The position numbers and the translations under genes are program-made. From Candidatus Gastranaerophilales bacterium (lineage in GTDB: Bacteria; Cyanobacteriota; Vampirovibrionia; Gastranaerophilales; Gastranaerophilaceae), in the NCBI GenBank assembly GCA_944324255.1, contig CALUVM010000008.1:1-64000 (forward strand): a stretch of 64,000 bases of DNA, written 5' to 3'. How positions within the stretch are numbered: position 1 is the stretch's first letter; each line of letters begins with the position of its first letter. The notes beneath the pieces were generated by a model. The model saw only the letters and a program-made list of their open reading frames with translations, ran no database searches and was not told the DNA's origin. Shown here piece after piece: positions 1 to 64,000 of the stretch.

Positions 1-673
1 GAACCTCAGCATTTTCTATACCAAGATCTGCAACAAAATATGCAAATGCATGACCTGCATTTTCCATAAATTTTGAATGGAATGCACCTGAAACTGCTAA
101 CGGAACAACCCTTCTTGCTCCGGCTTGAGTCAATAATTCACCAGCTTTAGCTACGGCTGCTTCGTCACCGGTTATAACAACCTGAGCCGGAGAATTGTAA
201 TTTGCTACATCAACATAACCAATATTTGATGCCTCTTTCAAAGCTTCTTCCAAACTTCCTTCAGGAGCATTTAAAATAGCTGCCATAGCTCCGCCCTTTG
301 TTTGTCCCATTAAGTCAGCACGTTTTTGAATAGCTCTTAATGTTGTTTCTAAATCCATAACTCCGGAAGCATACATTGCACAATATTCACCTAAACTGTG
401 ACCCGCTGTACAATATGGTGTAATATCAATTTGGGATTTCAAAGCTTCTAATGCTGCAATTGACATTGTAACAATTGAAGGCTGAGTGTTAATTGTTTGT
501 TTCAAATCCTCATCCGGACCTTCAAAACATAATTTCGTAATACTTTTTCCTAAAACTTTATCAGCCGTATCAAAAACTTTTTTTGCAGCTTCAAAGTTTT
601 CATACAAGTCTTTCCCCATTCCTACAGACTGTGAACCCTGACCCGGAAAAATAAATGCAATCTTTTTTGTCAT
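1..673 (-). CDS. fabD: Malonyl-CoA:ACP transacylase (FabD), 3' end cut off by the window edge
   Basis: Transfers malonyl from CoA to acyl carrier protein for fatty-acid synthesis in the cytoplasm. Reading leftwards from an ATG at 671-673, the protein begins MTKKIAFIFPGQGSQ, the FabD N-terminal oxyanion motif, and contains GHSLGE (nucleophile Ser) near residue 95. A later segment reads VSGAFHS, with the second active-site His. About 224 residues are present of the usual 290-310; the C-terminus lies outside the window. A purine-rich AGGGAG sits about 7 bases before the start. Other fab genes are probably beyond the left edge. Very confident in the family. Confidence 0.95.
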   Translation of the reverse strand, partial: MTKKIAFIFPGQGSQSVGMGKDLYENFEAAKKVFDTADKVLGKSITKLCFEGPDEDLKQTINTQPSIVTMSIAALEALKSQIDITPYCTAGHSLGEYCAMYASGVMDLETTLRAIQKRADLMGQTKGGAMAAILNAPEGSLEEALKEASNIGYVDVANYNSPAQVVITGDEAAVAKAGELLTQAGARRVVPLAVSGAFHSKFMENAGHAFAYFVADLGIENAEV

Positions 674-764
674 ACTATTACTCCCTAAGTATTAAAATAT
701 CTCTCTGATAATAGAAATTATACAATAAACAAAATAAAAACTTATTTTAAATATCCAAAGCAAT

Positions 765-911
765 GTAGGGTGGGTAAAGTTGCATTAAAATGTGGAAATA
801 TACATTTGTCTATGTATAACGTACCCACCAAAATCAAAATTAAAAACGGCGGGTACGCAATCCTAAACATAAGTTATAATCACCCATATGAAGAGGCTTT
901 ACCCACCCTAC
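765..911. repeat. 147-bp foldback element, copy 1
   Basis: The ends are a perfect 15-base inverted repeat: GTAGGGTGGGTAAAG at 765-779 and its complement at 897-911. A second inverted pair lies inside (ACGTACCCACC near 820 and GGCGGGTACGC near 848). The transcript could therefore fold into a long branched hairpin. No open reading frame is evident. It resembles a MITE or REP-type intergenic element. Copy 2 follows after 11 bases. Confidence 0.85.
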
Positions 912-922
912 GGACTAGCAAT

Positions 923-1069
923 GTAGGGTGGGTAAAGTTGTATTAAAATGTGGAAATATACATTTGTCTATGCATAACGTACCCACCAAAATCAAAATCA
1001 AAAACGGTGGGTACGCAATACCAAACATAAGTTACAATCACCCATTTGAAGAGGCTTTACCCACCCTAC
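923..1069. repeat. 147-bp foldback element, copy 2
   Basis: This copy has the same length and the same 15-base terminal inverted repeats (923-937 and 1055-1069) as the copy at 765-911, with only scattered substitutions. Both copies are preceded by AGCAAT, so the tandem unit is 158 bases. The differences between copies include compensatory-looking changes in the inner arm (GGCGGGTACGC to GGTGGGTACGC), which may reflect selection for folding. Together the copies fill most of the 500-base gap between fabD and the tRNA gene. Confidence 0.85.
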
Positions 1070-1162
1070 TGTAAAGACAGTTGGTTTGATTATTCTTGGA
1101 TACTGTGTGTTGTGGTATACTTCAAGAACCCCCAACCTCCGAACTCCGGACTTGAAAATATA

Positions 1163-1202
1163 TTAAGGGGGCTTTGAGTATTTATACTCAAAGCCCCCTT
1201 AA
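1163..1202 (-). terminator. Long perfect hairpin downstream of tRNA-Ser
   Basis: A 19-bp perfect inverted repeat (1163-1181 with 1184-1202) lies 3 bases beyond the 3' end of the tRNA on the minus strand. The minus-strand sequence after the hairpin is U-containing (TATATTTTC) but not a clean U run. It probably ends the tRNA transcript. It could also be another foldback repeat. Confidence 0.6.
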
Positions 1203-1205
1203 TCC

Positions 1206-1294
1206 GGAGAAGGAGGGATTCGAACCCTCGGTGCAGGTTGCCCCACACAACACCTTAGCAGGGTGCCGCCTTAAGCCTACTCGGCCACTTCTCC
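1206..1294 (-). tRNA. tRNA-Ser, anticodon GCT
   Basis: Read on the minus strand, the 89-base sequence begins GGAGAAG and ends CTTCTCC, forming the 7-bp acceptor stem. It has a D arm with GGCCGAG, anticodon loop CTGCTAA (anticodon GCT, reading AGC/AGU codons), a long class II variable arm and the T loop GGTTCGAATCC. The long variable arm fits serine. CCA is not encoded. Confidence 0.95.
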
Positions 1295-1381
1295 AGACGC
1301 TACTCAATCTTATCATAAACATCTTTATTTTTCAAAGTCTTTTTTAGTTGTATAATCTTCTTATCAAGGAGGGTATTTATT

Positions 1382-2155
1382 ATGGGTATTAAAATCGCAG
1401 ATAAAGAATTTTCATCCAGATTAATGATTGGCTCCGGCAAATACAGCTCATACGAGATTATGGAACAAGCCCTGAAAGCTTCCGGTGCCGATATTATTAC
1501 TGTAGCTATAAGAAGAGTAGATATGAAGGCTCCGGGGCACGAAAATATCCTCGAACATATTGATACATCTAAATACTGGATTCTTCCAAATACAGCAGGC
1601 TGTGCAACTGTCGATGAAGCATTGCGTGTAGCACGACTTTCCCGTGCAATGGGTATTAATAACTGGATTAAGCTCGAGGTTATTCCTGACCCTAAATACC
1701 TCATGCCGGATCCTATCGCAACTCTTGAAGCTGCTAAAATCTTAATTGACGAAGGGTTTGTTGTCCTTCCTTACATAAATCCGGATCCTGTATTGGCTAA
1801 AAGACTTGAAGAGATAGGCTGTGCAACTGTCATGCCGCTAGCTTCTCCTATCGGTACAGGTCAAGGGGTTAAAACTCTTGAAAATATTAAAATAATTATT
1901 GAACAAGCTCAAGTTCCTGTTGTTGTTGATGCAGGACTCGGAGTCCCTTCCGAAGCCTCTCTTGTAATGGAACAAGGGGCTGACTTCTGCCTTGTTAATA
2001 CTGCAATTGCTCAAGCTCAAGACCCTGTTAAAATGGCAGAAGCTTTCAAACTCGGGGTTCAGGCAGGACGTGCTGCCTATGAAGCTGGAAGAATCCCCGT
2101 AAAAGCTTTTGCAAGCGCATCTTCTCCGCTGGTTAATATTGTAGGTAAGAATTAA
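1382..2155 (+). CDS. thiG: Thiazole synthase (ThiG)
   Basis: Builds the thiazole phosphate ring of thiamine from deoxyxylulose 5-phosphate, dehydroglycine and ThiS thiocarboxylate, in the cytoplasm. The 257 residues match the family along their length: GSGKY near residue 18, a conserved Lys in WIKLEV that forms the imine with substrate, [18 protein letters not shown] and the C-terminal SASSP. An AAGGAGGG ribosome site lies 7 bases before the ATG. No other thi gene lies nearby and I see no TPP riboswitch in the 85 bases upstream. The partners ThiS, ThiF and ThiH must be elsewhere. Confidence 0.96.
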
Positions 2156-2171
2156 TAATATTAAATACAGC

Positions 2172-2209
2172 AACGGCGGCGGGTTTTGATGCCAAAACCC
2201 GCCGCCGTT
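2172..2209. terminator. GC-rich hairpin after thiG
   Basis: A 17-bp perfect stem (2172-2188 with 2193-2209) with an ATGC loop starts 16 bases after the thiG stop codon. There is no U run on the plus side. The position makes it the likely end of the thiG transcript, but it could be a dispersed hairpin element. Confidence 0.6.
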
Positions 2210-2246
2210 CATACTCTCAGCCATCTTACTTAATCGTCAGTCCCCA

Positions 2247-2456
2247 TTACTTCACGGCTTGCAGTTTTACTTCTACTCCGGATTCATTATTTACCGTAAC
2301 TGCATTTGAAATTGCCATGGCTCTTCGTTTTTTGGCTCCTCTTAATATAAATTCAACGCCACTGAATGTATTATTTGTGGGGTTCGCAATCTTTTTTAAC
2401 ATATCCTGCTTAATCCTTTCTGGTAAATGTATCTTCCGTAATATACTTATCGGCAT
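2247..2456 (-). CDS. Small hypothetical protein
   Basis: An open frame of 69 codons starting with ATG, between thiG and rsmI and in the same direction as rsmI. The predicted protein is basic (MPISILRKIH at the start, RGAKKRRAM in the middle). It shows no signal peptide, membrane segment or motif I recognise. The upstream bases are an A run without a clear Shine-Dalgarno sequence. It could be a spurious frame or the remnant of a longer gene. Confidence 0.35.
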   Translation of the reverse strand: MPISILRKIHLPERIKQDMLKKIANPTNNTFSGVEFILRGAKKRRAMAISNAVTVNNESGVEVKLQAVK

Positions 2457-2501
2457 TTTTTTTTAAAACTTTAGGATTTTTACAGAAATGTTTACAAAGA
2501 T

Positions 2502-3314
2502 TTACAAATCTAAACTCTTTTTATAAATTTCATTCTTATTAAGCCCGTAAAGAGTGGATAAGATAATAGAAATCTCTTTATCTTTAAATCCTCTGGACTT
2601 CAATTCTTGTATTTTATGTATAACTTGAGTATCTTCACAGGATTGCTCTGCATAAATCATACAGACAATTTCCCCCTTAATTCCGGATTTAAAATACTCA
2701 ATAATTTCACTAACCGAACCTGTTTTGACTTCTTCAAAAAGCTTGGAAAGTTCTCTTCCCAGAGAAATTACAGCATTTGCTCTTACGGACTTAATAATTT
2801 CTAAGGTTTTAAGTATTCTCTCCGGCGAATCATAGAATACAAGATTGCTGTTTGAATACTTAACGACAAGCTCTTTAATCTGTTTTTCGGTTCTGGGGAT
2901 AAATCCTATAAACGTAAATTCCTCACCATCTCTGGGAATTTGCGAAAGAAAAGTTGTAACAGCACAAGCACCGGGTAGTGATGTGAAAGTTATATTGTTT
3001 TTTATAAGTTCTTTTATCATAACTCCGCCCGGATCACAAATCATCGGGGTTCCGGCATCGGATACAAGGGCGATTCTTTTTCCGTCTTTTAACTCTCTTA
3101 AAAAGAATTCAACCCGCTCCCGTTCGTTATACTTATGATAAGAAATACATTTTGTTCTTATATCGTAATGATAAAGGAGCTTTTGTGTAACTCTTGTATC
3201 TTCACACGCAATTAAATCAACTTCTTTAAGCACTTCTATTGCTCTGAAAGTTACATCCTGAATATTCCCGATAGGGGTTGGAACTATGTAGAAATCGTAT
3301 TTTCTCTGTGACAT
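2502..3314 (-). CDS. rsmI: 16S rRNA (cytidine1402-2'-O)-methyltransferase (RsmI)
   Basis: Methylates the ribose of C1402 in the ribosomal P site using S-adenosylmethionine. The 270 residues show the family signature in order: YIVPTPIGN at residues 9-17, IACEDTR near 36, the SAM-loop segment LVSDAGTP near 83, and LPGACAVTT near 112, followed by the C-terminal RsmI domain. Length is normal (about 270-290). It stands alone between a small hypothetical frame and the divergently transcribed flagellin gene. Confidence 0.95.
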   Translation of the reverse strand: MSQRKYDFYIVPTPIGNIQDVTFRAIEVLKEVDLIACEDTRVTQKLLYHYDIRTKCISYHKYNERERVEFFLRELKDGKRIALVSDAGTPMICDPGGVMIKELIKNNITFTSLPGACAVTTFLSQIPRDGEEFTFIGFIPRTEKQIKELVVKYSNSNLVFYDSPERILKTLEIIKSVRANAVISLGRELSKLFEEVKTGSVSEIIEYFKSGIKGEIVCMIYAEQSCEDTQVIHKIQELKSRGFKDKEISIILSTLYGLNKNEIYKKSLDL

Positions 3315-3365
3315 AGCTAAATTATATCAGAAAAAATGTTGGGGTAGAAACCACCAACCTGCATT

Positions 3366-3381
3366 CTTAGTCACTCAGTCA
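3366..3381. repeat. 16-base dispersed sequence, copy near flagellin 1
   Basis: CTTAGTCACTCAGTCA at 3366-3381 is the exact reverse complement of 30099-30114, just downstream of the second flagellin gene. A related GAGTGAC string, in a similar GTGAGTAGTGA context, occurs near 56850-56900. It is probably an intergenic repeat family. Confidence 0.5.
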
Positions 3382-3530
3382 CCGGTTATACCCTAAGGAG
3401 AGAATGTACGTTAATTTTGCGATTCTTCGGCTAAAGCTGCAGAATGGCGGATTTTAAACCTCTATTTACTATATAGGTCTCTCTTTTTTACAACTATAAT
3501 ATGTAAAATTTTGTAAAAAAATAAAGAAAA

Positions 3531-3772
3531 AGTGTTATTGAATTGTCAAAATGTGGCATATATAATATATAAGGATATGTTATATAATGTTGTTGACATT
3601 GAAGACACGCAGAATAAATATTAGCAGGGGTGTGTATAGCTGCATGCCTTTTGTAGCAAGGTTTTTGCCTTTCGGGGGGGGGGGTAGGAGCCTCTAATAG
3701 TAATAGTTTTAAGCGTTTTGCGAATTGCTCCGGTCAAAGCAGCGTGTACTCTCAACTTGTAAGGGGGTACGC
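3531..3772 (+). promoter_or_regulatory. Flagellin 1 leader with 11-base G tract
   Basis: This leader aligns with the region upstream of the second flagellin (27881 onwards). Both begin AGTGTTATT, then have AAAATGTGG with an A or C and ATATA, then GGATATGT at the same spacing. About 142 bases later both have TTTTGCC, two or three bases, C, and a G tract (11 G here at 3674-3684), then a GCCT. The ribosome site AAGGGGG is at 3761-3767. No sigma-28 consensus fits cleanly. The 3315-3530 part of the gap has only the dispersed 16-mer and a weak hairpin near 3420-3450. Confidence 0.7.
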
Positions 3773-6700
3773 ATGATTACTCTGGGTACTGATGTTGCGG
3801 ATTTAATCCTCCAGCGCACATTGTATGATAATACCCTTGGACTAAACTCGGCAATTGAGCGTATGACAAGCGGGTACAAAGTTAATCATGCTAAAGATAA
3901 TGCTGCAGGTTATTCCATAATTACAAATTTAAATACAAAAATATCTTCAATGCTTCAAGTTCAGCAAAATGCTTCAGACGGACTTTCTATGCTGCAAACT
4001 GCAGAAGGCGGGCTGGAGCTTATAGAAGAATTGCTGCAAAGGTTAAGAAAACTTGCAATGCAGGCATCTGACGGAAGCTATGATACTCAATCCCGTGATG
4101 CAATGCAGGCGGAAGCTGATGAGATAATTGAACAAATTGCTCAAATCCGTGACAGTATAGAATTTAACGGAATGAATCTTTATGAAATTCCTGCGGAGGG
4201 AGCTTCTTCCGTGGCTTCGGCTGCAAATAAAGCAATTAATCGTCTTGCAAGAGCTGCAAAAACAAGCACTAATACAATATCATATGACATATATCCATCT
4301 GTTGCTCCGGCTGTACAAACTTCAGAAGCAGAATTATCAACTGATGAAGTCCCATCAATACGAGCAGCCGATATTGAAGGGGCAGAGTCTTTTGCCTCAA
4401 ACGAAACCAAAACTATTGTAATAGACGGAGTTGAATATACAATCAAAAACCGTCAAGCTATTACATCTGATTTATCTTACACAAAAGACAATACAACAGG
4501 GGAGATTACCTTTATCGGTAATTATTTTGAAATCAGAGGTCAAACTGATGCTGCGCATAATATTGTAATCCAGGGAGTTTATAACTATGTTTACGGTGGT
4601 GATTTGGATGACAAAATTGAAACATTCAACAGCTCCAGTGTTTATAATAGATTTTATGGCGGGAAAGGGAATGATACATTGACGGCAAAAGCCAGCAGTA
4701 CATATCTTTATGGAGAAGACGGTAATGATATCCTGAATATAGAAGCTGATGCTTCTTTCCCGAGAGCATTTGGCGGTGCAGGAGATGATACTTTTAATAT
4801 TTATATAAATTCTAATCCTCATTTTCCGATAGAAGGTAATGACGGGGATGATATATTCAATCTTTACGGCTCAAATCCGTCAAGTATGACAATAGACGGC
4901 GGAGCAGGAATAAATACTGTTACGGGAAACAGAGGCACGGCGACTTTAATAAATGTTGTAGGCGCTAATGCAGGAACGGTAGATCTGGTAAGCGGCGTAG
5001 AGCAGACTATTAATATAGGAGGTATAGATTATACGGTTTCGACCAAATCGGCTACCGGACAATTAGTATACAAAATTAATAATTCAGGACAGATTGAATT
5101 CTCCAGGCAATCAGGAAGTATTGTAGTCAAAGGTGATGAAAATAAGAAACACAATGTAAAACTAAATGACGGTATTATTTTTTATGGCGGAAATATGGGT
5201 GATACTATTAATGCAGAGGGTAACGGAGATACTGCTATATATTGCGGAAGCGGTAATAATAAAATCACCTCAAGATATTCATATATTTACTGCGGGGCAG
5301 GTAATAACGAGATTACTGCTACATACTATAATTCAATTTATTCCGGAACCGGTGTAAATAACGTAATTTTGACACAGTACGGTAACTATGTAGAGGGGGG
5401 AAACGGTACATTAAATGTAACGGTTAAAGGTAGTCAAAATACTCTTTATGCCGAAGGCGGAAATAATTCCGTTACTTTAAATAATAATAACTATAACTTG
5501 ATTTACGGGTTCGGAGATGCTGACAATGCTCAGGGGGTAAAGCTTGCTCCGAGCGGAACTCAAACAGTCGATATTGACGGAGTGAGTTATGAAGTTCAAA
5601 ACAGAATATCATCACATTCAACGGCAATGTTGTATTCTAAAAATCCTGTTACAGGGGAGTTAACCCTTGGAGGCAGATATATTACAATATACGGGCAGAA
5701 AGATGTTAAGCATAATGTTAATGTTATCGGTTTTGTAGCGTATTTTTACGGCGGAGATTTAGATGATACAATTACTTTGAATGCAATTTCTTCTTATATC
5801 TATGGTGAAGGCGGAAATGATACAATTGTTGGCGTATATGGCGATAATATACATGGCGGTGACGGGGATGATATATTAACAGGAACCAGTATCTACGGAG
5901 ATGCAGGCAATGATATAATAACAGTAAACAAAGCCGGAGGTACAGTAAACGGCGGTACTGGAGATGATACGTATAATATAGATTATAAAGCCAATATCTC
6001 AGACGACGGCGGGAATAATATCTATAATATTAATACTGATAATGCAAGCATTTCTGGCGGCTCCGGAAATGATACATTTTACGTAACGGGAAATAACAAT
6101 ACCATATTCGGCGGCGGAGGGGATGACTATTTTGTTGTAGATGGTGATAACAACCAGATAGACGGGGGAACCGGTAATAACTACTACATCATAAACGGCT
6201 CGGGTACAAGTTTTTCAAATGTCAGCCGTGACCCTAATACCGGCGGAATCTCTTTTACTTATTCGGGTGAAGTCAAAACATTTACTCTTAATGGTAAAAC
6301 ATATACAGTTACAAATAACCTATCAGGCTCAAATATGCTTCAGTACTCGCTTAATCCGAATACAGGAGTAATTACTCTTAATGGTTCAAATTTCAAAATT
6401 GACTCTGCGCTGGATGAAAGTGCAATTCTTAACCTCCGTGGCGACAATAATATTGTAAATGGCAGTAATTTAGATGACCGTATCACCGTTGAACAGGGCT
6501 CAAACAATATTATTAACGGGCTTTCAGGTGATGACAGTTTAACTATGAATAGTGCCAATAACTCAATAAACGGTGATGACGGAAATGATACAATAACTTT
6601 GAACACTTCTACCAATCTTTCTGTAACCGCAGGTACCGGCAATGATATTTTGAATATAAATTCCGATAACAATACTAATATTGATGCCGGCGGGGGAAAT

Positions 6701-7762
6701 AACAGAATTACTGTTTCGGGGGTGCAAAATAACATTACGGCTGACAACGGAAACAATACTATTACTGTAAATAAAGACTCAAATACAGTTACAGCAGGTG
6801 ACGGCAATAACCGTTTTGTTATAACCGGTTCATCTAACGTAATCACTGCCGGAGGCGGCGCAAACAGTATTGGTATTCAAGGAGATAACAATAATTTAAC
6901 TGCTCAAAATGCAGCAGGTACGATTAATATATACGGAAACTCTAACACTGTAACTAACACCCGTGGTGAAAACGAAGTTGTAGTTAAAGGTAACGGAAAT
7001 AATTACACAACAATGCTCGGCGATAAAGATATTACCGTAAACGGTGATAATAATGAGCTTTTAACAGGCTCCGGCAATGATAAAATTGAGATTAAGGGTG
7101 ACGGGAATATTGCAGAATCAGTATCCGGTGAAAATGAATTCAGTGTACGCGGGGACGGAAACACAATTCAAGGCGGTTCAGATGTCGATAATATTACTAT
7201 TAACGGTAATAACAATTCTGCTTCGGGCGGTGATTCCAGTGATTCGTTCATGATTTCCGCAGGGCGGGGAAATATTGTTGATGGCGAAACAGGTGAACGT
7301 AACACAATTATCAATAACGGCACCGGAACGGTTTTCTCTAATGCTGTAGATATTACGCCAAGACCGTTTGAAGTTAATATCAAAGTAGATATCGGCTCCG
7401 GTGATAATAAATTTATTCATACACAAATAAGCTTTAATCTGTTTGATTTCAGTGTTGATTTTTCTTCTCAGGAAAGTGCACGGGAAAGCCTTGAAGATAT
7501 TGACTCGCTTCTGGAAAACATCCAAAGCCAGATTTTGAACATCGGAACAACTATCAACCGGCTTGAGAATGTTCTTGAGGCACAAACTTTGAAGATTGAT
7601 AACTTAATATCAACCCGTTCGACTATGCGTGATGCAGATATTGCCGAGGAGTCATCAAGTTTTATTAAATATCAGATATTGCAGCAGGCAAGTGCGGTAT
7701 TAATGGAATCTTCCAGAAACCTGCGCTACGAAAATGTTATCGGGCTGTTGTCACAATTGTAG
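3773..7762 (+). CDS. fliC: Giant flagellin with RTX-like repeat insert
   Basis: A flagellar filament subunit of 1329 residues; typical flagellins have 270-550. Residues 1-135 are the D0/D1 core (AIERMTSGYKVNHAKDNAAG, then LQRLRKLAMQ, the TLR5-type segment). The last 95 residues are the C-terminal D1/D0 core (STRSTMRDADIAEE, QILQQASAVLM). Between them, from about residue 213 to 1230, are four modules. Each opens with a linker of the form I-x-G-x-x-Y-T-V and is followed by glycine/aspartate nonapeptides such as GGKGNDTLT, GEDGNDILN and GGAGDDTFN, typical of calcium-binding beta-rolls. Late repeats degenerate to Asn-rich GDNN forms. I chose the ATG at 3773 over an earlier TTG because AAGGGGG precedes it and the flagellin core starts there. 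Transcribed alone. Confidence 0.93.
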   Translation: MITLGTDVADLILQRTLYDNTLGLNSAIERMTSGYKVNHAKDNAAGYSIITNLNTKISSMLQVQQNASDGLSMLQTAEGGLELIEELLQRLRKLAMQASDGSYDTQSRDAMQAEADEIIEQIAQIRDSIEFNGMNLYEIPAEGASSVASAANKAINRLARAAKTSTNTISYDIYPSVAPAVQTSEAELSTDEVPSIRAADIEGAESFASNETKTIVIDGVEYTIKNRQAITSDLSYTKDNTTGEITFIGNYFEIRGQTDAAHNIVIQGVYNYVYGGDLDDKIETFNSSSVYNRFYGGKGNDTLTAKASSTYLYGEDGNDILNIEADASFPRAFGGAGDDTFNIYINSNPHFPIEGNDGDDIFNLYGSNPSSMTIDGGAGINTVTGNRGTATLINVVGANAGTVDLVSGVEQTINIGGIDYTVSTKSATGQLVYKINNSGQIEFSRQSGSIVVKGDENKKHNVKLNDGIIFYGGNMGDTINAEGNGDTAIYCGSGNNKITSRYSYIYCGAGNNEITATYYNSIYSGTGVNNVILTQYGNYVEGGNGTLNVTVKGSQNTLYAEGGNNSVTLNNNNYNLIYGFGDADNAQGVKLAPSGTQTVDIDGVSYEVQNRISSHSTAMLYSKNPVTGELTLGGRYITIYGQKDVKHNVNVIGFVAYFYGGDLDDTITLNAISSYIYGEGGNDTIVGVYGDNIHGGDGDDILTGTSIYGDAGNDIITVNKAGGTVNGGTGDDTYNIDYKANISDDGGNNIYNINTDNASISGGSGNDTFYVTGNNNTIFGGGGDDYFVVDGDNNQIDGGTGNNYYIINGSGTSFSNVSRDPNTGGISFTYSGEVKTFTLNGKTYTVTNNLSGSNMLQYSLNPNTGVITLNGSNFKIDSALDESAILNLRGDNNIVNGSNLDDRITVEQGSNNIINGLSGDDSLTMNSANNSINGDDGNDTITLNTSTNLSVTAGTGNDILNINSDNNTNIDAGGGNNRITVSGVQNNITADNGNNTITVNKDSNTVTAGDGNNRFVITGSSNVITAGGGANSIGIQGDNNNLTAQNAAGTINIYGNSNTVTNTRGENEVVVKGNGNNYTTMLGDKDITVNGDNNELLTGSGNDKIEIKGDGNIAESVSGENEFSVRGDGNTIQGGSDVDNITINGNNNSASGGDSSDSFMISAGRGNIVDGETGERNTIINNGTGTVFSNAVDITPRPFEVNIKVDIGSGDNKFIHTQISFNLFDFSVDFSSQESARESLEDIDSLLENIQSQILNIGTTINRLENVLEAQTLKIDNLISTRSTMRDADIAEESSSFIKYQILQQASAVLMESSRNLRYENVIGLLSQL

Positions 7763-7823
7763 ATAATGACCGTTATGCTGGAGGTAGAGAGGTAACAAAG
7801 GACTAGCGGTGAAAGCTTACTCC

Positions 7824-8270
7824 TTATCCCTTCCAGCTGGTTTTATCAAGAAAGGTTCTTACGGCGCTTTCATAATCATCCGGTGTTTCGAGCGAAGTCT
7901 CGCCGTCCGGAGTTTTAACCTGATTTAAGAACTTTTCCCGTATCCGGTTATATAGACTCAAAATAAGGAATATAAGAAGAGAAGATAATGCTACGCATCC
8001 CATAGCAGCCAGAAATTTTTTGGCAATTTTTCTCCTGCTTATTGGCTGTTTAAATGTTTCAGGTGCAGCTTCCTGTGATTGGACAGCACTTTGTGTATTC
8101 TGTTCAACTACAGGTGCCGTCTGCTGCTCCGCAGGCACTGTTTGTTCAAGCTGTGTTTCTGTTTGCTGCGGCTGATTGAGGATATTTGAATAAATATCCT
8201 CAGCCATGACGCTTGCCGGCATTATTAAGCATAATGCCAATACTATAGAAAAAATCTTATTCTTCTGCAT
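7824..8270 (-). CDS. Hypothetical secreted or membrane-anchored protein
   Basis: 148 residues starting MQKNKIFS, with a signal peptide ending near SVMA-ED. A Gln/Thr/Pro/Glu-rich linker follows, then a membrane segment near residues 95-115 (ALSSLLIFLILSL) and a short polar tail. The start overlaps the end of the RNase E/G gene by 14 bases, so translation may be coupled. I do not recognise the family. An upstream in-frame start inside the RNase gene is possible, but only this one gives a clean signal peptide. Confidence 0.7.
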   Translation of the reverse strand: MQKNKIFSIVLALCLIMPASVMAEDIYSNILNQPQQTETQLEQTVPAEQQTAPVVEQNTQSAVQSQEAAPETFKQPISRRKIAKKFLAAMGCVALSSLLIFLILSLYNRIREKFLNQVKTPDGETSLETPDDYESAVRTFLDKTSWKG

Positions 8271-9981
8271 TTTTAGTACTCTTTTTTGTTGTTCTTGATT
8301 TTCTTTGAGTATTCCTGTTAGGTCTTTTTGACCGTGTTTTTTTAGGTTTTTCTTCTGTTGTTTCTTCAACTGTTGTTTCCACCGGAGCTTCTGTTTTAAC
8401 CTCTTCTGCCGGAGCAGGTATTACAGGTTCTATTTCCGCCCCTTCAGTAATAACTGTTTGAGCTAAATCAGGAGAAGAAATCTCTTCTTTGACTTTTCTT
8501 TTATCAAACTTAGATTTTCTTGAGTTTTTCTTTTTTGTTTCTTTTTCCTGTTTGATTTCATTAGCGGTTGTCTGAGCTTCAACAGAAGGATTAGACGTTT
8601 GTTCAAGTTTTTCTTCCTGAACCGGTGTTTCAACAGGTGTTACCTCTTCCGGCTTGTTCTGATTATTGAACTTGTTAAACTTGTTATTCTTTCTGTTGCT
8701 TACAGGAAGCTTAAGCTTGGCGGCTTTTGCTCTGTATTCGCCTTCAGATGTTGCAGAGGCAAACTTAATATCTTCCATAATATAGCCGTTACCCTGACAA
8801 TGAGGACATCTTTTTGCAAATATTTCGCTGATTGCCTGTCCCTGACGGTGACGGGTCATTTCAACAAGACCTAAATCAGATAGCTGTCCGACTTGAGGTT
8901 TAGCTTTATCCTGTTCCATTGCCATTTCAAGCTCTTCCATCATTGTAAGCTTATCAACACGGGAGGTCATATCAATAAAGTCGATAATAATCATACCGCC
9001 GATATTTCTTAATCTTAGCTGTCTTGCAATCTCGTGGACGGCTTCAATATTAGTTTTAAGAATGGTTTCATCTTGAGTTGCAGAGTTTGTAAATTTACCG
9101 CTGTTAACATCAATAACTGTCAGAGCTTCTGTTGTCTGGATAAACAGATATCCGCCGGACGGAAGGTTAACTTTCATCTGCAGGGCTGCTTTAATCTCTT
9201 TATGAATATCCATTGCAACCAGAAGCGGTTCAGAGCCTTTATATAAGGTTACATTAATGTTTTTGTTCATGTGCCAGTTCTGGAGCAGGTTTTGTACTCT
9301 GTTCATTGCAAAAGCAGTGTCTACAATAATTTCCTGAGTATCTTCATTGCAGGCTTCTCGAATAACTCTGTATAATAGATCCTGATCCCTGTAAAGAAGG
9401 CTTGGCGGAGTAAGGCTTTCAGCCGAAGTTACAATATTATTCCATTTTTCAAGAAGGATTTCCAAATCTTCCTGAATATCGGCTTCTGTCTGTCCTTCAG
9501 CTTCTGTTCTTACAATAATTCCGACGCCCACAGGCTTTAGGAGGTTAACTACGGATTTTAATCTTGCCCTTTCTTTAGCGGAAGTAATTTTTTTACTAAC
9601 ATTAATTCCGACTTCGTTAGGCATAAGAACCAAAAATCTGCCCGGAAGTGATATTTCTGTAGTAACCCTAGGTCCTTTGTGTCCTGTAGGCTCTTTTACA
9701 ACCTGAACAACAATTTTCTGTTTAGGTTTTAATTTATCCTGTAAAGCGCCTTTCCCTGAAACATCCTGTGCGTGCAGAAATCCCATTTTATCAGAGCCAA
9801 CATTGACAAAAGCGGCTTCAATACTCGGGAGTATATTTTCAACCTGCGCAAGGTAAACATCTCCTAAAATTATTTCGCCTCTGTGTACAAAAAATTCTGA
9901 AACTTTTCCGTTTTCCATAACTGCAGCAATATTATCACGCTCAGCTATGACAATTTTGTTAGCTAAAGTTGTTTCTTTCAT
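8257..9981 (-). CDS. rne: Ribonuclease E/G family protein
   Basis: An endoribonuclease for mRNA decay and rRNA processing. Its 574 residues hold an N-terminal S1-like segment (VHRGEIILGDVYLAQVENILPS), the catalytic core with TVIDVNSGKF (Mg-binding Asp), IGGMIIIDFIDM, and the Zn-link motif CPHCQGNGY near residue 395. The remaining roughly 160 residues are a charged, probably disordered tail with K/R-rich clusters ending TKKSTKNAEE, as in the short RNase E of cyanobacteria. It lies 22 bases after the radical SAM gene, an arrangement known in several phyla. Whether to call it Rne or Rng is a naming question; the tail favours Rne. Confidence 0.92.
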   Translation of the reverse strand: MKETTLANKIVIAERDNIAAVMENGKVSEFFVHRGEIILGDVYLAQVENILPSIEAAFVNVGSDKMGFLHAQDVSGKGALQDKLKPKQKIVVQVVKEPTGHKGPRVTTEISLPGRFLVLMPNEVGINVSKKITSAKERARLKSVVNLLKPVGVGIIVRTEAEGQTEADIQEDLEILLEKWNNIVTSAESLTPPSLLYRDQDLLYRVIREACNEDTQEIIVDTAFAMNRVQNLLQNWHMNKNINVTLYKGSEPLLVAMDIHKEIKAALQMKVNLPSGGYLFIQTTEALTVIDVNSGKFTNSATQDETILKTNIEAVHEIARQLRLRNIGGMIIIDFIDMTSRVDKLTMMEELEMAMEQDKAKPQVGQLSDLGLVEMTRHRQGQAISEIFAKRCPHCQGNGYIMEDIKFASATSEGEYRAKAAKLKLPVSNRKNNKFNKFNNQNKPEEVTPVETPVQEEKLEQTSNPSVEAQTTANEIKQEKETKKKNSRKSKFDKRKVKEEISSPDLAQTVITEGAEIEPVIPAPAEEVKTEAPVETTVEETTEEKPKKTRSKRPNRNTQRKSRTTKKSTKNAEE

Positions 9982-10003
9982 CTGTCTTAAATCCTTTACT
10001 AAA

Positions 10004-12604
10004 CTATAATTCTCTCAATTTTTCGTCAAGGAACCGAATTCTTGTTATATTAAATACCTGATTTTTGTTAACAAGCTCCATTAAGCTATCAGCCCTTAAT
10101 GCGGGGATATCGGAACCGTGACCGGTTTTAAGATATATGAACAGACTTTCTTCTTCAAATCTATGTGAACCTATAGACTTTTTAATATCTGTTGTTTTTT
10201 CTAAACCTTTTTTGTTTTTCTTCGTGATTAAAATTTCAGAGGAAGATAAAACTTTTTCTACATCATAGCGGAATTTTTCAAAATTGTAAAGAGAATTTTG
10301 ATTTGATTTATTATAAGGAGTAATTTTATATTCTGCCCAGAAAGCTGTTATATCAATAGCCGGAGAGGTTTTGTCAATTGGCTTTATATCTATGACTTTT
10401 GCGCCCTCCGGAAGTTTCGGGTTAATTATATTTTCAATTTCTTTCGGTGATAAATTGTCATAGAGTTCAATATCAACAAGTTCTCCTTCACTTTCTGCAA
10501 AAAGCGGAAGAGCAATTCCCATAGAAACTTTCATTGTAGGGTTGAAACCAAGGGAATACACAACATTCAAACCGGTTCTTGCTAAGACTTTATGGAAAGT
10601 ATTCTGCCAATCAAGGTGGGAAAAATACTTTAGGATTCCTTTTTTAGTAATTTTGAGCCTGTATTTATAAATTGGTATATTAGGGTCAGGGTGCGCCCTT
10701 GTCGGATCAGGCGGTTCAATATTAAGAACTTTTTGTGCTTCTTCTGATGCTTTATAAGGTTTTGCCAGCACTTTATGTGTCTTTAGATTCGGACAAACTC
10801 CGCATTGCACGCATTTGTTTTCGCAGGTAGGCTGGAGGTTAAATTCTTTTGGCTGATTAAAAGCTTCGTTATACTCGTTTTTAAGCCATTCTTTTGAAAG
10901 TCCGGTATTAATAAAATCCCAAGGAAGAATTTCGTCAAGCCCGTATGATTTTTCAGCGAGTTCTTTTAAAGAAAATCCGCATTCTCCGGCTGTTTCTGCC
11001 CAGACGTTTTTATCAAAATGTTCTCCCCAGGCATCCAGATAGCATCCTTTATTATAAAGAGCTTCTATATATTTACAGAGAGAAGAATCCCCTCTTGTAA
11101 GCACGGCTTCTATTTGTGATACAAATTTTTCGTGATAATTTATTTTTACCCCTTTTAAGTGTTTAGTTTTTTCTTTGAGGTAATGAATATGTGCTGTTAC
11201 TTCGTCTAAATCCATTTGCGGGCACCACTGGAAAGGGGTAAACGGTTTAGGTACGAATATCGAAAGAGTACAGGTTATCTCAAACCCGTGATTAAGCCCG
11301 AGTTCTTTTTTTAAGAGTTTTGAGCGGTATTTGATTTTAGATAAGAGTTCTGCCATCTCGTCCATATCTTCCAATGTTTCAGTCGGAAGTCCCGCTATAA
11401 AATAGAATTTGATTTTTGACCAGCCGTTTTTATAGAGAGTCAGGGCTGCATTTAGAATCTGTTCTTCAGAAATATTTTTTTTAATAACATTTCTGAGCCT
11501 CTGGCTGCCGGCTTCCGGTGCAAGAGTCATTGTGGATTTTCTAACTGAATGCATTAAATTTGCAAGTTCAAGATTGAATCCGTCAATCCTCTGGCTTGGA
11601 AGAGATACGGAGATTTTGCGCTTGTTAAAATCAACTGCCAGCTCTTTGATAACTTCATTAATATTTGAATAATCATTTGAAGAAAGTGATAAAAGCGAGT
11701 ATTCATCATAGCCCGTATTATTAACAAGCTCTTTTGTAAGCTTAATAATATCTTCCGCTTCCCGTTCTCTGATTGGGAGAGTAACATGCCCGGGCTGACA
11801 GAACCTGCACATCCTTCCGCACCCTCGTCGTATTTCAACAATAGCTCTATCGTGTACAGAACTAGAAAACGGAATAGGGTAAGCGGTCGGAGTATAGTCA
11901 TTAATCAATGGGGATAATCTTTTTTCGACAGGTGAAAAGTTAGCTTCTGCCTTGTCTTTTCCTAAAGTAGAGGAAAGGATGTTTCCATTTGTTCCTATAT
12001 TTACCCCCTCCCTGCTCCAGCAGCCTTTGATCTTGCAAAGTTCTGCTATGCGTTCTTTTCTAGGTAAACCTTTTGTCTTTTCCAGAACCCGGCAGACTTC
12101 CACCATCATTTCTTCGCCGTCGCCGATACAGAAAACATCTATAAATTCGCACATAGGAAGCGGATTAAAAGTACATGGTCCTCCTGCCAGTATAATAGGG
12201 TGTTCGTCTGTCCTATCCTCGTTTCTTACCGGAATGGCGGACATATCAAGCATTTTTAAAACTGTCGGGTAAGAAAGCTCATACTGGAGAGAAAACCCGA
12301 TACCGTCAAAATCTTTCAGTGGTCTTTTTGATTCTACTCCGTATAAAGATTCCGGCATGAAATCCGGCTCCGGCGCATAGGCTCTGTCAGCTAGCATTTC
12401 CGGCTGCGAATTAACTCTGTCATAGATAATTCTTACTCCGAGATTGCTTATTCCGATTTCGTATTTATCAGGGAATACAAAAACAAACTTAACTGACGCA
12501 GAATCAAAATCCTTATTGTATGAAAGATACTCTCCTCCTACATATTGATAGGGTTTTGTTGCTCTGTATAATGCTTCATACTGATCCCGAAAAAAACAAT
12601 TCAT
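10004..12604 (-). CDS. B12-binding-like radical SAM protein fused to DUF2344
   Basis: 866 residues. The N-terminal part resembles the B12-binding radical SAM family TIGR03960 (VFVFPDKYEIGISNLGVRIIYD, then AGGPCTFNPLPM). The Fe-S motif is RRGCGRMCRFCQPG near residue 260 (CxxxCxxC), and a TLAPEAGSQRLR segment follows. A Cys group CENKCVQCGVCPNL lies near residue 600. The C-terminal 230 residues (KYFSHLDWQNTFHKVLARTG, then LGFNPTMKVSMG) are the DUF2344 domain. The substrate of this fused family is unknown. Its position just before RNase E/G is conserved in many bacteria, so a link to RNA metabolism is plausible. Confidence 0.9.
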   Translation of the reverse strand: MNCFFRDQYEALYRATKPYQYVGGEYLSYNKDFDSASVKFVFVFPDKYEIGISNLGVRIIYDRVNSQPEMLADRAYAPEPDFMPESLYGVESKRPLKDFDGIGFSLQYELSYPTVLKMLDMSAIPVRNEDRTDEHPIILAGGPCTFNPLPMCEFIDVFCIGDGEEMMVEVCRVLEKTKGLPRKERIAELCKIKGCWSREGVNIGTNGNILSSTLGKDKAEANFSPVEKRLSPLINDYTPTAYPIPFSSSVHDRAIVEIRRGCGRMCRFCQPGHVTLPIREREAEDIIKLTKELVNNTGYDEYSLLSLSSNDYSNINEVIKELAVDFNKRKISVSLPSQRIDGFNLELANLMHSVRKSTMTLAPEAGSQRLRNVIKKNISEEQILNAALTLYKNGWSKIKFYFIAGLPTETLEDMDEMAELLSKIKYRSKLLKKELGLNHGFEITCTLSIFVPKPFTPFQWCPQMDLDEVTAHIHYLKEKTKHLKGVKINYHEKFVSQIEAVLTRGDSSLCKYIEALYNKGCYLDAWGEHFDKNVWAETAGECGFSLKELAEKSYGLDEILPWDFINTGLSKEWLKNEYNEAFNQPKEFNLQPTCENKCVQCGVCPNLKTHKVLAKPYKASEEAQKVLNIEPPDPTRAHPDPNIPIYKYRLKITKKGILKYFSHLDWQNTFHKVLARTGLNVVYSLGFNPTMKVSMGIALPLFAESEGELVDIELYDNLSPKEIENIINPKLPEGAKVIDIKPIDKTSPAIDITAFWAEYKITPYNKSNQNSLYNFEKFRYDVEKVLSSSEILITKKNKKGLEKTTDIKKSIGSHRFEEESLFIYLKTGHGSDIPALRADSLMELVNKNQVFNITRIRFLDEKLREL

Positions 12605-12734
12605 GGTAAACCTTTCTTGATATATATAATTCTATCATGGACTTATATGTTTTTTAGCTTCTATGCAAATTAATAACAGTATGGTATTATATAAATAATA
12701 AAATTGTAATTATGTTTCATTAAAGAGGAATAAG

Positions 12735-14267
12735 ATGAGGAAACACGGCTTTTCATTAATGGAAATGATGGTTGTGCTGCTTATTACGGCTATTATAGCT
12801 GCAGCAACAGCACCAATGGTAAGTAAGAAGATGATGAGAGATGCAGGAGCCGGTAACAGCCCATGGATGTATGCAGGTCTGAACGGTTCTATCGTATATA
12901 ACCCTGACGGGAATACTAATAAAACTGCAATGGTAGGAGCAGTGGATGCTTCAAAAGCTAATAATGCGAAATTTTATATAGAGTCAAGCAGTACCGAACC
13001 TCAAATGGCTATCGGAAGTTCCGGCGGAGCTAATGTGGTTGGAATATCGTCAATTAACACTTCAGTGGCAATATCGAACAATTCTATTTCCAGTACGGGA
13101 ACGGTTGCTGTAGGATATGATGCTAATGCAAAATCAACAGACGCAGTTGCTATTGGAAGAATGGCAGAAGGTCGAGAAACATCAACTGTTGCAATTGGAG
13201 GTCTAGCAACTGCAGAAGGTCAGTCAGGAATTGCTATCGGTCGAAAAGCTTATGCTAAAGGTTCTTACTCCTTTGCAGTAGGTGATGCTTCAACCGCATC
13301 GGGCGGTGATTCAATAGCTTTTGGAACAAAATCATCAGCAACAGAGACAAAGGGAATTGCAATTGGATTAGAAGCTGCTGCAAGTGGAAGTAATACCCTT
13401 GCAATCGGCTATTCGTCATCTGCATCAGGCGGAAATGCACTTGCATTAGGTACATCAGCAATAGCAAGTGGTAGTCGGGCTGTCTGTATAGGGAGCGATG
13501 CAGAAGCTTCTGGTGCTAGCTCTTCAATAGCTCTCGGAGCTAGTTCAAATGCTTTAGGGAGTTATTCTGTTGCTATTGGAGGGAGTTCTGAAACTTCCAA
13601 GCAAGCAAAATCATCTATTGCCATTGGATTTAGTGCAAACGCAGGTTCCAAAAATTCAATAGCTATTGGACCAAATGCAGAAGCAACGGCTTCAAATTCT
13701 GTAGCAATAGGCGGCGGTGCTAAAGCAAGTTCCTCGCACCAGATAGTACTAGGTACAAGCAATGCGACAATTTATATTCCCGGAAAGCTAATTGTTGAAG
13801 GGGAAACTATACTGGCAAGAAGCAGTGGTGATATATGGGGAAGATTTTTTGGTTACGGTAACTATAAATATGGTAAGATAGGACGTACAACAGGCGGACA
13901 TTTGTATTATGACCCATCTGACCGCAGATTGAAAAATGTAGGTGAAGTCTTTACAGGTGGTTTAGATAAAATAAAGAAATTACAAGTCTACAACTACACC
14001 TTCAAAAATGACCCTGAAAAGACCCCTCATGTCGGAGTTATAGCTCAAGACTTACAGAAAGTTTTCCCTAATGCGGTAATGAAAGGAGAAGACGGTTTCT
14101 TAAGAATCAGATGGGATGAAATGTTCTATGCCATGATTAATGCGATAAGAGAACTTGATGTTAGAACTGCTAACGATACGACAGTATTAAAGAAACAAAA
14201 TCAAGAATTAGAAAAACGCATTGCTAAGCTTGAAAAAAGATTAGCTGAACTTGAGAAAAATAAATAA
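12735..14267 (+). CDS. Prepilin-anchored YadA-like adhesin with S74 self-cleaving chaperone
   Basis: 510 residues. The N-terminus, MRKHGFSLMEMMVVLL, is a type IV prepilin cleavage site (G/F, with Glu at +5) and hydrophobic helix. Residues about 120-350 are YadA/Hia-type head repeats of about 14 residues with cores such as AVAIG, GIAIG and SVAIGG. Residues 395-475 are the peptidase S74/endosialidase chaperone, with SDRRLKN at the expected autocleavage Ser, then HVGVIAQDLQKVFP. The last 30 residues are a heptad coiled coil. Likely an envelope or pilus-tip trimeric adhesin; that role is inference. A ribosome site, AAGAGGAAT, precedes the ATG. It is monocistronic with its own terminator. Confidence 0.88.
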   Translation: MRKHGFSLMEMMVVLLITAIIAAATAPMVSKKMMRDAGAGNSPWMYAGLNGSIVYNPDGNTNKTAMVGAVDASKANNAKFYIESSSTEPQMAIGSSGGANVVGISSINTSVAISNNSISSTGTVAVGYDANAKSTDAVAIGRMAEGRETSTVAIGGLATAEGQSGIAIGRKAYAKGSYSFAVGDASTASGGDSIAFGTKSSATETKGIAIGLEAAASGSNTLAIGYSSSASGGNALALGTSAIASGSRAVCIGSDAEASGASSSIALGASSNALGSYSVAIGGSSETSKQAKSSIAIGFSANAGSKNSIAIGPNAEATASNSVAIGGGAKASSSHQIVLGTSNATIYIPGKLIVEGETILARSSGDIWGRFFGYGNYKYGKIGRTTGGHLYYDPSDRRLKNVGEVFTGGLDKIKKLQVYNYTFKNDPEKTPHVGVIAQDLQKVFPNAVMKGEDGFLRIRWDEMFYAMINAIRELDVRTANDTTVLKKQNQELEKRIAKLEKRLAELEKNK

Positions 14268-14289
14268 ATTTATATAAATATAATATTTT

Positions 14290-14320
14290 ATGCCGGCTAA
14301 ATTTGCCGGCATTTTAATTT
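14290..14320 (+). terminator. Rho-independent terminator after the pilin chimera
   Basis: Stem ATGCCGGC (14290-14297) pairs with GCCGGCAT (14305-14312), followed by TTTAATTT. It lies 23 bases after the stop codon. Confidence 0.85.
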
Positions 14321-14418
14321 GGTTTCTTATATAAAAATTTTCTTGAAAAATAGTTATGTTAGGGTTATAACATAATACTGTAAGAAGTTAGAACTTAATT
14401 TTGGGAATGTAAATAGTT

Positions 14419-16401
14419 ATGGAATATTTTCTTTTAGCGATAGGAATATTACTTACCGGAGCTTTTTTTGCTCTTATTACAAAAGAAGAGTTTAAATTGA
14501 AAGTAAGTTCCATTTTTGCGTTTATGGGTTTGTCAACAGCAGTTTTTCCGGCTGTTTGGACTTTGATTACGGGAAATTTTCTGGACAAGACAATTGAACT
14601 ATCTAAAATGTTCGGGAAAATAACACTTGTTCTTGATCCGCTATCTGCTATTTTTATTATAGTTATATCGGTTATGAGTTTTATCGGTATAATTTATGCT
14701 AACGGATATATGAAGCCGTATTTGAATAAGGGTATGAGTATTTCGTCGCATTGCTTCTTTTTACTTTTATTAATAGCTTCAATGCTCGGTGTTACAGTTA
14801 TTCAAAACGGTTTATTTTTCCTGATTGTCTGGGAAATTATGTCACTTTCCTCATTCTTCCTTGTTATATTTGAAGGGGAAAAGAAAGAGGTAATCTCTGC
14901 AGGAATTAAGTATTTAATCTATATGCATTTTTCCGTAATCTTTATAACTGCAATGGTTGTTCTGTTATCTAACAGCTCTACGAGTCTGAATTTTGCGGAT
15001 TTTGCAAAAGTTTTGCATAACAATCCTCATCTTGCAAATATTGCGTTTCTATTAGGTTTTATCGGGTTTGGAATAAAAGCCGGATTTGTACCTTTTCATA
15101 ACTGGCTTCCTGATGCGCACCCCGCAGCGCCGACTCATGTATCCGGAATTATGTCCGGAGTCATGATTAAAACCGGTATCTACGGGATTTTAAGGCTGAT
15201 TCTTTTAATCGGGATTCCGTCAAAATTTGTTTCGTATACAGTGCTTGTAATTGCGGTAATCTCCGCTTTATACGGGGTTTTATATGCAATAGGGCAGCAT
15301 GATATCAAAAGGCTGCTTGCATACCACAGTATTGAAAACATCGGTATTATAGGAATTGGTATAGCACTCGGTATGCTCGGGCTTGCTTACGGAAACCCTA
15401 TTGTTGCTATGCTCGGTTTTGCGGGCGGTATTATGCATGTGCTTAACCATTCTATATTTAAAGAATTATTATTCTTTGCTGCAGGAAGTACATATTTAAA
15501 AACTCATACAAGGAATATTGAAAAACTCGGCGGTTTGATTAAACCTATGCCTGTAACAGCTTTGATGTTTATAATAGGATCTGTTGCAATATGCGGACTT
15601 CCGCCTTTTAACGGATTTATAAGTGAATTTTTGATATATGCGGGTATGCTTCAAGGTCTGCCATCTCCCGAGGTCAGTTTGTTTATTACACTTGTAATCT
15701 CTCTGGCTGCTCTGGGTATGGTCGGAACAATGGCAATACTTTGTTTTACAAAAGCTGCAGGTATAATATTTCTGGGTGAAGCCAGAAGCGAAGAAGCAAG
15801 AAATGTTAAAGAAGATTCTTCTTTGGTAATGCTTATTCCTATGGGAATTTTAGCTCTGCTAACTCTTATAATAGGTGTTTTCCCGCAGTTTTTTATAAGT
15901 TTTATACTTGTTCCTGTTACCCAGTTTATAGCAGGTGACAGCAAACTTATGATACTTAATTCAATAGTTTCTTTAACTTCTTCAATAAGCTGGTTATTCT
16001 TATTCTTAATAATCGGAATAGCGTTCCTCTATGTTTTAAGATATTTTATAAATAGCAGAGAAGAAGAGCATACAACATGGGGCTGCGGGTATGACAGACC
16101 GTCCGGCAGAATGCAGTATACGGCATCATCTTATGCAAGCCCGTTTATTACAACTTTAAAACCGCTATTTAAGAGAGTTTCTCATATTAAAAAACCTAAG
16201 GATTTATTCCCGAAGGAAGCTTATTATGAACAGGAAATTGAAGATATTGAAGAAGCTTATATAGTAAAACCTATTCTTAAATGGGATGAAAAAATTCTTA
16301 CAAAATTTGAGCGGATTCAAAACGGAAATATTCAACAATATATTTTAGTCGGACTTGTATTTTTGCTTGCGGCTATTATCGGAGTGATTTATTTCGGCTA
16401 A
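14419..16401 (+). CDS. Ehr/Hyf-like complex, antiporter-like subunit (HyfB/NuoL-type)
   Basis: A 660-residue integral membrane protein with about 14-16 helices. It belongs to the family of ion-translocating subunits shared by Mrp antiporters, complex I and group 4 hydrogenases. Markers include a helix with WEIMSLSSFFLV, and FGIKAGFVPFHNWLPDAHP with the functional Lys near residue 220. GQHDIKRLLAYHSIENIG is the next conserved core segment. The C-terminus extends into a HyfB-like tail with a CGYDRPSG segment. It is the first gene of a six-gene operon, followed after 19 bases by the NuoH-like gene. Predicted to move H+ or Na+ across the inner membrane. Confidence 0.9.
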   Translation: MEYFLLAIGILLTGAFFALITKEEFKLKVSSIFAFMGLSTAVFPAVWTLITGNFLDKTIELSKMFGKITLVLDPLSAIFIIVISVMSFIGIIYANGYMKPYLNKGMSISSHCFFLLLLIASMLGVTVIQNGLFFLIVWEIMSLSSFFLVIFEGEKKEVISAGIKYLIYMHFSVIFITAMVVLLSNSSTSLNFADFAKVLHNNPHLANIAFLLGFIGFGIKAGFVPFHNWLPDAHPAAPTHVSGIMSGVMIKTGIYGILRLILLIGIPSKFVSYTVLVIAVISALYGVLYAIGQHDIKRLLAYHSIENIGIIGIGIALGMLGLAYGNPIVAMLGFAGGIMHVLNHSIFKELLFFAAGSTYLKTHTRNIEKLGGLIKPMPVTALMFIIGSVAICGLPPFNGFISEFLIYAGMLQGLPSPEVSLFITLVISLAALGMVGTMAILCFTKAAGIIFLGEARSEEARNVKEDSSLVMLIPMGILALLTLIIGVFPQFFISFILVPVTQFIAGDSKLMILNSIVSLTSSISWLFLFLIIGIAFLYVLRYFINSREEEHTTWGCGYDRPSGRMQYTASSYASPFITTLKPLFKRVSHIKKPKDLFPKEAYYEQEIEDIEEAYIVKPILKWDEKILTKFERIQNGNIQQYILVGLVFLLAAIIGVIYFG

Positions 16402-16420
16402 ACGGGAAGAAAGGTAGATT

Positions 16421-17338
16421 ATGTATCTGTTAATAATAAATATATTAATACTTTTAATAGCACCATTTTTGATGATGGGTGTGATAAAGAAAACAAAGGC
16501 TTTCTGGGCAGGAAGAAAGGGCGTTTCTATCTGGCAGCCTTTATGGGACTTTTTAAGATTATTGAAAAAAGATGCCGTTATCAGTAAGACAACTTCCTGG
16601 GTTTTTAAGTTCGCCCCTGTAGCAGGTCTTGGAACAGTTCTTTTTGCTTCACTTTTTGTCCCTATGGCAGGAGGAAAGGCAATTATTAATTTCCCGTTTG
16701 CATTTATAGTTTTTGCTTATATTTTGGGATTTGGCAAATTTTTCTCTCTGCTTGCGGCACTGGATACAGGAAGCAGTTTTGAAGGTATGGGAGCTTCAAG
16801 AGAAGCGTGTTTTTCTACAATAGTTGAACCGGCATTTTTTATTGCTATGGCATCTATTGCTGCGCTGACACAGATGTATACTTTTGAATCATTTAAATTA
16901 ATTTTACAAAACGCCGGAGTATACGGGTACTTAATTATTATTCTTGCATCGGCAGCGTTGTTTATTATGCTTCTTATTGAAGGCTGCAGAGTTCCGGTTG
17001 ACGATCCTGCTACACATCTGGAATTAACAATGATTCATGAAGTTATGATATTGGATAATTCCGGAGTAGATTTAGGGTTAATAAGCTGGGGGGCTGCAAT
17101 TAAGATATTTTTATTTGAAGCTTTGATTGCGAATCTGCTGCTTCCGTTCAATCTCGCTCCTGCTGTTGCGATATTAGCTTTTCTTGCTGTCGTATTTGTT
17201 CTTTCGGTTTTAATCGGAACTATTGAATCTTCAATAGCAAGGTTTAGAATGACACATGTTTTTGAATTTATTTTTATAATGACTCTTACTGCGCTTTTAA
17301 TACTTGCGCTTGTAACATACAGAATATACGGAAGTTAG
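16421..17338 (+). CDS. Ehr/Hyf-like complex, NuoH/HyfC-type membrane subunit
   Basis: 305 residues with about 8 helices. This subunit sits at the junction between the membrane arm and the Fe-S arm. The diagnostic segment EGCRVPVDDPATHLELTM (residues about 187-204) is almost invariant in HycD/HyfC proteins, as is FEGMGASREA near residue 124. The ribosome site GAAAGG precedes the ATG. The next gene starts 7 bases after the stop codon, supporting one transcript. Confidence 0.92.
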   Translation: MYLLIINILILLIAPFLMMGVIKKTKAFWAGRKGVSIWQPLWDFLRLLKKDAVISKTTSWVFKFAPVAGLGTVLFASLFVPMAGGKAIINFPFAFIVFAYILGFGKFFSLLAALDTGSSFEGMGASREACFSTIVEPAFFIAMASIAALTQMYTFESFKLILQNAGVYGYLIIILASAALFIMLLIEGCRVPVDDPATHLELTMIHEVMILDNSGVDLGLISWGAAIKIFLFEALIANLLLPFNLAPAVAILAFLAVVFVLSVLIGTIESSIARFRMTHVFEFIFIMTLTALLILALVTYRIYGS

Positions 17339-17345
17339 GTAAAAA

Positions 17346-18053
17346 ATGGAAAATATCTTTATAATTTTACTGGGTTTATCAATGATTTATATAGCCTCAA
17401 CAAGCCGGCTGGCAGCTCATGTTAATATGCTTGCGGCGCAAGGATGGCTGCTATTTTTTATATCTCTTACCGGGTTTATAAAAGAGCCATGGTTTGAGTG
17501 GTCTATTTTTACGAATTTGCATTCTTTTTCTGTAAATATAGCCCATGTAACAGGACTTTTATTTATAGTAGCGGAAACTCTTATTGTTAAGGCTTTTATT
17601 ATTCCGTGGTTTTTGAAAAAAGTTATTAAAAAGACAAATTCGCATAGAGATACAGATGCTCATATTCCGCATTTTTACTGCCTTGTAATTTCAAGTTTTA
17701 TTCTGTTTGCAGGGTTTTTAATTGCAAATATTAATACTCCGGCATTTATGCTTGTATCTCCGATGTATTTCGGTGTATCAATTGCGATTATTATCACAAG
17801 CTTGTGGCTTATTACAATTAAGCATACGGTCTTATCAAATGTTATCGGGTTTATTACAATGGAAAACGGAATTTTTCTTTTGTCGCTTTCTGTTGCAAAG
17901 GAAATGCCGATAATTATTAATATGGGCGTTCTTCTTGATATATTTATTGCGGTGTTTATATTGGGAATGCTTGTAAGAGAAATTAATAAAGAATTTGAAG
18001 ATTTAGAGGTTTCACATTTATCAGATTTGAAGGATTACGAATACAATGACTAA
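17346..18053 (+). CDS. Ehr/Hyf-like complex, HyfE-type (NuoK-like) membrane subunit
   Basis: 235 residues with about 7 membrane helices. The size and topology match HyfE, whose C-terminal half is NuoK-like (VIGFITMENGIFLL with the conserved Glu, then LDIFIAVFILGMLV). It overlaps the following gene by 8 bases. The family is poorly conserved in sequence, so the assignment rests on length, the MENGIFLL motif and the operon position. Confidence 0.85.
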   Translation: MENIFIILLGLSMIYIASTSRLAAHVNMLAAQGWLLFFISLTGFIKEPWFEWSIFTNLHSFSVNIAHVTGLLFIVAETLIVKAFIIPWFLKKVIKKTNSHRDTDAHIPHFYCLVISSFILFAGFLIANINTPAFMLVSPMYFGVSIAIIITSLWLITIKHTVLSNVIGFITMENGIFLLSLSVAKEMPIIINMGVLLDIFIAVFILGMLVREINKEFEDLEVSHLSDLKDYEYND

Positions 18054-19479
18054 TATTATTTTATTATTTCCGATTTTTGCATGTTTAATATTATGTTTGT
18101 TTAAAAAGGATTATTTAAACAACTTGATGATAAATATATATGCGGGATTGCATTTTATAATATCAATGGCATATTTATTCAGAATTGAACTGGTTCCGAG
18201 CTGTAAGTGTGCATCATTTTTCGGGGTGAATGATTTGAATGTTGTTTTCCTTGCCGTAATGTCAATAGTGTTTTTGGCTGTAGCAATATACAACAACGGT
18301 CATATGAAAAATGTTAACGCTGACGGGAAGAAGGTCAGACATTATACTTATATGGTTTTACTGTTCGTGCTCTCTATGACAGGTGCAATTTTAAGTAAGA
18401 ATCTGGGTTTGACCTGGGTATTTATTGAAGGTACAACTTTAGCCAGCGCATATTTAATATATTTTAGAAAAACAAAACACTCTATTGAAGCTGCGTGGAA
18501 ATATGTATTTATTTGTTCAATAGGTATTGCGCTTGCTTTTGTCGGAATTATTCTTCTTACAATTGCAACAGGAAGTTTGAATTCCTTATACTATGTAGAT
18601 TTATACAGGAACGCTCAATTATTTAATCCGTTCTGGCTTAAATTATCTTTTGTATTCATTCTGGTCGGAATCGGAACGAAAATGGGGCTGGCTCCAGTAC
18701 ATTTCTGGCTTCCGGATGCACACGCAGAAGCACCTTCTCCTATTTCAGCTCTGCTTTCAGCTTCATTATTGAATTCGGCTTTCCTTATGATTCTTGCGGT
18801 ATTCGGAATAATGGTTGCGGCAGGATGTGATTCATTTGCGAGGTTAATGCTTCTTGTGATGGGATTTTTATCTCTGTTTGTAACGGCGGTATTTGTTTAT
18901 CACATTAATAATTATAAAAGAATGCTTGCGTATTCTTCTATCGAAAATATGGGTATTCTTGTGATAGGTACAGCTCTCGGCGGTTTGGGAATGCTTGCGG
19001 CAATTATTCATCTTGCAGGACATTCTCTTATTAAAGCTTCTTTCTTCCTTACATCCGGAAATATTCTGGATTTATACGGGTCAAAGAAAATAAAAAATGT
19101 TACGGGGCTTTTGAAAACAGATAAAACTACAGGCTGGCTCTGGGTGCTGTCTTTTGTAGGAATTGCCGCCTTGCCTCCTTCTGTACTTTTTATAAGCGAG
19201 TTTTTAATAGTTAAATCGATGTTTTTAAGCGGGAAATATGTTCTCTGTGCATTGTTTTTAATTCTTCTTACGATAATTATTTACGGGCTTGGAAGAGCCG
19301 TTATTACTATGAGTTTTTCTTCTGTTGAAAAAGAACCTGAAGGTTTAAAAAACGGAGTAAAATTAAACTGGATGATGTATGCACCGCAGGCTGCAATGTT
19401 AATTCTGGCATTTGTTTTAGGTCTATATATGCCGGAGCAGGCATCTGTTTTCTTTGTAAATGCTATAGCAGGATTTTAA
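18046..19479 (+). CDS. Ehr/Hyf-like complex, second antiporter-like subunit (HyfF-type)
   Basis: 477 residues, about 14 helices. The conserved block GTKMGLAPVHFWLPDAHAEA (Lys near residue 212) and NNYKRMLAYSSIENMGILV mark the Mrp/NuoN/HyfF family. The operon therefore has two antiporter-like subunits (this one and the HyfB-like protein); a HyfD equivalent is absent. Translation is probably coupled to the gene before it through the 8-base overlap. Confidence 0.9.
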   Translation: MTNIILLFPIFACLILCLFKKDYLNNLMINIYAGLHFIISMAYLFRIELVPSCKCASFFGVNDLNVVFLAVMSIVFLAVAIYNNGHMKNVNADGKKVRHYTYMVLLFVLSMTGAILSKNLGLTWVFIEGTTLASAYLIYFRKTKHSIEAAWKYVFICSIGIALAFVGIILLTIATGSLNSLYYVDLYRNAQLFNPFWLKLSFVFILVGIGTKMGLAPVHFWLPDAHAEAPSPISALLSASLLNSAFLMILAVFGIMVAAGCDSFARLMLLVMGFLSLFVTAVFVYHINNYKRMLAYSSIENMGILVIGTALGGLGMLAAIIHLAGHSLIKASFFLTSGNILDLYGSKKIKNVTGLLKTDKTTGWLWVLSFVGIAALPPSVLFISEFLIVKSMFLSGKYVLCALFLILLTIIIYGLGRAVITMSFSSVEKEPEGLKNGVKLNWMMYAPQAAMLILAFVLGLYMPEQASVFFVNAIAGF

Positions 19480-19494
19480 TTAAAGAAGGTATAT

Positions 19495-20958
19495 ATGAAT
19501 TGGATAATTACTGAAAATAACAAAAGAATTAATGCAAACGATATTCCGACTCTCTCAATTGAAGAGATAAAATGCGATGTTGAGAAAATGAATATGCGCT
19601 TAATCGGATTTTTGGGAAAACAAGAGTTTGCAAATGTAAGGCTGTTCGTGATTATGGCGGATGATAAAGTCGGAAAACTTTATATAACATCTTCTTTATT
19701 CACACCTGATATGAAATCTTATGAGTCATTTACTCAAAAATTTCCGGCTTTTCATATTTTTGAAAGAGAGTTTTATGAAGAATTCGGGATAAAACCTCTT
19801 AACCATCCATGGTTAAAGCCTGTAAGGATAAATCAAGATAAGTACCCTTTCTTTGAAATGAAAGGGGATGAAGTTCATGAAGTTGCGGTCGGTCCTATTC
19901 ATGCAGGCGTAATTGAACCGGGACATTTCAGGTTTATGTGCCACGGTGAAAAAGTTTACGATTTGGAAATTATGCTCGGCTATCAGCATAGAGGGATTGA
20001 GGAACTGTTTTTAAACTCAAAACATTATAATAACAGGCTTGCTGAATCTGTTTGCGGGGATTCTGTTATAGCTTATAATATGGCATATTCTCAGGCGATG
20101 GAAACTCTTTCAAATACACCTGTCAGCTCAAAAGCACAGATTATAAGAAGAATAGCTCTTGAAATGGAAAGGGCTGCCATTCATATCGGTGATATGGGCG
20201 CAATTGCGGGGGATATTGCTTACTTAATGGGTTCTTCAATATTCGGAGTAACAAGAACTCTTGTTATTAATACAATGCTTGAAATCTCCGGCAGCCGTTT
20301 TGGACGGGGTTTGATAAATGTCGGAGGAGTTAATTTTGATATTGATAAAAATATGGCAGAAAAGATTCTCAAGACTCTTGAAGAAGTATCGAAGACTGTT
20401 GACAGAACAACAAAAGTGATGCTTAAATCTCCTACAGTTCTTTCAAGATTGGAAAGAACCGGTGTCGTAAGTTCGGAAAACGCCAAAGCTTTAGGTGCTG
20501 TAGGAATGGCAGCAAGGGCTTCAGGTGTTGATATAGATTCCAGATTCGATTTCAATGATAACTGGTATACATCACTTGATGTTGTAAAACCGTTCAGAGC
20601 AACAGGAGATGTGCATTCACGTTTTAGACTCAGATATAAAGAAGTAAAACAGTCTATACAAATAATTAAAAAATTGCTTTCAAAACTTACAGAATATAAT
20701 AACGAACCACTGATGAGCCAGCCGTCGGTAAATCTTGAACCAAATTCTCTGGTTGTTTCAATAGTTGAAGGCTGGAGAGGTGAAGTAGTTCATGCAGCAC
20801 TAACAGGAGCTAACGGTGAACTTTTGAGATATAAAATGAAAGATCCGTCTTTTAACAACTGGTATATGCTTGCTCTAGCTGTCAGAAATAACGGGGTTTC
20901 CGACTTCCCGCTCTGCAACAAGAGTTTTAATCTCTCATATTGCGGGAATGACTTATAA
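19495..20958 (+). CDS. Ehr/Hyf-like large subunit without complete Ni-Fe ligands
   Basis: 487 residues: a NuoC-like domain (1-115, FEREFYEEFGIKPL) fused to a NuoD/HycE-like domain, as in HyfG. In true group 4 hydrogenases the Ni-Fe site is held by CGxC and DPCxxC. Here the first is C187-G-D-S190, so the second Cys and the following His are replaced. The C-terminal site reads N479-L-S-Y-C-G-N-D-L487, with no CxxC spacing. The chain ends right after it, with no peptide for a maturation protease. The structural context GYQHRGIEEL and DPSFNNW is kept. This pattern matches Ehr complexes, so hydrogen turnover is unlikely. The true electron partner is unknown. Confidence 0.9.
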   Translation: MNWIITENNKRINANDIPTLSIEEIKCDVEKMNMRLIGFLGKQEFANVRLFVIMADDKVGKLYITSSLFTPDMKSYESFTQKFPAFHIFEREFYEEFGIKPLNHPWLKPVRINQDKYPFFEMKGDEVHEVAVGPIHAGVIEPGHFRFMCHGEKVYDLEIMLGYQHRGIEELFLNSKHYNNRLAESVCGDSVIAYNMAYSQAMETLSNTPVSSKAQIIRRIALEMERAAIHIGDMGAIAGDIAYLMGSSIFGVTRTLVINTMLEISGSRFGRGLINVGGVNFDIDKNMAEKILKTLEEVSKTVDRTTKVMLKSPTVLSRLERTGVVSSENAKALGAVGMAARASGVDIDSRFDFNDNWYTSLDVVKPFRATGDVHSRFRLRYKEVKQSIQIIKKLLSKLTEYNNEPLMSQPSVNLEPNSLVVSIVEGWRGEVVHAALTGANGELLRYKMKDPSFNNWYMLALAVRNNGVSDFPLCNKSFNLSYCGNDL

Positions 20959-20999
20959 GTAAGGATAACAAATTTGATATTATTTAAAGGAAAAATAAA

Positions 21000-21734
21000 A
21001 TGTTTGATACGTTAAAATTAAAATATTTTCAAGGGAAACAATATATACCGGATATAAAAAATGCTCCGATGAGGGAACAATTCAGGGGATTCCCGATATT
21101 AAAAAATGAAGGTGATGCAAATGAATCTCTGTGCCCGACCGGTGCTTTAAAAACAAATCCTCTATCAATTGATTTAGGAAAATGTACTTTGTGCGGTAAT
21201 TGTAAGTGTAAATCCGTTCAATTTTCAAATTATTATAAGCTTTCTTCAACTCAGAGAGAAACTCTTGTTATAACAGAAGGAATGACACCGGAGGAGTTTG
21301 AAAAAGCTGCAATAAAGTCAAGAAAAGCAATAAGAAGAGTGTTTTCAAAATCTTTAAAATTAAGACAGGTGTCTGCTGCAGGATGTAACGGCTGTGAAAT
21401 GGAATTGAATGCCTGCTCAAACTGTAACTTTGATATGGGAAGATTCGGTATAGATTTTGTGGCATCTCCAAGGCATGCAGACGGACTGGTTATAACAGGA
21501 CCGATTTCTGAAAATATGGCTTACGCACTTGAAGATTGTTATAAATCAACGCCGAATCCGAAAATTGTTATTCTGGCAGGTGCATGTGCTATTTCCGGCG
21601 GAGTATTTCAGAACTCTTCCAAGCTAAATAGAGAATTCTTAGACAAATACCCTATTGATTTGTATATTCCGGGTTGTCCGGTTCATCCTCTGACTTTTAT
21701 TAACGGAGTTCTGGATTTTATTTCAAAGAAATAG
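21000..21734 (+). CDS. Ehr/Hyf-like small subunit fused to a ferredoxin-type domain (HyfI-like)
   Basis: 244 residues. The N-terminal 75 residues carry one [4Fe-4S] site (C45-P-T-G-A with C62-T-L-C-G-N-C68), in the place of HyfH. The C-terminal part is a NuoB/HyfI domain. It has GCNGCEMELNAC near residue 122, FVASPRHADGLVITGP, GACAISGG and PGCPVHP, the four-Cys set for the proximal cluster N2. The electron path of the arm thus looks intact although the Ni-Fe ligands of the large subunit are not. This is the last gene of the operon; 42 bases separate it from the large subunit. Confidence 0.9.
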   Translation: MFDTLKLKYFQGKQYIPDIKNAPMREQFRGFPILKNEGDANESLCPTGALKTNPLSIDLGKCTLCGNCKCKSVQFSNYYKLSSTQRETLVITEGMTPEEFEKAAIKSRKAIRRVFSKSLKLRQVSAAGCNGCEMELNACSNCNFDMGRFGIDFVASPRHADGLVITGPISENMAYALEDCYKSTPNPKIVILAGACAISGGVFQNSSKLNREFLDKYPIDLYIPGCPVHPLTFINGVLDFISKK

Positions 21735-21939
21735 TAAAAATCATACGTTTAATGTAGGTTTCTAATTGTAACAAATCTTTACACGCTATGCGCAATATGG
21801 TAAAATTAGTTGGTTAAGGCTTAATATTTTGTTACAATCTGGCAAATTTATTTGTTTTTGAACTTTAGAAAGCAATATAATGTTAGATGAGTACAGAAAT
21901 TTTAACCCAATTATGAATAAAATTAGGAATTTGGATACT

Positions 21940-23706
21940 ATGAAAAAACAAATATGTTATCTGCTTGCGGCGTTTTGCTTTTTATCAATTGGTAAAGCAT
22001 CTGCTGATCCTATGGCAGGCGGTCTTAATATTGATACTTTGCATGGTTATGAAGCCGGTGCTTTTAACCGTATGGAACAGCAGCAGATTAATAACTTTCA
22101 GATTGACAGAAGTTATGTGCAATCATTAGATGAAGTAACAAAAGATGATCAAATATATGATGCGACAGTAGAAGAAGATGTTGCAAGAGAAGGTGTTTTA
22201 TATAATCCGCACTTCCTTCTTGAAAAAATAAACTTTGAAGGTAATACTCAAATTTCCACGGAAGAACTGGAAAAATTAGGTTTAGAAGTTATTGGAGAAG
22301 ATATTTTCTTTGATGAACTTCTTGAAGTTTGTTCAAAAGTTACAAATTACTACCATTCAAAAGGTTATTTAACATCCTATGCAACAGTTCCTCCTCAGAG
22401 AATTGTTGATGGTGTTGCAACAATCAAGATTATTGAAAGTAAAGTCGGTGAGTTAAATATTGAAGGCGAAAAATGGACCCGTGAATGGTATTTAAGACAT
22501 ATTATTATGGGTAAAGCCGGTTTAAGAGAAGGAGATGTATTTAACGCTAAAAACCTTCAAAGAGCAATGAAAGAAATTAACCGTGAAGACTATGTTCAGG
22601 TTGAAACAGAGGTTGAACGCCAGTCTGAAGGTGAAGAAAATACAGCAATTACACTTAATGTACGTGACCGATTCCCTGTTAATTTAGGTTTTGCCTGGGA
22701 TGATTACGGTCGTTCTTATACCGGTGCTCAAAGAGCTTCATTTGTTGTCGGTATGGATAACTTAACCGGTTTAGGCGATAAGATTTACGGCGGAACAATC
22801 TTATCGTCAGGAGCAACAGGCTGGATGGCAGGATATTCACTTCCGGTGTCATCATACGGAACAAGATTATCATTTGACTTTTCTGATTCTCACGTAAGAT
22901 TGGGCGGTCCATACAGAGCACTGGGTGTTAAAGGTAATGCACAAAGTTATTTCTTCAAATTAACACATCCGCTTATTCAAACTGCTAAATCAGATTTGTT
23001 TGTATATTCAGGTATAGATTTCCTTAACGCAAGCACAACATTCCTTAACAACTCTGCAAGAACTTATCTTTCAGACTACAACTTAAGAGTATGGCGTTCA
23101 GGATTGTATGGTATGACCGATGACGATTACGGAAGATGGATTGGAAACTTTGGTTTTGACTTCGGTGTCGGCGGCGATGGTCATGGTGCTATTCAGGATA
23201 CAACATTTGTTAAATTTACTGCCAATGCGACCCGTGTTCAAAGATTATTCAAAAGAAGTATGGGTGTTGTAAGAGTGGGCGGACAATATTCACCTAATAA
23301 ATTATTTGCAGCTGAACAGATGCAGTTAGGCGGGCCGTACACATTAAGAGGTTATCAACCGGCTGAATTAATCGGTGACTATGGTGTTTCCGGTACTGTT
23401 GAATTTAGAACTCCTATTCCTCTTCTGGACAGAGTATGGCCTTGGCTGGATGACAGATTAAGATTAGCCGTATTCTATGATTGGGGCTGGATTGGAACAA
23501 ACGGTAATGTTTATGATTATCCGCAATCCTTCTTACATACGGTAGGTGCAGGATTCTATATGAACCTTACAGATTGGATTTCTGCTCAAGTCGGTCTTGG
23601 CTTCCCTCTCGGAAGAGATTATAACGAAAATACCGCAAGATTCTACTTCAGTATTAATACAGATTTAGACAGATTAATACCTTTAAGGAATCCGGAAAAG
23701 ATATAA
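21940..23706 (+). CDS. ShlB/FhaC/TpsB-type outer-membrane transporter
   Basis: 588 residues. A signal peptide (MKKQICYLLAAFC...ASA-DP) is followed by an acidic linker. A first POTRA domain (about 90-170, INFEGNTQISTEEL then YYHSKGYLTSYATVPPQ) and a second (IESKVGELNIEGE) precede a C-terminal 16-strand barrel. The barrel keeps the ShlB-type signature QLGGPYTLRGY, the VRGF-equivalent loop motif. The ATG at 21940 gives the signal peptide; earlier in-frame ATGs exist at 21880 and 21913. It would export a TpsA partner through the outer membrane, but no TpsA gene lies in this window. Confidence 0.9.
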   Translation: MKKQICYLLAAFCFLSIGKASADPMAGGLNIDTLHGYEAGAFNRMEQQQINNFQIDRSYVQSLDEVTKDDQIYDATVEEDVAREGVLYNPHFLLEKINFEGNTQISTEELEKLGLEVIGEDIFFDELLEVCSKVTNYYHSKGYLTSYATVPPQRIVDGVATIKIIESKVGELNIEGEKWTREWYLRHIIMGKAGLREGDVFNAKNLQRAMKEINREDYVQVETEVERQSEGEENTAITLNVRDRFPVNLGFAWDDYGRSYTGAQRASFVVGMDNLTGLGDKIYGGTILSSGATGWMAGYSLPVSSYGTRLSFDFSDSHVRLGGPYRALGVKGNAQSYFFKLTHPLIQTAKSDLFVYSGIDFLNASTTFLNNSARTYLSDYNLRVWRSGLYGMTDDDYGRWIGNFGFDFGVGGDGHGAIQDTTFVKFTANATRVQRLFKRSMGVVRVGGQYSPNKLFAAEQMQLGGPYTLRGYQPAELIGDYGVSGTVEFRTPIPLLDRVWPWLDDRLRLAVFYDWGWIGTNGNVYDYPQSFLHTVGAGFYMNLTDWISAQVGLGFPLGRDYNENTARFYFSINTDLDRLIPLRNPEKI

Positions 23707-23711
23707 TATAG

Positions 23712-23745
23712 AAAAAGCCTGATATTAAATCAGGCTTTTTCTTTT
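23712..23745. terminator. Bidirectional terminator shared by convergent genes
   Basis: AAAAAGCCTGAT (23712-23723) pairs with ATCAGGCTTTTT (23729-23740), loop ATTAA, with U runs on both strands. Its right arm encodes the last residues and stop codon of the convergent CinA-like gene. Confidence 0.92.
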
Positions 23746-24212
23746 AGAAATTCATAGATATTTTTTAAAACTTCTTGTGCAAATTTTTCTTTCATTTCTA
23801 TTCTCGGGATATGTGAATCAAGAAGAATTTTATATGTTTTATGTTTATTTTTAGTGTAAATTGCGGAATACATTAAACCTACGGGTTTTTCTATACTCCC
23901 TCCGGTCGGGCCGGCTATTCCTGTTGTAGATACACAAATATCAGAGCCCGTTAGATTAAAAAGTCCTTCTGCCATCTCGTAAGCACATTCTTCGCTTACA
24001 GCTCCAAAATTCTTTAAGGTTAAGTCTTTAACTTTAAGCATTTTGTGTTTAGCTTCATTGGCATAGGTAACAAGATTTAAAGTTATATATGAAGAGCTGC
24101 CGCTGACATCTGTGAGCTTTGAGCTTAAAAGACCTCCGGTACAGGATTCTGTAGTGGAAATTTTCAAGTTTCTTACGGTTAAAATTTTTCCGATTTCTTC
24201 TTCATATTTCAT
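23730..24212 (-). CDS. CinA C-terminal domain protein (nicotinamide-nucleotide amidase, PncC-type)
   Basis: 160 residues. It corresponds to the stand-alone amidohydrolase domain that deamidates NMN to NaMN in pyridine-nucleotide salvage. Visible signatures are STTESCTGGLLSSKLTDVSGSS (catalytic Ser/Thr region, residues 19-40), then FGAVSEECAYEMAEG and TTGIAGPTGG. It lacks the N-terminal MoaB-like domain of full CinA. The start ATG overlaps the stop of the upstream hypothetical gene (TAATG), so the two are translationally coupled. Confidence 0.92.
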   Translation of the reverse strand: MKYEEEIGKILTVRNLKISTTESCTGGLLSSKLTDVSGSSSYITLNLVTYANEAKHKMLKVKDLTLKNFGAVSEECAYEMAEGLFNLTGSDICVSTTGIAGPTGGSIEKPVGLMYSAIYTKNKHKTYKILLDSHIPRIEMKEKFAQEVLKNIYEFLKEKA

Positions 24213-24814
24213 TAGTAAGCGGTCCTTGTCAGAATAACTTTTGAATGTTCGTCATACATATTGTGTTTGTACCAGACTCCTTTAAAAGTTCCGTCAGGTT
24301 CAAACAGATATTGCGTATCTTTGGATACAAAATATATTGCGCTTATCGGCTTGCCAGAAATTCGGTACTGGATAGAGTAATAAGGATATTCAGGATATTC
24401 GCCGTAGATAAAGTCAATATATTTCAAACGTCCGAGGGCATCGTAATAATACGCTTTTGACAAATCCTTTTTATCTTGAAGAGCATACATGTAAATATTT
24501 TTCATTTTTCCGTAATAGAAAGCGGAAATATTGTAATCTCCGTATTCTTCATAACCCGCAGAAGCGGCGTAATAATGGTCAAGATGGTCTTTGTCTTTTA
24601 ATCTGTCTTTGAATTGAGATTTTAAATCTTTGATTTTAGTAAGCTCGTCTTCAAAAATTATATCTCTTATTTCACTTATTATTGCTTCTTTTTCAACCAT
24701 TGATTTGTCTATCCAGTCGTACTGAATATTGGCAATATAAATATCATTATAGTTAGCAAATGCTAAAGTTTGAGTTATAAATAAAACCGTAATTAAAAAT
24801 TTAAACTTCTTCAT
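24212..24814 (-). CDS. Hypothetical exported protein
   Basis: 200 residues with a signal peptide (MKKFKFLITVLFITQTLAFA) and a Tyr- and Lys-rich mature part (DYNISAFYYGKMKNIY, YYSIQYRISGKP). The ATG at 24814 is preceded by CCGGAGGG. A longer in-frame start at 24928 would run into the divergent acyltransferase promoter and is unlikely. It is coupled to the CinA-like gene by a 1-base overlap. I do not recognise the family. Confidence 0.75.
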   Translation of the reverse strand: MKKFKFLITVLFITQTLAFANYNDIYIANIQYDWIDKSMVEKEAIISEIRDIIFEDELTKIKDLKSQFKDRLKDKDHLDHYYAASAGYEEYGDYNISAFYYGKMKNIYMYALQDKKDLSKAYYYDALGRLKYIDFIYGEYPEYPYYSIQYRISGKPISAIYFVSKDTQYLFEPDGTFKGVWYKHNMYDEHSKVILTRTAY

Positions 24815-24870
24815 AGACCCTCCGGTAACCAGTATATCATATTTTAGAAATTTTATTGTATAATTAAGTA

Positions 24871-25563
24871 ATGGTAAAGCTGTTAAATGAAAATAATATA
24901 GATAAAGTATCCAATCTGGTATATTCAATTTTTAAGATACAGGAGTTTTTTACACATATTGTAGAAGTCGAAAATCCTGAAGTTGAGCCGTGCATATATG
25001 CTATGTGGCATGCTCACCAGTGTTGTATACACGGACTTAAGAACAGAGCAAAGACAAATGTATTAATCAGCCGTTCCAAAGACGGAGAGGTTATTGCAAG
25101 AGTTGTCGGCAAGTGGGGATTTAAACTTATACGAGGTTCTAAGGGAAAAAAAGGAGCTGTAGAAGCTACTATGCAGATGATAGAAGCCCTTAAAGCCGGT
25201 GAAAATTGTGCAATGATGGTAGATGGGCCATTGGGACCTGCCCGTGTAGTAAAAGACGGAGTAATAAAGATTGCAAAACTTGCAGGAGTGCCGATTGTTC
25301 CAATTTACTGGTACTCTACAAATTTCAATCTGGCTAAATTTCCATCCTGGGATGGCTTTAGAATGCCGATTCTGGATGTAAGACTTATTAATCTTTACGG
25401 AAAACCTATATATGTTCCGGCAGACGGAGATGATGAGTCTGATGAAAGAGCCCGTCAGGAACTTCAGGCAAGCCTTGAAGAACTTGAAAGAAGAGCTCCG
25501 GAGGTTTATAAAAAAGTATACTGGCACGGATTATGGCGTCGGAAAGAATGGAGAAATAAATAG
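24871..25563 (+). CDS. DUF374 lysophospholipid acyltransferase-like protein
   Basis: 230 residues of the DUF374 family, related to membrane acyltransferases. AMWHAHQ near residue 49 is the histidine-containing motif. SRSKDGEVIARVV, the segment RGSKGKKGAVEA, MMVDGPLGPARVVKDG and VPIVPIYW follow in the usual order. Likely acyl transfer to a lipid or lipid-A-like acceptor at the inner membrane; the acceptor is unknown. A TATAAT (24859-24864) ends 6 bases before the ATG and there is no Shine-Dalgarno sequence, so the mRNA is probably leaderless. The PBP4-type gene follows after 24 bases. Confidence 0.88.
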   Translation: MVKLLNENNIDKVSNLVYSIFKIQEFFTHIVEVENPEVEPCIYAMWHAHQCCIHGLKNRAKTNVLISRSKDGEVIARVVGKWGFKLIRGSKGKKGAVEATMQMIEALKAGENCAMMVDGPLGPARVVKDGVIKIAKLAGVPIVPIYWYSTNFNLAKFPSWDGFRMPILDVRLINLYGKPIYVPADGDDESDERARQELQASLEELERRAPEVYKKVYWHGLWRRKEWRNK

Positions 25564-25587
25564 TTAAGTCCGGGAGTAAGGGAGTAA

Positions 25588-26922
25588 ATGAAAAAATTTC
25601 TATCAGCTTTAATGGCATTATTTTTTCTTACAATTTCTGCTCAGGCAAAGGCTTCAAAGGGCGGGATAAATAGTATTGTTAAAAATTCCGGTGTTAACCA
25701 AAGCCGGTTATTTGTTTCCGTGAAAGATGCTTCTAGTGGAAAAATAGTTTATTCCATTAATGATGACAGACATATTAACCCTGCTTCTGTTCAGAAATTT
25801 CTGGTGATAATTCCTATAATTGAAACACTGGGACCTGATTATAAATTCACCACCGAATTATATTCAAGAGGTGATAATTCGTATTTGTTAAAACTCGGTG
25901 CCGATCCGTATTTGAGCTCTAAGGATTTAGATGGAATTGCTAAGAATATTGGAGCGCAGGCAGACAAGATTTATATTGATGACAGTATTCTTGATAATAA
26001 GTATCCTCCCAAAGGCTGGATGGAAGAGGATACTCAAGATATTTACACTCCGAGATACGGTTCATATAATCTTGATAATAATCTGGTTAAATTTACTGTT
26101 ATGCCGTCAGTACGAGGACAAAATTCGCTTATTATTAATCAGAGCGGATATCCGTTTATTTTTCGCAATAATGTGATAACTTCAGATACAACAGATATTG
26201 TTACGGAACGAGAAAATTCGCCGGCGGATAATGTTATAGTTTTAACAGGAACCGTAAGTCATCCATACATTGAAACTTTGCCTGTTACAAATTTAAAGCG
26301 GTATTTTAATTTCCAATTCAAAAAAGCGCTTGAAAACAGAAAAATTTATTTAAAAGAAGCATTTGCTGCCGGAAGTGTTCAGCCTTCGGATAAATTCGTA
26401 TCTAAAGTTACACATGATATGGATAAAGCTGTTGATGATATATTAAAAAATAGTAACAACCTTGTAGCAGAAACCTTGTTTAAACTTGCAGGAAGAAAAT
26501 ACTCAAATATTCCGACCGGTACTGAAGACGGCGGAATAAAAATGTTTGATGATTATTGTAAGAGAAACGGACTGGACGATTCTAAATACAGAATCGCTGA
26601 TGGAAGCGGAGTTTCAAAAGAAGATTTTGTAACGGCAGATTTTGTGACAGATTTTCTTAAACTTAATAAAGACAATCCTCTGGTTCAAAAATTACCATCG
26701 CCCGGAGAGGGAACGTTGTCTGACAGACTTATACCAATAAAAAATTCTCTAAAGGCAAAAACCGGAACGCATAATGATATCAGTGCTCTTGCAGGATATT
26801 TGACTTCAAAAAGCGGGAATAAGTATGTATTTTGTATAATAAACAATGATCCGAAGTTTAGCGAATCTGACAAAAAAGGACTTGAGGATTATATTATAAG
26901 AGAAGCTTATTTAAGGCTGTAA
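25588..26922 (+). CDS. dacB: D-alanyl-D-alanine carboxypeptidase/endopeptidase, PBP4 type (peptidase S13)
   Basis: A periplasmic peptidoglycan carboxypeptidase/endopeptidase of 444 residues. The signal peptide (MKKFLSALMALFFLTISAQAKA) is followed by the three penicillin-binding motifs: SVQK (SxxK) near residue 69, SNN (SxN) near 291, and KTGTH near 390. The S13 insert domain lies between the first two. The ribosome site AAGGGAG precedes the ATG. It lies in an operon with the acyltransferase and the xer gene, which starts 2 bases after its stop codon. Confidence 0.93.
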   Translation: MKKFLSALMALFFLTISAQAKASKGGINSIVKNSGVNQSRLFVSVKDASSGKIVYSINDDRHINPASVQKFLVIIPIIETLGPDYKFTTELYSRGDNSYLLKLGADPYLSSKDLDGIAKNIGAQADKIYIDDSILDNKYPPKGWMEEDTQDIYTPRYGSYNLDNNLVKFTVMPSVRGQNSLIINQSGYPFIFRNNVITSDTTDIVTERENSPADNVIVLTGTVSHPYIETLPVTNLKRYFNFQFKKALENRKIYLKEAFAAGSVQPSDKFVSKVTHDMDKAVDDILKNSNNLVAETLFKLAGRKYSNIPTGTEDGGIKMFDDYCKRNGLDDSKYRIADGSGVSKEDFVTADFVTDFLKLNKDNPLVQKLPSPGEGTLSDRLIPIKNSLKAKTGTHNDISALAGYLTSKSGNKYVFCIINNDPKFSESDKKGLEDYIIREAYLRL

Positions 26923-26924
26923 AG

Positions 26925-27782
26925 ATGTACGATATTATATCTCAATATCTGGAATATTTAGAACTTGAAAAAGGTCTTGCTCAGAATACAATTGATGCTT
27001 ATAGACGGGATCTTTACAAATTTGCGCAAGAATCCGGCAGGGAAAATATAGATTCTGTTACCAGATCGGATATAAACATTTACGTGCGCTCTTTGAAAGA
27101 AGATAAACTGGCACCGACAAGTGTTATAAGAAAAGTTGCATCTTTGAGGGGGTTTTTTAAATGGGCTTATGCGATGAATATTATAGATAAGAATCCGGCT
27201 TCGACTCTTGAACAGCCGAAAGTTCCCCAAAGGCTTCCTAAGGTTATTACGCTCAAAGAAATTGAAGAGATGCTGCATAGCGGCTTGACTCCGCTTGAAC
27301 ATGTTATTATGGAGCTTTTATATAGCTGCGGGTTGCGGGTGTCGGAGCTTGTGAATCTTAAAATGACCGATGTAGATATGAGCTCCAGATATGTCAGATG
27401 CTTTGGAAAAGGGTCAAAAGAACGAATAATTCCGATGGGTGAAGAAGCTAAAAGAGTTCTGGAAACTTATTATCCTGAAAGAGAGCTTATTTTAAAAAAA
27501 TTTAATCTAAATACAAAGAAACTTTTAATAAATGAGCATGGCAGATTTATAAATCGTCAGGATGTTTATACATTTATTCATAACAGGGGTAAATTAATAC
27601 ACAAAAACATCTCTCCGCATACATTAAGACACAGCTTTGCGACTCATCTTCTGGAAAACGGGGCTGATTTAAGGGTTGTGCAGGAGCTTTTGGGGCATAG
27701 TGACGTGTCGACTACCCAGCTCTATACCCATATAAGTAAAAAACGGCTAAAAGAAGTTTATTTTAGTATTAACACGGATTAA
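26925..27782 (+). CDS. Tyrosine recombinase of the XerC/XerD family
   Basis: 285 residues. An N-terminal SAM-like core-binding domain (QYLEYLELEKGLAQNTIDAY) precedes the catalytic domain with the R-K-H-R-H-Y set. The Arg is in CGLRVSEL, the Lys in GKGSKERIIPM, the His-x-x-Arg in HTLRHSFATH, the His in LGHSDVSTTQ and the nucleophile Tyr in LYTHI. The length is that of chromosome-dimer resolvases. Nothing mobile surrounds it, so a housekeeping Xer role is likely. I cannot tell XerC from XerD or a single XerA-like enzyme. Confidence 0.92.
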   Translation: MYDIISQYLEYLELEKGLAQNTIDAYRRDLYKFAQESGRENIDSVTRSDINIYVRSLKEDKLAPTSVIRKVASLRGFFKWAYAMNIIDKNPASTLEQPKVPQRLPKVITLKEIEEMLHSGLTPLEHVIMELLYSCGLRVSELVNLKMTDVDMSSRYVRCFGKGSKERIIPMGEEAKRVLETYYPERELILKKFNLNTKKLLINEHGRFINRQDVYTFIHNRGKLIHKNISPHTLRHSFATHLLENGADLRVVQELLGHSDVSTTQLYTHISKKRLKEVYFSINTD

Positions 27783-27880
27783 TAAACTCATTTTTGCGGC
27801 GTATATATTGGAAATTATATATAAATATTCTTGATTCTACTCTGTTTTTTTTGTAAACAATTGTAACGATATTTCCCAAA

Positions 27881-28244
27881 AGTGTTATTAAAATTCTAAA
27901 ATGTGGAATATAGAAAATATACGGATATGTGCAATAAATTATACGGAAAGAAGATGCAGAGCAGAATTTCAAAGAAAACAAATAAGCCTGTAATCCGCTC
28001 CCCAAGATTGTTTTGCCCATCGGGGGGGGGGGGCTAAAAGCCTGTGTTCAACCCCGATAGAGAGTGTAGCTGAGGGGTTCATTGTCCTGCTGAATTTTTC
28101 ACACCGTGCGGAGCATTGCTGCGTTTCAACTCCATACATTTACCCCTTTCAGCATCTTACCGTCTTGGTGTTAGACTTGTTATCTGGCAAGATCCCGAAA
28201 CAAGTTCGGGATGACATTTTAATAATAAAAAGCGAGGTTGTGCC
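27881..28244 (+). promoter_or_regulatory. Flagellin 2 leader with 12-base G tract
   Basis: The first 160 bases parallel the flagellin 1 leader: AGTGTTATT at 27881, AAAATGTGGAATATA at 27898-27912 and GGATATGT near 27923. TTTTGCCCATC is followed by 12 G at 28022-28033, then AAAGCCTG. The following 210 bases before the start codon are unique, and contain a dispersed hairpin at 28192-28212. The 27783-27880 stretch holds nothing I can name. Confidence 0.7.
28192..28212. repeat. Small dispersed-type hairpin
   Basis: ATCCCGAA (28192-28199) pairs perfectly with TTCGGGAT (28205-28212) around ACAAG. This hairpin resembles a short palindrome I recall as dispersed in many bacterial genomes. Here it lies in the 5' untranslated region of flagellin 2, 32 bases before the ATG. 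Confidence 0.6.
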
Positions 28245-30068
28245 ATGCTAACAATTAACACAAACCTCGCAAGTTTAATAGCACAGGGAAGCTTAACGAA
28301 TTCCACAAACTTACTCAATCAGGCGATTGAGCGAATGACTACGGGATTTAAGATAAACGGCGCAAAAGATAATGCAGCAAATTATTCTATTTCTACCAAT
28401 ATGACAACCAAGATAGGGGCATATCAGGTAGCAGAAGATAATGCTGCTATGGCTCTTGATATGGTAGATACGGCATCTGAATCACTGTCTATTATATCAG
28501 ATGGATTTAGCAGATTAAGAGCTCTAGTTATACAGGCTCGTAATGGAACGTATAAAAGTACTTCTAAGACAGCGTTGCAAAGAGAGGCTTCGTCTTTAAT
28601 AGATGAAATAATTCGAATATACAGGAGTGCGGAATATAATGGTGTGAAACTTTTTGAATCAGGTACAATAGATGGTAATTTTATTAATGAAGTTTCCCAA
28701 AGAGATACCGAACAAATGACGGAACTGTCTTCCGTATCAAATTCTACAGTAATTAGTTCCGGGATGTATTCTATTTCTACACCTCAAGAATTAGCGCTGT
28801 TAGCTGAAATGACGAATAGTGGACGTATTCAAGGCGGAGAATTTGTTCTTGCGGATAATATCGACCTTAGTGAGTATTCGTCGGGTGAGGGATGGACTCC
28901 TATTGGAAATACTACTACAAATACTTTTAAAGGAACTTTTGACGGTAATGGATATGTAGTTTATAATCTTAATATTTATCGCCCAAATGAAGGCAATGTA
29001 GGTCTGTTTGGACGTAGTGAAGGTAATATTAAAAATCTTGGTTTGGAAAATGCAAAAGTCGTTGGGAAAAACGGAACCGGAGCAATAGTTGGTAATGCGG
29101 CAAAAATTACGATTGATAATTGTTATGCTCAAGCTGTAGTTATTTCTGATGATGGCTTTGTCGGTGGATTATCTGGATATCTTATCGGAGCATGTACAAA
29201 TTCTTTTTTTGAAGGAAGTGTAATTGGTGAGGAATTTGTTGGTGGAATTGCTGGTGAAGCAAATTCCGCAGCGGTGCAGAATTGCTATACAAAGGGCTCA
29301 ATATCCGGAAATTCAATAGTTGGAGGAATTGCAGGCAATGTTACGTATAATGCATACATACAGAATTGTTGGGTTCAGAGCGATGTAGCAGGACGCTCAG
29401 AATCTTCTGTTTCAATAGGAGGAATTGCCGGGCACCTGGGCGGGACATCTATAAAAGGATGTTATGTTTTAAATGTTAGTGATGTATCTGCTGTCTTTGT
29501 CGGTGGGGGCTGGAGTACAAAGGTTGAGGATTGTTTTTATAATCAGGCTTATTCAGAAGAAGGTGTTCCTTTAGCTTCAGATAATATTACTGTTACCAAT
29601 GCTCATGTTTGTAGTAATAAACAGCCTTTCAGGGCAACGTATGCAGCAGGTGGAGACAAAGAAATTTGTTGGACAGGTGGTGAATCTAATTTTGAATTTC
29701 AGATAGGGACGACTTCTGAATTAAATTCTTCTGTAAAAATTGATATGACATTTTCACTGAAAGGTATAAGTGAATTAAAAGATATGGATATTGAAAGTGA
29801 AAATTATTTGAAGATAATAGATAATTTTATAAATATAATATCCGGTAAATCAACAGTACTGGGGGGTGTTCAAAACAGGTTATTCAGTGTACTTGAAGAG
29901 ATATCAATCCAGTATGATAATCTTGTTTCATCCCGCTCAACCCTTAGAGATGCGGATATAGCGGAAGTCTCAAGTGAGTACATCCGCCAGCAGATACTTC
30001 AGCAGGCGAGTGCAACCCTTCTTGCGACAGCCAATCAATCTCCTGCAATTGCGCTGCAGTTGATTTGA
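28245..30068 (+). CDS. fliC: Flagellin with GLUG-repeat insert
   Basis: 607 residues. The N-terminal 145 residues form the D0/D1 core (MLTINTNLASLIAQ, AIERMTTGFKINGAKDNAAN, FSRLRALVIQ). The last 95 form the C-terminal core (SSRSTLRDADIAEVSSEYI, QILQQASATLLA). From about residue 170 the insert starts with a beta-helix-like segment (GWTPIGN, FKGTFDGNGY). Six or seven GLUG-type repeats of about 25 residues follow from about 252 to 440, such as FVGGIAGEANSAAVQNCYTKG and IVGGIAGN. GLUG repeats occur in surface adhesins and proteases. The leader is shared with the giant flagellin, so the two may be co-regulated or alternately expressed. Confidence 0.92.
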   Translation: MLTINTNLASLIAQGSLTNSTNLLNQAIERMTTGFKINGAKDNAANYSISTNMTTKIGAYQVAEDNAAMALDMVDTASESLSIISDGFSRLRALVIQARNGTYKSTSKTALQREASSLIDEIIRIYRSAEYNGVKLFESGTIDGNFINEVSQRDTEQMTELSSVSNSTVISSGMYSISTPQELALLAEMTNSGRIQGGEFVLADNIDLSEYSSGEGWTPIGNTTTNTFKGTFDGNGYVVYNLNIYRPNEGNVGLFGRSEGNIKNLGLENAKVVGKNGTGAIVGNAAKITIDNCYAQAVVISDDGFVGGLSGYLIGACTNSFFEGSVIGEEFVGGIAGEANSAAVQNCYTKGSISGNSIVGGIAGNVTYNAYIQNCWVQSDVAGRSESSVSIGGIAGHLGGTSIKGCYVLNVSDVSAVFVGGGWSTKVEDCFYNQAYSEEGVPLASDNITVTNAHVCSNKQPFRATYAAGGDKEICWTGGESNFEFQIGTTSELNSSVKIDMTFSLKGISELKDMDIESENYLKIIDNFINIISGKSTVLGGVQNRLFSVLEEISIQYDNLVSSRSTLRDADIAEVSSEYIRQQILQQASATLLATANQSPAIALQLI

Positions 30069-30098
30069 GGTTGGTGAGTAGTGAATAGTGGTTTTTGC

Positions 30099-30137
30099 TG
30101 ACTGAGTGACTAAGCTCCCTCTCCTTACAGGAGAGGG
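30099..30137. repeat. Intergenic repeat and hairpin after flagellin 2
   Basis: TGACTGAGTGACTAAG (30099-30114) matches the complement of 3366-3381. It is followed at once by CCCTCTCCT-TAC-AGGAGAGGG (30117-30137), a perfect 9-bp hairpin of a type I recall as dispersed in bacteria. It may serve as the transcript end, but no U run follows. Confidence 0.55.
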
Positions 30138-30269
30138 CTGGGGTGAGGTGTATCGCACTCCCCTTAATATAATTTAACAAATAACTTTACAAATTTGCGC
30201 AAAACTCATTTTTATGATAAGTTTTGTATTGTATGGTAGGGTTAGATTCCATACAGTTTATGAGGTGAT

Positions 30270-30821
30270 ATGAACAGTACAACACTTAGAAGATCAAACA
30301 TTACCAAAGAAAAAGTCGCTATGATGGAGAAATTATCCCGTTATAACAGACTGCATCAGAATGAGGATTTCTATAAATCTCAAAACAAGACCCGTGAACT
30401 GGATGTTCTCTGGCAGTCTTTCGGGGTTAAACCGAATAAAAGTGAAAAAGCTCCTCAAGTTTACTTTGTTACAGGTTTGATTCTCGGTGTAATTGTTACT
30501 CTTGCAATCACTACTCTTGTCAGCCTTTTGGTAAGTTTTTCTACTCCAAAAGATGATGTTGTGGTACCTCCTAAAAAAGCGGCTGCAGAATCAGGAAAAT
30601 TCTCTTTTATTCCTGCTGATACTGCTTCGACAAAACCGGCAGCACCTGTTCTTGCTAATGAAGAATATGTTGTCAAAGAAGGAGATACTTTAGAAAGTAT
30701 TGTTATAAGATTTTACGGATCTTTTGATATGAATAAAGTTAATGCAATTCAGGATGCTAATAAAATGGCTAATCCTAATGCGTTATCAATCGGTCAAAAG
30801 CTAATTATTCCGATGAACTAA
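30270..30821 (+). CDS. Membrane-anchored LysM-domain protein
   Basis: 183 residues: a cytoplasmic N-terminal part of about 68 residues, one membrane helix (GLILGVIVTLAITTLVSLLV, about 70-90), a Pro/Ala linker and a C-terminal LysM domain (YVVKEGDTLESIVIRFYG, then LSIGQKLIIP). LysM binds peptidoglycan, so the protein probably ties the inner membrane to the wall. The ribosome site GAGGTGA precedes the ATG. radA begins 1 base after the stop codon, so the two genes share an mRNA. Confidence 0.88.
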   Translation: MNSTTLRRSNITKEKVAMMEKLSRYNRLHQNEDFYKSQNKTRELDVLWQSFGVKPNKSEKAPQVYFVTGLILGVIVTLAITTLVSLLVSFSTPKDDVVVPPKKAAAESGKFSFIPADTASTKPAAPVLANEEYVVKEGDTLESIVIRFYGSFDMNKVNAIQDANKMANPNALSIGQKLIIPMN

Positions 30822-30822
30822 G

Positions 30823-32190
30823 ATGGCAAAAGTTAAGTCAAAATATGTTTGTCAAAACTGCGGTTATGAAACTGCCGGATATTTGGGCAAATGTCCTGAA
30901 TGCGGCAGCTGGGGATCTTTTGTTGAAGAAATTAGCGGGGTGTCATCTTCAACAAAACAAGAAGCTATTATTCCGGATAATAACCCGCCGCAGAAGCTTT
31001 CCGAAATAAAAATGGGGACCGAAATTCGTGTTACAACAGGGATTTCCGAGTTTGACAGAGTTCTTGGCGGCGGAATCGTTCAGGGTTCTCTTGTTTTGAT
31101 TGCAGGTGATCCGGGGATTGGTAAATCAACAATTCTTCTACAAACCAGCGGTGAACTTTCAAGTCAGGGGAAAAAAGTTCTTTATGTTTCAGCTGAAGAA
31201 TCTTCAAGCCAGATTAAACTGCGTGCTGAACGATTGGGGGTGAATTCGGACAATCTTTACATTTATCCCCAGACTAATTTTGAACTTATAAAAAAACATA
31301 TTCTTGATATGAATCCGGATTTGGTTATTATCGACAGTATTCAAGCAATTTATACAACAATGATACAGAGTTCTGCCGGAAGCGTTTCTCAAATTAGAGA
31401 ATGCTGTAATGAACTTATGGAAGTTGCTAAATCTAACAATATTTCAATCATTGTAATAGGTCATGTTACAAAAGAAGGGAATATTGCAGGACCTAAAGTC
31501 CTTGAACATATGGTGGATACTGTTATCCAATTTGAAGGGGATAAATATAAAACTTATAGAATATTACGTTCTATGAAAAATAGATTTGGTAATACTTCGG
31601 AAGTCGGAATTTTTGAAATGGGGGCTAAAGGCTTGGCGGAGGTTATAAATCCGAGTGAACTGTTTTTAAAAGAGTATAACCAGACCCAGACTCCGGGAAG
31701 TACAATTATTGTGACGAGTGAAGGCACCCGCCCTCTGTTAGTTGAAATTCAGGCTCTGGTCGGTACTACTCCTTATCCAGCTCCGAGAAGAGTTGCTAAC
31801 GGAGTTGATTTGAGCAGAGTATTACAAATTCTTGCGGTTTTAGAGAAAAGAATCGGGCTTAATCTTTCCAGACAGGATGTTTACGTGAATGTAATCGGAG
31901 GAATTGATGTATCCGAGCCGGCTGCGGATTTAGGAATTGCGCTTGCTATAATTACCTGTGTAAGGGATGTGGTCTTTGATTCTCATACCGCTATCGTTGG
32001 GGAGATTGGTTTGTCCGGAGAAATTAGAGCCGTTAATCATATTGATAAAAGGATTAATGAGGCTCAAAAACTCGGGTTTAAGAAAATAATTATTCCGTAT
32101 GCAAATGATATTTCAGATGAGATTCCAAATATAGAAATTGTTAAAGTAAAAAGGATTATTGAAGCAATTACAAGAGCTGTAAAAGGATAG
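30823..32190 (+). CDS. radA: DNA repair protein RadA
   Basis: A 455-residue RecA-like ATPase that promotes branch migration in recombination. The Zn finger is CQNCGYETAGYLGKCPECGSW (residues 10-30; four Cys). The Walker A is GDPGIGKST near 96, the RadA-specific KNRFG motif is near residue 252, and the C-terminal Lon-like domain includes NVIGGIDVSEPAADLG. Length is typical (450-460). It is second in the LysM-radA operon and the glycosyltransferase-like gene follows closely. Confidence 0.96.
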   Translation: MAKVKSKYVCQNCGYETAGYLGKCPECGSWGSFVEEISGVSSSTKQEAIIPDNNPPQKLSEIKMGTEIRVTTGISEFDRVLGGGIVQGSLVLIAGDPGIGKSTILLQTSGELSSQGKKVLYVSAEESSSQIKLRAERLGVNSDNLYIYPQTNFELIKKHILDMNPDLVIIDSIQAIYTTMIQSSAGSVSQIRECCNELMEVAKSNNISIIVIGHVTKEGNIAGPKVLEHMVDTVIQFEGDKYKTYRILRSMKNRFGNTSEVGIFEMGAKGLAEVINPSELFLKEYNQTQTPGSTIIVTSEGTRPLLVEIQALVGTTPYPAPRRVANGVDLSRVLQILAVLEKRIGLNLSRQDVYVNVIGGIDVSEPAADLGIALAIITCVRDVVFDSHTAIVGEIGLSGEIRAVNHIDKRINEAQKLGFKKIIIPYANDISDEIPNIEIVKVKRIIEAITRAVKG

Positions 32191-32193
32191 TGG

Positions 32194-33609
32194 ATGTTGA
32201 AGGAGAGAGGGTATAAAATAAGTTTATCCGTTATTTTTGTTCTGGGTATTTTATTCAGATGCTATGTTTTTTTCCGGAATCCTTCTCTTTGGAGCGATGA
32301 AGTTTATTTAACTTTTAATATATATGAAAAATCGTATACGGGATTATTAAGTAGTTTGTCAAGATTACAGGCTTCTCCTCCCGGATTTACTGTTCCCGTA
32401 AAAATTTTGTTAGATTTTTTTAGTCCTGCTGCTGAATATTACAGAGATATGATTCTAAGGATAATTCCTTTTATTTCGGGAGTTTTGTCGTTGCCGTTAT
32501 TTTATTATTTTTCTAAACTTGTTTTTAGAAATAAGAAAAAATATATTTTAGCTGCGCTTATTTTCTTTGCTTTCAATCCGTGTGCAATAATTTATTGTGC
32601 CCAGTTTAAGCAGTATTCAACTGAACTTCTTTGTGCAATTCTGTTGCTGATAATATTCTATAAAATTATTTTTCAAAAAGAATACAAGAATATTTATGCA
32701 GCCGGGATTGCTATAATTCCGTGGTTTTCATACTCATCATTTTTCATTATAGCGGCAGGTTTTTTATCAATACTAATAAAAAAAGATACAAAACTTTTTG
32801 TAAAAACATTCTTTCCTTTTATATTAAGCTGTTTAATATATTATATTGTAAGTTTAAGATTTGTTTTTGCCGCAAACTATGCGGAGATGAATAAATTCTG
32901 GAGCGGGGCATACGGTTTTTTATCTTTAAATCATCCGTTGAGGTTTTTTACACGTTTCGGAGAACTCTTTGCCGCAACGAAAGCTACTTCTGTTATTGCA
33001 GGCGGGATATTCTTTCTGTTTTGTGTGAGGTATTGCTTTTCTAAAGAAAATTTGCACAAAAAAATACTAATTCTTATTCCGATTTTGCTAGTGATTCTTG
33101 CATCAATTTTTCATAAATATGCAATTCAGCCGAGACTTATATTATTTTTGCTCCCGTGTTTTATGATAGCACTTTCATCAATTGAATCTAAGATAGAAAA
33201 TATTTTAAAGATAATACTTTTTATTATAATGCTGTATTCTTTGCCTAATTATTATCCTGAACAAACAAGTTTGAGCTACTCTTACGCCAGAGAGGCTGCT
33301 GCTTACTTGAAGAATAATTTAAAAGAGTCTGATAAAATCATCTTAAACAGCATTCAAAGCGATTATGAAATTTATCTAAATAAACTTAATTTGGATAAAT
33401 CCAGATTAATTGTTATTCCATGCAGAACAGAAGAGCTAGAAAAATGCCAATCGGAATTAAAAAAACTCCCTGAAGGAAGCTATTATTTCTTATCAATAAT
33501 TGCAGGTGTAGAGGAAATGACAAATATTGAAGGTTTTGAAACAAGCAGGATAAATCTTAATTTTAATCCTAAATGGAACAAGACACTGTATTTTGAGAAA
33601 CGGTATTAG
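32194..33609 (+). CDS. Multi-pass membrane protein, GT39/PMT-like glycosyltransferase
   Basis: 471 residues with about 10-12 hydrophobic helices. The first loop carries NPSLWSDEVYLTF (about residues 29-41), matching the Asp-Glu motif of GT-C enzymes such as the ArnT/PMT families. QFKQYSTELL follows in the third loop. The C-terminal 100 residues are soluble. A lipid-linked-sugar transfer to a cell-surface acceptor is likely, but donor and acceptor are unknown. The start is 4 bases after radA. Confidence 0.8.
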   Translation: MLKERGYKISLSVIFVLGILFRCYVFFRNPSLWSDEVYLTFNIYEKSYTGLLSSLSRLQASPPGFTVPVKILLDFFSPAAEYYRDMILRIIPFISGVLSLPLFYYFSKLVFRNKKKYILAALIFFAFNPCAIIYCAQFKQYSTELLCAILLLIIFYKIIFQKEYKNIYAAGIAIIPWFSYSSFFIIAAGFLSILIKKDTKLFVKTFFPFILSCLIYYIVSLRFVFAANYAEMNKFWSGAYGFLSLNHPLRFFTRFGELFAATKATSVIAGGIFFLFCVRYCFSKENLHKKILILIPILLVILASIFHKYAIQPRLILFLLPCFMIALSSIESKIENILKIILFIIMLYSLPNYYPEQTSLSYSYAREAAAYLKNNLKESDKIILNSIQSDYEIYLNKLNLDKSRLIVIPCRTEELEKCQSELKKLPEGSYYFLSIIAGVEEMTNIEGFETSRINLNFNPKWNKTLYFEKRY

Positions 33610-33619
33610 AGGGACGTTG

Positions 33620-34459
33620 ATGATAGTTGATTCACATGTACATATAGGGAACTCGGAATGGGGGAATTTCTCACCTGAATATTTACTGGAGATAATTCAA
33701 GATGTTGACTGTGCGATTTGTTCAAACCTTAATGGAATTGACTCTGCCGGATGTTTTAAGGATGAGTATGAATGTAATTTAGAAATGCTTGAAATATCTA
33801 AGAAATATCCCAAATTAAAGCCGCTGACTGTTTGTCAGCCTAACATTACTGAAAATAATAAGGTAGTAAGAACTCTTTTAGAAACATATCCGGATTTTAT
33901 CGGTTTAAAAATACATCCGGAATACATGCGGCTTCCTGCGGATAGTGAAAAATACGATAAATATCTTGAGCTTGCACGGGAGTTTAACAAACCTTGTCTA
34001 TATCATTCCGGACATATAAAATCAAGATTTTCTTCTCCTGCTTTAATTTATAAAAAAGCTCAAGAGTTTCCTGAAGTTCCTGTTATTCTGGGACATTTAT
34101 CTACCGGCCCTAATGATTGTCATAAGCAGGCAATAGAAATTCTTCTTGATTCAATAGAAAACAACAGGGCAAATCTTTATGTTGATATTTCCTGGATAGA
34201 TTTTATGTTTGAGAGAATAAATGAGAGTATGGAGGATACTCTTATGCTGATTGAAGCTTTAAAAACCACATCTTGCGGGGACAATACTTACCGTATTTTA
34301 TGGGGTTCGGATGCTCCGGTAGGTGCTTTTAATCACACTCAAGAGAGCTATTCTCATAATCTTGCTATTTTCAAACAAAGAATTCTTGAAAAGTTTAAAG
34401 ATGAAAACCTTTTAAATAATCTCTTGTATAATAATGCTCAAAGACTTTATGGGTTTTGA
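33620..34459 (+). CDS. Amidohydrolase-family (TIM-barrel) metal hydrolase
   Basis: 279 residues. The metal-binding motif VDSHVHIG occurs at residues 3-10, LKIHPEYMRLP near 98, CLYHSGH near 128, ILGHLSTG near 157 and WGSDAPVG near 227. The His-x-His, His, His and Asp set fits the amidohydrolase-2 family. The ATG at 33620 is supported by AGAGGGA at 33608-33614 and the domain start. The substrate cannot be told from sequence. It is the last gene of the radA operon and convergent with the next gene, overlapping it by 13 bases. Confidence 0.85.
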   Translation: MIVDSHVHIGNSEWGNFSPEYLLEIIQDVDCAICSNLNGIDSAGCFKDEYECNLEMLEISKKYPKLKPLTVCQPNITENNKVVRTLLETYPDFIGLKIHPEYMRLPADSEKYDKYLELAREFNKPCLYHSGHIKSRFSSPALIYKKAQEFPEVPVILGHLSTGPNDCHKQAIEILLDSIENNRANLYVDISWIDFMFERINESMEDTLMLIEALKTTSCGDNTYRILWGSDAPVGAFNHTQESYSHNLAIFKQRILEKFKDENLLNNLLYNNAQRLYGF

Positions 34460-35835
34460 TTTTTCTTATCCTGCTGCATTTGTTCAAAATTTTGAAGCCC
34501 GACTTCCCAGCTGTCTTTGTATTCAAAATCTCTTGTAGCTATTTCTTCCGGAATTCCGGCATGGTGTATACTCGGGATTAAGAAAGATTCAGGCATTTCT
34601 ATAGGAGCATCCAGTCCGTCATCAGAATCCTGACATATGAAAATAATTTCTCCGTCAGGAGCTTTTTTGTAATCTACAATTGTTATTTCATGTCCGGCGA
34701 GTTTGTTATCATTTTCAGGATCCGGCCAGGTATATCCTATAATTACGTTATGACCCATATTGAGGGTATCCAGAAGTTCTTTTTTTATTGTATCAAAGTC
34801 TTTTTCGTATCCCTTAAGTTTTCCGTTTTCATCTACGGATTGATAGATTACAGAGATAGTATTTTTATTTTCCATAACGGATTCAACGTAAGTTTTTTCA
34901 AACTCAATTAACCCTCCGTCTTCTTCTGTCCAGGCATTTGGTTCTCTTTTATCGGTTAGGGAATCGTATGTTTGTTGAGAACCCAGCTGCATCATAGTTG
35001 ATTGCATAAGAACATCAATTATGGAGCGTTCTCCCGGGTCACGGTGGTTATTTTGTATCCGTGCTCTAATGATTGCATTTTTATCAGGTTTAAGCTGGAT
35101 TACTGCTTTATCAAAGTTTATTACTTCATGCGGAGTCTTGAACTTATTGAGCAGCCAGACTGCATCAAGAGTCTTTTCGGAAAGACTGTCCATATCAATT
35201 ATTTTGAAAGCTTCATTTTTAGGAGAAGTTAATCCTTCTACAATACGGAAAAATTCTGCAGGGTTTTTAGTCGCAAGGTCGAACTCTATACTTGCTGTAG
35301 GGCAGGTTCCCGTATGCATATTGTCAAGAGCCTGACTTGTTTGCTTAACTTCTTCCAGATTCTCGGACAGGTTAGTGATAAGTCCGATAACAGGAAGCTT
35401 GTATTCTTTCGGAATGTCTTCACAGGTTTGCGTAATTACATACGGATTATTAATAATATCCAGACATTCCTGAACGATTGTTCTTCCGTCAAGTCCCGGA
35501 TCTCGTTCTTCTTTTAGGATTTTGTATAAATTATCCAGAACGGAACTCTTATCATCAGAGTTGTTTTTTAAAAGTATTCCTGATTTAAGAGCATAGTTAA
35601 GTTTCTTTTTATAAGTGGAACTCAAATCTTTTGAGATTTCGTTATATTTTTTCTTTTCATCTCCTGTGGTCAGCTGGGTTCTTATTGTAACTGCATCCTG
35701 ATATGCCTCTGCCTTGAACGCCGGAGATTTTACTTTCTGCTGCTCAACAGGCGAAGAGAAAGGTGCGGTTTGAATTTTTTCTGTCGCACCGCCCGTTGGA
35801 TAAACCTTTACATTTTGAAAATTTACACTAACCAT
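34447..35835 (-). CDS. Unknown protein with possible papain-like (C39-like) fold
   Basis: 462 residues starting MVSVNFQNVKVYPTGG. Residues about 170-200 contain HTGTCPTASIEFDLA, and about residue 405 there is AGHEITIVDY followed by ICQDSDDG. Cys, His and Asp in this order and spacing, with GH-x-x-T-I-V, resemble papain- or C39-like peptidases and related non-catalytic folds. This is inference only. No signal peptide is visible. An earlier start at 35904 is possible, but the added residues look like untranslated sequence. The gene stands alone. Confidence 0.6.
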   Translation of the reverse strand: MVSVNFQNVKVYPTGGATEKIQTAPFSSPVEQQKVKSPAFKAEAYQDAVTIRTQLTTGDEKKKYNEISKDLSSTYKKKLNYALKSGILLKNNSDDKSSVLDNLYKILKEERDPGLDGRTIVQECLDIINNPYVITQTCEDIPKEYKLPVIGLITNLSENLEEVKQTSQALDNMHTGTCPTASIEFDLATKNPAEFFRIVEGLTSPKNEAFKIIDMDSLSEKTLDAVWLLNKFKTPHEVINFDKAVIQLKPDKNAIIRARIQNNHRDPGERSIIDVLMQSTMMQLGSQQTYDSLTDKREPNAWTEEDGGLIEFEKTYVESVMENKNTISVIYQSVDENGKLKGYEKDFDTIKKELLDTLNMGHNVIIGYTWPDPENDNKLAGHEITIVDYKKAPDGEIIFICQDSDDGLDAPIEMPESFLIPSIHHAGIPEEIATRDFEYKDSWEVGLQNFEQMQQDKKNQNP

Positions 35836-35974
35836 ATATATATATAAAAACATTTTATTTCGGTATTTTGCTCTAATGTTAACATTTGTAAAGATGTTTC
35901 CCAATCTGTTATTTACCCCTCGCTAAAAACTCAATCTTTTGCAAAACCAGATATTGGTGTATAATACTTTTAAT

Positions 35975-36625
35975 ATGAAAAATCAGGAGAAAGAGTCTAA
36001 AGTTCTTTATATAACTCATAGTGCAGAGTTATTAATATGGCTTTTTGTTCTATTTATAATTTTGGCTCTTTTTATTCTCGGGTTTTATTTCAAAGAGAAA
36101 AGTGATGAAAATGATTATCAAATCTTTCTTGATGATGTAGACGGCTTAATTGTAGGTTCTCCAGTCAGGATGATGGGGATTGAAGTCGGGCATGTTACAA
36201 AAATAAAGCCGACAAATGATGAGGTTTATGTAAAATTTGTGCTAACAAATCCGGAGGTTTATATTCCGCAGGGTACGGTTGTAACTGTTGAATTTAGCGG
36301 AATGGCAGGTTCAAAATCTCTTGAGCTGTATCTTCCGGAAGATGAAGAGCTTGCTGACCCGTCGACCTCCCTTCTTGTTGTAATGCCCCCTAAGCGTTTG
36401 CATGATGCAGTCGGACTTTTGAATGATATGTATAATAAGCTTATGACAATTATTTATTCAGCATCATCTTTTAGTAATAAGGTTAATCTTCTAAATCTGG
36501 ATTTTGGTAAAGGTGCTGATGTAGAAGAATTTTTAAACTACTCAAACGAACTAATTGATGAATCTCAGGAAAGGATGTCAAAATTAGGTGATAAATTGGA
36601 AAGCAGGCAGAAAAATGGAAAATAA
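35975..36625 (+). CDS. MCE/MlaD-family protein
   Basis: 216 residues: an N-terminal cytoplasmic tail, one membrane helix (LLIWLFVLFIILALFILGFYF, about 23-43), and an MCE domain (YQIFLDDVDGLIVGSPVRMMGIEVGHVTKI). In other bacteria such proteins form rings in phospholipid transport across the periplasm. The MlaE permease and MlaF ATPase are not nearby. A TATAAT at 35960-35965 lies 9 bases before the ATG, and no Shine-Dalgarno sequence is seen. The downstream upp gene overlaps it by 11 bases. Confidence 0.85.
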   Translation: MKNQEKESKVLYITHSAELLIWLFVLFIILALFILGFYFKEKSDENDYQIFLDDVDGLIVGSPVRMMGIEVGHVTKIKPTNDEVYVKFVLTNPEVYIPQGTVVTVEFSGMAGSKSLELYLPEDEELADPSTSLLVVMPPKRLHDAVGLLNDMYNKLMTIIYSASSFSNKVNLLNLDFGKGADVEEFLNYSNELIDESQERMSKLGDKLESRQKNGK

Positions 36626-37271
36626 TTATAAGAATTTGGAAGTTATCTCTAATCCGATTGTTAATCAAAGTTTATGTATAATGCGAAATAAAAATACCGA
36701 TACGGAAGGTGTTCGGCTTGCGGCAAGAAAGCTTACCAGAATATTATTATACGAGGCTACCAAAAATCTTCCGCAGACAGATGTTGAGATTGAAACACCA
36801 CTTACCGTATTCACGACAAAGACAATTGATTCGGATATAAAAATTATAATTTCTCCGATTCTCAGAGCAGGCTTAATTTTTACGGATGAAGCCGTTGATA
36901 TTCTTCCGCAGGCAGCTATAAGACATATAGGTATGTATAGGGATGAAAAGACTCTAAAACCTGTATGGTATTATAACAAAGTCCCAATGCCTGTTGAGGA
37001 TCCGGTTAAATACTATGTTTATATAACAGACCCGATGCTGGCTACCGGAAATTCTTTGATTGAAGCTATAAGATTGTATACCGAAAAAGGCATACCGCAA
37101 AAGAATATTTGCTGTGTATGTATGATTTCTGCGCCTCAAGGTATTCAGGCAGTATTTGAACAATTTCCTGACATAAAATTAATAGTAGCGGCAGTCGATT
37201 CACATTTGAATGAAAAAGGCTATATCGTACCCGGCATGGGAGATGCGGGGGATAGAATCTTCAATACATAA
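36615..37271 (+). CDS. upp: Uracil phosphoribosyltransferase
   Basis: Salvages uracil to UMP using PRPP. The 218 residues have the PRTase PRPP loop as YITDPMLATGNSLIEA (about 127-142) and the uracil-specific C-terminal PGMGDAGDR. IISPILRAGLIF near 80 is also typical. I chose the ATG at 36615 (MENNYKNLEVI), which matches the normal N-terminus; an upstream in-frame start would give a longer overlap with the MCE gene. Confidence 0.95.
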   Translation: MENNYKNLEVISNPIVNQSLCIMRNKNTDTEGVRLAARKLTRILLYEATKNLPQTDVEIETPLTVFTTKTIDSDIKIIISPILRAGLIFTDEAVDILPQAAIRHIGMYRDEKTLKPVWYYNKVPMPVEDPVKYYVYITDPMLATGNSLIEAIRLYTEKGIPQKNICCVCMISAPQGIQAVFEQFPDIKLIVAAVDSHLNEKGYIVPGMGDAGDRIFNT

Positions 37272-37356
37272 GCTTGTAGAATTGTAAATTTATGTAAAAA
37301 TTTATGATTGGAAAATATGTTAAATTTCCCGGCGGGATTAGTAGTATGATAGATAT

Positions 37357-37584
37357 ATGAACGAATTATACGAAAATTTATTAACCGCACGAGAAAGAGA
37401 AGTCTTATTTTTGCTGATGAAAGGTATAAGCAAGCCGATGATAGCTGAAAAATTATCGATTTCTATTCATACTGTAAAATATCATATCGAAAGTATTTAC
37501 AGAAAATTCTCTGTTAATAATAAGGTTCAAGCAGCTATTTTTGCAGCATCAAAGGGTATAATTTCTATTGAAGAAGTTATTTAA
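37357..37584 (+). CDS. Single-domain LuxR/GerE-type DNA-binding protein
   Basis: 75 residues, essentially only a GerE helix-turn-helix (LTAREREVLFLLMKGIS, then IAEKLSISIHTVKYHIESIYRKFSV). There is no receiver or sensor domain, as in the small LuxR regulators. TATGAT at 37345-37350 is 6 bases before the ATG and no ribosome site is visible, so a leaderless mRNA is likely. Target genes are unknown. The stop codon overlaps the convergent LOG gene by 8 bases. Confidence 0.88.
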   Translation: MNELYENLLTAREREVLFLLMKGISKPMIAEKLSISIHTVKYHIESIYRKFSVNNKVQAAIFAASKGIISIEEVI

Positions 37585-38167
37585 CCGCAAATTTTGAACC
37601 GATTTCTACAGGAGTGTAGTTTTTAAGGTAATTTATTGCATCATCCGGCGTTTGAGCTATATAATAAAGTTTTCTGGCATTATCATTGGCGAATCTTAAC
37701 TCAATTGTACTTTCAAAAAATTCAATTAATTTGTTATAGAAACCGGAGGTATTAAGGAAAATAACGGGCTTATTATTATAACCGAGCTGCTTTTGTACAA
37801 TCATTTCTGAAACTTCTTCTAATGTCCCAAAACCGCCCGGAATTGCTATAATAGCATCAGAAAGGGCATCCATTTTAGCTTTTCTCTCTCTCATTCCGTC
37901 TGTAAGATGAAATTCCGTGCAGTCATCAGGGTTAGCAAATCCCATATTGGCAAGTTTTTCCGGCATGATTCCGATTAATTTCCCGCCGGATTCTTTTACA
38001 GCTCCGGCGCAGGCATACATAAGTCCTCTTCTACTACCTCCGTATACAATATTCATTCCGGCCTGTCCCATTAATAATCCGAGTTCACGTGCTGCAAGAT
38101 AAAATTTTTCATCCAAATCATTTGATGAGGAAGCAAAAACACATATATTTTTAATTCCGTTAGTCAA
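37577..38167 (-). CDS. LOG-family phosphoribohydrolase (TIGR00730-type Rossmann fold)
   Basis: 196 residues. The family motif PGGFGTLEEVSE (about 106-117) binds the phosphate and supplies catalytic Glu. GMNIVYGGSRRGLM comes earlier. Members hydrolyse nucleotide 5'-monophosphates to base and ribose 5-phosphate. The start is probably TTG at 38167, placed 5 bases after GGAGG and inside the stop region of the prepilin gene, giving translational coupling. An in-frame TTG at 38179 is the alternative. Confidence 0.87.
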   Translation of the reverse strand: MTNGIKNICVFASSSNDLDEKFYLAARELGLLMGQAGMNIVYGGSRRGLMYACAGAVKESGGKLIGIMPEKLANMGFANPDDCTEFHLTDGMRERKAKMDALSDAIIAIPGGFGTLEEVSEMIVQKQLGYNNKPVIFLNTSGFYNKLIEFFESTIELRFANDNARKLYYIAQTPDDAINYLKNYTPVEIGSKFAVK

Positions 38168-38741
38168 AGTTTCCTCCAATCAGGTAATAGTTTGAGCAGC
38201 TTAATCCGGTTCCGTTTTTGGAACAGTCTTCTCTCTGGTCTTTTACAGAATCTCCTTTGCCGAATGGTTCAAATTTATCAGGATAAATATTCAGTCCAAA
38301 AACATCTTTTCCCCAGATGTTTGGTTTTTTTGACCCGTTAACGTCATACATAATATAGCCTATTAAGTTATTCTCTTCCGGCTCTGGAAATATTTTTGCG
38401 GCATAGACTGCACCTGAATATGTTGCTTTATAATTTTCAAATATATAGTTTTTATCAGGCAGACTTCCGTTAAGATAAGTGATTCTGTATGCCGGAATAC
38501 CGGTTTTTGTTTCATTATCCATTATTGAGAAAAAAGTTTCACCAAAATCAGTATGATTTTCATCCATACGGTTTTTCAAAGAGTAGTAAATATTAGAAAA
38601 ATCGGATTGGACATTTCTCCATCTTGAAGTATTTTTAGCCTGAATTGTATCATCCAATGACAATGGTGCAACAAGTATTGCAACAATCATAAAGATTACA
38701 AACAGGATAGATACTTCAATAATTGTAAATCCTTTTTTCAT
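38160..38741 (-). CDS. Type IV prepilin-like protein
   Basis: 193 residues beginning MKKGFTIIEVSILFVIF. The G/F cleavage site, Glu at +5 and hydrophobic helix are those of type IV pilins and type II pseudopilins. The remainder (ENYKATYSGAVYAAKIF, NSKDQREDCSKN-type C-terminal loop with two Cys near SKNGTGLSCS) fits a minor pilin. No pilus assembly genes lie nearby. It overlaps the LOG gene. The ATG at 38741 is preferred over a TTG two codons upstream. Confidence 0.85.
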   Translation of the reverse strand: MKKGFTIIEVSILFVIFMIVAILVAPLSLDDTIQAKNTSRWRNVQSDFSNIYYSLKNRMDENHTDFGETFFSIMDNETKTGIPAYRITYLNGSLPDKNYIFENYKATYSGAVYAAKIFPEPEENNLIGYIMYDVNGSKKPNIWGKDVFGLNIYPDKFEPFGKGDSVKDQREDCSKNGTGLSCSNYYLIGGNFD

Positions 38742-38762
38742 ATACAAACCTCTCTTAACTTC

Positions 38763-39617
38763 TTATGATTGAGCCATATCAAGGCGTTTCTTTTCCTTGA
38801 TGAGTGTATCGTAAATCCATTCCGGAACAAAGTTTTTCCCCAGAATAATTTGTCCGTTCATAATATTTGGTGCGTGGAAGTCGGAACCGCCGGTAACAAT
38901 TAGTCCGAGATTTTCTGCCATGGATGAGAAATATTCAACTATAGCCGGAGAATGTTTTCTATGGTATGCTTCAATTCCCAAAAGTCCGCAATTCATAAGA
39001 TCTTTTATGAGTTTTTCCGCAATATCAATATCATACGGATGTGCTATTACAGGTATTCCGCCCGAATCATATATAACTTCTACCGCATCAAAAGGGGATA
39101 CGGTTTTTCTCTCTACATAAACCGGTGAAGCCCTATGGATATATTTGCTGTATGCTTCCATAACGTTGCTTGTTCCGCCCGCATTGGTAATAGCTTTTGC
39201 AATATGCGGACGTCCGATACTTCCGCCTTCGGCAACCATATTTTTTACGTCTTCAAACTGAATCTTTATTCCTTCTTTTTTGTTTAGAAGAGCCAGAATT
39301 TCTTTTGTTTGCTTGATACGTGCCTGCTGCTGGACTTTTAGCAAGTTTTTAAAATCACTTTTGGTTACATCCGGAAAATATCCTAAAATATGGACTTCAT
39401 ATTCTTTGTAAAGAGTATTAACTTCAATACCTTGTATAACTTTCAAGTTGACTTCTTTGGTTTTTAGATAATCAAGAGCAACATTGTAAGACAGGACATT
39501 ATCATGATCCGTAAGCGATATTGCTTGCAGACCGGCTTCCAATGCCAAATCAACGATTTTTTCAGGCGAAAAAACCCCGTCTGAATAGTATGTATGGATG
39601 TGGTAATCACCTTTCAT
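38763..39617 (-). CDS. PHP-domain metal-dependent phosphoesterase
   Basis: 284 residues. Metal-binding motifs are DYHIHTYYSDG (3-13), LTDHDN (36-41), QGIEVNT near 62, GRPHIA near 140, IPVIAHPYD near 196 and VTGGSDFHAP near 244. This is the YciV/TrpH-like branch, whose members act as nucleotide or RNA 5'-phosphatases or exonucleases. The ribosome site GGAGGTG precedes the ATG. It follows ymdB by 15 bases and probably shares its transcript, suggesting a nucleic-acid role. Confidence 0.88.
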   Translation of the reverse strand: MKGDYHIHTYYSDGVFSPEKIVDLALEAGLQAISLTDHDNVLSYNVALDYLKTKEVNLKVIQGIEVNTLYKEYEVHILGYFPDVTKSDFKNLLKVQQQARIKQTKEILALLNKKEGIKIQFEDVKNMVAEGGSIGRPHIAKAITNAGGTSNVMEAYSKYIHRASPVYVERKTVSPFDAVEVIYDSGGIPVIAHPYDIDIAEKLIKDLMNCGLLGIEAYHRKHSPAIVEYFSSMAENLGLIVTGGSDFHAPNIMNGQIILGKNFVPEWIYDTLIKEKKRLDMAQS

Positions 39618-39632
39618 GACCCACCTCCGATA

Positions 39633-40478
39633 TTATCCGCCGGAATCAAGGCTGACCTCCTTTTCATTTTCATTCGTATTAACAATAAAATTAATTCTTT
39701 GTATCTGTGTTGCTTTTGTTCTATCAATAAGAACTTCAACACCATTAATCTGAGCTTCGCTGCTTGCTGCAATTTCATATCTTTCAGGCAGACTGGTTGA
39801 TAATCTTTTAAGCGAGGTCGCAAATTCCATTCCAATAACACTGTTACAGGCTCCGCAGAATCCGGCATCCGTAATATATGCCATTCCGTTTTGAATGGTT
39901 TCATCTGCAGTTTGAACATGGGTGTGTGTTCCAAAGAAACCTTTTATTAGAGCGTTTTCTTGTGTGTTATATTTTTCAGCCAGATATTTTGCAAAGCAAA
40001 TTTTTTCAGCAGTTGCTTCTGCATGGAAATCTATAAAAATACTTTCCACAGCATTTTCTCTAAGTCTTTCAATCTCTAATGCGACAGTTTCCCACGGAGA
40101 ATCAATCGGCGGCATAAATACTCTTCCTAAAACATTAATAACTCCGATTTTATGACCTTTTACTTCAAATATTTGCGAGCCTCTGCCCGGAGTACCTTGC
40201 GGATAGTTTAACGGTCTTATGAGATTTTCGGCTGTTTCTATATAATCGTAGATGTCTTTTTTATCCCAGATATGGTTACCGGAGGTAAAACAATTAATAC
40301 CGGAAGAATTTAAATCTTCATAATTCTTCTTTGTGAGCCCGAATCCGTGAGATGCATTTTCTATATTAGCAATAACAAAATCCTGTTTTTTATCTAAAGA
40401 GTTCAGGTAAGATTTTACGGCAGACCTTCCGGGTCTGCCAGTAATATCTCCGAAAAATAATATCTTTATTGTTTCCAT
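39633..40478 (-). CDS. ymdB: YmdB-family metallophosphoesterase
   Basis: 281 residues of the TIGR00282/YmdB family, 2',3'-cyclic-nucleotide phosphodiesterases in Bacillus. Motifs are LFFGDITGRPGR (8-19), NIENASHG (39-46), SGNHIWDKK (66-74) and DFHAEATAEK near 149, with GTHTHVQTAD near 182. The gene lies 43 bases downstream of rny, a pairing known from Firmicutes and others where both act in RNA turnover. The start is the ATG at 40478. Confidence 0.93.
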   Translation of the reverse strand: METIKILFFGDITGRPGRSAVKSYLNSLDKKQDFVIANIENASHGFGLTKKNYEDLNSSGINCFTSGNHIWDKKDIYDYIETAENLIRPLNYPQGTPGRGSQIFEVKGHKIGVINVLGRVFMPPIDSPWETVALEIERLRENAVESIFIDFHAEATAEKICFAKYLAEKYNTQENALIKGFFGTHTHVQTADETIQNGMAYITDAGFCGACNSVIGMEFATSLKRLSTSLPERYEIAASSEAQINGVEVLIDRTKATQIQRINFIVNTNENEKEVSLDSGG

Positions 40479-40521
40479 ACCAAAACTCTAAATTTTTTGC
40501 AAAGGAGTTTATACCCTTTGC

Positions 40522-42042
40522 CTATTTTGCGATTTCTGTAGTTCTGAATTCTCTTACAACCGTAACTTTTATTTGTCCCGGGTAATCGAGCTCATCTTCT
40601 ATTTTCTTTGCAATATCTCTTGCAAGTTTTTGGGAAGCCAAATCGTCAAACATTTCAGATTGAACAATAACCCGCACTTCTCTTCCTGCCTGAACGGCAA
40701 AGGATTGTTTGATGCCTTCGTAGCTGTTAACTATTTCTTCAATTTTCTGTAAACGTTTGATATAAATTTCAAGGGTATCTCTTCTTGCTCCCGGTCTGCC
40801 GGCTGAGATTGCATCAGCAAGTTTAACAAGAACTGCCTCTATTGTGTTTGCGGTAACGTCATCATGGTGAGCTTCTATTGCATGAATAACTTCCGGTTTT
40901 TCGCCGTAACGGGTTGCAAGCTCAACTCCTAATTGGATATGTGTGCCTTCCTGAGTCTGGTCAACAGCTTTTCCTATATCGTGGAGAAGCCCTGCTCTTT
41001 TGGCAACATTAACATTTGCTCCGAGTTCGGCAGCGAGCATTCCTGCTATATGACCCACTTCAAGAGAATGTTTAAGGACGTTTTGTCCGTAACTTGTTCT
41101 GTAATATAAACGTCCGAGGTTTTTAATAAGTTCTTTATTTAACCCCATAACTCCCATATCTACAGCGGCATTTTCGCCTTCTTTCATTATTTTCTGCTCA
41201 ACTTCTTCTCTTGATTTTTCAACAGTTTCTTCTATTCTTACCGGATGGATTCTGCCGTCCTGTATAAGTTTTTCGAGAGCGATTTTTGCAATTTCTCTTC
41301 TTACAGGGTCAAAGGATGAAAGTACAACAGCTTCCGGAGTATCATCAATAATTAAGTCAACACCGGTAAGAGTTTCAAGTGTTCTGATATTACGCCCTTC
41401 TCTTCCGATTATTCTTCCTTTCATTTCATCATTAGGAAGTGAAACAACAGAAACTGTAGATTCTACAACCTGTTCCATCATACATCTTTGCATTGTTGTA
41501 GAAAGAATTTCCTTTGCTTTTTCAAGAGAAGTTTCTCTGATTTTTGCTTCGTTCTCTCTTATTAATTGAAGCTGTTCCTGAGCAAGATCGCTTTTTAATT
41601 GTTCCATCAGCATTTTTTTAGCTTCTTCTGCTGACATCCCTGCTATTCTTTCTAATTCAAGGGTTCTTTTTTGAACTATTTCATCAAGAAAATCTTCTTT
41701 TTCAATAAGCTGGTCTTTCATTTTATCCAGTTCAACTTCTTTATCTGTTATTTCTTGAAGTTTTGTTTCAATTTGGTCTTCACGTTTTGAAAGTTTGTTC
41801 TCTATTGCGGCGAATTCTCTTCTTCGTTCTCTTTCGTCTTCATTAAGCTGTTCTCTTTCGTTATGAAGAGCTTCTTTTGCCTTAATCATTGCTTCTTTGT
41901 GTATGATAGCTTCTTTTTCCTGCAAGTCTTTCATACTTTGTTCGGTTTGCAGCATAAGATTTTTGTACTTAACTCTTTGCACTGCAATGACAGCAGCCAG
42001 TATAACCAATACAATAACTGCAACGGTCAGTAATGCACTCAT
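40522..42042 (-). CDS. rny: Ribonuclease Y
   Basis: A membrane-anchored endoribonuclease that starts mRNA decay. The 506 residues comprise an N-terminal helix ([18 protein letters not shown]), a long coiled coil to about residue 190, and a KH domain with [15 protein letters not shown]. An HD domain follows ([23 protein letters not shown], then AHHDD). The C-terminal domain ends [12 protein letters not shown]. Full length for the family. The ribosome site AAGGTG is present. The window thus encodes both RNase E/G and RNase Y. Confidence 0.96.
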
Positions 42043-42226
42043 TTAGCACCTTTTCCTTTTCTATTTTTTTATATATACACGATATCCGGGTACATATATC
42101 CTACCCGGCAACAGTTATTTTTTAATACTCAGTCTTTTTATCGCATATATTTTCAAAAAATTTTATCTACTACTATGTTTTTATCATACCATATAAAGGA
42201 GTATTTGTACATAAATATTACGAAAG

Positions 42227-42796
42227 TTAAGATTTAATCTTAATTGCGCCCCAGGCTCTTATATAGCCTTTTTCATAAAAAATGAGATAGTATCCGCCTT
42301 CTTTAATATATTCTATAGAAGCTTCCATATGGATATAATTTTTTTCTGGTAAAGTTGCACCGGTTTGAGCATATTTTTTCTCAATAATATCGTTGAATCT
42401 TTTTTTACGTCTTTCCGCACGTTCTTGTCTGCGGACTTCTTTTGCTTCTGCTTTTGTTAATTCTCTGGTTTTATCTCTGTATTTTTTTAATTCTTCTTCG
42501 TTTTCTGCGAGTTTAAAAACAGGAATAACTGCAATAAGGTTTTTGGACTCTGTAATATATAAGAACTCTCTATCGTTTGATAAGGCAAGTTCATAATGAC
42601 CCGGTTTAATAAAATTCCCGTTATAGTCAGGTATATAGTCTTTAATTGTTAAAGTCGGCTGTTCATCTGAGGGTATGGAATATCTGTAAATGCTGTCTTG
42701 TCCTGCCGTAACCCCTGATGGTATTGCAGGGTATGGCGCACACGGTGCAAGATAATCAATATCTCTGAGTGCCGGTGTTACAATTCCGTCTATCAT
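42227..42796 (-). CDS. Hypothetical protein downstream of rnpA
   Basis: 189 residues with a 4-base overlap with rnpA (ATGA), so translationally coupled. The N-terminal half is neutral. Residues about 105-140 are a highly charged helix (KAEAKEVRRQERAERRKKRFND), and the end reads EASIEYIKEGGYYLIFYEKG. No signal peptide or membrane segment, and I do not recognise the family. The place is where yidD often follows rnpA, but the sequence is not YidD. Confidence 0.75.
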   Translation of the reverse strand: MIDGIVTPALRDIDYLAPCAPYPAIPSGVTAGQDSIYRYSIPSDEQPTLTIKDYIPDYNGNFIKPGHYELALSNDREFLYITESKNLIAVIPVFKLAENEEELKKYRDKTRELTKAEAKEVRRQERAERRKKRFNDIIEKKYAQTGATLPEKNYIHMEASIEYIKEGGYYLIFYEKGYIRAWGAIKIKS

Positions 42797-43137
42797 AGTA
42801 AACCTATAAGTTTTTTTATTCCCGAATCAACTTCCGAAAAGTTTTTATTTAAAACCTTCGACGATGCAGCAAAGATTACAGATATATAATTTGAAGGGAA
42901 GCTGTTTTCTTTTATATAAAGTCTTACGGATTCTCTCATGAGTCTTTTTATCCGGTTTCTTTTAACGGCTCTCTTGTGGATTTTTTTGCTTACAACAAAA
43001 CCGATTTTAGCAGGAGTTTCAGAATCTTTTTTCTTTCCGCAAAACATTGTAATTCCATCTCTGTGGAATGAAACACCGGTTCTGTAAGTTGCATTAAAGG
43101 CACTGCGTTTTTTAAGTCTGTATTCTTGTTTCAGCAT
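42793..43137 (-). CDS. rnpA: Ribonuclease P protein component
   Basis: 114 residues, basic. The RNase P signature KIHKRAVKRNRIKRLMRE (about 52-69) is intact, and the N-terminus KKRSAFNATYRTG is typical. It assists the catalytic RNA in removing 5' leaders of tRNA. rpmH, which usually precedes it, is not visible. A promoter with TTTACA (43167-43172), a 17-base spacer and TAGTAT (43144-43149) ends 6 bases before the ATG, with no Shine-Dalgarno sequence. Confidence 0.93.
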   Translation of the reverse strand: MLKQEYRLKKRSAFNATYRTGVSFHRDGITMFCGKKKDSETPAKIGFVVSKKIHKRAVKRNRIKRLMRESVRLYIKENSFPSNYISVIFAASSKVLNKNFSEVDSGIKKLIGLL

Positions 43138-43172
43138 ACTAAAATACTAGCTTAAGAAGCGGGTTTTGTAAA
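43138..43172 (-). promoter_or_regulatory. Promoter of rnpA, probably leaderless
   Basis: On the minus strand TTTACA is followed after exactly 17 bases by TAGTAT, then 6 bases (TTTAGT) and the rnpA ATG. Transcription would start at or next to the A of the start codon. Confidence 0.65.
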
Positions 43173-43220
43173 TATTAGGGAACGGTGATTTGGTAGGTGA
43201 AAACGAAAACGATAGAAAAT

Positions 43221-43343
43221 ATGGCAGCAATCCTGCAATGGTTAAATGGGTGCAAAGATTTTTCCCAAAAACGTAGTTTTAAAATACAACTATTTCGTAA
43301 GTAGTATTATATAATCAGGAGGGTGCTTACCTCCTGATTTTTT
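43221..43343 (+). other. Possible small transcript: 27-codon frame followed by a terminator
   Basis: A 27-codon frame (43221-43304; starts MAAILQWLNGCK) ends 8 bases before a strong terminator: AATCAGGAGG (43313-43322) pairs with CCTCCTGATT (43330-43339), followed by a T run. No gene on the plus strand otherwise needs this terminator. There is no clear ribosome site or promoter, so it may be a small RNA rather than a peptide gene. The rest of 43138-43455 shows no further feature beyond the rnpA promoter. Confidence 0.4.
43313..43343 (+). terminator. Rho-independent terminator
   Basis: A 10-bp perfect stem (43313-43322 with 43330-43339), 7-base loop and following T run, lying between rnpA and the P-ATPase gene. 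Confidence 0.85.
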
Positions 43344-43455
43344 ATATTCATTATGCAGATTGTGGCTCGTATATGTATGCTTAAAGGAGTGATGTTGAGC
43401 CGGATTTAGAATTGGCTTACTTCTATAGATTTTGGAGTATGTCAAAAGTTTCGGA

Positions 43456-45321
43456 CTAAACTTTTAAAGCTCTTAGAGAATTTAATACTGCAAGAAGGGT
43501 TACACCGACATCTGCAAAAACAGCTCCCCACATTGTCATAAAGCCGAAAGCTCCGAGAAGCAGAAATAAAATTTTTACACCAATTGCAAAAACAATATTT
43601 TGTTTAACAATTCTCATTGTTTTTTTAGCGATACAAACAGCATCATAGATTTTTGAGGGCTTGTCATCCATAATAACAATATCAGCTGCTTCAATAGCCG
43701 CATCCGAGCCTAATCCGCCCATTGCTATTCCAATATCTGCTCTTGTAAGAACAGGTGCATCATTAATTCCGTCACCTGCAAAAATTACGGAGCCTTTTTT
43801 AGATAAAATAATTTCTTCAAGTTTTGTAACTTTATCTTCCGGTAAAAGTGATGAATAGAACTCATCTATATCAAGTTCTTCTGCCGTGTGAGAAGCACTT
43901 TCTTTATTATCTCCCGTAAGCATAACAATTTTGGCAAACTTTTTAAGCTTCTTTATTGCACTGAATGAATCTTCTTTTATCTCGTCAGAGATAACAATAG
44001 AGCCTAAATATTTTCCACCTTTAACTATATTTACAACAGTTCCGTTGAAGTTTTGTACCGAAGAGTTGTTTTCAATATTTACCCCTGCCCCCGTATTTAC
44101 CCCTGCCCCTGGATTTACCCCCATATTTACCCCACCGGCAAGGACTGTTACTCCGTCAATTTCAACGCAAACTCCTTTGCCTGCAATTTCGTGCGGGTTA
44201 GAAATTCTGGACTCGTCAATCTCTTTTCCCCAGGCTTCTTTTATGGATAGAGCAATAGGGTGGTTAGAAAAATATTCTGCATAAGCTGCTGTTTCAAGAA
44301 GTTCATTTTCGTCAACTCCGCAGGCAGGAGAAAGTTTAGTTACCTTAAAGACTCCTTTAGTGAGAGTCCCTGTTTTGTCAAAGACTATGGCATAAGGCTT
44401 GGAAAGAAGTTCCAGATAACTGCTTCCCTTAACAAGGATTCCTTTTTTAGAAGCCCCTCCGATTCCGGCAAAGAATCCTAAAGGTACAGAGATAACCAAA
44501 GCGCACGGGCAGGAGATAACGAGGAAGGTTAAAGCTCTTTCAAGCCAGATATTAAACACCCCGCCAAAACCCAGAGTCGGAATTAAAACCAGAGCAAGAG
44601 CCATTATAACAACTACCGGAGTATAAATACGGGCAAATCTTGTTATAAAGTTTTCTGTTCTTGTTTTCTTAGATGCCGCATGTTCTACAAGCTCCAGAAT
44701 TTTTGAAACCGTTGATTCTCTAAAGAGTTTGGTTACACGAATTTTCAAAACTCCGTTTTTATTAATACATCCGCTGAGTACATTATCTCCTGTTTTTATA
44801 TTTACGGGAACGGATTCTCCGGTGAGGGCAGAAGTGTCGACAGAGGCATTTCCTTCTTCTACGATTCCGTCAAGCGGAATCTTTTCTCCTGTTTTTACAA
44901 GAATAATATCTCCTATATTGACTTTATCAGGAGAAACTTTTATATATTTACCCTCTTTTTCAAGGTTCGCATAGTCAGGTCTTATATCCATAAGTGCGGA
45001 GATTGATTTCTTAGACTTATGTACGGCTCTATGCTGTAAATATTCTCCTATCTGATAAAGTATCATAACCATAACGGCTTCCGGATACTCTTTTATCCCG
45101 ATAGCTCCAAGAGTAGCAAGCCCCATTAAAAAGTTCTCGTCAAAAACCTGTCCTTTAATAATATTCTTTAAAGCTGTGAGCAGAACATCATATCCGGCAA
45201 TAAGATAGGCCGTTAAGAATAAAATTGTATTATGCATAGTCCAGGCAATTGAGAATACGACAATGGCAAGCCCTATTCTTATCAGCGGATTTGATTTGTG
45301 TTCGTGATGATGTTCGCACAT
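43456..45321 (-). CDS. Heavy-metal-exporting P-type ATPase, Zn/Cd/Pb type
   Basis: 621 residues, an inner-membrane metal pump of class IB-2 (ZntA/CadA). The N-terminus is short and His-rich (MCEHHHEHKS) with no CxxC metal-binding domain. Motifs are ALTGESVPV, SCPCALVISV in the transport helix, DKTGTLTKG with the phosphorylated Asp, NHPIALSI, and GDGINDAPVL. The last helices hold Lys (VGVKILF) and ADVG, which fit the Zn/Cd type. Within the nucleotide-binding domain is a tandem repeat, MGVNPGAGVNTGAGVN, encoded by 18-base units. Divergent arsR-type gene and operators lie upstream. Ribosome site GAGGTAA. Confidence 0.93.
   Translation of the reverse strand: MCEHHHEHKSNPLIRIGLAIVVFSIAWTMHNTILFLTAYLIAGYDVLLTALKNIIKGQVFDENFLMGLATLGAIGIKEYPEAVMVMILYQIGEYLQHRAVHKSKKSISALMDIRPDYANLEKEGKYIKVSPDKVNIGDIILVKTGEKIPLDGIVEEGNASVDTSALTGESVPVNIKTGDNVLSGCINKNGVLKIRVTKLFRESTVSKILELVEHAASKKTRTENFITRFARIYTPVVVIMALALVLIPTLGFGGVFNIWLERALTFLVISCPCALVISVPLGFFAGIGGASKKGILVKGSSYLELLSKPYAIVFDKTGTLTKGVFKVTKLSPACGVDENELLETAAYAEYFSNHPIALSIKEAWGKEIDESRISNPHEIAGKGVCVEIDGVTVLAGGVNMGVNPGAGVNTGAGVNIENNSSVQNFNGTVVNIVKGGKYLGSIVISDEIKEDSFSAIKKLKKFAKIVMLTGDNKESASHTAEELDIDEFYSSLLPEDKVTKLEEIILSKKGSVIFAGDGINDAPVLTRADIGIAMGGLGSDAAIEAADIVIMDDKPSKIYDAVCIAKKTMRIVKQNIVFAIGVKILFLLLGAFGFMTMWGAVFADVGVTLLAVLNSLRALKV
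44077..44133. repeat. 18-base tandem repeat inside the P-type ATPase gene
   Basis: On the plus strand the units read ATTTACCCCTGCCCCCGT, then ATTTACCCCTGCCCCTGG, a shortened 12-base unit and a 9-base end. The reading frame is kept. The pattern suggests slippage expansion in the nucleotide-binding domain. Confidence 0.8.
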
Positions 45322-45336
45322 ATTTTTACCTCATAA

Positions 45337-45435
45337 TTGAATATGTATTCAACTGTACTTATATTATAATTGAATAGTTGTTCAATTGTCAATCTTATGT
45401 AAAGATATTGTTACATTAGTTGAACAATTATTCAA
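45337..45435. promoter_or_regulatory. Three ArsR/SmtB-type operator palindromes in the divergent promoter
   Basis: Three 16-base imperfect palindromes occur between the pump and regulator genes: TTGAATATGTATTCAA (45337-45352), TTGAATAGTTGTTCAA (45370-45385) and TTGAACAATTATTCAA (45420-45435). The third covers the -35 (TTGAAC) of the arsR promoter, whose TATAAT is at 45442-45447. Repression of both divergent genes in the absence of metal is the expected logic. Confidence 0.82.
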
Positions 45436-45453
45436 TTATGGTATAATTTTATT

Positions 45454-45804
45454 ATGGATATTAAACGTTCAGACTGCGAAGCAATTAATATAGAACTTGT
45501 TAATGAGATTTTGCCAAAGATGCCGGAAGCGGTGTTGCTGGATAATTTATCAGAGTTTTTTAAGGTGATGGGAGATGGAACAAGGATTAAACTTCTCTGG
45601 GCATTGGAGCAGAGCGAAATGTGCGTGGGGGATTTGGCTGTGCTTTTGAATATGACAAAGTCAGCAGTATCTCATCAGCTAAAAGTGCTAAAGACCGCAA
45701 AGCTTGTACGGGCAAGAAAAATCGGGAAGAATGTTTATTATTCTCTGGAAGACCATCATGTTCAAATGGTGTTTGAAAAAGCGCTTGAACACGTTTGTGA
45801 ATAA
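45454..45804 (+). CDS. ArsR/SmtB-family metal-responsive repressor
   Basis: 116 residues, a winged-helix dimer. EMCVGDLAVLLNMTKSAVSHQL (about 67-88) is the DNA-recognition region with a Cys typical of an alpha-3 metal site. The C-terminal helix has D-x-H then H-x-x-E (DHHVQMVFEKALEHVCE), the alpha-5 zinc site of SmtB/CzrA. The divergent P-ATPase and three operators point to zinc, cadmium or lead sensing. TATAAT ends 6 bases before the ATG, so the mRNA is probably leaderless. The stop codon is 2 bases from the end of the convergent merR-like gene. Confidence 0.92.
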   Translation: MDIKRSDCEAINIELVNEILPKMPEAVLLDNLSEFFKVMGDGTRIKLLWALEQSEMCVGDLAVLLNMTKSAVSHQLKVLKTAKLVRARKIGKNVYYSLEDHHVQMVFEKALEHVCE

Positions 45805-45806
45805 GG

Positions 45807-46223
45807 TTAAACGGTTTTTGCGCCGGTTTTTCTTTTATTCATCGGATTCCAGGTATCTTCGAGGTTGTGTTCTATAAGGTTTCTGTAAAAATTTTCTTTG
45901 AAATCCAGAACATCAAGCTGTTTTTTTAGTTCTTTCATTTGATTCAGAGCTTTTTGTTTTGTTTCCTGAATAATTTTATAGCGGTCTTTGATAGTAGAAT
46001 CTCCGGCTACACAAAGGTCAATATATTTTTTTATTGCTTTATTTTCGGTTCCGACAGCACGCAGGCATTTAACGATTCTAACCCATTCAAGGTCGTTATC
46101 GGAAAATTGTCTGATGTTGTTGCTGTCTCTTTTTACAAACGGGAAAAAACCTGATTTTGCCCAGAATCTGAGTGTATGTTCCGATACCTCCATAATTTTG
46201 GCAACTTCTTTTATTGTATACAT
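45807..46223 (-). CDS. MerR-family transcriptional regulator
   Basis: 138 residues. An N-terminal MerR helix-turn-helix and wing (YTIKEVAKIMEVSEHTLRFWAKSGF, residues 2-26), a long coiled coil (about 75-115) and a short tail. No effector domain or metal-binding Cys cluster is obvious, like the small AdhR/NmlR-type regulators that sense aldehydes or electrophiles. It is the last gene of an operon with a MerR-type promoter at 47479-47509, so autoregulation is likely. Confidence 0.88.
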   Translation of the reverse strand: MYTIKEVAKIMEVSEHTLRFWAKSGFFPFVKRDSNNIRQFSDNDLEWVRIVKCLRAVGTENKAIKKYIDLCVAGDSTIKDRYKIIQETKQKALNQMKELKKQLDVLDFKENFYRNLIEHNLEDTWNPMNKRKTGAKTV

Positions 46224-46253
46224 AATAAAACCCTTTTCATCTTGTGAATATGA

Positions 46254-46958
46254 TTATTTTCTATGCTCAATTACATTTTTAAATACTTTTTCAGCGGCTT
46301 TAGATTGTTCTTTCGGCAGACAGGTTTTAACTGTTTCATACAATTCTTTTGCCTCATCTTCAGTTAAACCGATATTCATAGCGCCGTTAAGATGGGCTGT
46401 TAATTGAGGCTCAAGACCTTCTATTGAAGCTAGAGCCGAAACAGTTGCGATTTCTCTTTCTTTGTATGAAAGCACTCCACGCTCAAAGATATCGCAGAAG
46501 AGATGTTCTTTTAAGAAAGTATTTATAGCCGGCGCAAATTCTTCATAAGGGGCTTTAGCATCTGATTTGCCGAAGATTTTTTCAGTGTTTCTCTTTCCGA
46601 CTTCAAACTTGTTAATATCTTCCGGCATGGTTTCAGGAGTTTCTCCTATTGTATCTCCGTTTCTGGAAGAAGTAACTTTAATAAAAGTATTTATAGCATT
46701 CAAGCTTCTCGGAAAACCGCAGTATGCATACAGTTGAACAAGAATCTCTTTTATTTCGTTTATGCTCAAGCCGTTATCTAAGCCGCTATTTAGAGCTTTT
46801 TCAAGCTCCGGAAGGTTTCCTTGTGCTGTATATGATGAGATTTTAATAATACTTTGTTCTTTTGGTGTTAATCTATCCATTTTCTTTGCCTCCGCTGTAT
46901 TAAACATTAACAAGAATCCGCCAAGCATTATAAATGCTGCAAGTATAATTTTTTTCAT
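46254..46958 (-). CDS. Exported carboxymuconolactone-decarboxylase-family protein
   Basis: 234 residues with a signal peptide (MKKIILAAFIMLGGFLLMF...TAEA-KK). Two CMD/AhpD-like helical domains follow, seen from the related segments LDNGLSINEIKEILVQLYAYCGFP (one Cys) and NIGLTEDEAKELYETV. The redox CxxC of AhpD is absent. In many bacteria such a protein is paired with a cupin and a MerR regulator as here, but the substrate is not known. The ATG is 1 base after the cupin stop codon. Confidence 0.85.
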   Translation of the reverse strand: MKKIILAAFIMLGGFLLMFNTAEAKKMDRLTPKEQSIIKISSYTAQGNLPELEKALNSGLDNGLSINEIKEILVQLYAYCGFPRSLNAINTFIKVTSSRNGDTIGETPETMPEDINKFEVGKRNTEKIFGKSDAKAPYEEFAPAINTFLKEHLFCDIFERGVLSYKEREIATVSALASIEGLEPQLTAHLNGAMNIGLTEDEAKELYETVKTCLPKEQSKAAEKVFKNVIEHRK

Positions 46959-46959
46959 A

Positions 46960-47454
46960 CTACTCTCCCAAATATTCTTTATCAGTTACGGGTTCAAGCC
47001 AGGTCGTTCTGTTGATTCCGGCATTCGGTTCAAGTGATATATGCACAAACCAGCTATCCGGTGCGGCACCATGCCAGTGTTTGACTTCCGGCGGAATTGT
47101 GACAATATCGCCTTTTTTAAGCACTCTTACCGGTTTTCCATCTTCTTTATATCTTCCTTCACCGTTTAGTACAAGAAGAATTTGCCCTCCGCTGTGTTTG
47201 TGCCAGTTTGTTCTTGCTCCAGGCTCAAAAGTAACATTCCCTATAGGTAAATTCCAGACTTCTTCTTTCGGGTTAAGTCTGTTTAAATAAGTTTGCCCCG
47301 TAAAGAATTCTCCGTACGGGTTAGCTTCTCCCTGTGCAAATATTGTATCTATCGGACTTTGTTTCATTATAGTTTCTCCTTTTTCAGCAGCATTAACTCC
47401 GCAAACTACGGCTGCGAGTATGGTTGTTGTGATTATAGCTTTTTTAAAAAACAT
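46960..47454 (-). CDS. Exported cupin-domain protein
   Basis: 164 residues. A signal peptide (MFFKKAIITTTILAAVVCGVNA-AE) precedes a single cupin with motif 1 WHKHSGGQILLVLNGEG and motif 2 PPEVKHWHGAAP, containing the usual metal-binding His and Glu/Gln set. It is the first gene of the three-gene MerR operon. The likely substrate is a small reactive carbonyl or aromatic compound; that is inference from the partners. The upstream sequence GGAAGGGAAG provides a ribosome site. Confidence 0.87.
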   Translation of the reverse strand: MFFKKAIITTTILAAVVCGVNAAEKGETIMKQSPIDTIFAQGEANPYGEFFTGQTYLNRLNPKEEVWNLPIGNVTFEPGARTNWHKHSGGQILLVLNGEGRYKEDGKPVRVLKKGDIVTIPPEVKHWHGAAPDSWFVHISLEPNAGINRTTWLEPVTDKEYLGE

Positions 47455-47478
47455 AAAAAACTTCCCTTCCTTTTCTTA

Positions 47479-47509
47479 ATTATATTTCTTGAGAGTTACT
47501 CTAAGTCAA
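47479..47509 (-). promoter_or_regulatory. MerR-type promoter with 19-base spacer and dyad
   Basis: On the minus strand -35 TTGACT (47504-47509) and -10 TATAAT (47479-47484) are separated by exactly 19 bases, longer than normal. A dyad (CTTGAGAGTTACTCTAAG on the plus strand, 47488-47505) fills the spacer. This is the classic MerR-activated arrangement, resembling NmlR/AdhR sites. Confidence 0.85.
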
Positions 47510-47547
47510 GAGGGAAGTTAATTAATAATTACTTACTATTCACTAAT

Positions 47548-47880
47548 TTATAACCATGAAATTCCGATTGAAAGAATTGAAAGCACTATTGCTCCTAAAA
47601 ATGCACTCCAGAATCCGTCAATCTCCACTCCCGGTACAAGATATGCAACAAACATAAAAAGAAGAGCATTTATAACAAGAATAAATATTCCGAGAGTCAG
47701 AATGTTTATCGGAAGAGTAAGCAGAATAAGCACCGGTTTTATTACGACGTTAACTATTGCAATAACTACAGCTGCAATGAGTGCGGTTGTAAAGCTTGAA
47801 ATTGTAATTCCCGGAATAATCCAGCTTACGAACATAATACAAAGTGCTAAAGCTGCCCATTTTACAAGTAACATAATCAT
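47548..47880 (-). CDS. Four-helix membrane protein, phage-holin superfamily IV type (PF04020)
   Basis: 110 residues with four membrane helices. KWAALALCIMFVSWIIPGITI, NVVIKPVLILLTLPINILTLG and INALLFMFVAYLVPGVEI match the widespread holin_4_2 family. Despite the name it is usually chromosomal and not phage-linked; the function is unknown. AAAGGAG precedes the start. It is not in an obvious operon. Confidence 0.88.
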   Translation of the reverse strand: MIMLLVKWAALALCIMFVSWIIPGITISSFTTALIAAVVIAIVNVVIKPVLILLTLPINILTLGIFILVINALLFMFVAYLVPGVEIDGFWSAFLGAIVLSILSIGISWL

Positions 47881-47947
47881 AATTTACTCCTTTTAGTATA
47901 ATTATAGTTCAATTTTAAAATAAATCATTCCCTTTAAAGGTTAATAT

Positions 47948-48544
47948 CTAAAACCAGTCAATAAGTTTTTTTATTTCACCAAATTCAAAGGCTTTACCCG
48001 CAAAAATTTCAGGGTCGGTCATGTTCTTTAAATCAATACAATAAGCTTTTGGCTGATTTTTATATTCGTATTTTTTTACAAGTTCTTCATCTATTTTTTT
48101 CTCTTCTTGATTAATTACTTTAGAAAAATTAAGTCCGAGACTTTGACAAAATGGGACTTTTAGTTTTTCATTAGAGCCTACGGTTAATAGTCCGAAAGTT
48201 CTGCATATAATTCCTCTAAAATCATAAATGGAACATTCTTTTTCATTATTTAAAAACGGGCAGCGATACATAAAAGCTTTTTTATCGTCTGCTTTTTCAT
48301 ATTCTTCTTTAATACTCTTTACTCTTTCAAGGACTTTAATTTGTTCTTCTTTAGAAAGCTTAAAAAAGCCGAGCATGATATAGTCAAATTCTACTTCGGA
48401 AAAAGGATACTGCCCTTTTTCGCAGCAATAAGCACATCCTCTTTTACAGCAGATATATTCTTTTTGTTCTTCGAAATATCCTTTAAGCACACTATCTATA
48501 GTATTTAAATACTGCTTAAAATATTTTAATCTTTCAAAATCCAT
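47948..48544 (-). CDS. YkgJ-type cysteine-cluster protein
   Basis: 198 residues. Cys-rich: CCKRGCAYCCEKG near residue 32, CPFLNNEKECSIYDFRGIICRTFG near 95, and a later FCQSLG. This CxxCxxCC...C...C pattern is that of the YkgJ family, which probably binds a metal or Fe-S cluster. No function is established. The ATG at 48544 is preferred over an in-frame start ten codons earlier because the conserved region starts here. Confidence 0.82.
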   Translation of the reverse strand: MDFERLKYFKQYLNTIDSVLKGYFEEQKEYICCKRGCAYCCEKGQYPFSEVEFDYIMLGFFKLSKEEQIKVLERVKSIKEEYEKADDKKAFMYRCPFLNNEKECSIYDFRGIICRTFGLLTVGSNEKLKVPFCQSLGLNFSKVINQEEKKIDEELVKKYEYKNQPKAYCIDLKNMTDPEIFAGKAFEFGEIKKLIDWF

Positions 48545-48675
48545 ACAAACCCCGCGCAAATAGTGCTTTTGCAAGTATATAAAAATATTCGAATTTTTTT
48601 AATTATATAGCAAAAAAAAATTTGTTTTTACTTTTATATTTTTATGATAGTATAAAGTCAGTTGATGGAGTGTGT

Positions 48676-50514
48676 ATGAAAATAACAACAAATTATGGCC
48701 CTGGCTTCGGGAGGAGACCGAATGTTTCGGAAATGAAGCTTTATACTAAAACGATTAATGAAGGATTACAAGTTCTGGATAAAAAGGTAGGATTGATATT
48801 ACATAACTCTTCTGCCCCGTCTGTAAGAAGCCAGAATACGGGCATTGGCTCTTTATTATCAGAAACTACAGAAAAGAAATTAATACCGTTTTTAAAAGAG
48901 CATGCCGTAACGACAATTCAACAGGAACCAAACAATTTAAGAAGTGCGAAAGATGCCTCTCCTTATGCTCCTGTTGATATGGCAAAAAATATATTAATGA
49001 CTCCGCTGGAGAAGCTTGTCGGTTTAATTTCTGCGGGTACATATGCGGCTATTGTAGCTAATGCGCCGAAAAATCAAGAGAAAACAGATTATAAATATGT
49101 AAGAGAAAACTATCCCAAAGCCTTGTATGAGGCCTGGCAGACTTATAAACAGGGTGATATGGCTGAATTTAATGAGTTTAAAGCCCAAAAGATTGATGAA
49201 TTAGAAGCTGGTGCTATATATCAGGTTTTGTCAAAAATTAACGGAACTGACAAATGGAAAAGATGGCCGGTTTTGGATAGAAGTTTATATTGTCCTAAAA
49301 ATCCCGCTCAGGAAAAGAAAGCTCAGGCAAGAATTGATGAATTAAGGAAAGATTATAGTGATGAGATAGATTTTTATTTCTTCCAGCAGATGCTTCTTGA
49401 AAAAGAGATTCAAAACACTAATGCTAAGAATAAAGAAGCCGGTATAACCATAATAGGAGATTCTCCTGTAGCCTATAGTTCTGTAGAAGCATGGAAGAAT
49501 CAGAATTTATTTATGAAAGATATGGCGCTCGGTGTTGGACCTGATTATTTTTCACCGAATGGGCAAAGATGGGGTTTCCCTGTTTTAAAACCGGAAACAA
49601 TCTTTAATCCGGACGGAACTCTCGGAAAAGGCGGAGAATTTTTAAAACAAAGATATGAAAAAATGTTTTCCGAAGCTCCGGGCGGAATAAGAATCGACCA
49701 TATTATCGGATTGATTGATCCGTTTGTATATTCTACAAAAGAACCTAAAATGACAGATAAAAATTCGGGCAGATTGTATTCTTCTCCGGATAGTGAGCTT
49801 TTGGGCAAATATGCAAAAAAATCTGATGAAGAATACGAAGCAATTTTGACCAAAATTATTATTCCTGCTGCAGAAAAATACGGACTTACGAAAGATGATA
49901 TTATCTGCGAAGATTTAGGCACAATAACACCACCTGTTGATAAGACAATGAAGGATTTGAAGCTATCCGGAATTGCTGTAACGGAATTTGATTACAGAGG
50001 ACGTGATACTGCTCCAGAAAAAATTCTTATGCTGGGCTCACATGATAATACATCTTTCCTCGAATTTACTGATACTTTATTCAAGAGTGCAGAAACCGAA
50101 GGCGGTAAAGACAGATTTACTAAGAAAACTCAATTTCTGGCAGAGGATACCGCTCCATACGGACAAAATTTTGATGCTTATTTAAATGACTTAAGACAGG
50201 ATAAGAAGAAATTTATTTCAGCATCTTTCACGGAATTATTTACAAGTCCGGCAAAACGTATTCAAGTTTTCTTTACAGATTTCTTCGGTATTCCGAAAAC
50301 ATATAATACTCCGGGAAAAAGACAGGGCTGCTGGACATTAAGACTTCCTGAAAAGTTTGAAGATTTGTATTACAAAAATGTTAAAGAAGGTACAGCATTA
50401 AATCTTCCGGAAGCTATAGCAACAGCTATCCGTCATAAGGGAGAAGATTTTGCAAATAATAATAAAGAACTTTTGGATAATCTGGATAAATGTTCAGCTA
50501 TCTTAAAAGAGTAA
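48676..50514 (+). CDS. malQ: 4-alpha-glucanotransferase-like protein (GH77, MalQ-type)
   Basis: 612 residues. GH77 signatures in order are GDSPVAYSSVEAW (about 275), GPDYFSPNGQRWGFPVL (about 295-311), RIDHIIGL with nucleophile Asp (about 340), ICEDLGTITP with acid/base Glu (about 415), and GSHDNTSFLEF with the third acidic residue. The reaction is transfer of alpha-1,4-glucan chains. The N-terminal 100 residues are unlike standard MalQ and open with GPGFGRRP. A ribosome site is seen before the ATG at 48676. A divergent paralog lies at 53989. Confidence 0.9.
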   Translation: MKITTNYGPGFGRRPNVSEMKLYTKTINEGLQVLDKKVGLILHNSSAPSVRSQNTGIGSLLSETTEKKLIPFLKEHAVTTIQQEPNNLRSAKDASPYAPVDMAKNILMTPLEKLVGLISAGTYAAIVANAPKNQEKTDYKYVRENYPKALYEAWQTYKQGDMAEFNEFKAQKIDELEAGAIYQVLSKINGTDKWKRWPVLDRSLYCPKNPAQEKKAQARIDELRKDYSDEIDFYFFQQMLLEKEIQNTNAKNKEAGITIIGDSPVAYSSVEAWKNQNLFMKDMALGVGPDYFSPNGQRWGFPVLKPETIFNPDGTLGKGGEFLKQRYEKMFSEAPGGIRIDHIIGLIDPFVYSTKEPKMTDKNSGRLYSSPDSELLGKYAKKSDEEYEAILTKIIIPAAEKYGLTKDDIICEDLGTITPPVDKTMKDLKLSGIAVTEFDYRGRDTAPEKILMLGSHDNTSFLEFTDTLFKSAETEGGKDRFTKKTQFLAEDTAPYGQNFDAYLNDLRQDKKKFISASFTELFTSPAKRIQVFFTDFFGIPKTYNTPGKRQGCWTLRLPEKFEDLYYKNVKEGTALNLPEAIATAIRHKGEDFANNNKELLDNLDKCSAILKE

Positions 50515-50517
50515 GTT

Positions 50518-51351
50518 CTATATTTCAGCTTTGAAAACGTATTTGGCAGGACCTGTAAGGAAGATATCATTCCCTTCACCCTGCCATTTTACTTTTACTT
50601 CTCCGCCCGGCAGTTTAACAACGACAGAATTATCTAAAATTCCGTTAAGTATTCCGGCAGCAACGCTTGCACAGGCTCCGGTTCCGCAGGCTAATGTTAT
50701 TCCGCATCCTCTTTCCCATACACATAGTTCTATTTGTGAAGAAGAAATTTTTTTAATAAACTCTACATTTGTTTTTTCAGGAAACTCCGCAGCTGTTTCA
50801 ATTTCAGGACCATAGTTCTTTGCAAGAGAAAGTAAATCTTCATCATCTTTTATAAAGATTACAAAATGCGGATTCCCCATCGAAATGGCATTTCCTTCAA
50901 AGATTCTGTCTTTAACAGAGATTTTATAGTTTAAATTGTTTTGAGGTATAAAAGGAATTTTATCGCTCTCTAATACAGGTTTGGACATATTTACCTGTAT
51001 CTGTCCATCTTCTAATATTTTGGGAGCAATAATTCCTGCAAGAGTTTTTACTGTGAATTCTTTTTTATCAACCAGTTTATTATCATAAACATATTTCGCA
51101 AAACATCTCATTCCGTTCCCGCACATTTGAGCGGTTGAACCGTCGGAATTATAAAAAAACCAGCCGATATCCGTATCATCAGTATTAAGATTAGGAATAA
51201 TAAGCCCGTCGGCTCCGATTCCAAAATGTCTGTCGCAGAGCTTGAGTGCAGCTTCGCTCATATCAGTCCACTTACCTTTTTTATATTCTTCATAATCAAG
51301 GATTACAAAATCATTTCCGCAACCTTGCATCTTGGTTATTTTTATTCCCAT
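50518..51351 (-). CDS. dapF: Diaminopimelate epimerase
   Basis: Converts LL- to meso-diaminopimelate for lysine and peptidoglycan. The 277 residues show both active-site Cys: MCGNGMRCFAKY (about 74-85) and ACGTGACASVAAG (about 221-233). The opening MQGCGNDFVILDY is also typical. It is convergent with the GH77 gene, with 3 bases between them, and a divergent promoter region of about 60 bases separates it from hisS. Full length. Confidence 0.97.
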   Translation of the reverse strand: MGIKITKMQGCGNDFVILDYEEYKKGKWTDMSEAALKLCDRHFGIGADGLIIPNLNTDDTDIGWFFYNSDGSTAQMCGNGMRCFAKYVYDNKLVDKKEFTVKTLAGIIAPKILEDGQIQVNMSKPVLESDKIPFIPQNNLNYKISVKDRIFEGNAISMGNPHFVIFIKDDEDLLSLAKNYGPEIETAAEFPEKTNVEFIKKISSSQIELCVWERGCGITLACGTGACASVAAGILNGILDNSVVVKLPGGEVKVKWQGEGNDIFLTGPAKYVFKAEI

Positions 51352-51410
51352 CTTATAAAATCCTCTTATAAATTTTTATAGTAAAATAATTATATAAAGG
51401 AATAAGGATT

Positions 51411-52646
51411 ATGACAATAATAAAAGCACAAAAAGGTACAAAAGATATACTTCCGGCTGATATGCCCGTCTGGCATTTGATGGAAGAAAAAGCAAATGAA
51501 GTTTTTTCAAAATACGGAGCAAAAGAAATCAGAACTCCTATATTTGAAGCTACCGAACTTTTTGCAAGAGGTGTCGGAGATACAACTGATATTGTAAATA
51601 AGGAAATGTATACATTTGAAAAGAGTGAGCGTTCTTTAACTTTGCGTCCGGAAAATACGGCAGGCGTTGTTCGTTCGTTTATAGAAAATGGTATGCATAG
51701 GCTTCCGATGCCTGTAAAACTCTGGTATAAAGGTCCAATGTTCAGATATGAAAGACCTCAGGCAGGCAGACAAAGACAATTCCATCAGGTTGGAGTTGAA
51801 GTGTTCGGCATCAAACAGGCTGCGGCAGATGCAGAAGTTATTTTGATGGCTGTTAATTATCTTAAGGCTCTCGGATTAAACGACTTGAGCGTAGAAATTA
51901 ATTCGCTTGGCTGCCCTGAGTGCAGAGATGAGTTTAAGCTTCATTTGAAGGCTGTTTTAAGACCGTATCTTAAAGACCTATGTGAAGATTGTCAGACAAG
52001 ATATGAAAAAAATCCGTTAAGACTTCTGGATTGTAAAGTCCCTGAATGTCAGGAAATATTTGCAAAACCGGAAATTCAGGAAGTTATATTGTCTGATTTT
52101 ATCTGTGAAGAATGTGCTGAGCATTTTAATGAATTAAAAAAATATCTGGATGATTTACAGATTAATTATTCAATAAATAAGCTTCTTGTAAGAGGTCTGG
52201 ATTATTATAACAGAACTGTATTTGAGATAAAATCCAATAACCTTGGTTCTCAAAACGCTGTCTGTGGCGGCGGAAGATATGACAGCCTTGTCAGAAATTT
52301 AGGAGGAGAAGATATTCCGGCGATAGGATTTGCTATGGGTATGGAAAGATTAGCAAGCTTGATAGGGAATAAGGAAGATAAGAAAACAACTGCATTTATA
52401 ATTTCCAATATTCCTGCAGAAGCACTAAAGCTTGCTGAAACTATTAGGAAATCCGGTATCTCCTGCGAGATGGATTTGGCAAACAAGAAATTTGTCAAAC
52501 AGTTAGAAAAAGCTTCCAAAACTGCAAAATATGCTTTAATTCTTGGCGAAGATGAACTTTTAGTCAATAAAGTAACTGTTAAAAATCTTGAAACATCGGA
52601 ACAAGAAACAGTAGAAAGGGCAAAAGTTCTTGAATCTTTGAAATAA
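51411..52646 (+). CDS. hisS: Histidine--tRNA ligase
   Basis: 411 residues. Class II aminoacyl-tRNA synthetase motifs are KGTKDILP (7-14), motif 2 GPMFRYERPQAGRQRQFHQ (about 109-127) and motif 3 GGGRYDSLV with AIGFAMGMER. LVRGLDYYNRTVFE is the HisA region and the C-terminal anticodon domain follows. Length normal. It has an AAGG ribosome site and ends in a bidirectional terminator. Confidence 0.97.
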   Translation: MTIIKAQKGTKDILPADMPVWHLMEEKANEVFSKYGAKEIRTPIFEATELFARGVGDTTDIVNKEMYTFEKSERSLTLRPENTAGVVRSFIENGMHRLPMPVKLWYKGPMFRYERPQAGRQRQFHQVGVEVFGIKQAAADAEVILMAVNYLKALGLNDLSVEINSLGCPECRDEFKLHLKAVLRPYLKDLCEDCQTRYEKNPLRLLDCKVPECQEIFAKPEIQEVILSDFICEECAEHFNELKKYLDDLQINYSINKLLVRGLDYYNRTVFEIKSNNLGSQNAVCGGGRYDSLVRNLGGEDIPAIGFAMGMERLASLIGNKEDKKTTAFIISNIPAEALKLAETIRKSGISCEMDLANKKFVKQLEKASKTAKYALILGEDELLVNKVTVKNLETSEQETVERAKVLESLK

Positions 52647-52660
52647 ATTTAGAACTAATA

Positions 52661-52695
52661 AAAAAAGAACCTGTTTTTTAACAGGCTCTTTTTTT
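52661..52695. terminator. Bidirectional terminator between hisS and the SLH gene
   Basis: CCTGTT (52670-52675) pairs with AACAGG (52680-52685), extended by A-rich/T-rich arms with one mismatch. There is a T run on the plus strand and the A run gives a U run on the minus strand. Confidence 0.88.
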
Positions 52696-52713
52696 ATTTT
52701 ATACTTCCCGCTT

Positions 52714-53862
52714 TTATTCGTAAATATAACCGTTTGTCAGGTCAATCTTGATAGGAGCAAGAAGTCTGATATTAACTTCTTCATTAGGCATTGTTAATAC
52801 TTTATCACCCTTAAATACTTTTCTTATAAAGGTCATAAATTTACCTTTTTTAGCAGGATCAAGAGTTGCAACGCCATAAACCATTACAGCCTGATCATTA
52901 GGAGTTACAAGAAGTTCGTTTTTAATAATTACCTGTCCATTTGTTCTGAAAAGTTTTGCCGGCTGAACATATTTTACCTGACCCTTCATATCGCTGCCTT
53001 CAGAGATTAAAAGGTATTTTTCTTTTGTAACGTAATTTTTTGGAGCTTTTGCCGTATAAATATCGCTTACACTTGATATTTGAGAACCGACAACAGTTTC
53101 AAGTCTAATAGGAAGAATTGTTCCGGCAGGAATTATACCTATTGAACCCTGGACTTTTACGTTATCAACGATAAAACCTTCTGCAGTTCTTTTTTGCATA
53201 ACTTCTGCTAATTTAGCATTAGGGTTAAGTTTAGCTTCCTGCATCATTTTATAAAGAATAGCTGCGACTTCTGCTCTGTTAGCAGGTCTGTCTGCTTCAA
53301 GTTTACCTTCATGCCCCGGCATTGTAACAACAAGGTCAAGAACCTGAGCTTTTGCAGCTGCCATTAAGAACCATGCAGGCATTAATTCATAATCGGTGTA
53401 GGTTTTAGAAATAATGTCCTGAGCTTTTTGCTCGCTTATCTGCTGGGTTGTAAGCGCATTAACTGCAATATTAATAGCTTCAGCTCTGGTTACAGAATCA
53501 AACGGTCTGTAATTTTCTCCTTTAGAATCCGGAATCAAATCAAAATAAACAGCTTTTTGAATAATGTTGTATGCCCAGAATTCAGGAGATAAATCTTTGA
53601 AATGGATTTCCTGTTCAACAGTAGCATTTTCCTGACCCAGAGCTTTGATAGCCATAGATGCAAATTCAGCTCTTGTTACAGGAATGTCAGGTTTATATGT
53701 ACCGTCAGGGTAGCCCACAACAACTCCGACTTCTGTTAAAAACTTGATTGACTGATATGCCCAGTGATCTTCTGCCATATCAGAATAAAAAGCGTTAGCA
53801 GGGTTGTTTATCATAATAACAGCAGCTAACACAAACAATCCCTTAATTAAATTCTTGAACAT
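52714..53862 (-). CDS. SLH-domain envelope protein
   Basis: 382 residues with a signal peptide (MFKNLIKGLFVLAAVIMI...ANA-FY) and three S-layer-homology domains. The signatures are DHWAYQSIKFLTEVGVVVGYPDG (with TRAEFA), PEFWAYNIIQKA (with TRAEAINIA), and MPAWFLMAAAKAQ (with NRAEVAAI). SLH domains bind wall polymers. From residue 250 a beta-rich part begins GTILPIRLETVVGSQI and resembles a segment of the larger SLH protein at 57166. The OprB porin barrel found with SLH in cyanobacteria is absent. Strong ribosome site AAGGAGG. Confidence 0.9.
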   Translation of the reverse strand: MFKNLIKGLFVLAAVIMINNPANAFYSDMAEDHWAYQSIKFLTEVGVVVGYPDGTYKPDIPVTRAEFASMAIKALGQENATVEQEIHFKDLSPEFWAYNIIQKAVYFDLIPDSKGENYRPFDSVTRAEAINIAVNALTTQQISEQKAQDIISKTYTDYELMPAWFLMAAAKAQVLDLVVTMPGHEGKLEADRPANRAEVAAILYKMMQEAKLNPNAKLAEVMQKRTAEGFIVDNVKVQGSIGIIPAGTILPIRLETVVGSQISSVSDIYTAKAPKNYVTKEKYLLISEGSDMKGQVKYVQPAKLFRTNGQVIIKNELLVTPNDQAVMVYGVATLDPAKKGKFMTFIRKVFKGDKVLTMPNEEVNIRLLAPIKIDLTNGYIYE

Positions 53863-53988
53863 TAAGAGTCCTCCTTCTCATACCACTCCTTATATTCTAT
53901 GCTATATTAAATATGGAGTTTATGCAATGTTTTTTAACAATTCTACATAAAATGGCAAAAAGCACGCTTCAGGAATGTTACAAAGAAT

Positions 53989-55860
53989 ATGAAAATAAGC
54001 TTATTATCATCACCAACTTTCGGACGCCGGCTTAAACCTTCGGAAGAAGCCGATTATTGTACTGTTTTAAAAAGAGGGAAAGAGCTTGCCGGTAATACAG
54101 GTAATTCCATATTAATTGTTCCGTCCCCATCCTTACCTCAAGGCAGAGATATAAATACCGGAGTCGGAAATCTTTTAGACAAAGATGCTCTCGATTTTTT
54201 TGATTTTGCAAAAAAATACTGGGGAATTAATTGTATACAGGATTTACCGAACGGAAGGTATATTCCTTATAACGGTTACTGGCGGTTATATTCCGGAAGC
54301 TCTATGGATTTGGGTTCTCAAAATATAAATCTTGAATTACTGACAAAAGAGCTTATCAGTAAAGAAGATTTAAACTCTGTTGTCAGTCAAAATTTTTTTC
54401 AGGATAAAGTCAACTTTGAAAATGTACTTAATCAGGACTCTCCAATGGAGAAAGTTCTTAAAAAAGCTTATAATAGTCTATTGAAAGCTGATACAGAACC
54501 TAAAAGGGCTATGTTAAAAGAACTGGAAGTTTTTAATATAGAAAATAAATCCTGGCTTGAACCAAAATCTATATTTCAGGCTCTAAAGAATCAATACGGA
54601 ACTGAAAATTTCAGAGTCTGGAGCGAAACGGATAAAAATCTTTATAATCCGGAAAAAGTTTCTTTGGACATAAGAGATAAAAGAATCTCGGAGATAACTA
54701 AAAACCATTCTTTTGATATTGATTATTATAAGTTCAAACAGTATCTGGCGGATAAACATTTAAAACTTGCAAAAAGTGAACTTAATAAAAGAGGTATAAA
54801 ATTAAGCGGAGATTTTATCTGCGGATTTTCCTGGGATGAACTTTGGATGAGGCCGAAAGCATTTCTTGATGATACCAGAATGAAGTGGGGATTTCCGGCT
54901 CCGGATTTGAATTCTGAAGAAGGAATTTCTCTTTTGAAAGAAAAAGCTTCTCTTTATGCTAAACGATATGACGCTTTAAGAGTTGATGCCGCATGGACAT
55001 ATGTTAATCAGCCGATTGAGTCTGTCGGCTCTAAAAAGATTCATATGAAAAATTATTATGGTGAAAAAGGGTTGAATGCAATAGAGGAGGCAATAAAATC
55101 AGTTAAAGGTAAAGATTATAATCCTGAAAATATAATGTACGAATTTATTGCCGCTTTAGAAGATTTCAGGGCAATAGATTCTAATGGAATGACCAATCCT
55201 TTAATGAAAAACAAAAATAAAATATATAGTGCAAATGATTTAAGTTATCACTGGGGGTCGACTCAAAGTTTTAAAAATTATGGCTGGAGTAAAACTCTTT
55301 ATACCCTGGGTACGGCAAATCATGACCAAATCCCGATGAAAATAGATTTTGCTTCAAGTGCAAAAAGAGAAGCTCAAGCAGAAGTACTTTCAACTCTTTT
55401 AAAGATTCCAAAAGAGAAACTTTCTGATTTAAAATCGTTTATAAAAGCAAAGTTTGCAGAACCAATGCGAGCAAGAAATAATTTTATATTCTTTGTTGAT
55501 GCATTAAATCTGGACGGCAGATATAAGGATAATACAGATCGCACAAAAGATTACAGGTTGAAAATTCGTTCTGATTATCAGGACATATACTTTAAAGCTC
55601 TTGAAAACGGTGAGGGATATAATCCGATGGATGCGCTGGAGAAAGCCTTTAAAGCTGAAGGTTTGGATAAAAAAGAACCTGAATTGTATAAAAAAATAGT
55701 TAAATATAAAAAAATTCTGGAAGAACCTCAAAAAAATATTTTAATAAAAAGAATTCTTGCGGGCAGTGCTGCTGCTCTGGCAATCTGTTTTGTAACTTTG
55801 GCTGCGGTGAAATATCATTCTCATAAAAAAGAAAAACCGGCTGAAAAACAGCCGGCATGA
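53989..55860 (+). CDS. Divergent GH77-related protein with C-terminal membrane anchor
   Basis: 623 residues. The N-terminal 100 residues align with the GH77 protein at 48676: MKISLLSSPTFGRR against PGFGRR, and INTGVGNLL against NTGIGSLL. Later segments recall GH77: MKWGFPAPDL, RYDALRVDAAW (Asp position kept) and TANHDQIPM (Asp position kept). The EDLG acid/base motif is not visible; MYEFIAALEDF occupies that region. Near residue 585 a membrane helix (ILAGSAAALAICFVTLAAV) and a Lys-rich tail follow. Function is uncertain, perhaps an anchored glucan-binding or altered glucanotransferase. Confidence 0.72.
   Translation: MKISLLSSPTFGRRLKPSEEADYCTVLKRGKELAGNTGNSILIVPSPSLPQGRDINTGVGNLLDKDALDFFDFAKKYWGINCIQDLPNGRYIPYNGYWRLYSGSSMDLGSQNINLELLTKELISKEDLNSVVSQNFFQDKVNFENVLNQDSPMEKVLKKAYNSLLKADTEPKRAMLKELEVFNIENKSWLEPKSIFQALKNQYGTENFRVWSETDKNLYNPEKVSLDIRDKRISEITKNHSFDIDYYKFKQYLADKHLKLAKSELNKRGIKLSGDFICGFSWDELWMRPKAFLDDTRMKWGFPAPDLNSEEGISLLKEKASLYAKRYDALRVDAAWTYVNQPIESVGSKKIHMKNYYGEKGLNAIEEAIKSVKGKDYNPENIMYEFIAALEDFRAIDSNGMTNPLMKNKNKIYSANDLSYHWGSTQSFKNYGWSKTLYTLGTANHDQIPMKIDFASSAKREAQAEVLSTLLKIPKEKLSDLKSFIKAKFAEPMRARNNFIFFVDALNLDGRYKDNTDRTKDYRLKIRSDYQDIYFKALENGEGYNPMDALEKAFKAEGLDKKEPELYKKIVKYKKILEEPQKNILIKRILAGSAAALAICFVTLAAVKYHSHKKEKPAEKQPA
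55825..55855 (-). terminator. Terminator of the sigma-factor gene, lying inside the GH77-like gene
   Basis: On the minus strand CCGGCTG (55849-55855) pairs with CAGCCGG (55837-55843) around TTTTT, followed by TTTTTCTTTTTT. The same bases encode the C-terminal EKPAEKQPA tail of the convergent gene. Confidence 0.85.
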
Positions 55861-55861
55861 T

Positions 55862-56776
55862 TTATCCGCAGTCAAGATAAGTTCGCAAACATTCAACATT
55901 ATTAGCTTTTCTTAATTTTTGTATCGCAATATTTTCTATCTGCCGTATTCTTTCTTTAGAAAATCCAAGAGCATTTCCTATTTGTTCAAGGGTTTTAGGT
56001 TCATTATTATCTATTCCGAACCGTCTTTTAATAATTTCCTGCTCTCTTTTATCTAAAATTCCGATTAATCTTCCGATATCTTTGGATTGAAGTTTATTTT
56101 GAGCACTTATCTCCGGAGAAATATAGGTTGTGTCCTCGATATAATCTTGTATGCATAAATCATCCGTGACCAGTGTGTCTAAACTTACCGGTTCTTTTTT
56201 TATCGCACTTTTGACTTCTTCTATTTTTTTAGAATCAAGCCCGGATATTTTAGAAATAGTTTCATCATCGACATCCAGAATATTACTGCAGACAATATCA
56301 GCGCAGGCTTTTTTGTACCGGCGAATCTTTTCCAGCATATGTACAGGAATTCTTATTGTTCTTGAATGATTAGAAATAGCTCGTATTATAGTCTGCTTAA
56401 TCCACCATGTTGCATAAGTTGAGAATTTGAAATTCTTTCTGTAATCAAACTTTTCTGCGGCCTTTATAAGTCCTAATGAACCTTCCTGAACCAAATCCAT
56501 GAATAAAACTCCTTGTCCTATATACTTCTTAGCTATACTGACAACAAGTCTTAAATTTGCTTGAATAAGTTTTTCTTTAGCTTTTTCTCGTTCTTCTTCA
56601 GTTCCTTCCTGAATCTTTTTCCCCAGCTCAATTTCCTCTCTTTTTGTTAACATCTTTTTTCTTCCGATTTCTTTTAAGTACATTTGTAAAATATCATCAT
56701 TATTTACAACAGCACTGAATGTCTTTGGCGTATTCGGATCCATTTCCGTGTCGTCAATAAAATCAATATAACTCAT
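55862..56776 (-). CDS. RpoD-related sigma factor (sigma-70 family, group 1 or 2)
   Basis: 304 residues. Region 1.2 is present ([21 protein letters not shown]). Region 2 includes [24 protein letters not shown] and [17 protein letters not shown]. Region 4 ends [21 protein letters not shown]. Region 1.1 is absent and the protein is short, which suggests an alternative (group 2) sigma, as cyanobacteria carry several, but a primary sigma is not excluded. The ATG at 56776 is chosen because the longer frame upstream adds non-sigma sequence. Confidence 0.92.
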
Positions 56777-57165
56777 GGCTCTCTTTTTCTCCTTCCCATC
56801 GTTTCTAATATCTAAGACGCGGGTTTTTAAAAAAAGTTCCGGGGATAGATTGTGAGTAGTGATTAGTAAATAGGTGGGAGTGATTAAGTAATTGAGTGAC
56901 AAAGAGTTACTTCCTTTCCCTCCATTTACCCCCCGACTGGACTCCCTTTTTTGGCAATGTTTTTAATTCTGAAAAACTGCATAATTTAGGAGAATGTTTC
57001 AGGGAGGAGTGGGCAAAAGGTTGTAAATAATGAAAAAAAACAATCCCGACTCAAAGAACAAAAAAAATCTCCCCTGCCCGAAACGAGTAGTACTCTTTAA
57101 GACACAAAGTAATACGGTATGTAGAACAAGTAAATCTACTCCGCCTACTAACAAAGGAGGTTAAA
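56777..57165 (+). promoter_or_regulatory. Intergenic region before the Cys-rich SLH gene
   Basis: About 390 bases without a gene. It contains a GTGAGTAGTGA...GAGTGAC string near 56852-56900 like those by the flagellin genes, a pyrimidine-rich stretch (56906-56930) and, just before the start, AAAGGAGGTTAAA at 57153-57165, a strong ribosome site. I cannot fix the promoter; a long leader for the SLH gene is possible. Confidence 0.45.
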
Positions 57166-59115
57166 ATGACGATTAGAAAACTTACTGTGGCAGCTGCAAT
57201 TGCCGTTGGTATAGCAACGTGTTCGTTCAATACGGTAATGGCAGCCTGCCCGTGTGACCAGCGCCCTGTCGTAACTCAGGGGGCTTGTCCGTGTGACACC
57301 GAAAAACCTGCGGTAACAGGTGCTGCCTGCCCGTGTGAAGCAGAGCCAGATCCTTGCGGATGTGATGTCGCACCAAAATGTGAACCGGATCCGGTTCCTT
57401 CATGTGCACTTTGTCCGGGTGTTAAGGACTTACAAAAAAGTGACATGAAACAAGTTTATGCATACCCGAATGCTATTTACGGGTATAATAATTTTGTAGG
57501 TACAAATGCTGACTCTGTTTATTCAGCAGAAGGCTTTTCCGTTACAAGGGACAACTCAAAACTCAGCTCTGCAACCATGGGAACGACAGTTAGTTCAGAA
57601 GGTGCTGTCACCGGTGCTGCAGCTGACATCCCGTGCCTTAACGAAATGACACGACATAACGGTATTCCTATTATCAGGGATGAATCCAAAATGGACGGAA
57701 ACGGCTGCCCTATCCAGATGGGAACAGCAAATTCTATTCAGGCAATAAAGAAAACTCTTGTTCCGTTTGACTTGTCTCCGTTTAATGAAATGACCGGTGC
57801 TGCCGCTAACTTACAGATGTTCCCTGATGTTCCGAACGGTTACTGGGCTTCTTGCGAAATTGATAAACTCGCAACAAATGATGTTGTAGTCGGCTATCCG
57901 GACAGATTGTTTAAACCTTCAAGAAATATTTCCAGAGCCGAATTTGCAACTATGCTGGTTAAAGGTTTAGACAAAGATATGTACTCTTGTACACCTGAAA
58001 AACTTTTCTCTGATGTACCGGAAAACCACTGGGCTAATTCAGCTATCACTGTTGCTGTACATCAAGACCTGTTAAAAGGATATCCGAACGGAACATTCCA
58101 GCCTAATCATAATGTAACAAGAGCAGAGGCTTTATGTGCATTATCTAAAGGGGTAAAATGTCCTGAAATGGATAAATGCAAGGCTCAGGAAATCCTGTCA
58201 AAATACTGTGACGGAAATACCGTTCCTGAATGGGCGCAAATCCCTATTGCAATTGCTTTAGACAAAGGTGCTTTAAATAATTCACCTAATCCGGATAAAA
58301 TCGCACCGTTTAAGGATGCAACAAGAGCTGATATAGCCGCAATGCTTCAAAATATCAGAGTTGGTGCAGGTATTGATAAAAACCCTGTAACCGCAAACAA
58401 TGACTGTCCGATTTGCCCTGATAACAAACAAGCATTTGTTGAGAATGAAGAAATCGTTCAGATTCCTACATTACAGCTAGAGTTTAAAGATCAGGTCAGC
58501 GCAAAATCATCTCACGTAGGACAAAGATTTGCAGCAAAAACACTTGAAGATGTAACGATTAACGGTCAACTATTCCCGTGCGGATCTAAAGTATACGGTA
58601 AAGTTGTAGAAGTTATAAGACCTTCAGGATGTCAGAAGGGTGCTTTAAAACTTGCGTTTACAGAAATTGAAAACTGCGGATGCAGGGCAACATTGCCAAG
58701 ACAAATACTTACAGCACAGGTTGATAAGTCAAATACACCGAATATAATCTCAAGAATTGTTACAGCACCTCTTACATGGGGCGGTTCAATGCTCGGTATA
58801 GTCGGCAGAACTACAGGCGGTATGTTAACAACACTGGGTAATGCTTGCGAAGACGTCGCATCCGGTACCGGTATTGCATTAGGCGAAGTATTCCAGGGTC
58901 AGTTTGCAGCAGCAGGCAGAAGCACAATGGATGTTGTTAAAGACACGGTTAAAGCTCCGATTGACTTAACAAGAACAGCTCTGTCAGGTACAATGGGCTT
59001 ATTCCAGTCTACAGGTGATGAAGTTGCATACTTAGTAGATGCCAAGGGATACAAAATCTCTGCAGTTAACCCGAAAGAACATATTACTATAGCTTTCGGC
59101 TGCAGCGGCGAATAG
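57166..59115 (+). CDS. Cys-rich SLH-domain surface protein
   Basis: 649 residues. The signal peptide (MTIRKLTVAAAIAVGIATC...VMA-AC) is followed by a Cys-rich section (residues 26-85) with three ACPC-D/E repeats and further C-x-C and C-x-x-C pairs, unusual for an exported protein. SLH domains follow at about 220-280 (GYWASCEIDKLATNDVVVGYP) and 285-345 (ENHWANSAITVAVHQDLLKGYP), with a third, weaker one to about 395. The last 230 residues are beta-rich, with FKDQVSAKSSHVGQRFAAKT, GSKVYGKVVEV and a Gly-rich helical part. Probably an abundant envelope protein. Strong ribosome site. Confidence 0.88.
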   Translation: MTIRKLTVAAAIAVGIATCSFNTVMAACPCDQRPVVTQGACPCDTEKPAVTGAACPCEAEPDPCGCDVAPKCEPDPVPSCALCPGVKDLQKSDMKQVYAYPNAIYGYNNFVGTNADSVYSAEGFSVTRDNSKLSSATMGTTVSSEGAVTGAAADIPCLNEMTRHNGIPIIRDESKMDGNGCPIQMGTANSIQAIKKTLVPFDLSPFNEMTGAAANLQMFPDVPNGYWASCEIDKLATNDVVVGYPDRLFKPSRNISRAEFATMLVKGLDKDMYSCTPEKLFSDVPENHWANSAITVAVHQDLLKGYPNGTFQPNHNVTRAEALCALSKGVKCPEMDKCKAQEILSKYCDGNTVPEWAQIPIAIALDKGALNNSPNPDKIAPFKDATRADIAAMLQNIRVGAGIDKNPVTANNDCPICPDNKQAFVENEEIVQIPTLQLEFKDQVSAKSSHVGQRFAAKTLEDVTINGQLFPCGSKVYGKVVEVIRPSGCQKGALKLAFTEIENCGCRATLPRQILTAQVDKSNTPNIISRIVTAPLTWGGSMLGIVGRTTGGMLTTLGNACEDVASGTGIALGEVFQGQFAAAGRSTMDVVKDTVKAPIDLTRTALSGTMGLFQSTGDEVAYLVDAKGYKISAVNPKEHITIAFGCSGE

Positions 59116-59279
59116 AGCTGTGCACGTAGACCTGCAGTCGGGCGGCAAATACAAAATTACAGGTTTAAATCTGTATATTCCGCCGCTATTATGGGTCAAT
59201 GCTTAAGAAAAATGATGTGTTTCAGACCATCGGCATAAAATCGGCAAACGGTAAATTTTAATCGTTCGCTAATACAGAA

Positions 59280-59322
59280 CAGAGTCTCCGGCAGTAGTTT
59301 TTGCGGAGGCTCTGTTTATTTG
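59280..59322 (+). terminator. Terminator of the Cys-rich SLH gene
   Basis: CAGAGTCTCCG (59280-59290) pairs with CGGAGGCTCTG (59304-59314) with one G-T pair, then TTTATTT. The 165 bases between the stop codon and this hairpin contain no gene I can support. Confidence 0.85.
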
Positions 59323-59363
59323 TATTTTATATAATGAACTATCCTTAACGGCTTGGGCAATAG

Positions 59364-59702
59364 TTAAATTTTTACAGCCAACTTAGATTGGAGGATATTG
59401 ATTTCATTTGATAATTTTTCAAGTTGCTCATTTATTTGTAAGATTTCTTCTTGACGATGTTTTTCTTCATTTGTTTTATTCTTTGCAATAATTAAACCTG
59501 TTATGCCGGCGGCAATGCCTCCAACAATACCTGCGCCAATTATTGCAGCAGGTGCAGCTAAGCAAAGTGTAAGAGCAATTCCGGCATCAGCGACTAAACT
59601 TGTTCCTGCGATAAATAATGCTCCGGTGCCAATCCCTCCGATTAAGCCGCCCCGTCTTTTAATTTTATACAAATAAAGCTTGAATAAACTCTTTGGAATC
59701 AA
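59364..59702 (-). CDS. Small glycine-zipper membrane protein with coiled coil
   Basis: Up to 112 residues. A Gly-rich hydrophobic part (GGLIGGIGTGALFIAG, then AAIIGAGIVGGIAAGITGLII) forms two likely helices of glycine-zipper type. A polar coiled coil ends the protein (EEILQINEQLEKLSNEINILQ). The frame begins with TTG inside the end of ftsY; a second TTG near 59672 overlaps the ftsY stop codon. No clear ribosome site, so the start is uncertain. It may be coupled to ftsY. Function unknown. Confidence 0.6.
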   Translation of the reverse strand: MIPKSLFKLYLYKIKRRGGLIGGIGTGALFIAGTSLVADAGIALTLCLAAPAAIIGAGIVGGIAAGITGLIIAKNKTNEEKHRQEEILQINEQLEKLSNEINILQSKLAVKI

Positions 59703-60567
59703 AGAGTTTCAAATCTTCCATTTTTTCTCCGACCCCTACGAGTTTAACAGGAAGTTTCAGGTCTTTAGCAATCGCAAGAACGATTGCGCCTTTTGCAGAG
59801 CCGTCAAGTTTTGTGAGCGCCACAGCTGTGAGGTTAACGCAATCTTTGAAAACTTTTGCCTGAACGAGTCCGTTTTGTCCTGTGTTAGCATCAATCACCA
59901 GAATACTTTCTCTTAGAGCTTCCGGCGCATTTTTATCTATGACTGTTTTTATTTTGGATAACTCTTCCATAAGGTTAAATTTATTCTGGAGCCTGCCTGC
60001 TGTATCAACGAGGATAACATCGTAATTCTCATTTTTTGCTTTCTGGATTGCTTCATATACAACAGAAGCCGGATCCGCCTTATCTCTTCTTACAATATCT
60101 GCACCGGAGCGCTTTGACCAGATATCAACTTGTTCTTCTGCTGCTGCACGGAAAGTATCTCCTGCCGCTATTAAAACTTTCTTGCCTTTTTCTTTAAAAA
60201 AGTATGCAAGTTTCCCGATTAAAGTAGTTTTACCGGCTCCATTAACACCTGTAATAAAATAAATATTTAATTCATTATCTTTATAATTAAGCTCGCTTGC
60301 ACCTGCTTCGTCAAGAGTTTTATTAAACTCATTTAGCAAAAACTCTTTTACCTGAGATGGCTTAATTTTTGTCTGGTTGCGCAATTTATCCGTTAATTCG
60401 GAAGCATAATTTACCCCCAAATCTGCACTTATCAAAAGGTCTTCCATATCATCAAGTACAAATTCGGAAAATTCTTCCTCATCCCCTACTGTATCCACCA
60501 CATTCCCGACAAGCGCCTGAGCGGTTTTTGAAACAGTAGATTTAAGCTTATCAAAAAAGTTAAACAT
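59665..60567 (-). CDS. ftsY: Signal recognition particle receptor FtsY
   Basis: 300 residues: the N and G domains only, with no long acidic N-terminal extension. GTPase motifs are GVNGAGKTTLIGKLA (G1, about 108-122), DTFRAAAEEQ, VDTAGRLQNK and LTKLDGSAKG. It brings SRP-ribosome complexes to the membrane. The ATG is 4 bases after the nusB stop codon; nusB-ftsY is an order I recall from cyanobacteria. Confidence 0.96.
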   Translation of the reverse strand: MFNFFDKLKSTVSKTAQALVGNVVDTVGDEEEFSEFVLDDMEDLLISADLGVNYASELTDKLRNQTKIKPSQVKEFLLNEFNKTLDEAGASELNYKDNELNIYFITGVNGAGKTTLIGKLAYFFKEKGKKVLIAAGDTFRAAAEEQVDIWSKRSGADIVRRDKADPASVVYEAIQKAKNENYDVILVDTAGRLQNKFNLMEELSKIKTVIDKNAPEALRESILVIDANTGQNGLVQAKVFKDCVNLTAVALTKLDGSAKGAIVLAIAKDLKLPVKLVGVGEKMEDLKLFDSKEFIQALFV

Positions 60568-60570
60568 AAA

Positions 60571-61233
60571 TTAACCCTTGAGTCCGTTTTCTACTATAAC
60601 TTTTGCGAGAATACCGTTTACGAAAGATGAAGAATCCTCAGTTGAATATTTTTTAGCAAGTTCAACAGCTTCATCAACAACAACTTTTACAGGGGCGCCT
60701 TTTGTGAATAAAAGTTCCGTAATTGCAATTCTTAAGATATCTTTATCCATTTTAACCAGTCTTGAAATATCCCAGCCTTTTGAAAATCTTTGTATCTGTT
60801 CATCAACTGCTTTGTGGTTATCTTTGTATGCTTCTGCAATTTCGCTTGCGTAATCTTTTACTTCGCTCTGGTTTTCCAGAGTTGTAAATTCGGCGATTTC
60901 TAATGCCATAATAGCTTTTTCTGCCACATCAAGCATAGTATCGACTTTTTCTATCATCTCATCAGTCATAGGAATCTGAACCGGCTTGTTTTTAGCTCCG
61001 ATAGGACGGGATAAGTTTGATTCATGTTCAGCTTCATAAGTATCAAGAAACTCTTTTATATCAATCAATGAACCTACTGTAAGTTTTAATTCTTCAGAGG
61101 CTGAATTTGAAAGAATCCTTACTGATTTAAGCATAATATCTTCGAAATCTTTTTTTGAATAATGAGTTATTTCTTTTTCAAACTGTGAAAATAATATAAG
61201 CGCTAATTCTCTTGCTGCACGTCTTGCCTGCAT
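60571..61233 (-). CDS. nusB: Transcription antitermination factor NusB, long form
   Basis: 220 residues, longer than the usual 130-150. The N-terminus QARRAARELALILFSQFE and C-terminus RIAITELLF, VVVDEAVELAKKYSTEDSSSFVNGIL are the NusB core. An insert of about 70 residues separates them. Long NusB of this kind is typical of cyanobacteria. It supports rRNA transcription with NusA, NusE and NusG. Strong ribosome site AGGAGAT. Confidence 0.93.
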   Translation of the reverse strand: MQARRAARELALILFSQFEKEITHYSKKDFEDIMLKSVRILSNSASEELKLTVGSLIDIKEFLDTYEAEHESNLSRPIGAKNKPVQIPMTDEMIEKVDTMLDVAEKAIMALEIAEFTTLENQSEVKDYASEIAEAYKDNHKAVDEQIQRFSKGWDISRLVKMDKDILRIAITELLFTKGAPVKVVVDEAVELAKKYSTEDSSSFVNGILAKVIVENGLKG

Positions 61234-61324
61234 TTTTTATCTCCTAAAATTTATTATCTTTTTTCATAATAATATCATAAAAACATGATATAATTAAGAA
61301 AAATAATTTATCTAGGAGGATATT

Positions 61325-62515
61325 ATGGGTAAAAAAAGACGTGCAATTATAATTGTAATTGATTCAATGGGAATCGGCGCAATGCCTGATTGCAGAGAGT
61401 TTGGAGATACAGAAAAGTGCAACACTTTAAAAAATGTTTGTGCTTTTAATAAAGGACTTAATCTTCCTAATCTTGAAAAACTCGGCTTAGGAAATATTCA
61501 GGATTTTGAGGGGATAAATAAGGTTTCAAATCCAATAGGGCAGTACGGAACTTTGCAGGAAAAATCAAAAGGAAAAGACACAACAACAGGGCACTGGGAA
61601 ATAGCTGGTCTTGTAAGCGAAAAACCTTTTTCTACTTTCCCTGAAGGTTTCCCGAAAGAACTTATTGATAAGTTTATAGAAGAAACAGGCTGCGGCGGAG
61701 TTTTAGCTAATATACCGGCTAGCGGAACCGCTATTATAGAAAAGCTGAATGAAGAACATCACAAAACAAAATTCCCGATTGTTTACACATCTGCAGACAG
61801 TGTATTCCAGATTGCACTTGATACTGATATGATTCCTCTGGAAACTCTTTATGAATGGTGCAGAATTGCAAGACGCTTACTTGATGAAGGGAATTATAAT
61901 ACAGCAAGAGTTATTGCAAGACCTTATAAAGTTATTGACGGAAAACCGACAAGGATTTCTAAAGACAGAAGAGATTATTCTATGGCGCCTCCTAAAAAAA
62001 CTGTTTTAGATAAGGTTAAAGACTCCGGCTCTAAAGTTATCGGTATCGGTAAAATTGAAGATATTTTCTCAAAAGCGGGAATTACTCACGCTATTCACAC
62101 CGGCTCAAACAAAGAAGGTCTTGAACTGACTCTTCAAGCGGTAAAAGATGAGCTTCCTCTTGAAAAAATGGTTTATCCGGGGACAAATATAACGGACGAA
62201 ACAAGAGAAATAATTTTTACTAACCTTGTTGATACTGATATGTTATACGGACACAGGAATAATCCGGAGGGTTACGGTAAAGCTATAGAAGAAATTGATA
62301 CCTATTTGGAAAAAATTCTTCCTCTGATAGGCGAAGATGACCTTCTTGTAATAACAGCAGACCATGGCTGTGACCCGACAGTAGAAGGTACAGACCATAC
62401 AAGAGAATTTGTTCCGGTATTATATTATTCTAAAGGTTTTGAGCCGAAAGATCTCGGGCTTACTCTCGGATTCGATTCTATTGCTGATAGAATAGATAAG
62501 TGGCTCTATAATTAG
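61325..62515 (+). CDS. deoB: Phosphopentomutase
   Basis: 396 residues. Interconverts ribose 1- and 5-phosphate in nucleoside breakdown. Metal-binding motifs of the alkaline-phosphatase superfamily are IVIDSMGIGAMPD (9-21), GKDTTTGHWE (about 85-94, phosphorylated Thr), NLVDTDMLYGHRN (about 299-311) and ADHGCDPT with TDHTREFVPV. Length normal. AGGAGGATATT precedes the ATG. It stands alone. Confidence 0.96.
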   Translation: MGKKRRAIIIVIDSMGIGAMPDCREFGDTEKCNTLKNVCAFNKGLNLPNLEKLGLGNIQDFEGINKVSNPIGQYGTLQEKSKGKDTTTGHWEIAGLVSEKPFSTFPEGFPKELIDKFIEETGCGGVLANIPASGTAIIEKLNEEHHKTKFPIVYTSADSVFQIALDTDMIPLETLYEWCRIARRLLDEGNYNTARVIARPYKVIDGKPTRISKDRRDYSMAPPKKTVLDKVKDSGSKVIGIGKIEDIFSKAGITHAIHTGSNKEGLELTLQAVKDELPLEKMVYPGTNITDETREIIFTNLVDTDMLYGHRNNPEGYGKAIEEIDTYLEKILPLIGEDDLLVITADHGCDPTVEGTDHTREFVPVLYYSKGFEPKDLGLTLGFDSIADRIDKWLYN

Positions 62516-62600
62516 CAGTTTTATTTTTCAGGATTAAGTTGTATAATAAATACACACACCTGTAAGGTGGTTTTAATATAAAAATATAAGGAGAAAACAA

Positions 62601-62777
62601 ATGAAAGTAACTATTGAAGATTCATGCATCGGATGCGGCGCTTGCGAATCAATTTGCGACGCAGTATTTCAGGTAGAAGATAAAGCAACCGTAAAAGAAG
62701 AAGGTATAGCAGGTAACGAAAGCTGCGTAAAAGAAGCAGCAGATGCTTGCCCTGTAGGAGCTATTGCAGTAGCATAA
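62601..62777 (+). CDS. Small [4Fe-4S] ferredoxin
   Basis: 58 residues, MKVTIEDSCIGCGACESICD at the start and DACPVGAIAVA at the end. The four cluster ligands are C9, C12, C15 (CIGCGAC) and the Cys of ACPVGAI. Two further Cys (C19 and C42) match a disulfide-type pair known in Thermotoga-like monocluster ferredoxins. It has a good ribosome site (AAGGAG) and its own terminator. It could carry electrons for the Ehr-like complex or for pyruvate:ferredoxin oxidoreductase; that is inference. Confidence 0.95.
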   Translation: MKVTIEDSCIGCGACESICDAVFQVEDKATVKEEGIAGNESCVKEAADACPVGAIAVA

Positions 62778-62794
62778 CCTATTTAATAGAAGAC

Positions 62795-62836
62795 AAAAGC
62801 CCGGAGGCTAAAAGTTTTAGCCTCCGGGCTTTTTTT
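62795..62836. terminator. Bidirectional terminator after the ferredoxin gene
   Basis: AAAAGCCCGGAGGCTAAAA (62795-62813) pairs with TTTTAGCCTCCGGGCTTTT (62815-62833), followed by TTTT. Very strong. Confidence 0.92.
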
Positions 62837-62910
62837 AATTTTTCTTCCAAATTTTTTCTTATCGGTTACATACCTTCTCGCATTTATCTCTGTATCCTCC
62901 CCATAAAAAA

Positions 62911-62976
62911 GAAAAAACCGCAATCGTTGCGGCATTAACTCTCGTTAGATAAAGGAGTGGAGGAGAAAATAAAGAA
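62911..62976 (-). ncRNA. Candidate small RNA with anti-Shine-Dalgarno-like segment
   Basis: On the minus strand TTGCAT (63006-63011), 18 bases, then TATAAT (62982-62987) form a good promoter. The predicted transcript of about 65 bases starts near 62976, contains CTCCTCCACTCCTTT, and ends in the hairpin CCGCAA-CGA-TTGCGG followed by TTTTTTCTTTTTT. No translatable frame of sensible size fits it. The C/U-rich segment is complementary to AAAGGAGTGGAGGAG-type ribosome sites. The remainder of 62837-63172 holds only the dapB promoter (TATAAT at 63097-63102). Confidence 0.5.
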
Positions 62977-63172
62977 AAGAGATTATATTATATATATTCC
63001 ACATTATGCAATTTTTATAACGCTTTTATATAAAATTTTTACAAATCTTTACAATTAACTCCTCAAAACCTTGTATATTAATATTTTTGTTTGAGGTATA
63101 ATTAACGGGTAATTGGGGAAAGGATACGGAAAACAGTCCGGAACTTATAACCTGAATAAGAGGGGTGAATAT

Positions 63173-63934
63173 ATGAATAAGGGTAAAATAAAAATTGCCG
63201 TCTGCGGAGCTAACGGAAAAATGGGGCAGGAAGTTATCAAAGCGGTTAGTGCTGCTGAAGATATGGAGCTTGCTGCAAGAATAGATATTGTAAATGGTGA
63301 GTTTGCTTCTGTTGAAGAAGCTAAAAAGGCTGCAGATATTGATATTCTTATTGATTTTACCCAGCCAGCTTCAATTTACGGGAATGCTCTTTACTGCTTG
63401 AATAACGGGATAAATCTCGTAATCGGAACTACAGGTCTGAATGATGAACAGATAAAAGAGCTGGAAAATCTTTCGGAGAAAAACAATTTAGGATGCCTCA
63501 TTGCACCTAATTTTTCTACCGGAGCTGTTTTGATGATGATGTTTGCAAAAACGGCATCAAAATATTTTAAGAATGCAGAAATTATTGAGCTGCATCACAA
63601 TCAGAAAAAAGACGCTCCATCGGGAACGGCTGTTAAAACTGCATTGATGATGTCAGAGGAAAATGAATCTTTTACAACCGGAAATTGTCCTGAAAAAGAA
63701 ACTATAGAAGGAGCAAGAGGGGCGGAAGCTTACAATAATATCCATATACACTCGGTAAGACTTCCGGGCTATATTGCTTCTCAGGAGGTTTTGTTCGGTT
63801 CATCAGGTCAAATTCTTACAATAAGACATGATTCAATGAACAGAGAATGTTATATGCCTGGTGTTTTAATGGCTGTAAGATATATAAACGAAAATAAAAA
63901 GTTTGTTTACGGTTTAGAAAAGATTATGGATTAA
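63173..63934 (+). CDS. dapB: 4-hydroxy-tetrahydrodipicolinate reductase
   Basis: 253 residues. Reduces hydroxy-tetrahydrodipicolinate with NAD(P)H in the lysine/diaminopimelate pathway. Motifs are VCGANGKMGQEV (9-20, nucleotide binding), IDFTQP near 66, GTTGL near 89, and ELHHNQKKDAPSGTA near 138 with the catalytic His and Lys. I chose the ATG at 63173 with AGAGGGGTGA before it over an earlier TTG frame start. asd follows after 10 bases. Confidence 0.95.
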   Translation: MNKGKIKIAVCGANGKMGQEVIKAVSAAEDMELAARIDIVNGEFASVEEAKKAADIDILIDFTQPASIYGNALYCLNNGINLVIGTTGLNDEQIKELENLSEKNNLGCLIAPNFSTGAVLMMMFAKTASKYFKNAEIIELHHNQKKDAPSGTAVKTALMMSEENESFTTGNCPEKETIEGARGAEAYNNIHIHSVRLPGYIASQEVLFGSSGQILTIRHDSMNRECYMPGVLMAVRYINENKKFVYGLEKIMD

Positions 63935-63944
63935 GGAGTATAGC

Positions 63945-64000
63945 GTGAGGAAACCTAATATAGCAGTTCTGGGGGCAACAGGTGTTGTCGGAAGAGAAAT
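63945..64000 (+). CDS. asd: Aspartate-semialdehyde dehydrogenase, 5' end only
   Basis: The visible 18 residues begin with a GTG start (AAGGAG 6 bases before) and contain AVLGATGVVGRE, the Asd nucleotide-binding motif. The gene runs off the right edge. Its place after dapB suggests a lysine/diaminopimelate operon. Confidence 0.85.
   Translation, partial: MRKPNIAVLGATGVVGRE

Follow-up and report, generated by a model that had tools for sequence, protein, structure and literature searches.

The locus raises the question of what a membrane complex built like a hydrogenase can do once its Ni-Fe site has been dismantled. It lies in the window (the whole stretch of 64 000 nucleotides that was analysed) of a 1.89 Mb genome, 99% complete, of a Candidatus Gastranaerophilales bacterium (Melainabacteria), a gut organism with Cyanobacteria among its relatives. 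Six ORFs, all on the + strand, occupy positions 14419-21734 with intergenic gaps of at most 41 bases. They were assigned with Pfam and NCBIfam to HyfB, HyfC/NuoH, HyfE, HyfF, a NuoC-NuoD fusion of the HyfG/HycE type and NuoB/HyfI, and the Hyf-like six-gene membrane complex of the original prediction was recovered in full:

14419..16401, +, HyfB-like antiporter subunit, 660 aa (NF005086 hydrogenase 4 subunit B, 4e-166, below cut-off)
16421..17338, +, HyfC/NuoH-like membrane anchor, 305 aa (Pfam/NCBIfam)
17346..18053, +, HyfE-like membrane subunit, 235 aa (NF008556, 2.7e-17)
18046..19479, +, HyfF-like antiporter subunit, 477 aa (Pfam/NCBIfam)
19495..20958, +, HyfG/HycE-like large subunit, NuoC-NuoD fusion, 487 aa (HycE 4.8e-41, MbhL 1.8e-38)
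21000..21734, +, HyfI/NuoB-like small subunit, 244 aa, with a fused N-terminal ferredoxin-type extension (Pfam/NCBIfam)

The predicted six-subunit complex is an Ehr (energy-converting-hydrogenase-related) complex. Its subunits are homologous to those of group 4 NiFe hydrogenases and complex I, its large subunit is devoid of Ni- and Fe-coordinating residues, and its membrane subunits are Mrp/antiporter-like.

The operon is preceded by a prepilin-like YadA-head protein and followed by a ShlB-type transporter, neither of which is a redox gene. The former (12735-14267, +) combines YadA head repeats with a prepilin-type N-methylation motif and, at its C-terminus, a chaperone domain of the endosialidase type, an unusual surface-protein mix. 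The latter (21880-23706, +), of the ShlB/FhaC outer-membrane type, lies immediately 3′ of the operon. About half of the examined loci have a homologue close to Ehr, probably through shared synteny. This downstream transporter was the only recurrent neighbour, and no redox gene recurred beside the operon in the neighbourhoods of these loci. Also encoded in the window are two flagellins whose central parts hold very large insertions (3725-7762, + and 28245-30068, +). The first, of 1345 aa, has DUF3060 and RTX-type repeat matches between its flagellin ends.

The former Ni-Fe site, iron-sulfur clusters and membrane arm

The large subunit was aligned to E. coli HycE and to its relatives, and the following positions were located:

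19915..19917, +, E141, glutamate of the beta1-beta2 loop (HycE E193, MbhL E21), invariant
20053..20064, +, former L1 motif C187-G-D-S190 (HycE C241-G-I-C244)
20914..20916, +, C474, an invariant Cys not found in HycE/HyfG, in the motif P[LV]CNKSF
20929..20955, +, former L2 motif N479-L-S-Y-C-G484-N-D-L487, which ends the chain (HycE D529-P-C531-Y-S-C534-T-D-R537)

HycE ligands C241, C244, C531 and C534 correspond to C187, S190, S481 and G484. The reading of CGDS in place of CGxC and of NLSYCGNDL in place of DPCxxC was thereby upheld: the four Ni-Fe ligands are absent as a set. The first L1 cysteine, C187, is still present in this sequence and is not conserved in the family. Among the 52 aligned large subunits, C, N, A and T all occur at position 187, position 190 is mostly S or T, and positions 481 and 484 are always S and G. 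New and invariant are D189 (I in HycE), C474, N475 and K476. The C-terminal motif P[LV]CNKSF-LSY[CS]G-DL is kept in relatives down to 38% identity. Two objections to the original prediction were considered. A sequence error hiding the cysteines is contradicted by the changed residues, which all 52 sequences share in intact frames. Relocation of the four ligands finds no matching cysteine set, C149 and C474 being the only invariant cysteines.

The canopy residues are also replaced (HycE D529 by N479 in 51/52 sequences, S283 by I229); D529 is strictly conserved, and the S283 position is S, D or N except in MbsL (PMC9474812). The hydrogenase proton path is retained, HycE E193, H284, R395, E437 and R478 being matched by E141, H230, R341, E383 and R428. 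The HyfG-like chain terminates at HycE position 537 (R537) and carries no cleavable extension, HycE itself being 569 aa long. HycE is processed after Arg537, so the present gene directly encodes the mature-length form. Both the two Ni-Fe-ligating CxxC motifs and the protease-cleaved C-terminal extension of group 4 hydrogenases are therefore missing, and the predicted Ehr complex of this genome cannot be a NiFe hydrogenase. In AF2 models, the site region of HyfG had a pLDDT <50, and confidence around the site was also low for HyfI. Long open frames that appear to add fusions to HyfG in high-GC relatives were inspected and set aside, as they suggest read-through in high-GC DNA and not extra domains.

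The small subunit had been described as complete. All its cluster cysteines are indeed present, and it is more than complete, with one [4Fe-4S] motif in its N-terminal ferredoxin-type extension:

21132..21203, +, ferredoxin-type [4Fe-4S] motif C45-P...C62xxC65xxC68
21384..21395, +, proximal-cluster C129xxC132, at hydrogenase spacing, ungapped vs MbhJ
21585-21587, +, proximal-cluster C196 (alignment)
21675-21677, +, proximal-cluster C226 (alignment)

These eight cysteines are invariant in 53 sequences, and the spacing of the proximal-cluster loop is identical to that of MbhJ/HycG. Order-level relatives (loci L018-L020) carry two complete ferredoxin motifs in the small subunit, so the line leading to this genus has probably lost one ferredoxin-type cluster.

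A mirror-image variant was observed in family f9 of the same class (loci L138 and L146-L151; seven genomes of seven genera). The large subunit of this family keeps all four Ni-Fe-type cysteines (CGMC ... NLCY[AS]C). Its small subunit is devoid of the proximal-cluster cysteines (NAEE, GDGACNG, PG[ND]PPTP) and of the ferredoxin domain. No CxxCxxC protein adjoins these loci, and HypD was detected in 0/7 genomes. Family f9 thus resembles a hydrogenase-like pump having a cysteine site and no visible electron wire, which may be more surprising than the Ehr complex.

In the membrane arm, the HyfB-like subunit keeps GluTM5, LysTM7, LysTM8 and GluTM12, and the HyfF-like subunit keeps GluTM5, LysTM7 and GluTM12. 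The Glu/Lys pairs of pumping antiporter subunits are intact in both; HycC has lost the antiporter Lys and carries Leu208 (PMC9474812). HyfC retains most E-channel residues of HycD (Y102, E130, E138, E189, E203 and E206), with K for R108 and replacement of E199 and E201.

Conservation and genome context

More than 50 related loci (52 aligned) share the altered site, which is conserved phylum-wide. The six-gene cassette is present across the phylum at ~40-50% identity, and gene order is kept down to ~38%. Large-subunit orthologues were found in 37/65 genomes of the genus and in 65 of the 386 sampled across the phylum. Values of dN/dS were 0.02-0.10 for each of the six genes; they are approximate, dS being >1 and near saturation. 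As judged from these comparisons, the Ehr here is neither a sequencing error nor a product of decay and is conserved as a working complex. Gene order is constant except in some species where an insertion or a relocation has parted HyfG-HyfI from the membrane genes (loci L026, L029, L030, L041 and L065), so the six genes need not form a single operon. The split-operon genomes that were checked retain HyfC.

No hyp genes had been noticed near the operon. The same holds for HypD throughout this genome and in 53 relatives (54 genomes of the genus and order in all), with positive controls detected. The NiFe large subunit (PF00374) is likewise absent from the window's genome. This genome has no FeFe hydrogenase either. 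Ehr and FeFe hydrogenase are seldom found together in the genus: of 65 genomes, 33 carry Ehr alone and 25 FeFe hydrogenase alone, while 5 have both and 2 neither (24/16/2/0 among the good genomes). Genome G016, in which a contig carries hyfB-C-E and ends inside hyfF, was counted as having both and is labelled FeFe in the rpoB tree.

Enzymes of ferredoxin metabolism were distributed in a similar way in the genus. A single-chain PFOR (~1180 aa) occurs in 21/30 FeFe genomes and in 0 Ehr-only genomes, and a second heteromeric 2-oxoacid:ferredoxin oxidoreductase occurs in 29/33 Ehr-only genomes and in 0 FeFe genomes. The heteromeric enzymes encoded by the window's genome (L121 5956-8654 and L122 5235-7598, on genome contigs C4 and C1) would reduce ferredoxin in this organism. 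In the rpoB DNA tree (genome G017 left out; the RpoB protein tree was unresolved), the distributions of Ehr, FeFe hydrogenase and these oxidoreductases divide along two main clades and change only a few times, so Fisher p values for them are not evidence of repeated exchange. Proteins of the PF01512 family (NuoF, HydB, RnfC) were found neither in the window's genome nor in any Ehr-only genome of the genus, which makes NADH input through NuoEF or Rnf unlikely. A separate 11-subunit complex I (NuoA-D, H-N) without NuoEFG is encoded at L073 5764-15302 (genome contig C2).

Proposed function and alternatives

The best-supported reading, to which we give an even chance, is a ferredoxin-linked ion pump that would reduce an acceptor. 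The sequences show the composition, the loss of the ligand set, the motifs for the clusters, the residues of proton path and pump, the purifying selection and the distribution; donor, direction, acceptor and pumping go beyond the architecture and are deduced. Reduced ferredoxin would dock on the small subunit and give its electrons to the N-terminal [4Fe-4S] cluster. They would then pass through the four-cysteine proximal cluster into the large subunit, where a small acceptor would take them up in the remodelled pocket. Coupled reduction would drive H+ or Na+ translocation via HyfC-HyfE-HyfB/HyfF. The complex would thus offer a ferredoxin outlet to cells of the genus that are without FeFe hydrogenase, Rnf and NuoEF. 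Loss of the site in 52 loci, low dN/dS, the kept gene order, the invariant fused ferredoxin-type motif, the MbhJ/HycG-like proximal loop, the proton path and the Glu/Lys pairs argue for this reading, as do the ferredoxin-reducing oxidoreductases of the genome and its lack of FeFe hydrogenase and PF01512 proteins. Against it, neither an acceptor nor a conserved enzyme beside the operon came to light, and the AF2 models are of low confidence around the site. The mutual exclusion of Ehr and FeFe hydrogenase rests on few evolutionary events, and the two occur together in 5 genomes of the genus and in other families of the order. The 11-subunit complex I of the same genome could also oxidize ferredoxin. 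A more specific version is tentative and rather unlikely: with the old proton path kept and the new polar D189, S481, K476 and C474 replacing Ni-Fe, the pocket may have been rebuilt as a metal-free, proton-coupled active site. In one gut Gastranaerophilales clade, ferredoxin would then be discharged by reduction of a small acceptor there in place of H2 evolution.

Complex I-type machines are reversible, and the direction of electron flow cannot be read from sequence. The complex may therefore run in reverse, an ion gradient driving electrons uphill to supply reduced ferredoxin to FeFe hydrogenase, nitrogenase or biosynthesis, as was proposed for gut Melainabacteria (Di Rienzi et al., 2013; PMC3787301). 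We consider this rather unlikely. Thirty-three of the 38 Ehr-bearing genomes of the genus have no FeFe hydrogenase to feed, so Ehr there does not serve that enzyme, and feeding it, one published role of Ehr, cannot hold for most of the genus. The pocket would also require an electron donor.

Reduction of sulfane sulfur or polysulfide, as by archaeal MBS, is doubtful. MBS likewise derives from group 4, has a dismantled Ni-Fe site and receives electrons from ferredoxin; C474 is invariant here, and HyfI C139 is conserved within the order but not beyond it. MBS catalysis involves a three-cysteine proximal cluster, formed by a loop three residues shorter, and MBS lacks the MbhL E21 glutamate (PMC7684303). 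In the present complex, however, the loop is ungapped against MbhJ, and the equivalent E141 is invariant in 52 sequences. MbsL also matches the large subunit much more weakly than HycE or MbhL.

Two further readings are both very improbable. A formate dehydrogenase-Ehr complex with NuoE/NuoF-like subunits was proposed for Margulisbacteria and Saganbacteria (PMC6349859), and in Geobacter sulfurreducens the levels of Ehr subunits increase with formate (PMC7894505). This arrangement is at odds with the missing NuoF family (PF01512) in this and all Ehr-only genomes of the genus, with the lack of an fdhA gene adjacent to the operon and with the lack of a recurring redox neighbour in the loci examined. 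A redox-independent ion antiporter, with the hydrogenase-like arm kept only as a scaffold, would accord with the conserved Mrp-like membrane subunits and the vanished Ni-Fe site, but a scaffold would not need the iron-sulfur cysteines of the small subunit, all of which are invariant.

A quinone reductase is scarcely credible. The fold and architecture are those of complex I, but the quinone His (Nqo4 H38) and Tyr (Y87) are replaced by I140 and G188, both invariant, and NuoD of the separate complex I of this genome keeps both His and Tyr. Quinones are reported to be absent from gut Melainabacteria (PMC3787301). The idea of a cryptic NiFe hydrogenase, a decayed pseudogene or an error of sequencing has nothing in its favour except homology and can be dismissed: more than 50 independent assemblies carry the same residues, the frames are open, purifying selection is strong and HypD is absent.

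Relation to known systems

The original prediction of an Ehr-like, non-hydrogenase and probably ion-pumping oxidoreductase agrees with the sequences; its novelty does not stand, as the complex belongs to a kind known since 2013 and already noticed in this lineage. In gut Melainabacteria, a complex I of 11 subunits was described alongside a NiFe-type complex of six subunits without hydrogen-binding motifs (Di Rienzi et al., 2013; PMC3787301). The present complex shares with it the lineage, the number of subunits, the defect and the accompanying 11-subunit complex I. Compared by description, the genomes differ in that those of 2013 have an FeFe hydrogenase. Ehr was later reported in four Melainabacteria genomes (Matheus Carnevali et al., 2019; PMC6349859). 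The Ehr complexes of Marreiros 2013 and of the latter study also have the group 4 architecture, antiporter-like subunits and no Ni-Fe-coordinating residues. In contrast to them, the present genome encodes no NuoF-like partner, the operon has no fdhA beside it, and one [4Fe-4S] motif is fused to the small subunit. No report of a measured substrate of Ehr complexes was found in the literature searched. What is added here concerns the site in detail, the proton path, the lack of partners and the distribution, none of which was found in that literature.

The Pyrococcus furiosus MBS (PMC7684303) is likewise derived from a hydrogenase and has lost its Ni-Fe site. MBS is ferredoxin-fed and pumps ions, two properties proposed here; unlike MBS, the present complex has a four-cysteine proximal cluster and the loop glutamate and is without the full Mrp subunit set. 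The best structural and sequence match is E. coli formate hydrogenlyase/hydrogenase-4 (HycE, HyfBCEFGI), with the B-C-E-F-G-I set and the proton path in common. In contrast to the E. coli enzymes, the four Ni-Fe cysteines and canopy residues D529 and S283 are replaced, the C-terminal extension is missing, HyfA, HyfD and HyfJ are absent, and a ferredoxin-type extension on HyfI takes the place of a separate HyfH. Ehr complexes have been regarded as linking hydrogenases to complex I in evolution. This lineage offers a compact case: the cassette has six genes, its conserved site residues are accessible to mutation, and some sister genomes have an FeFe hydrogenase while others have none.
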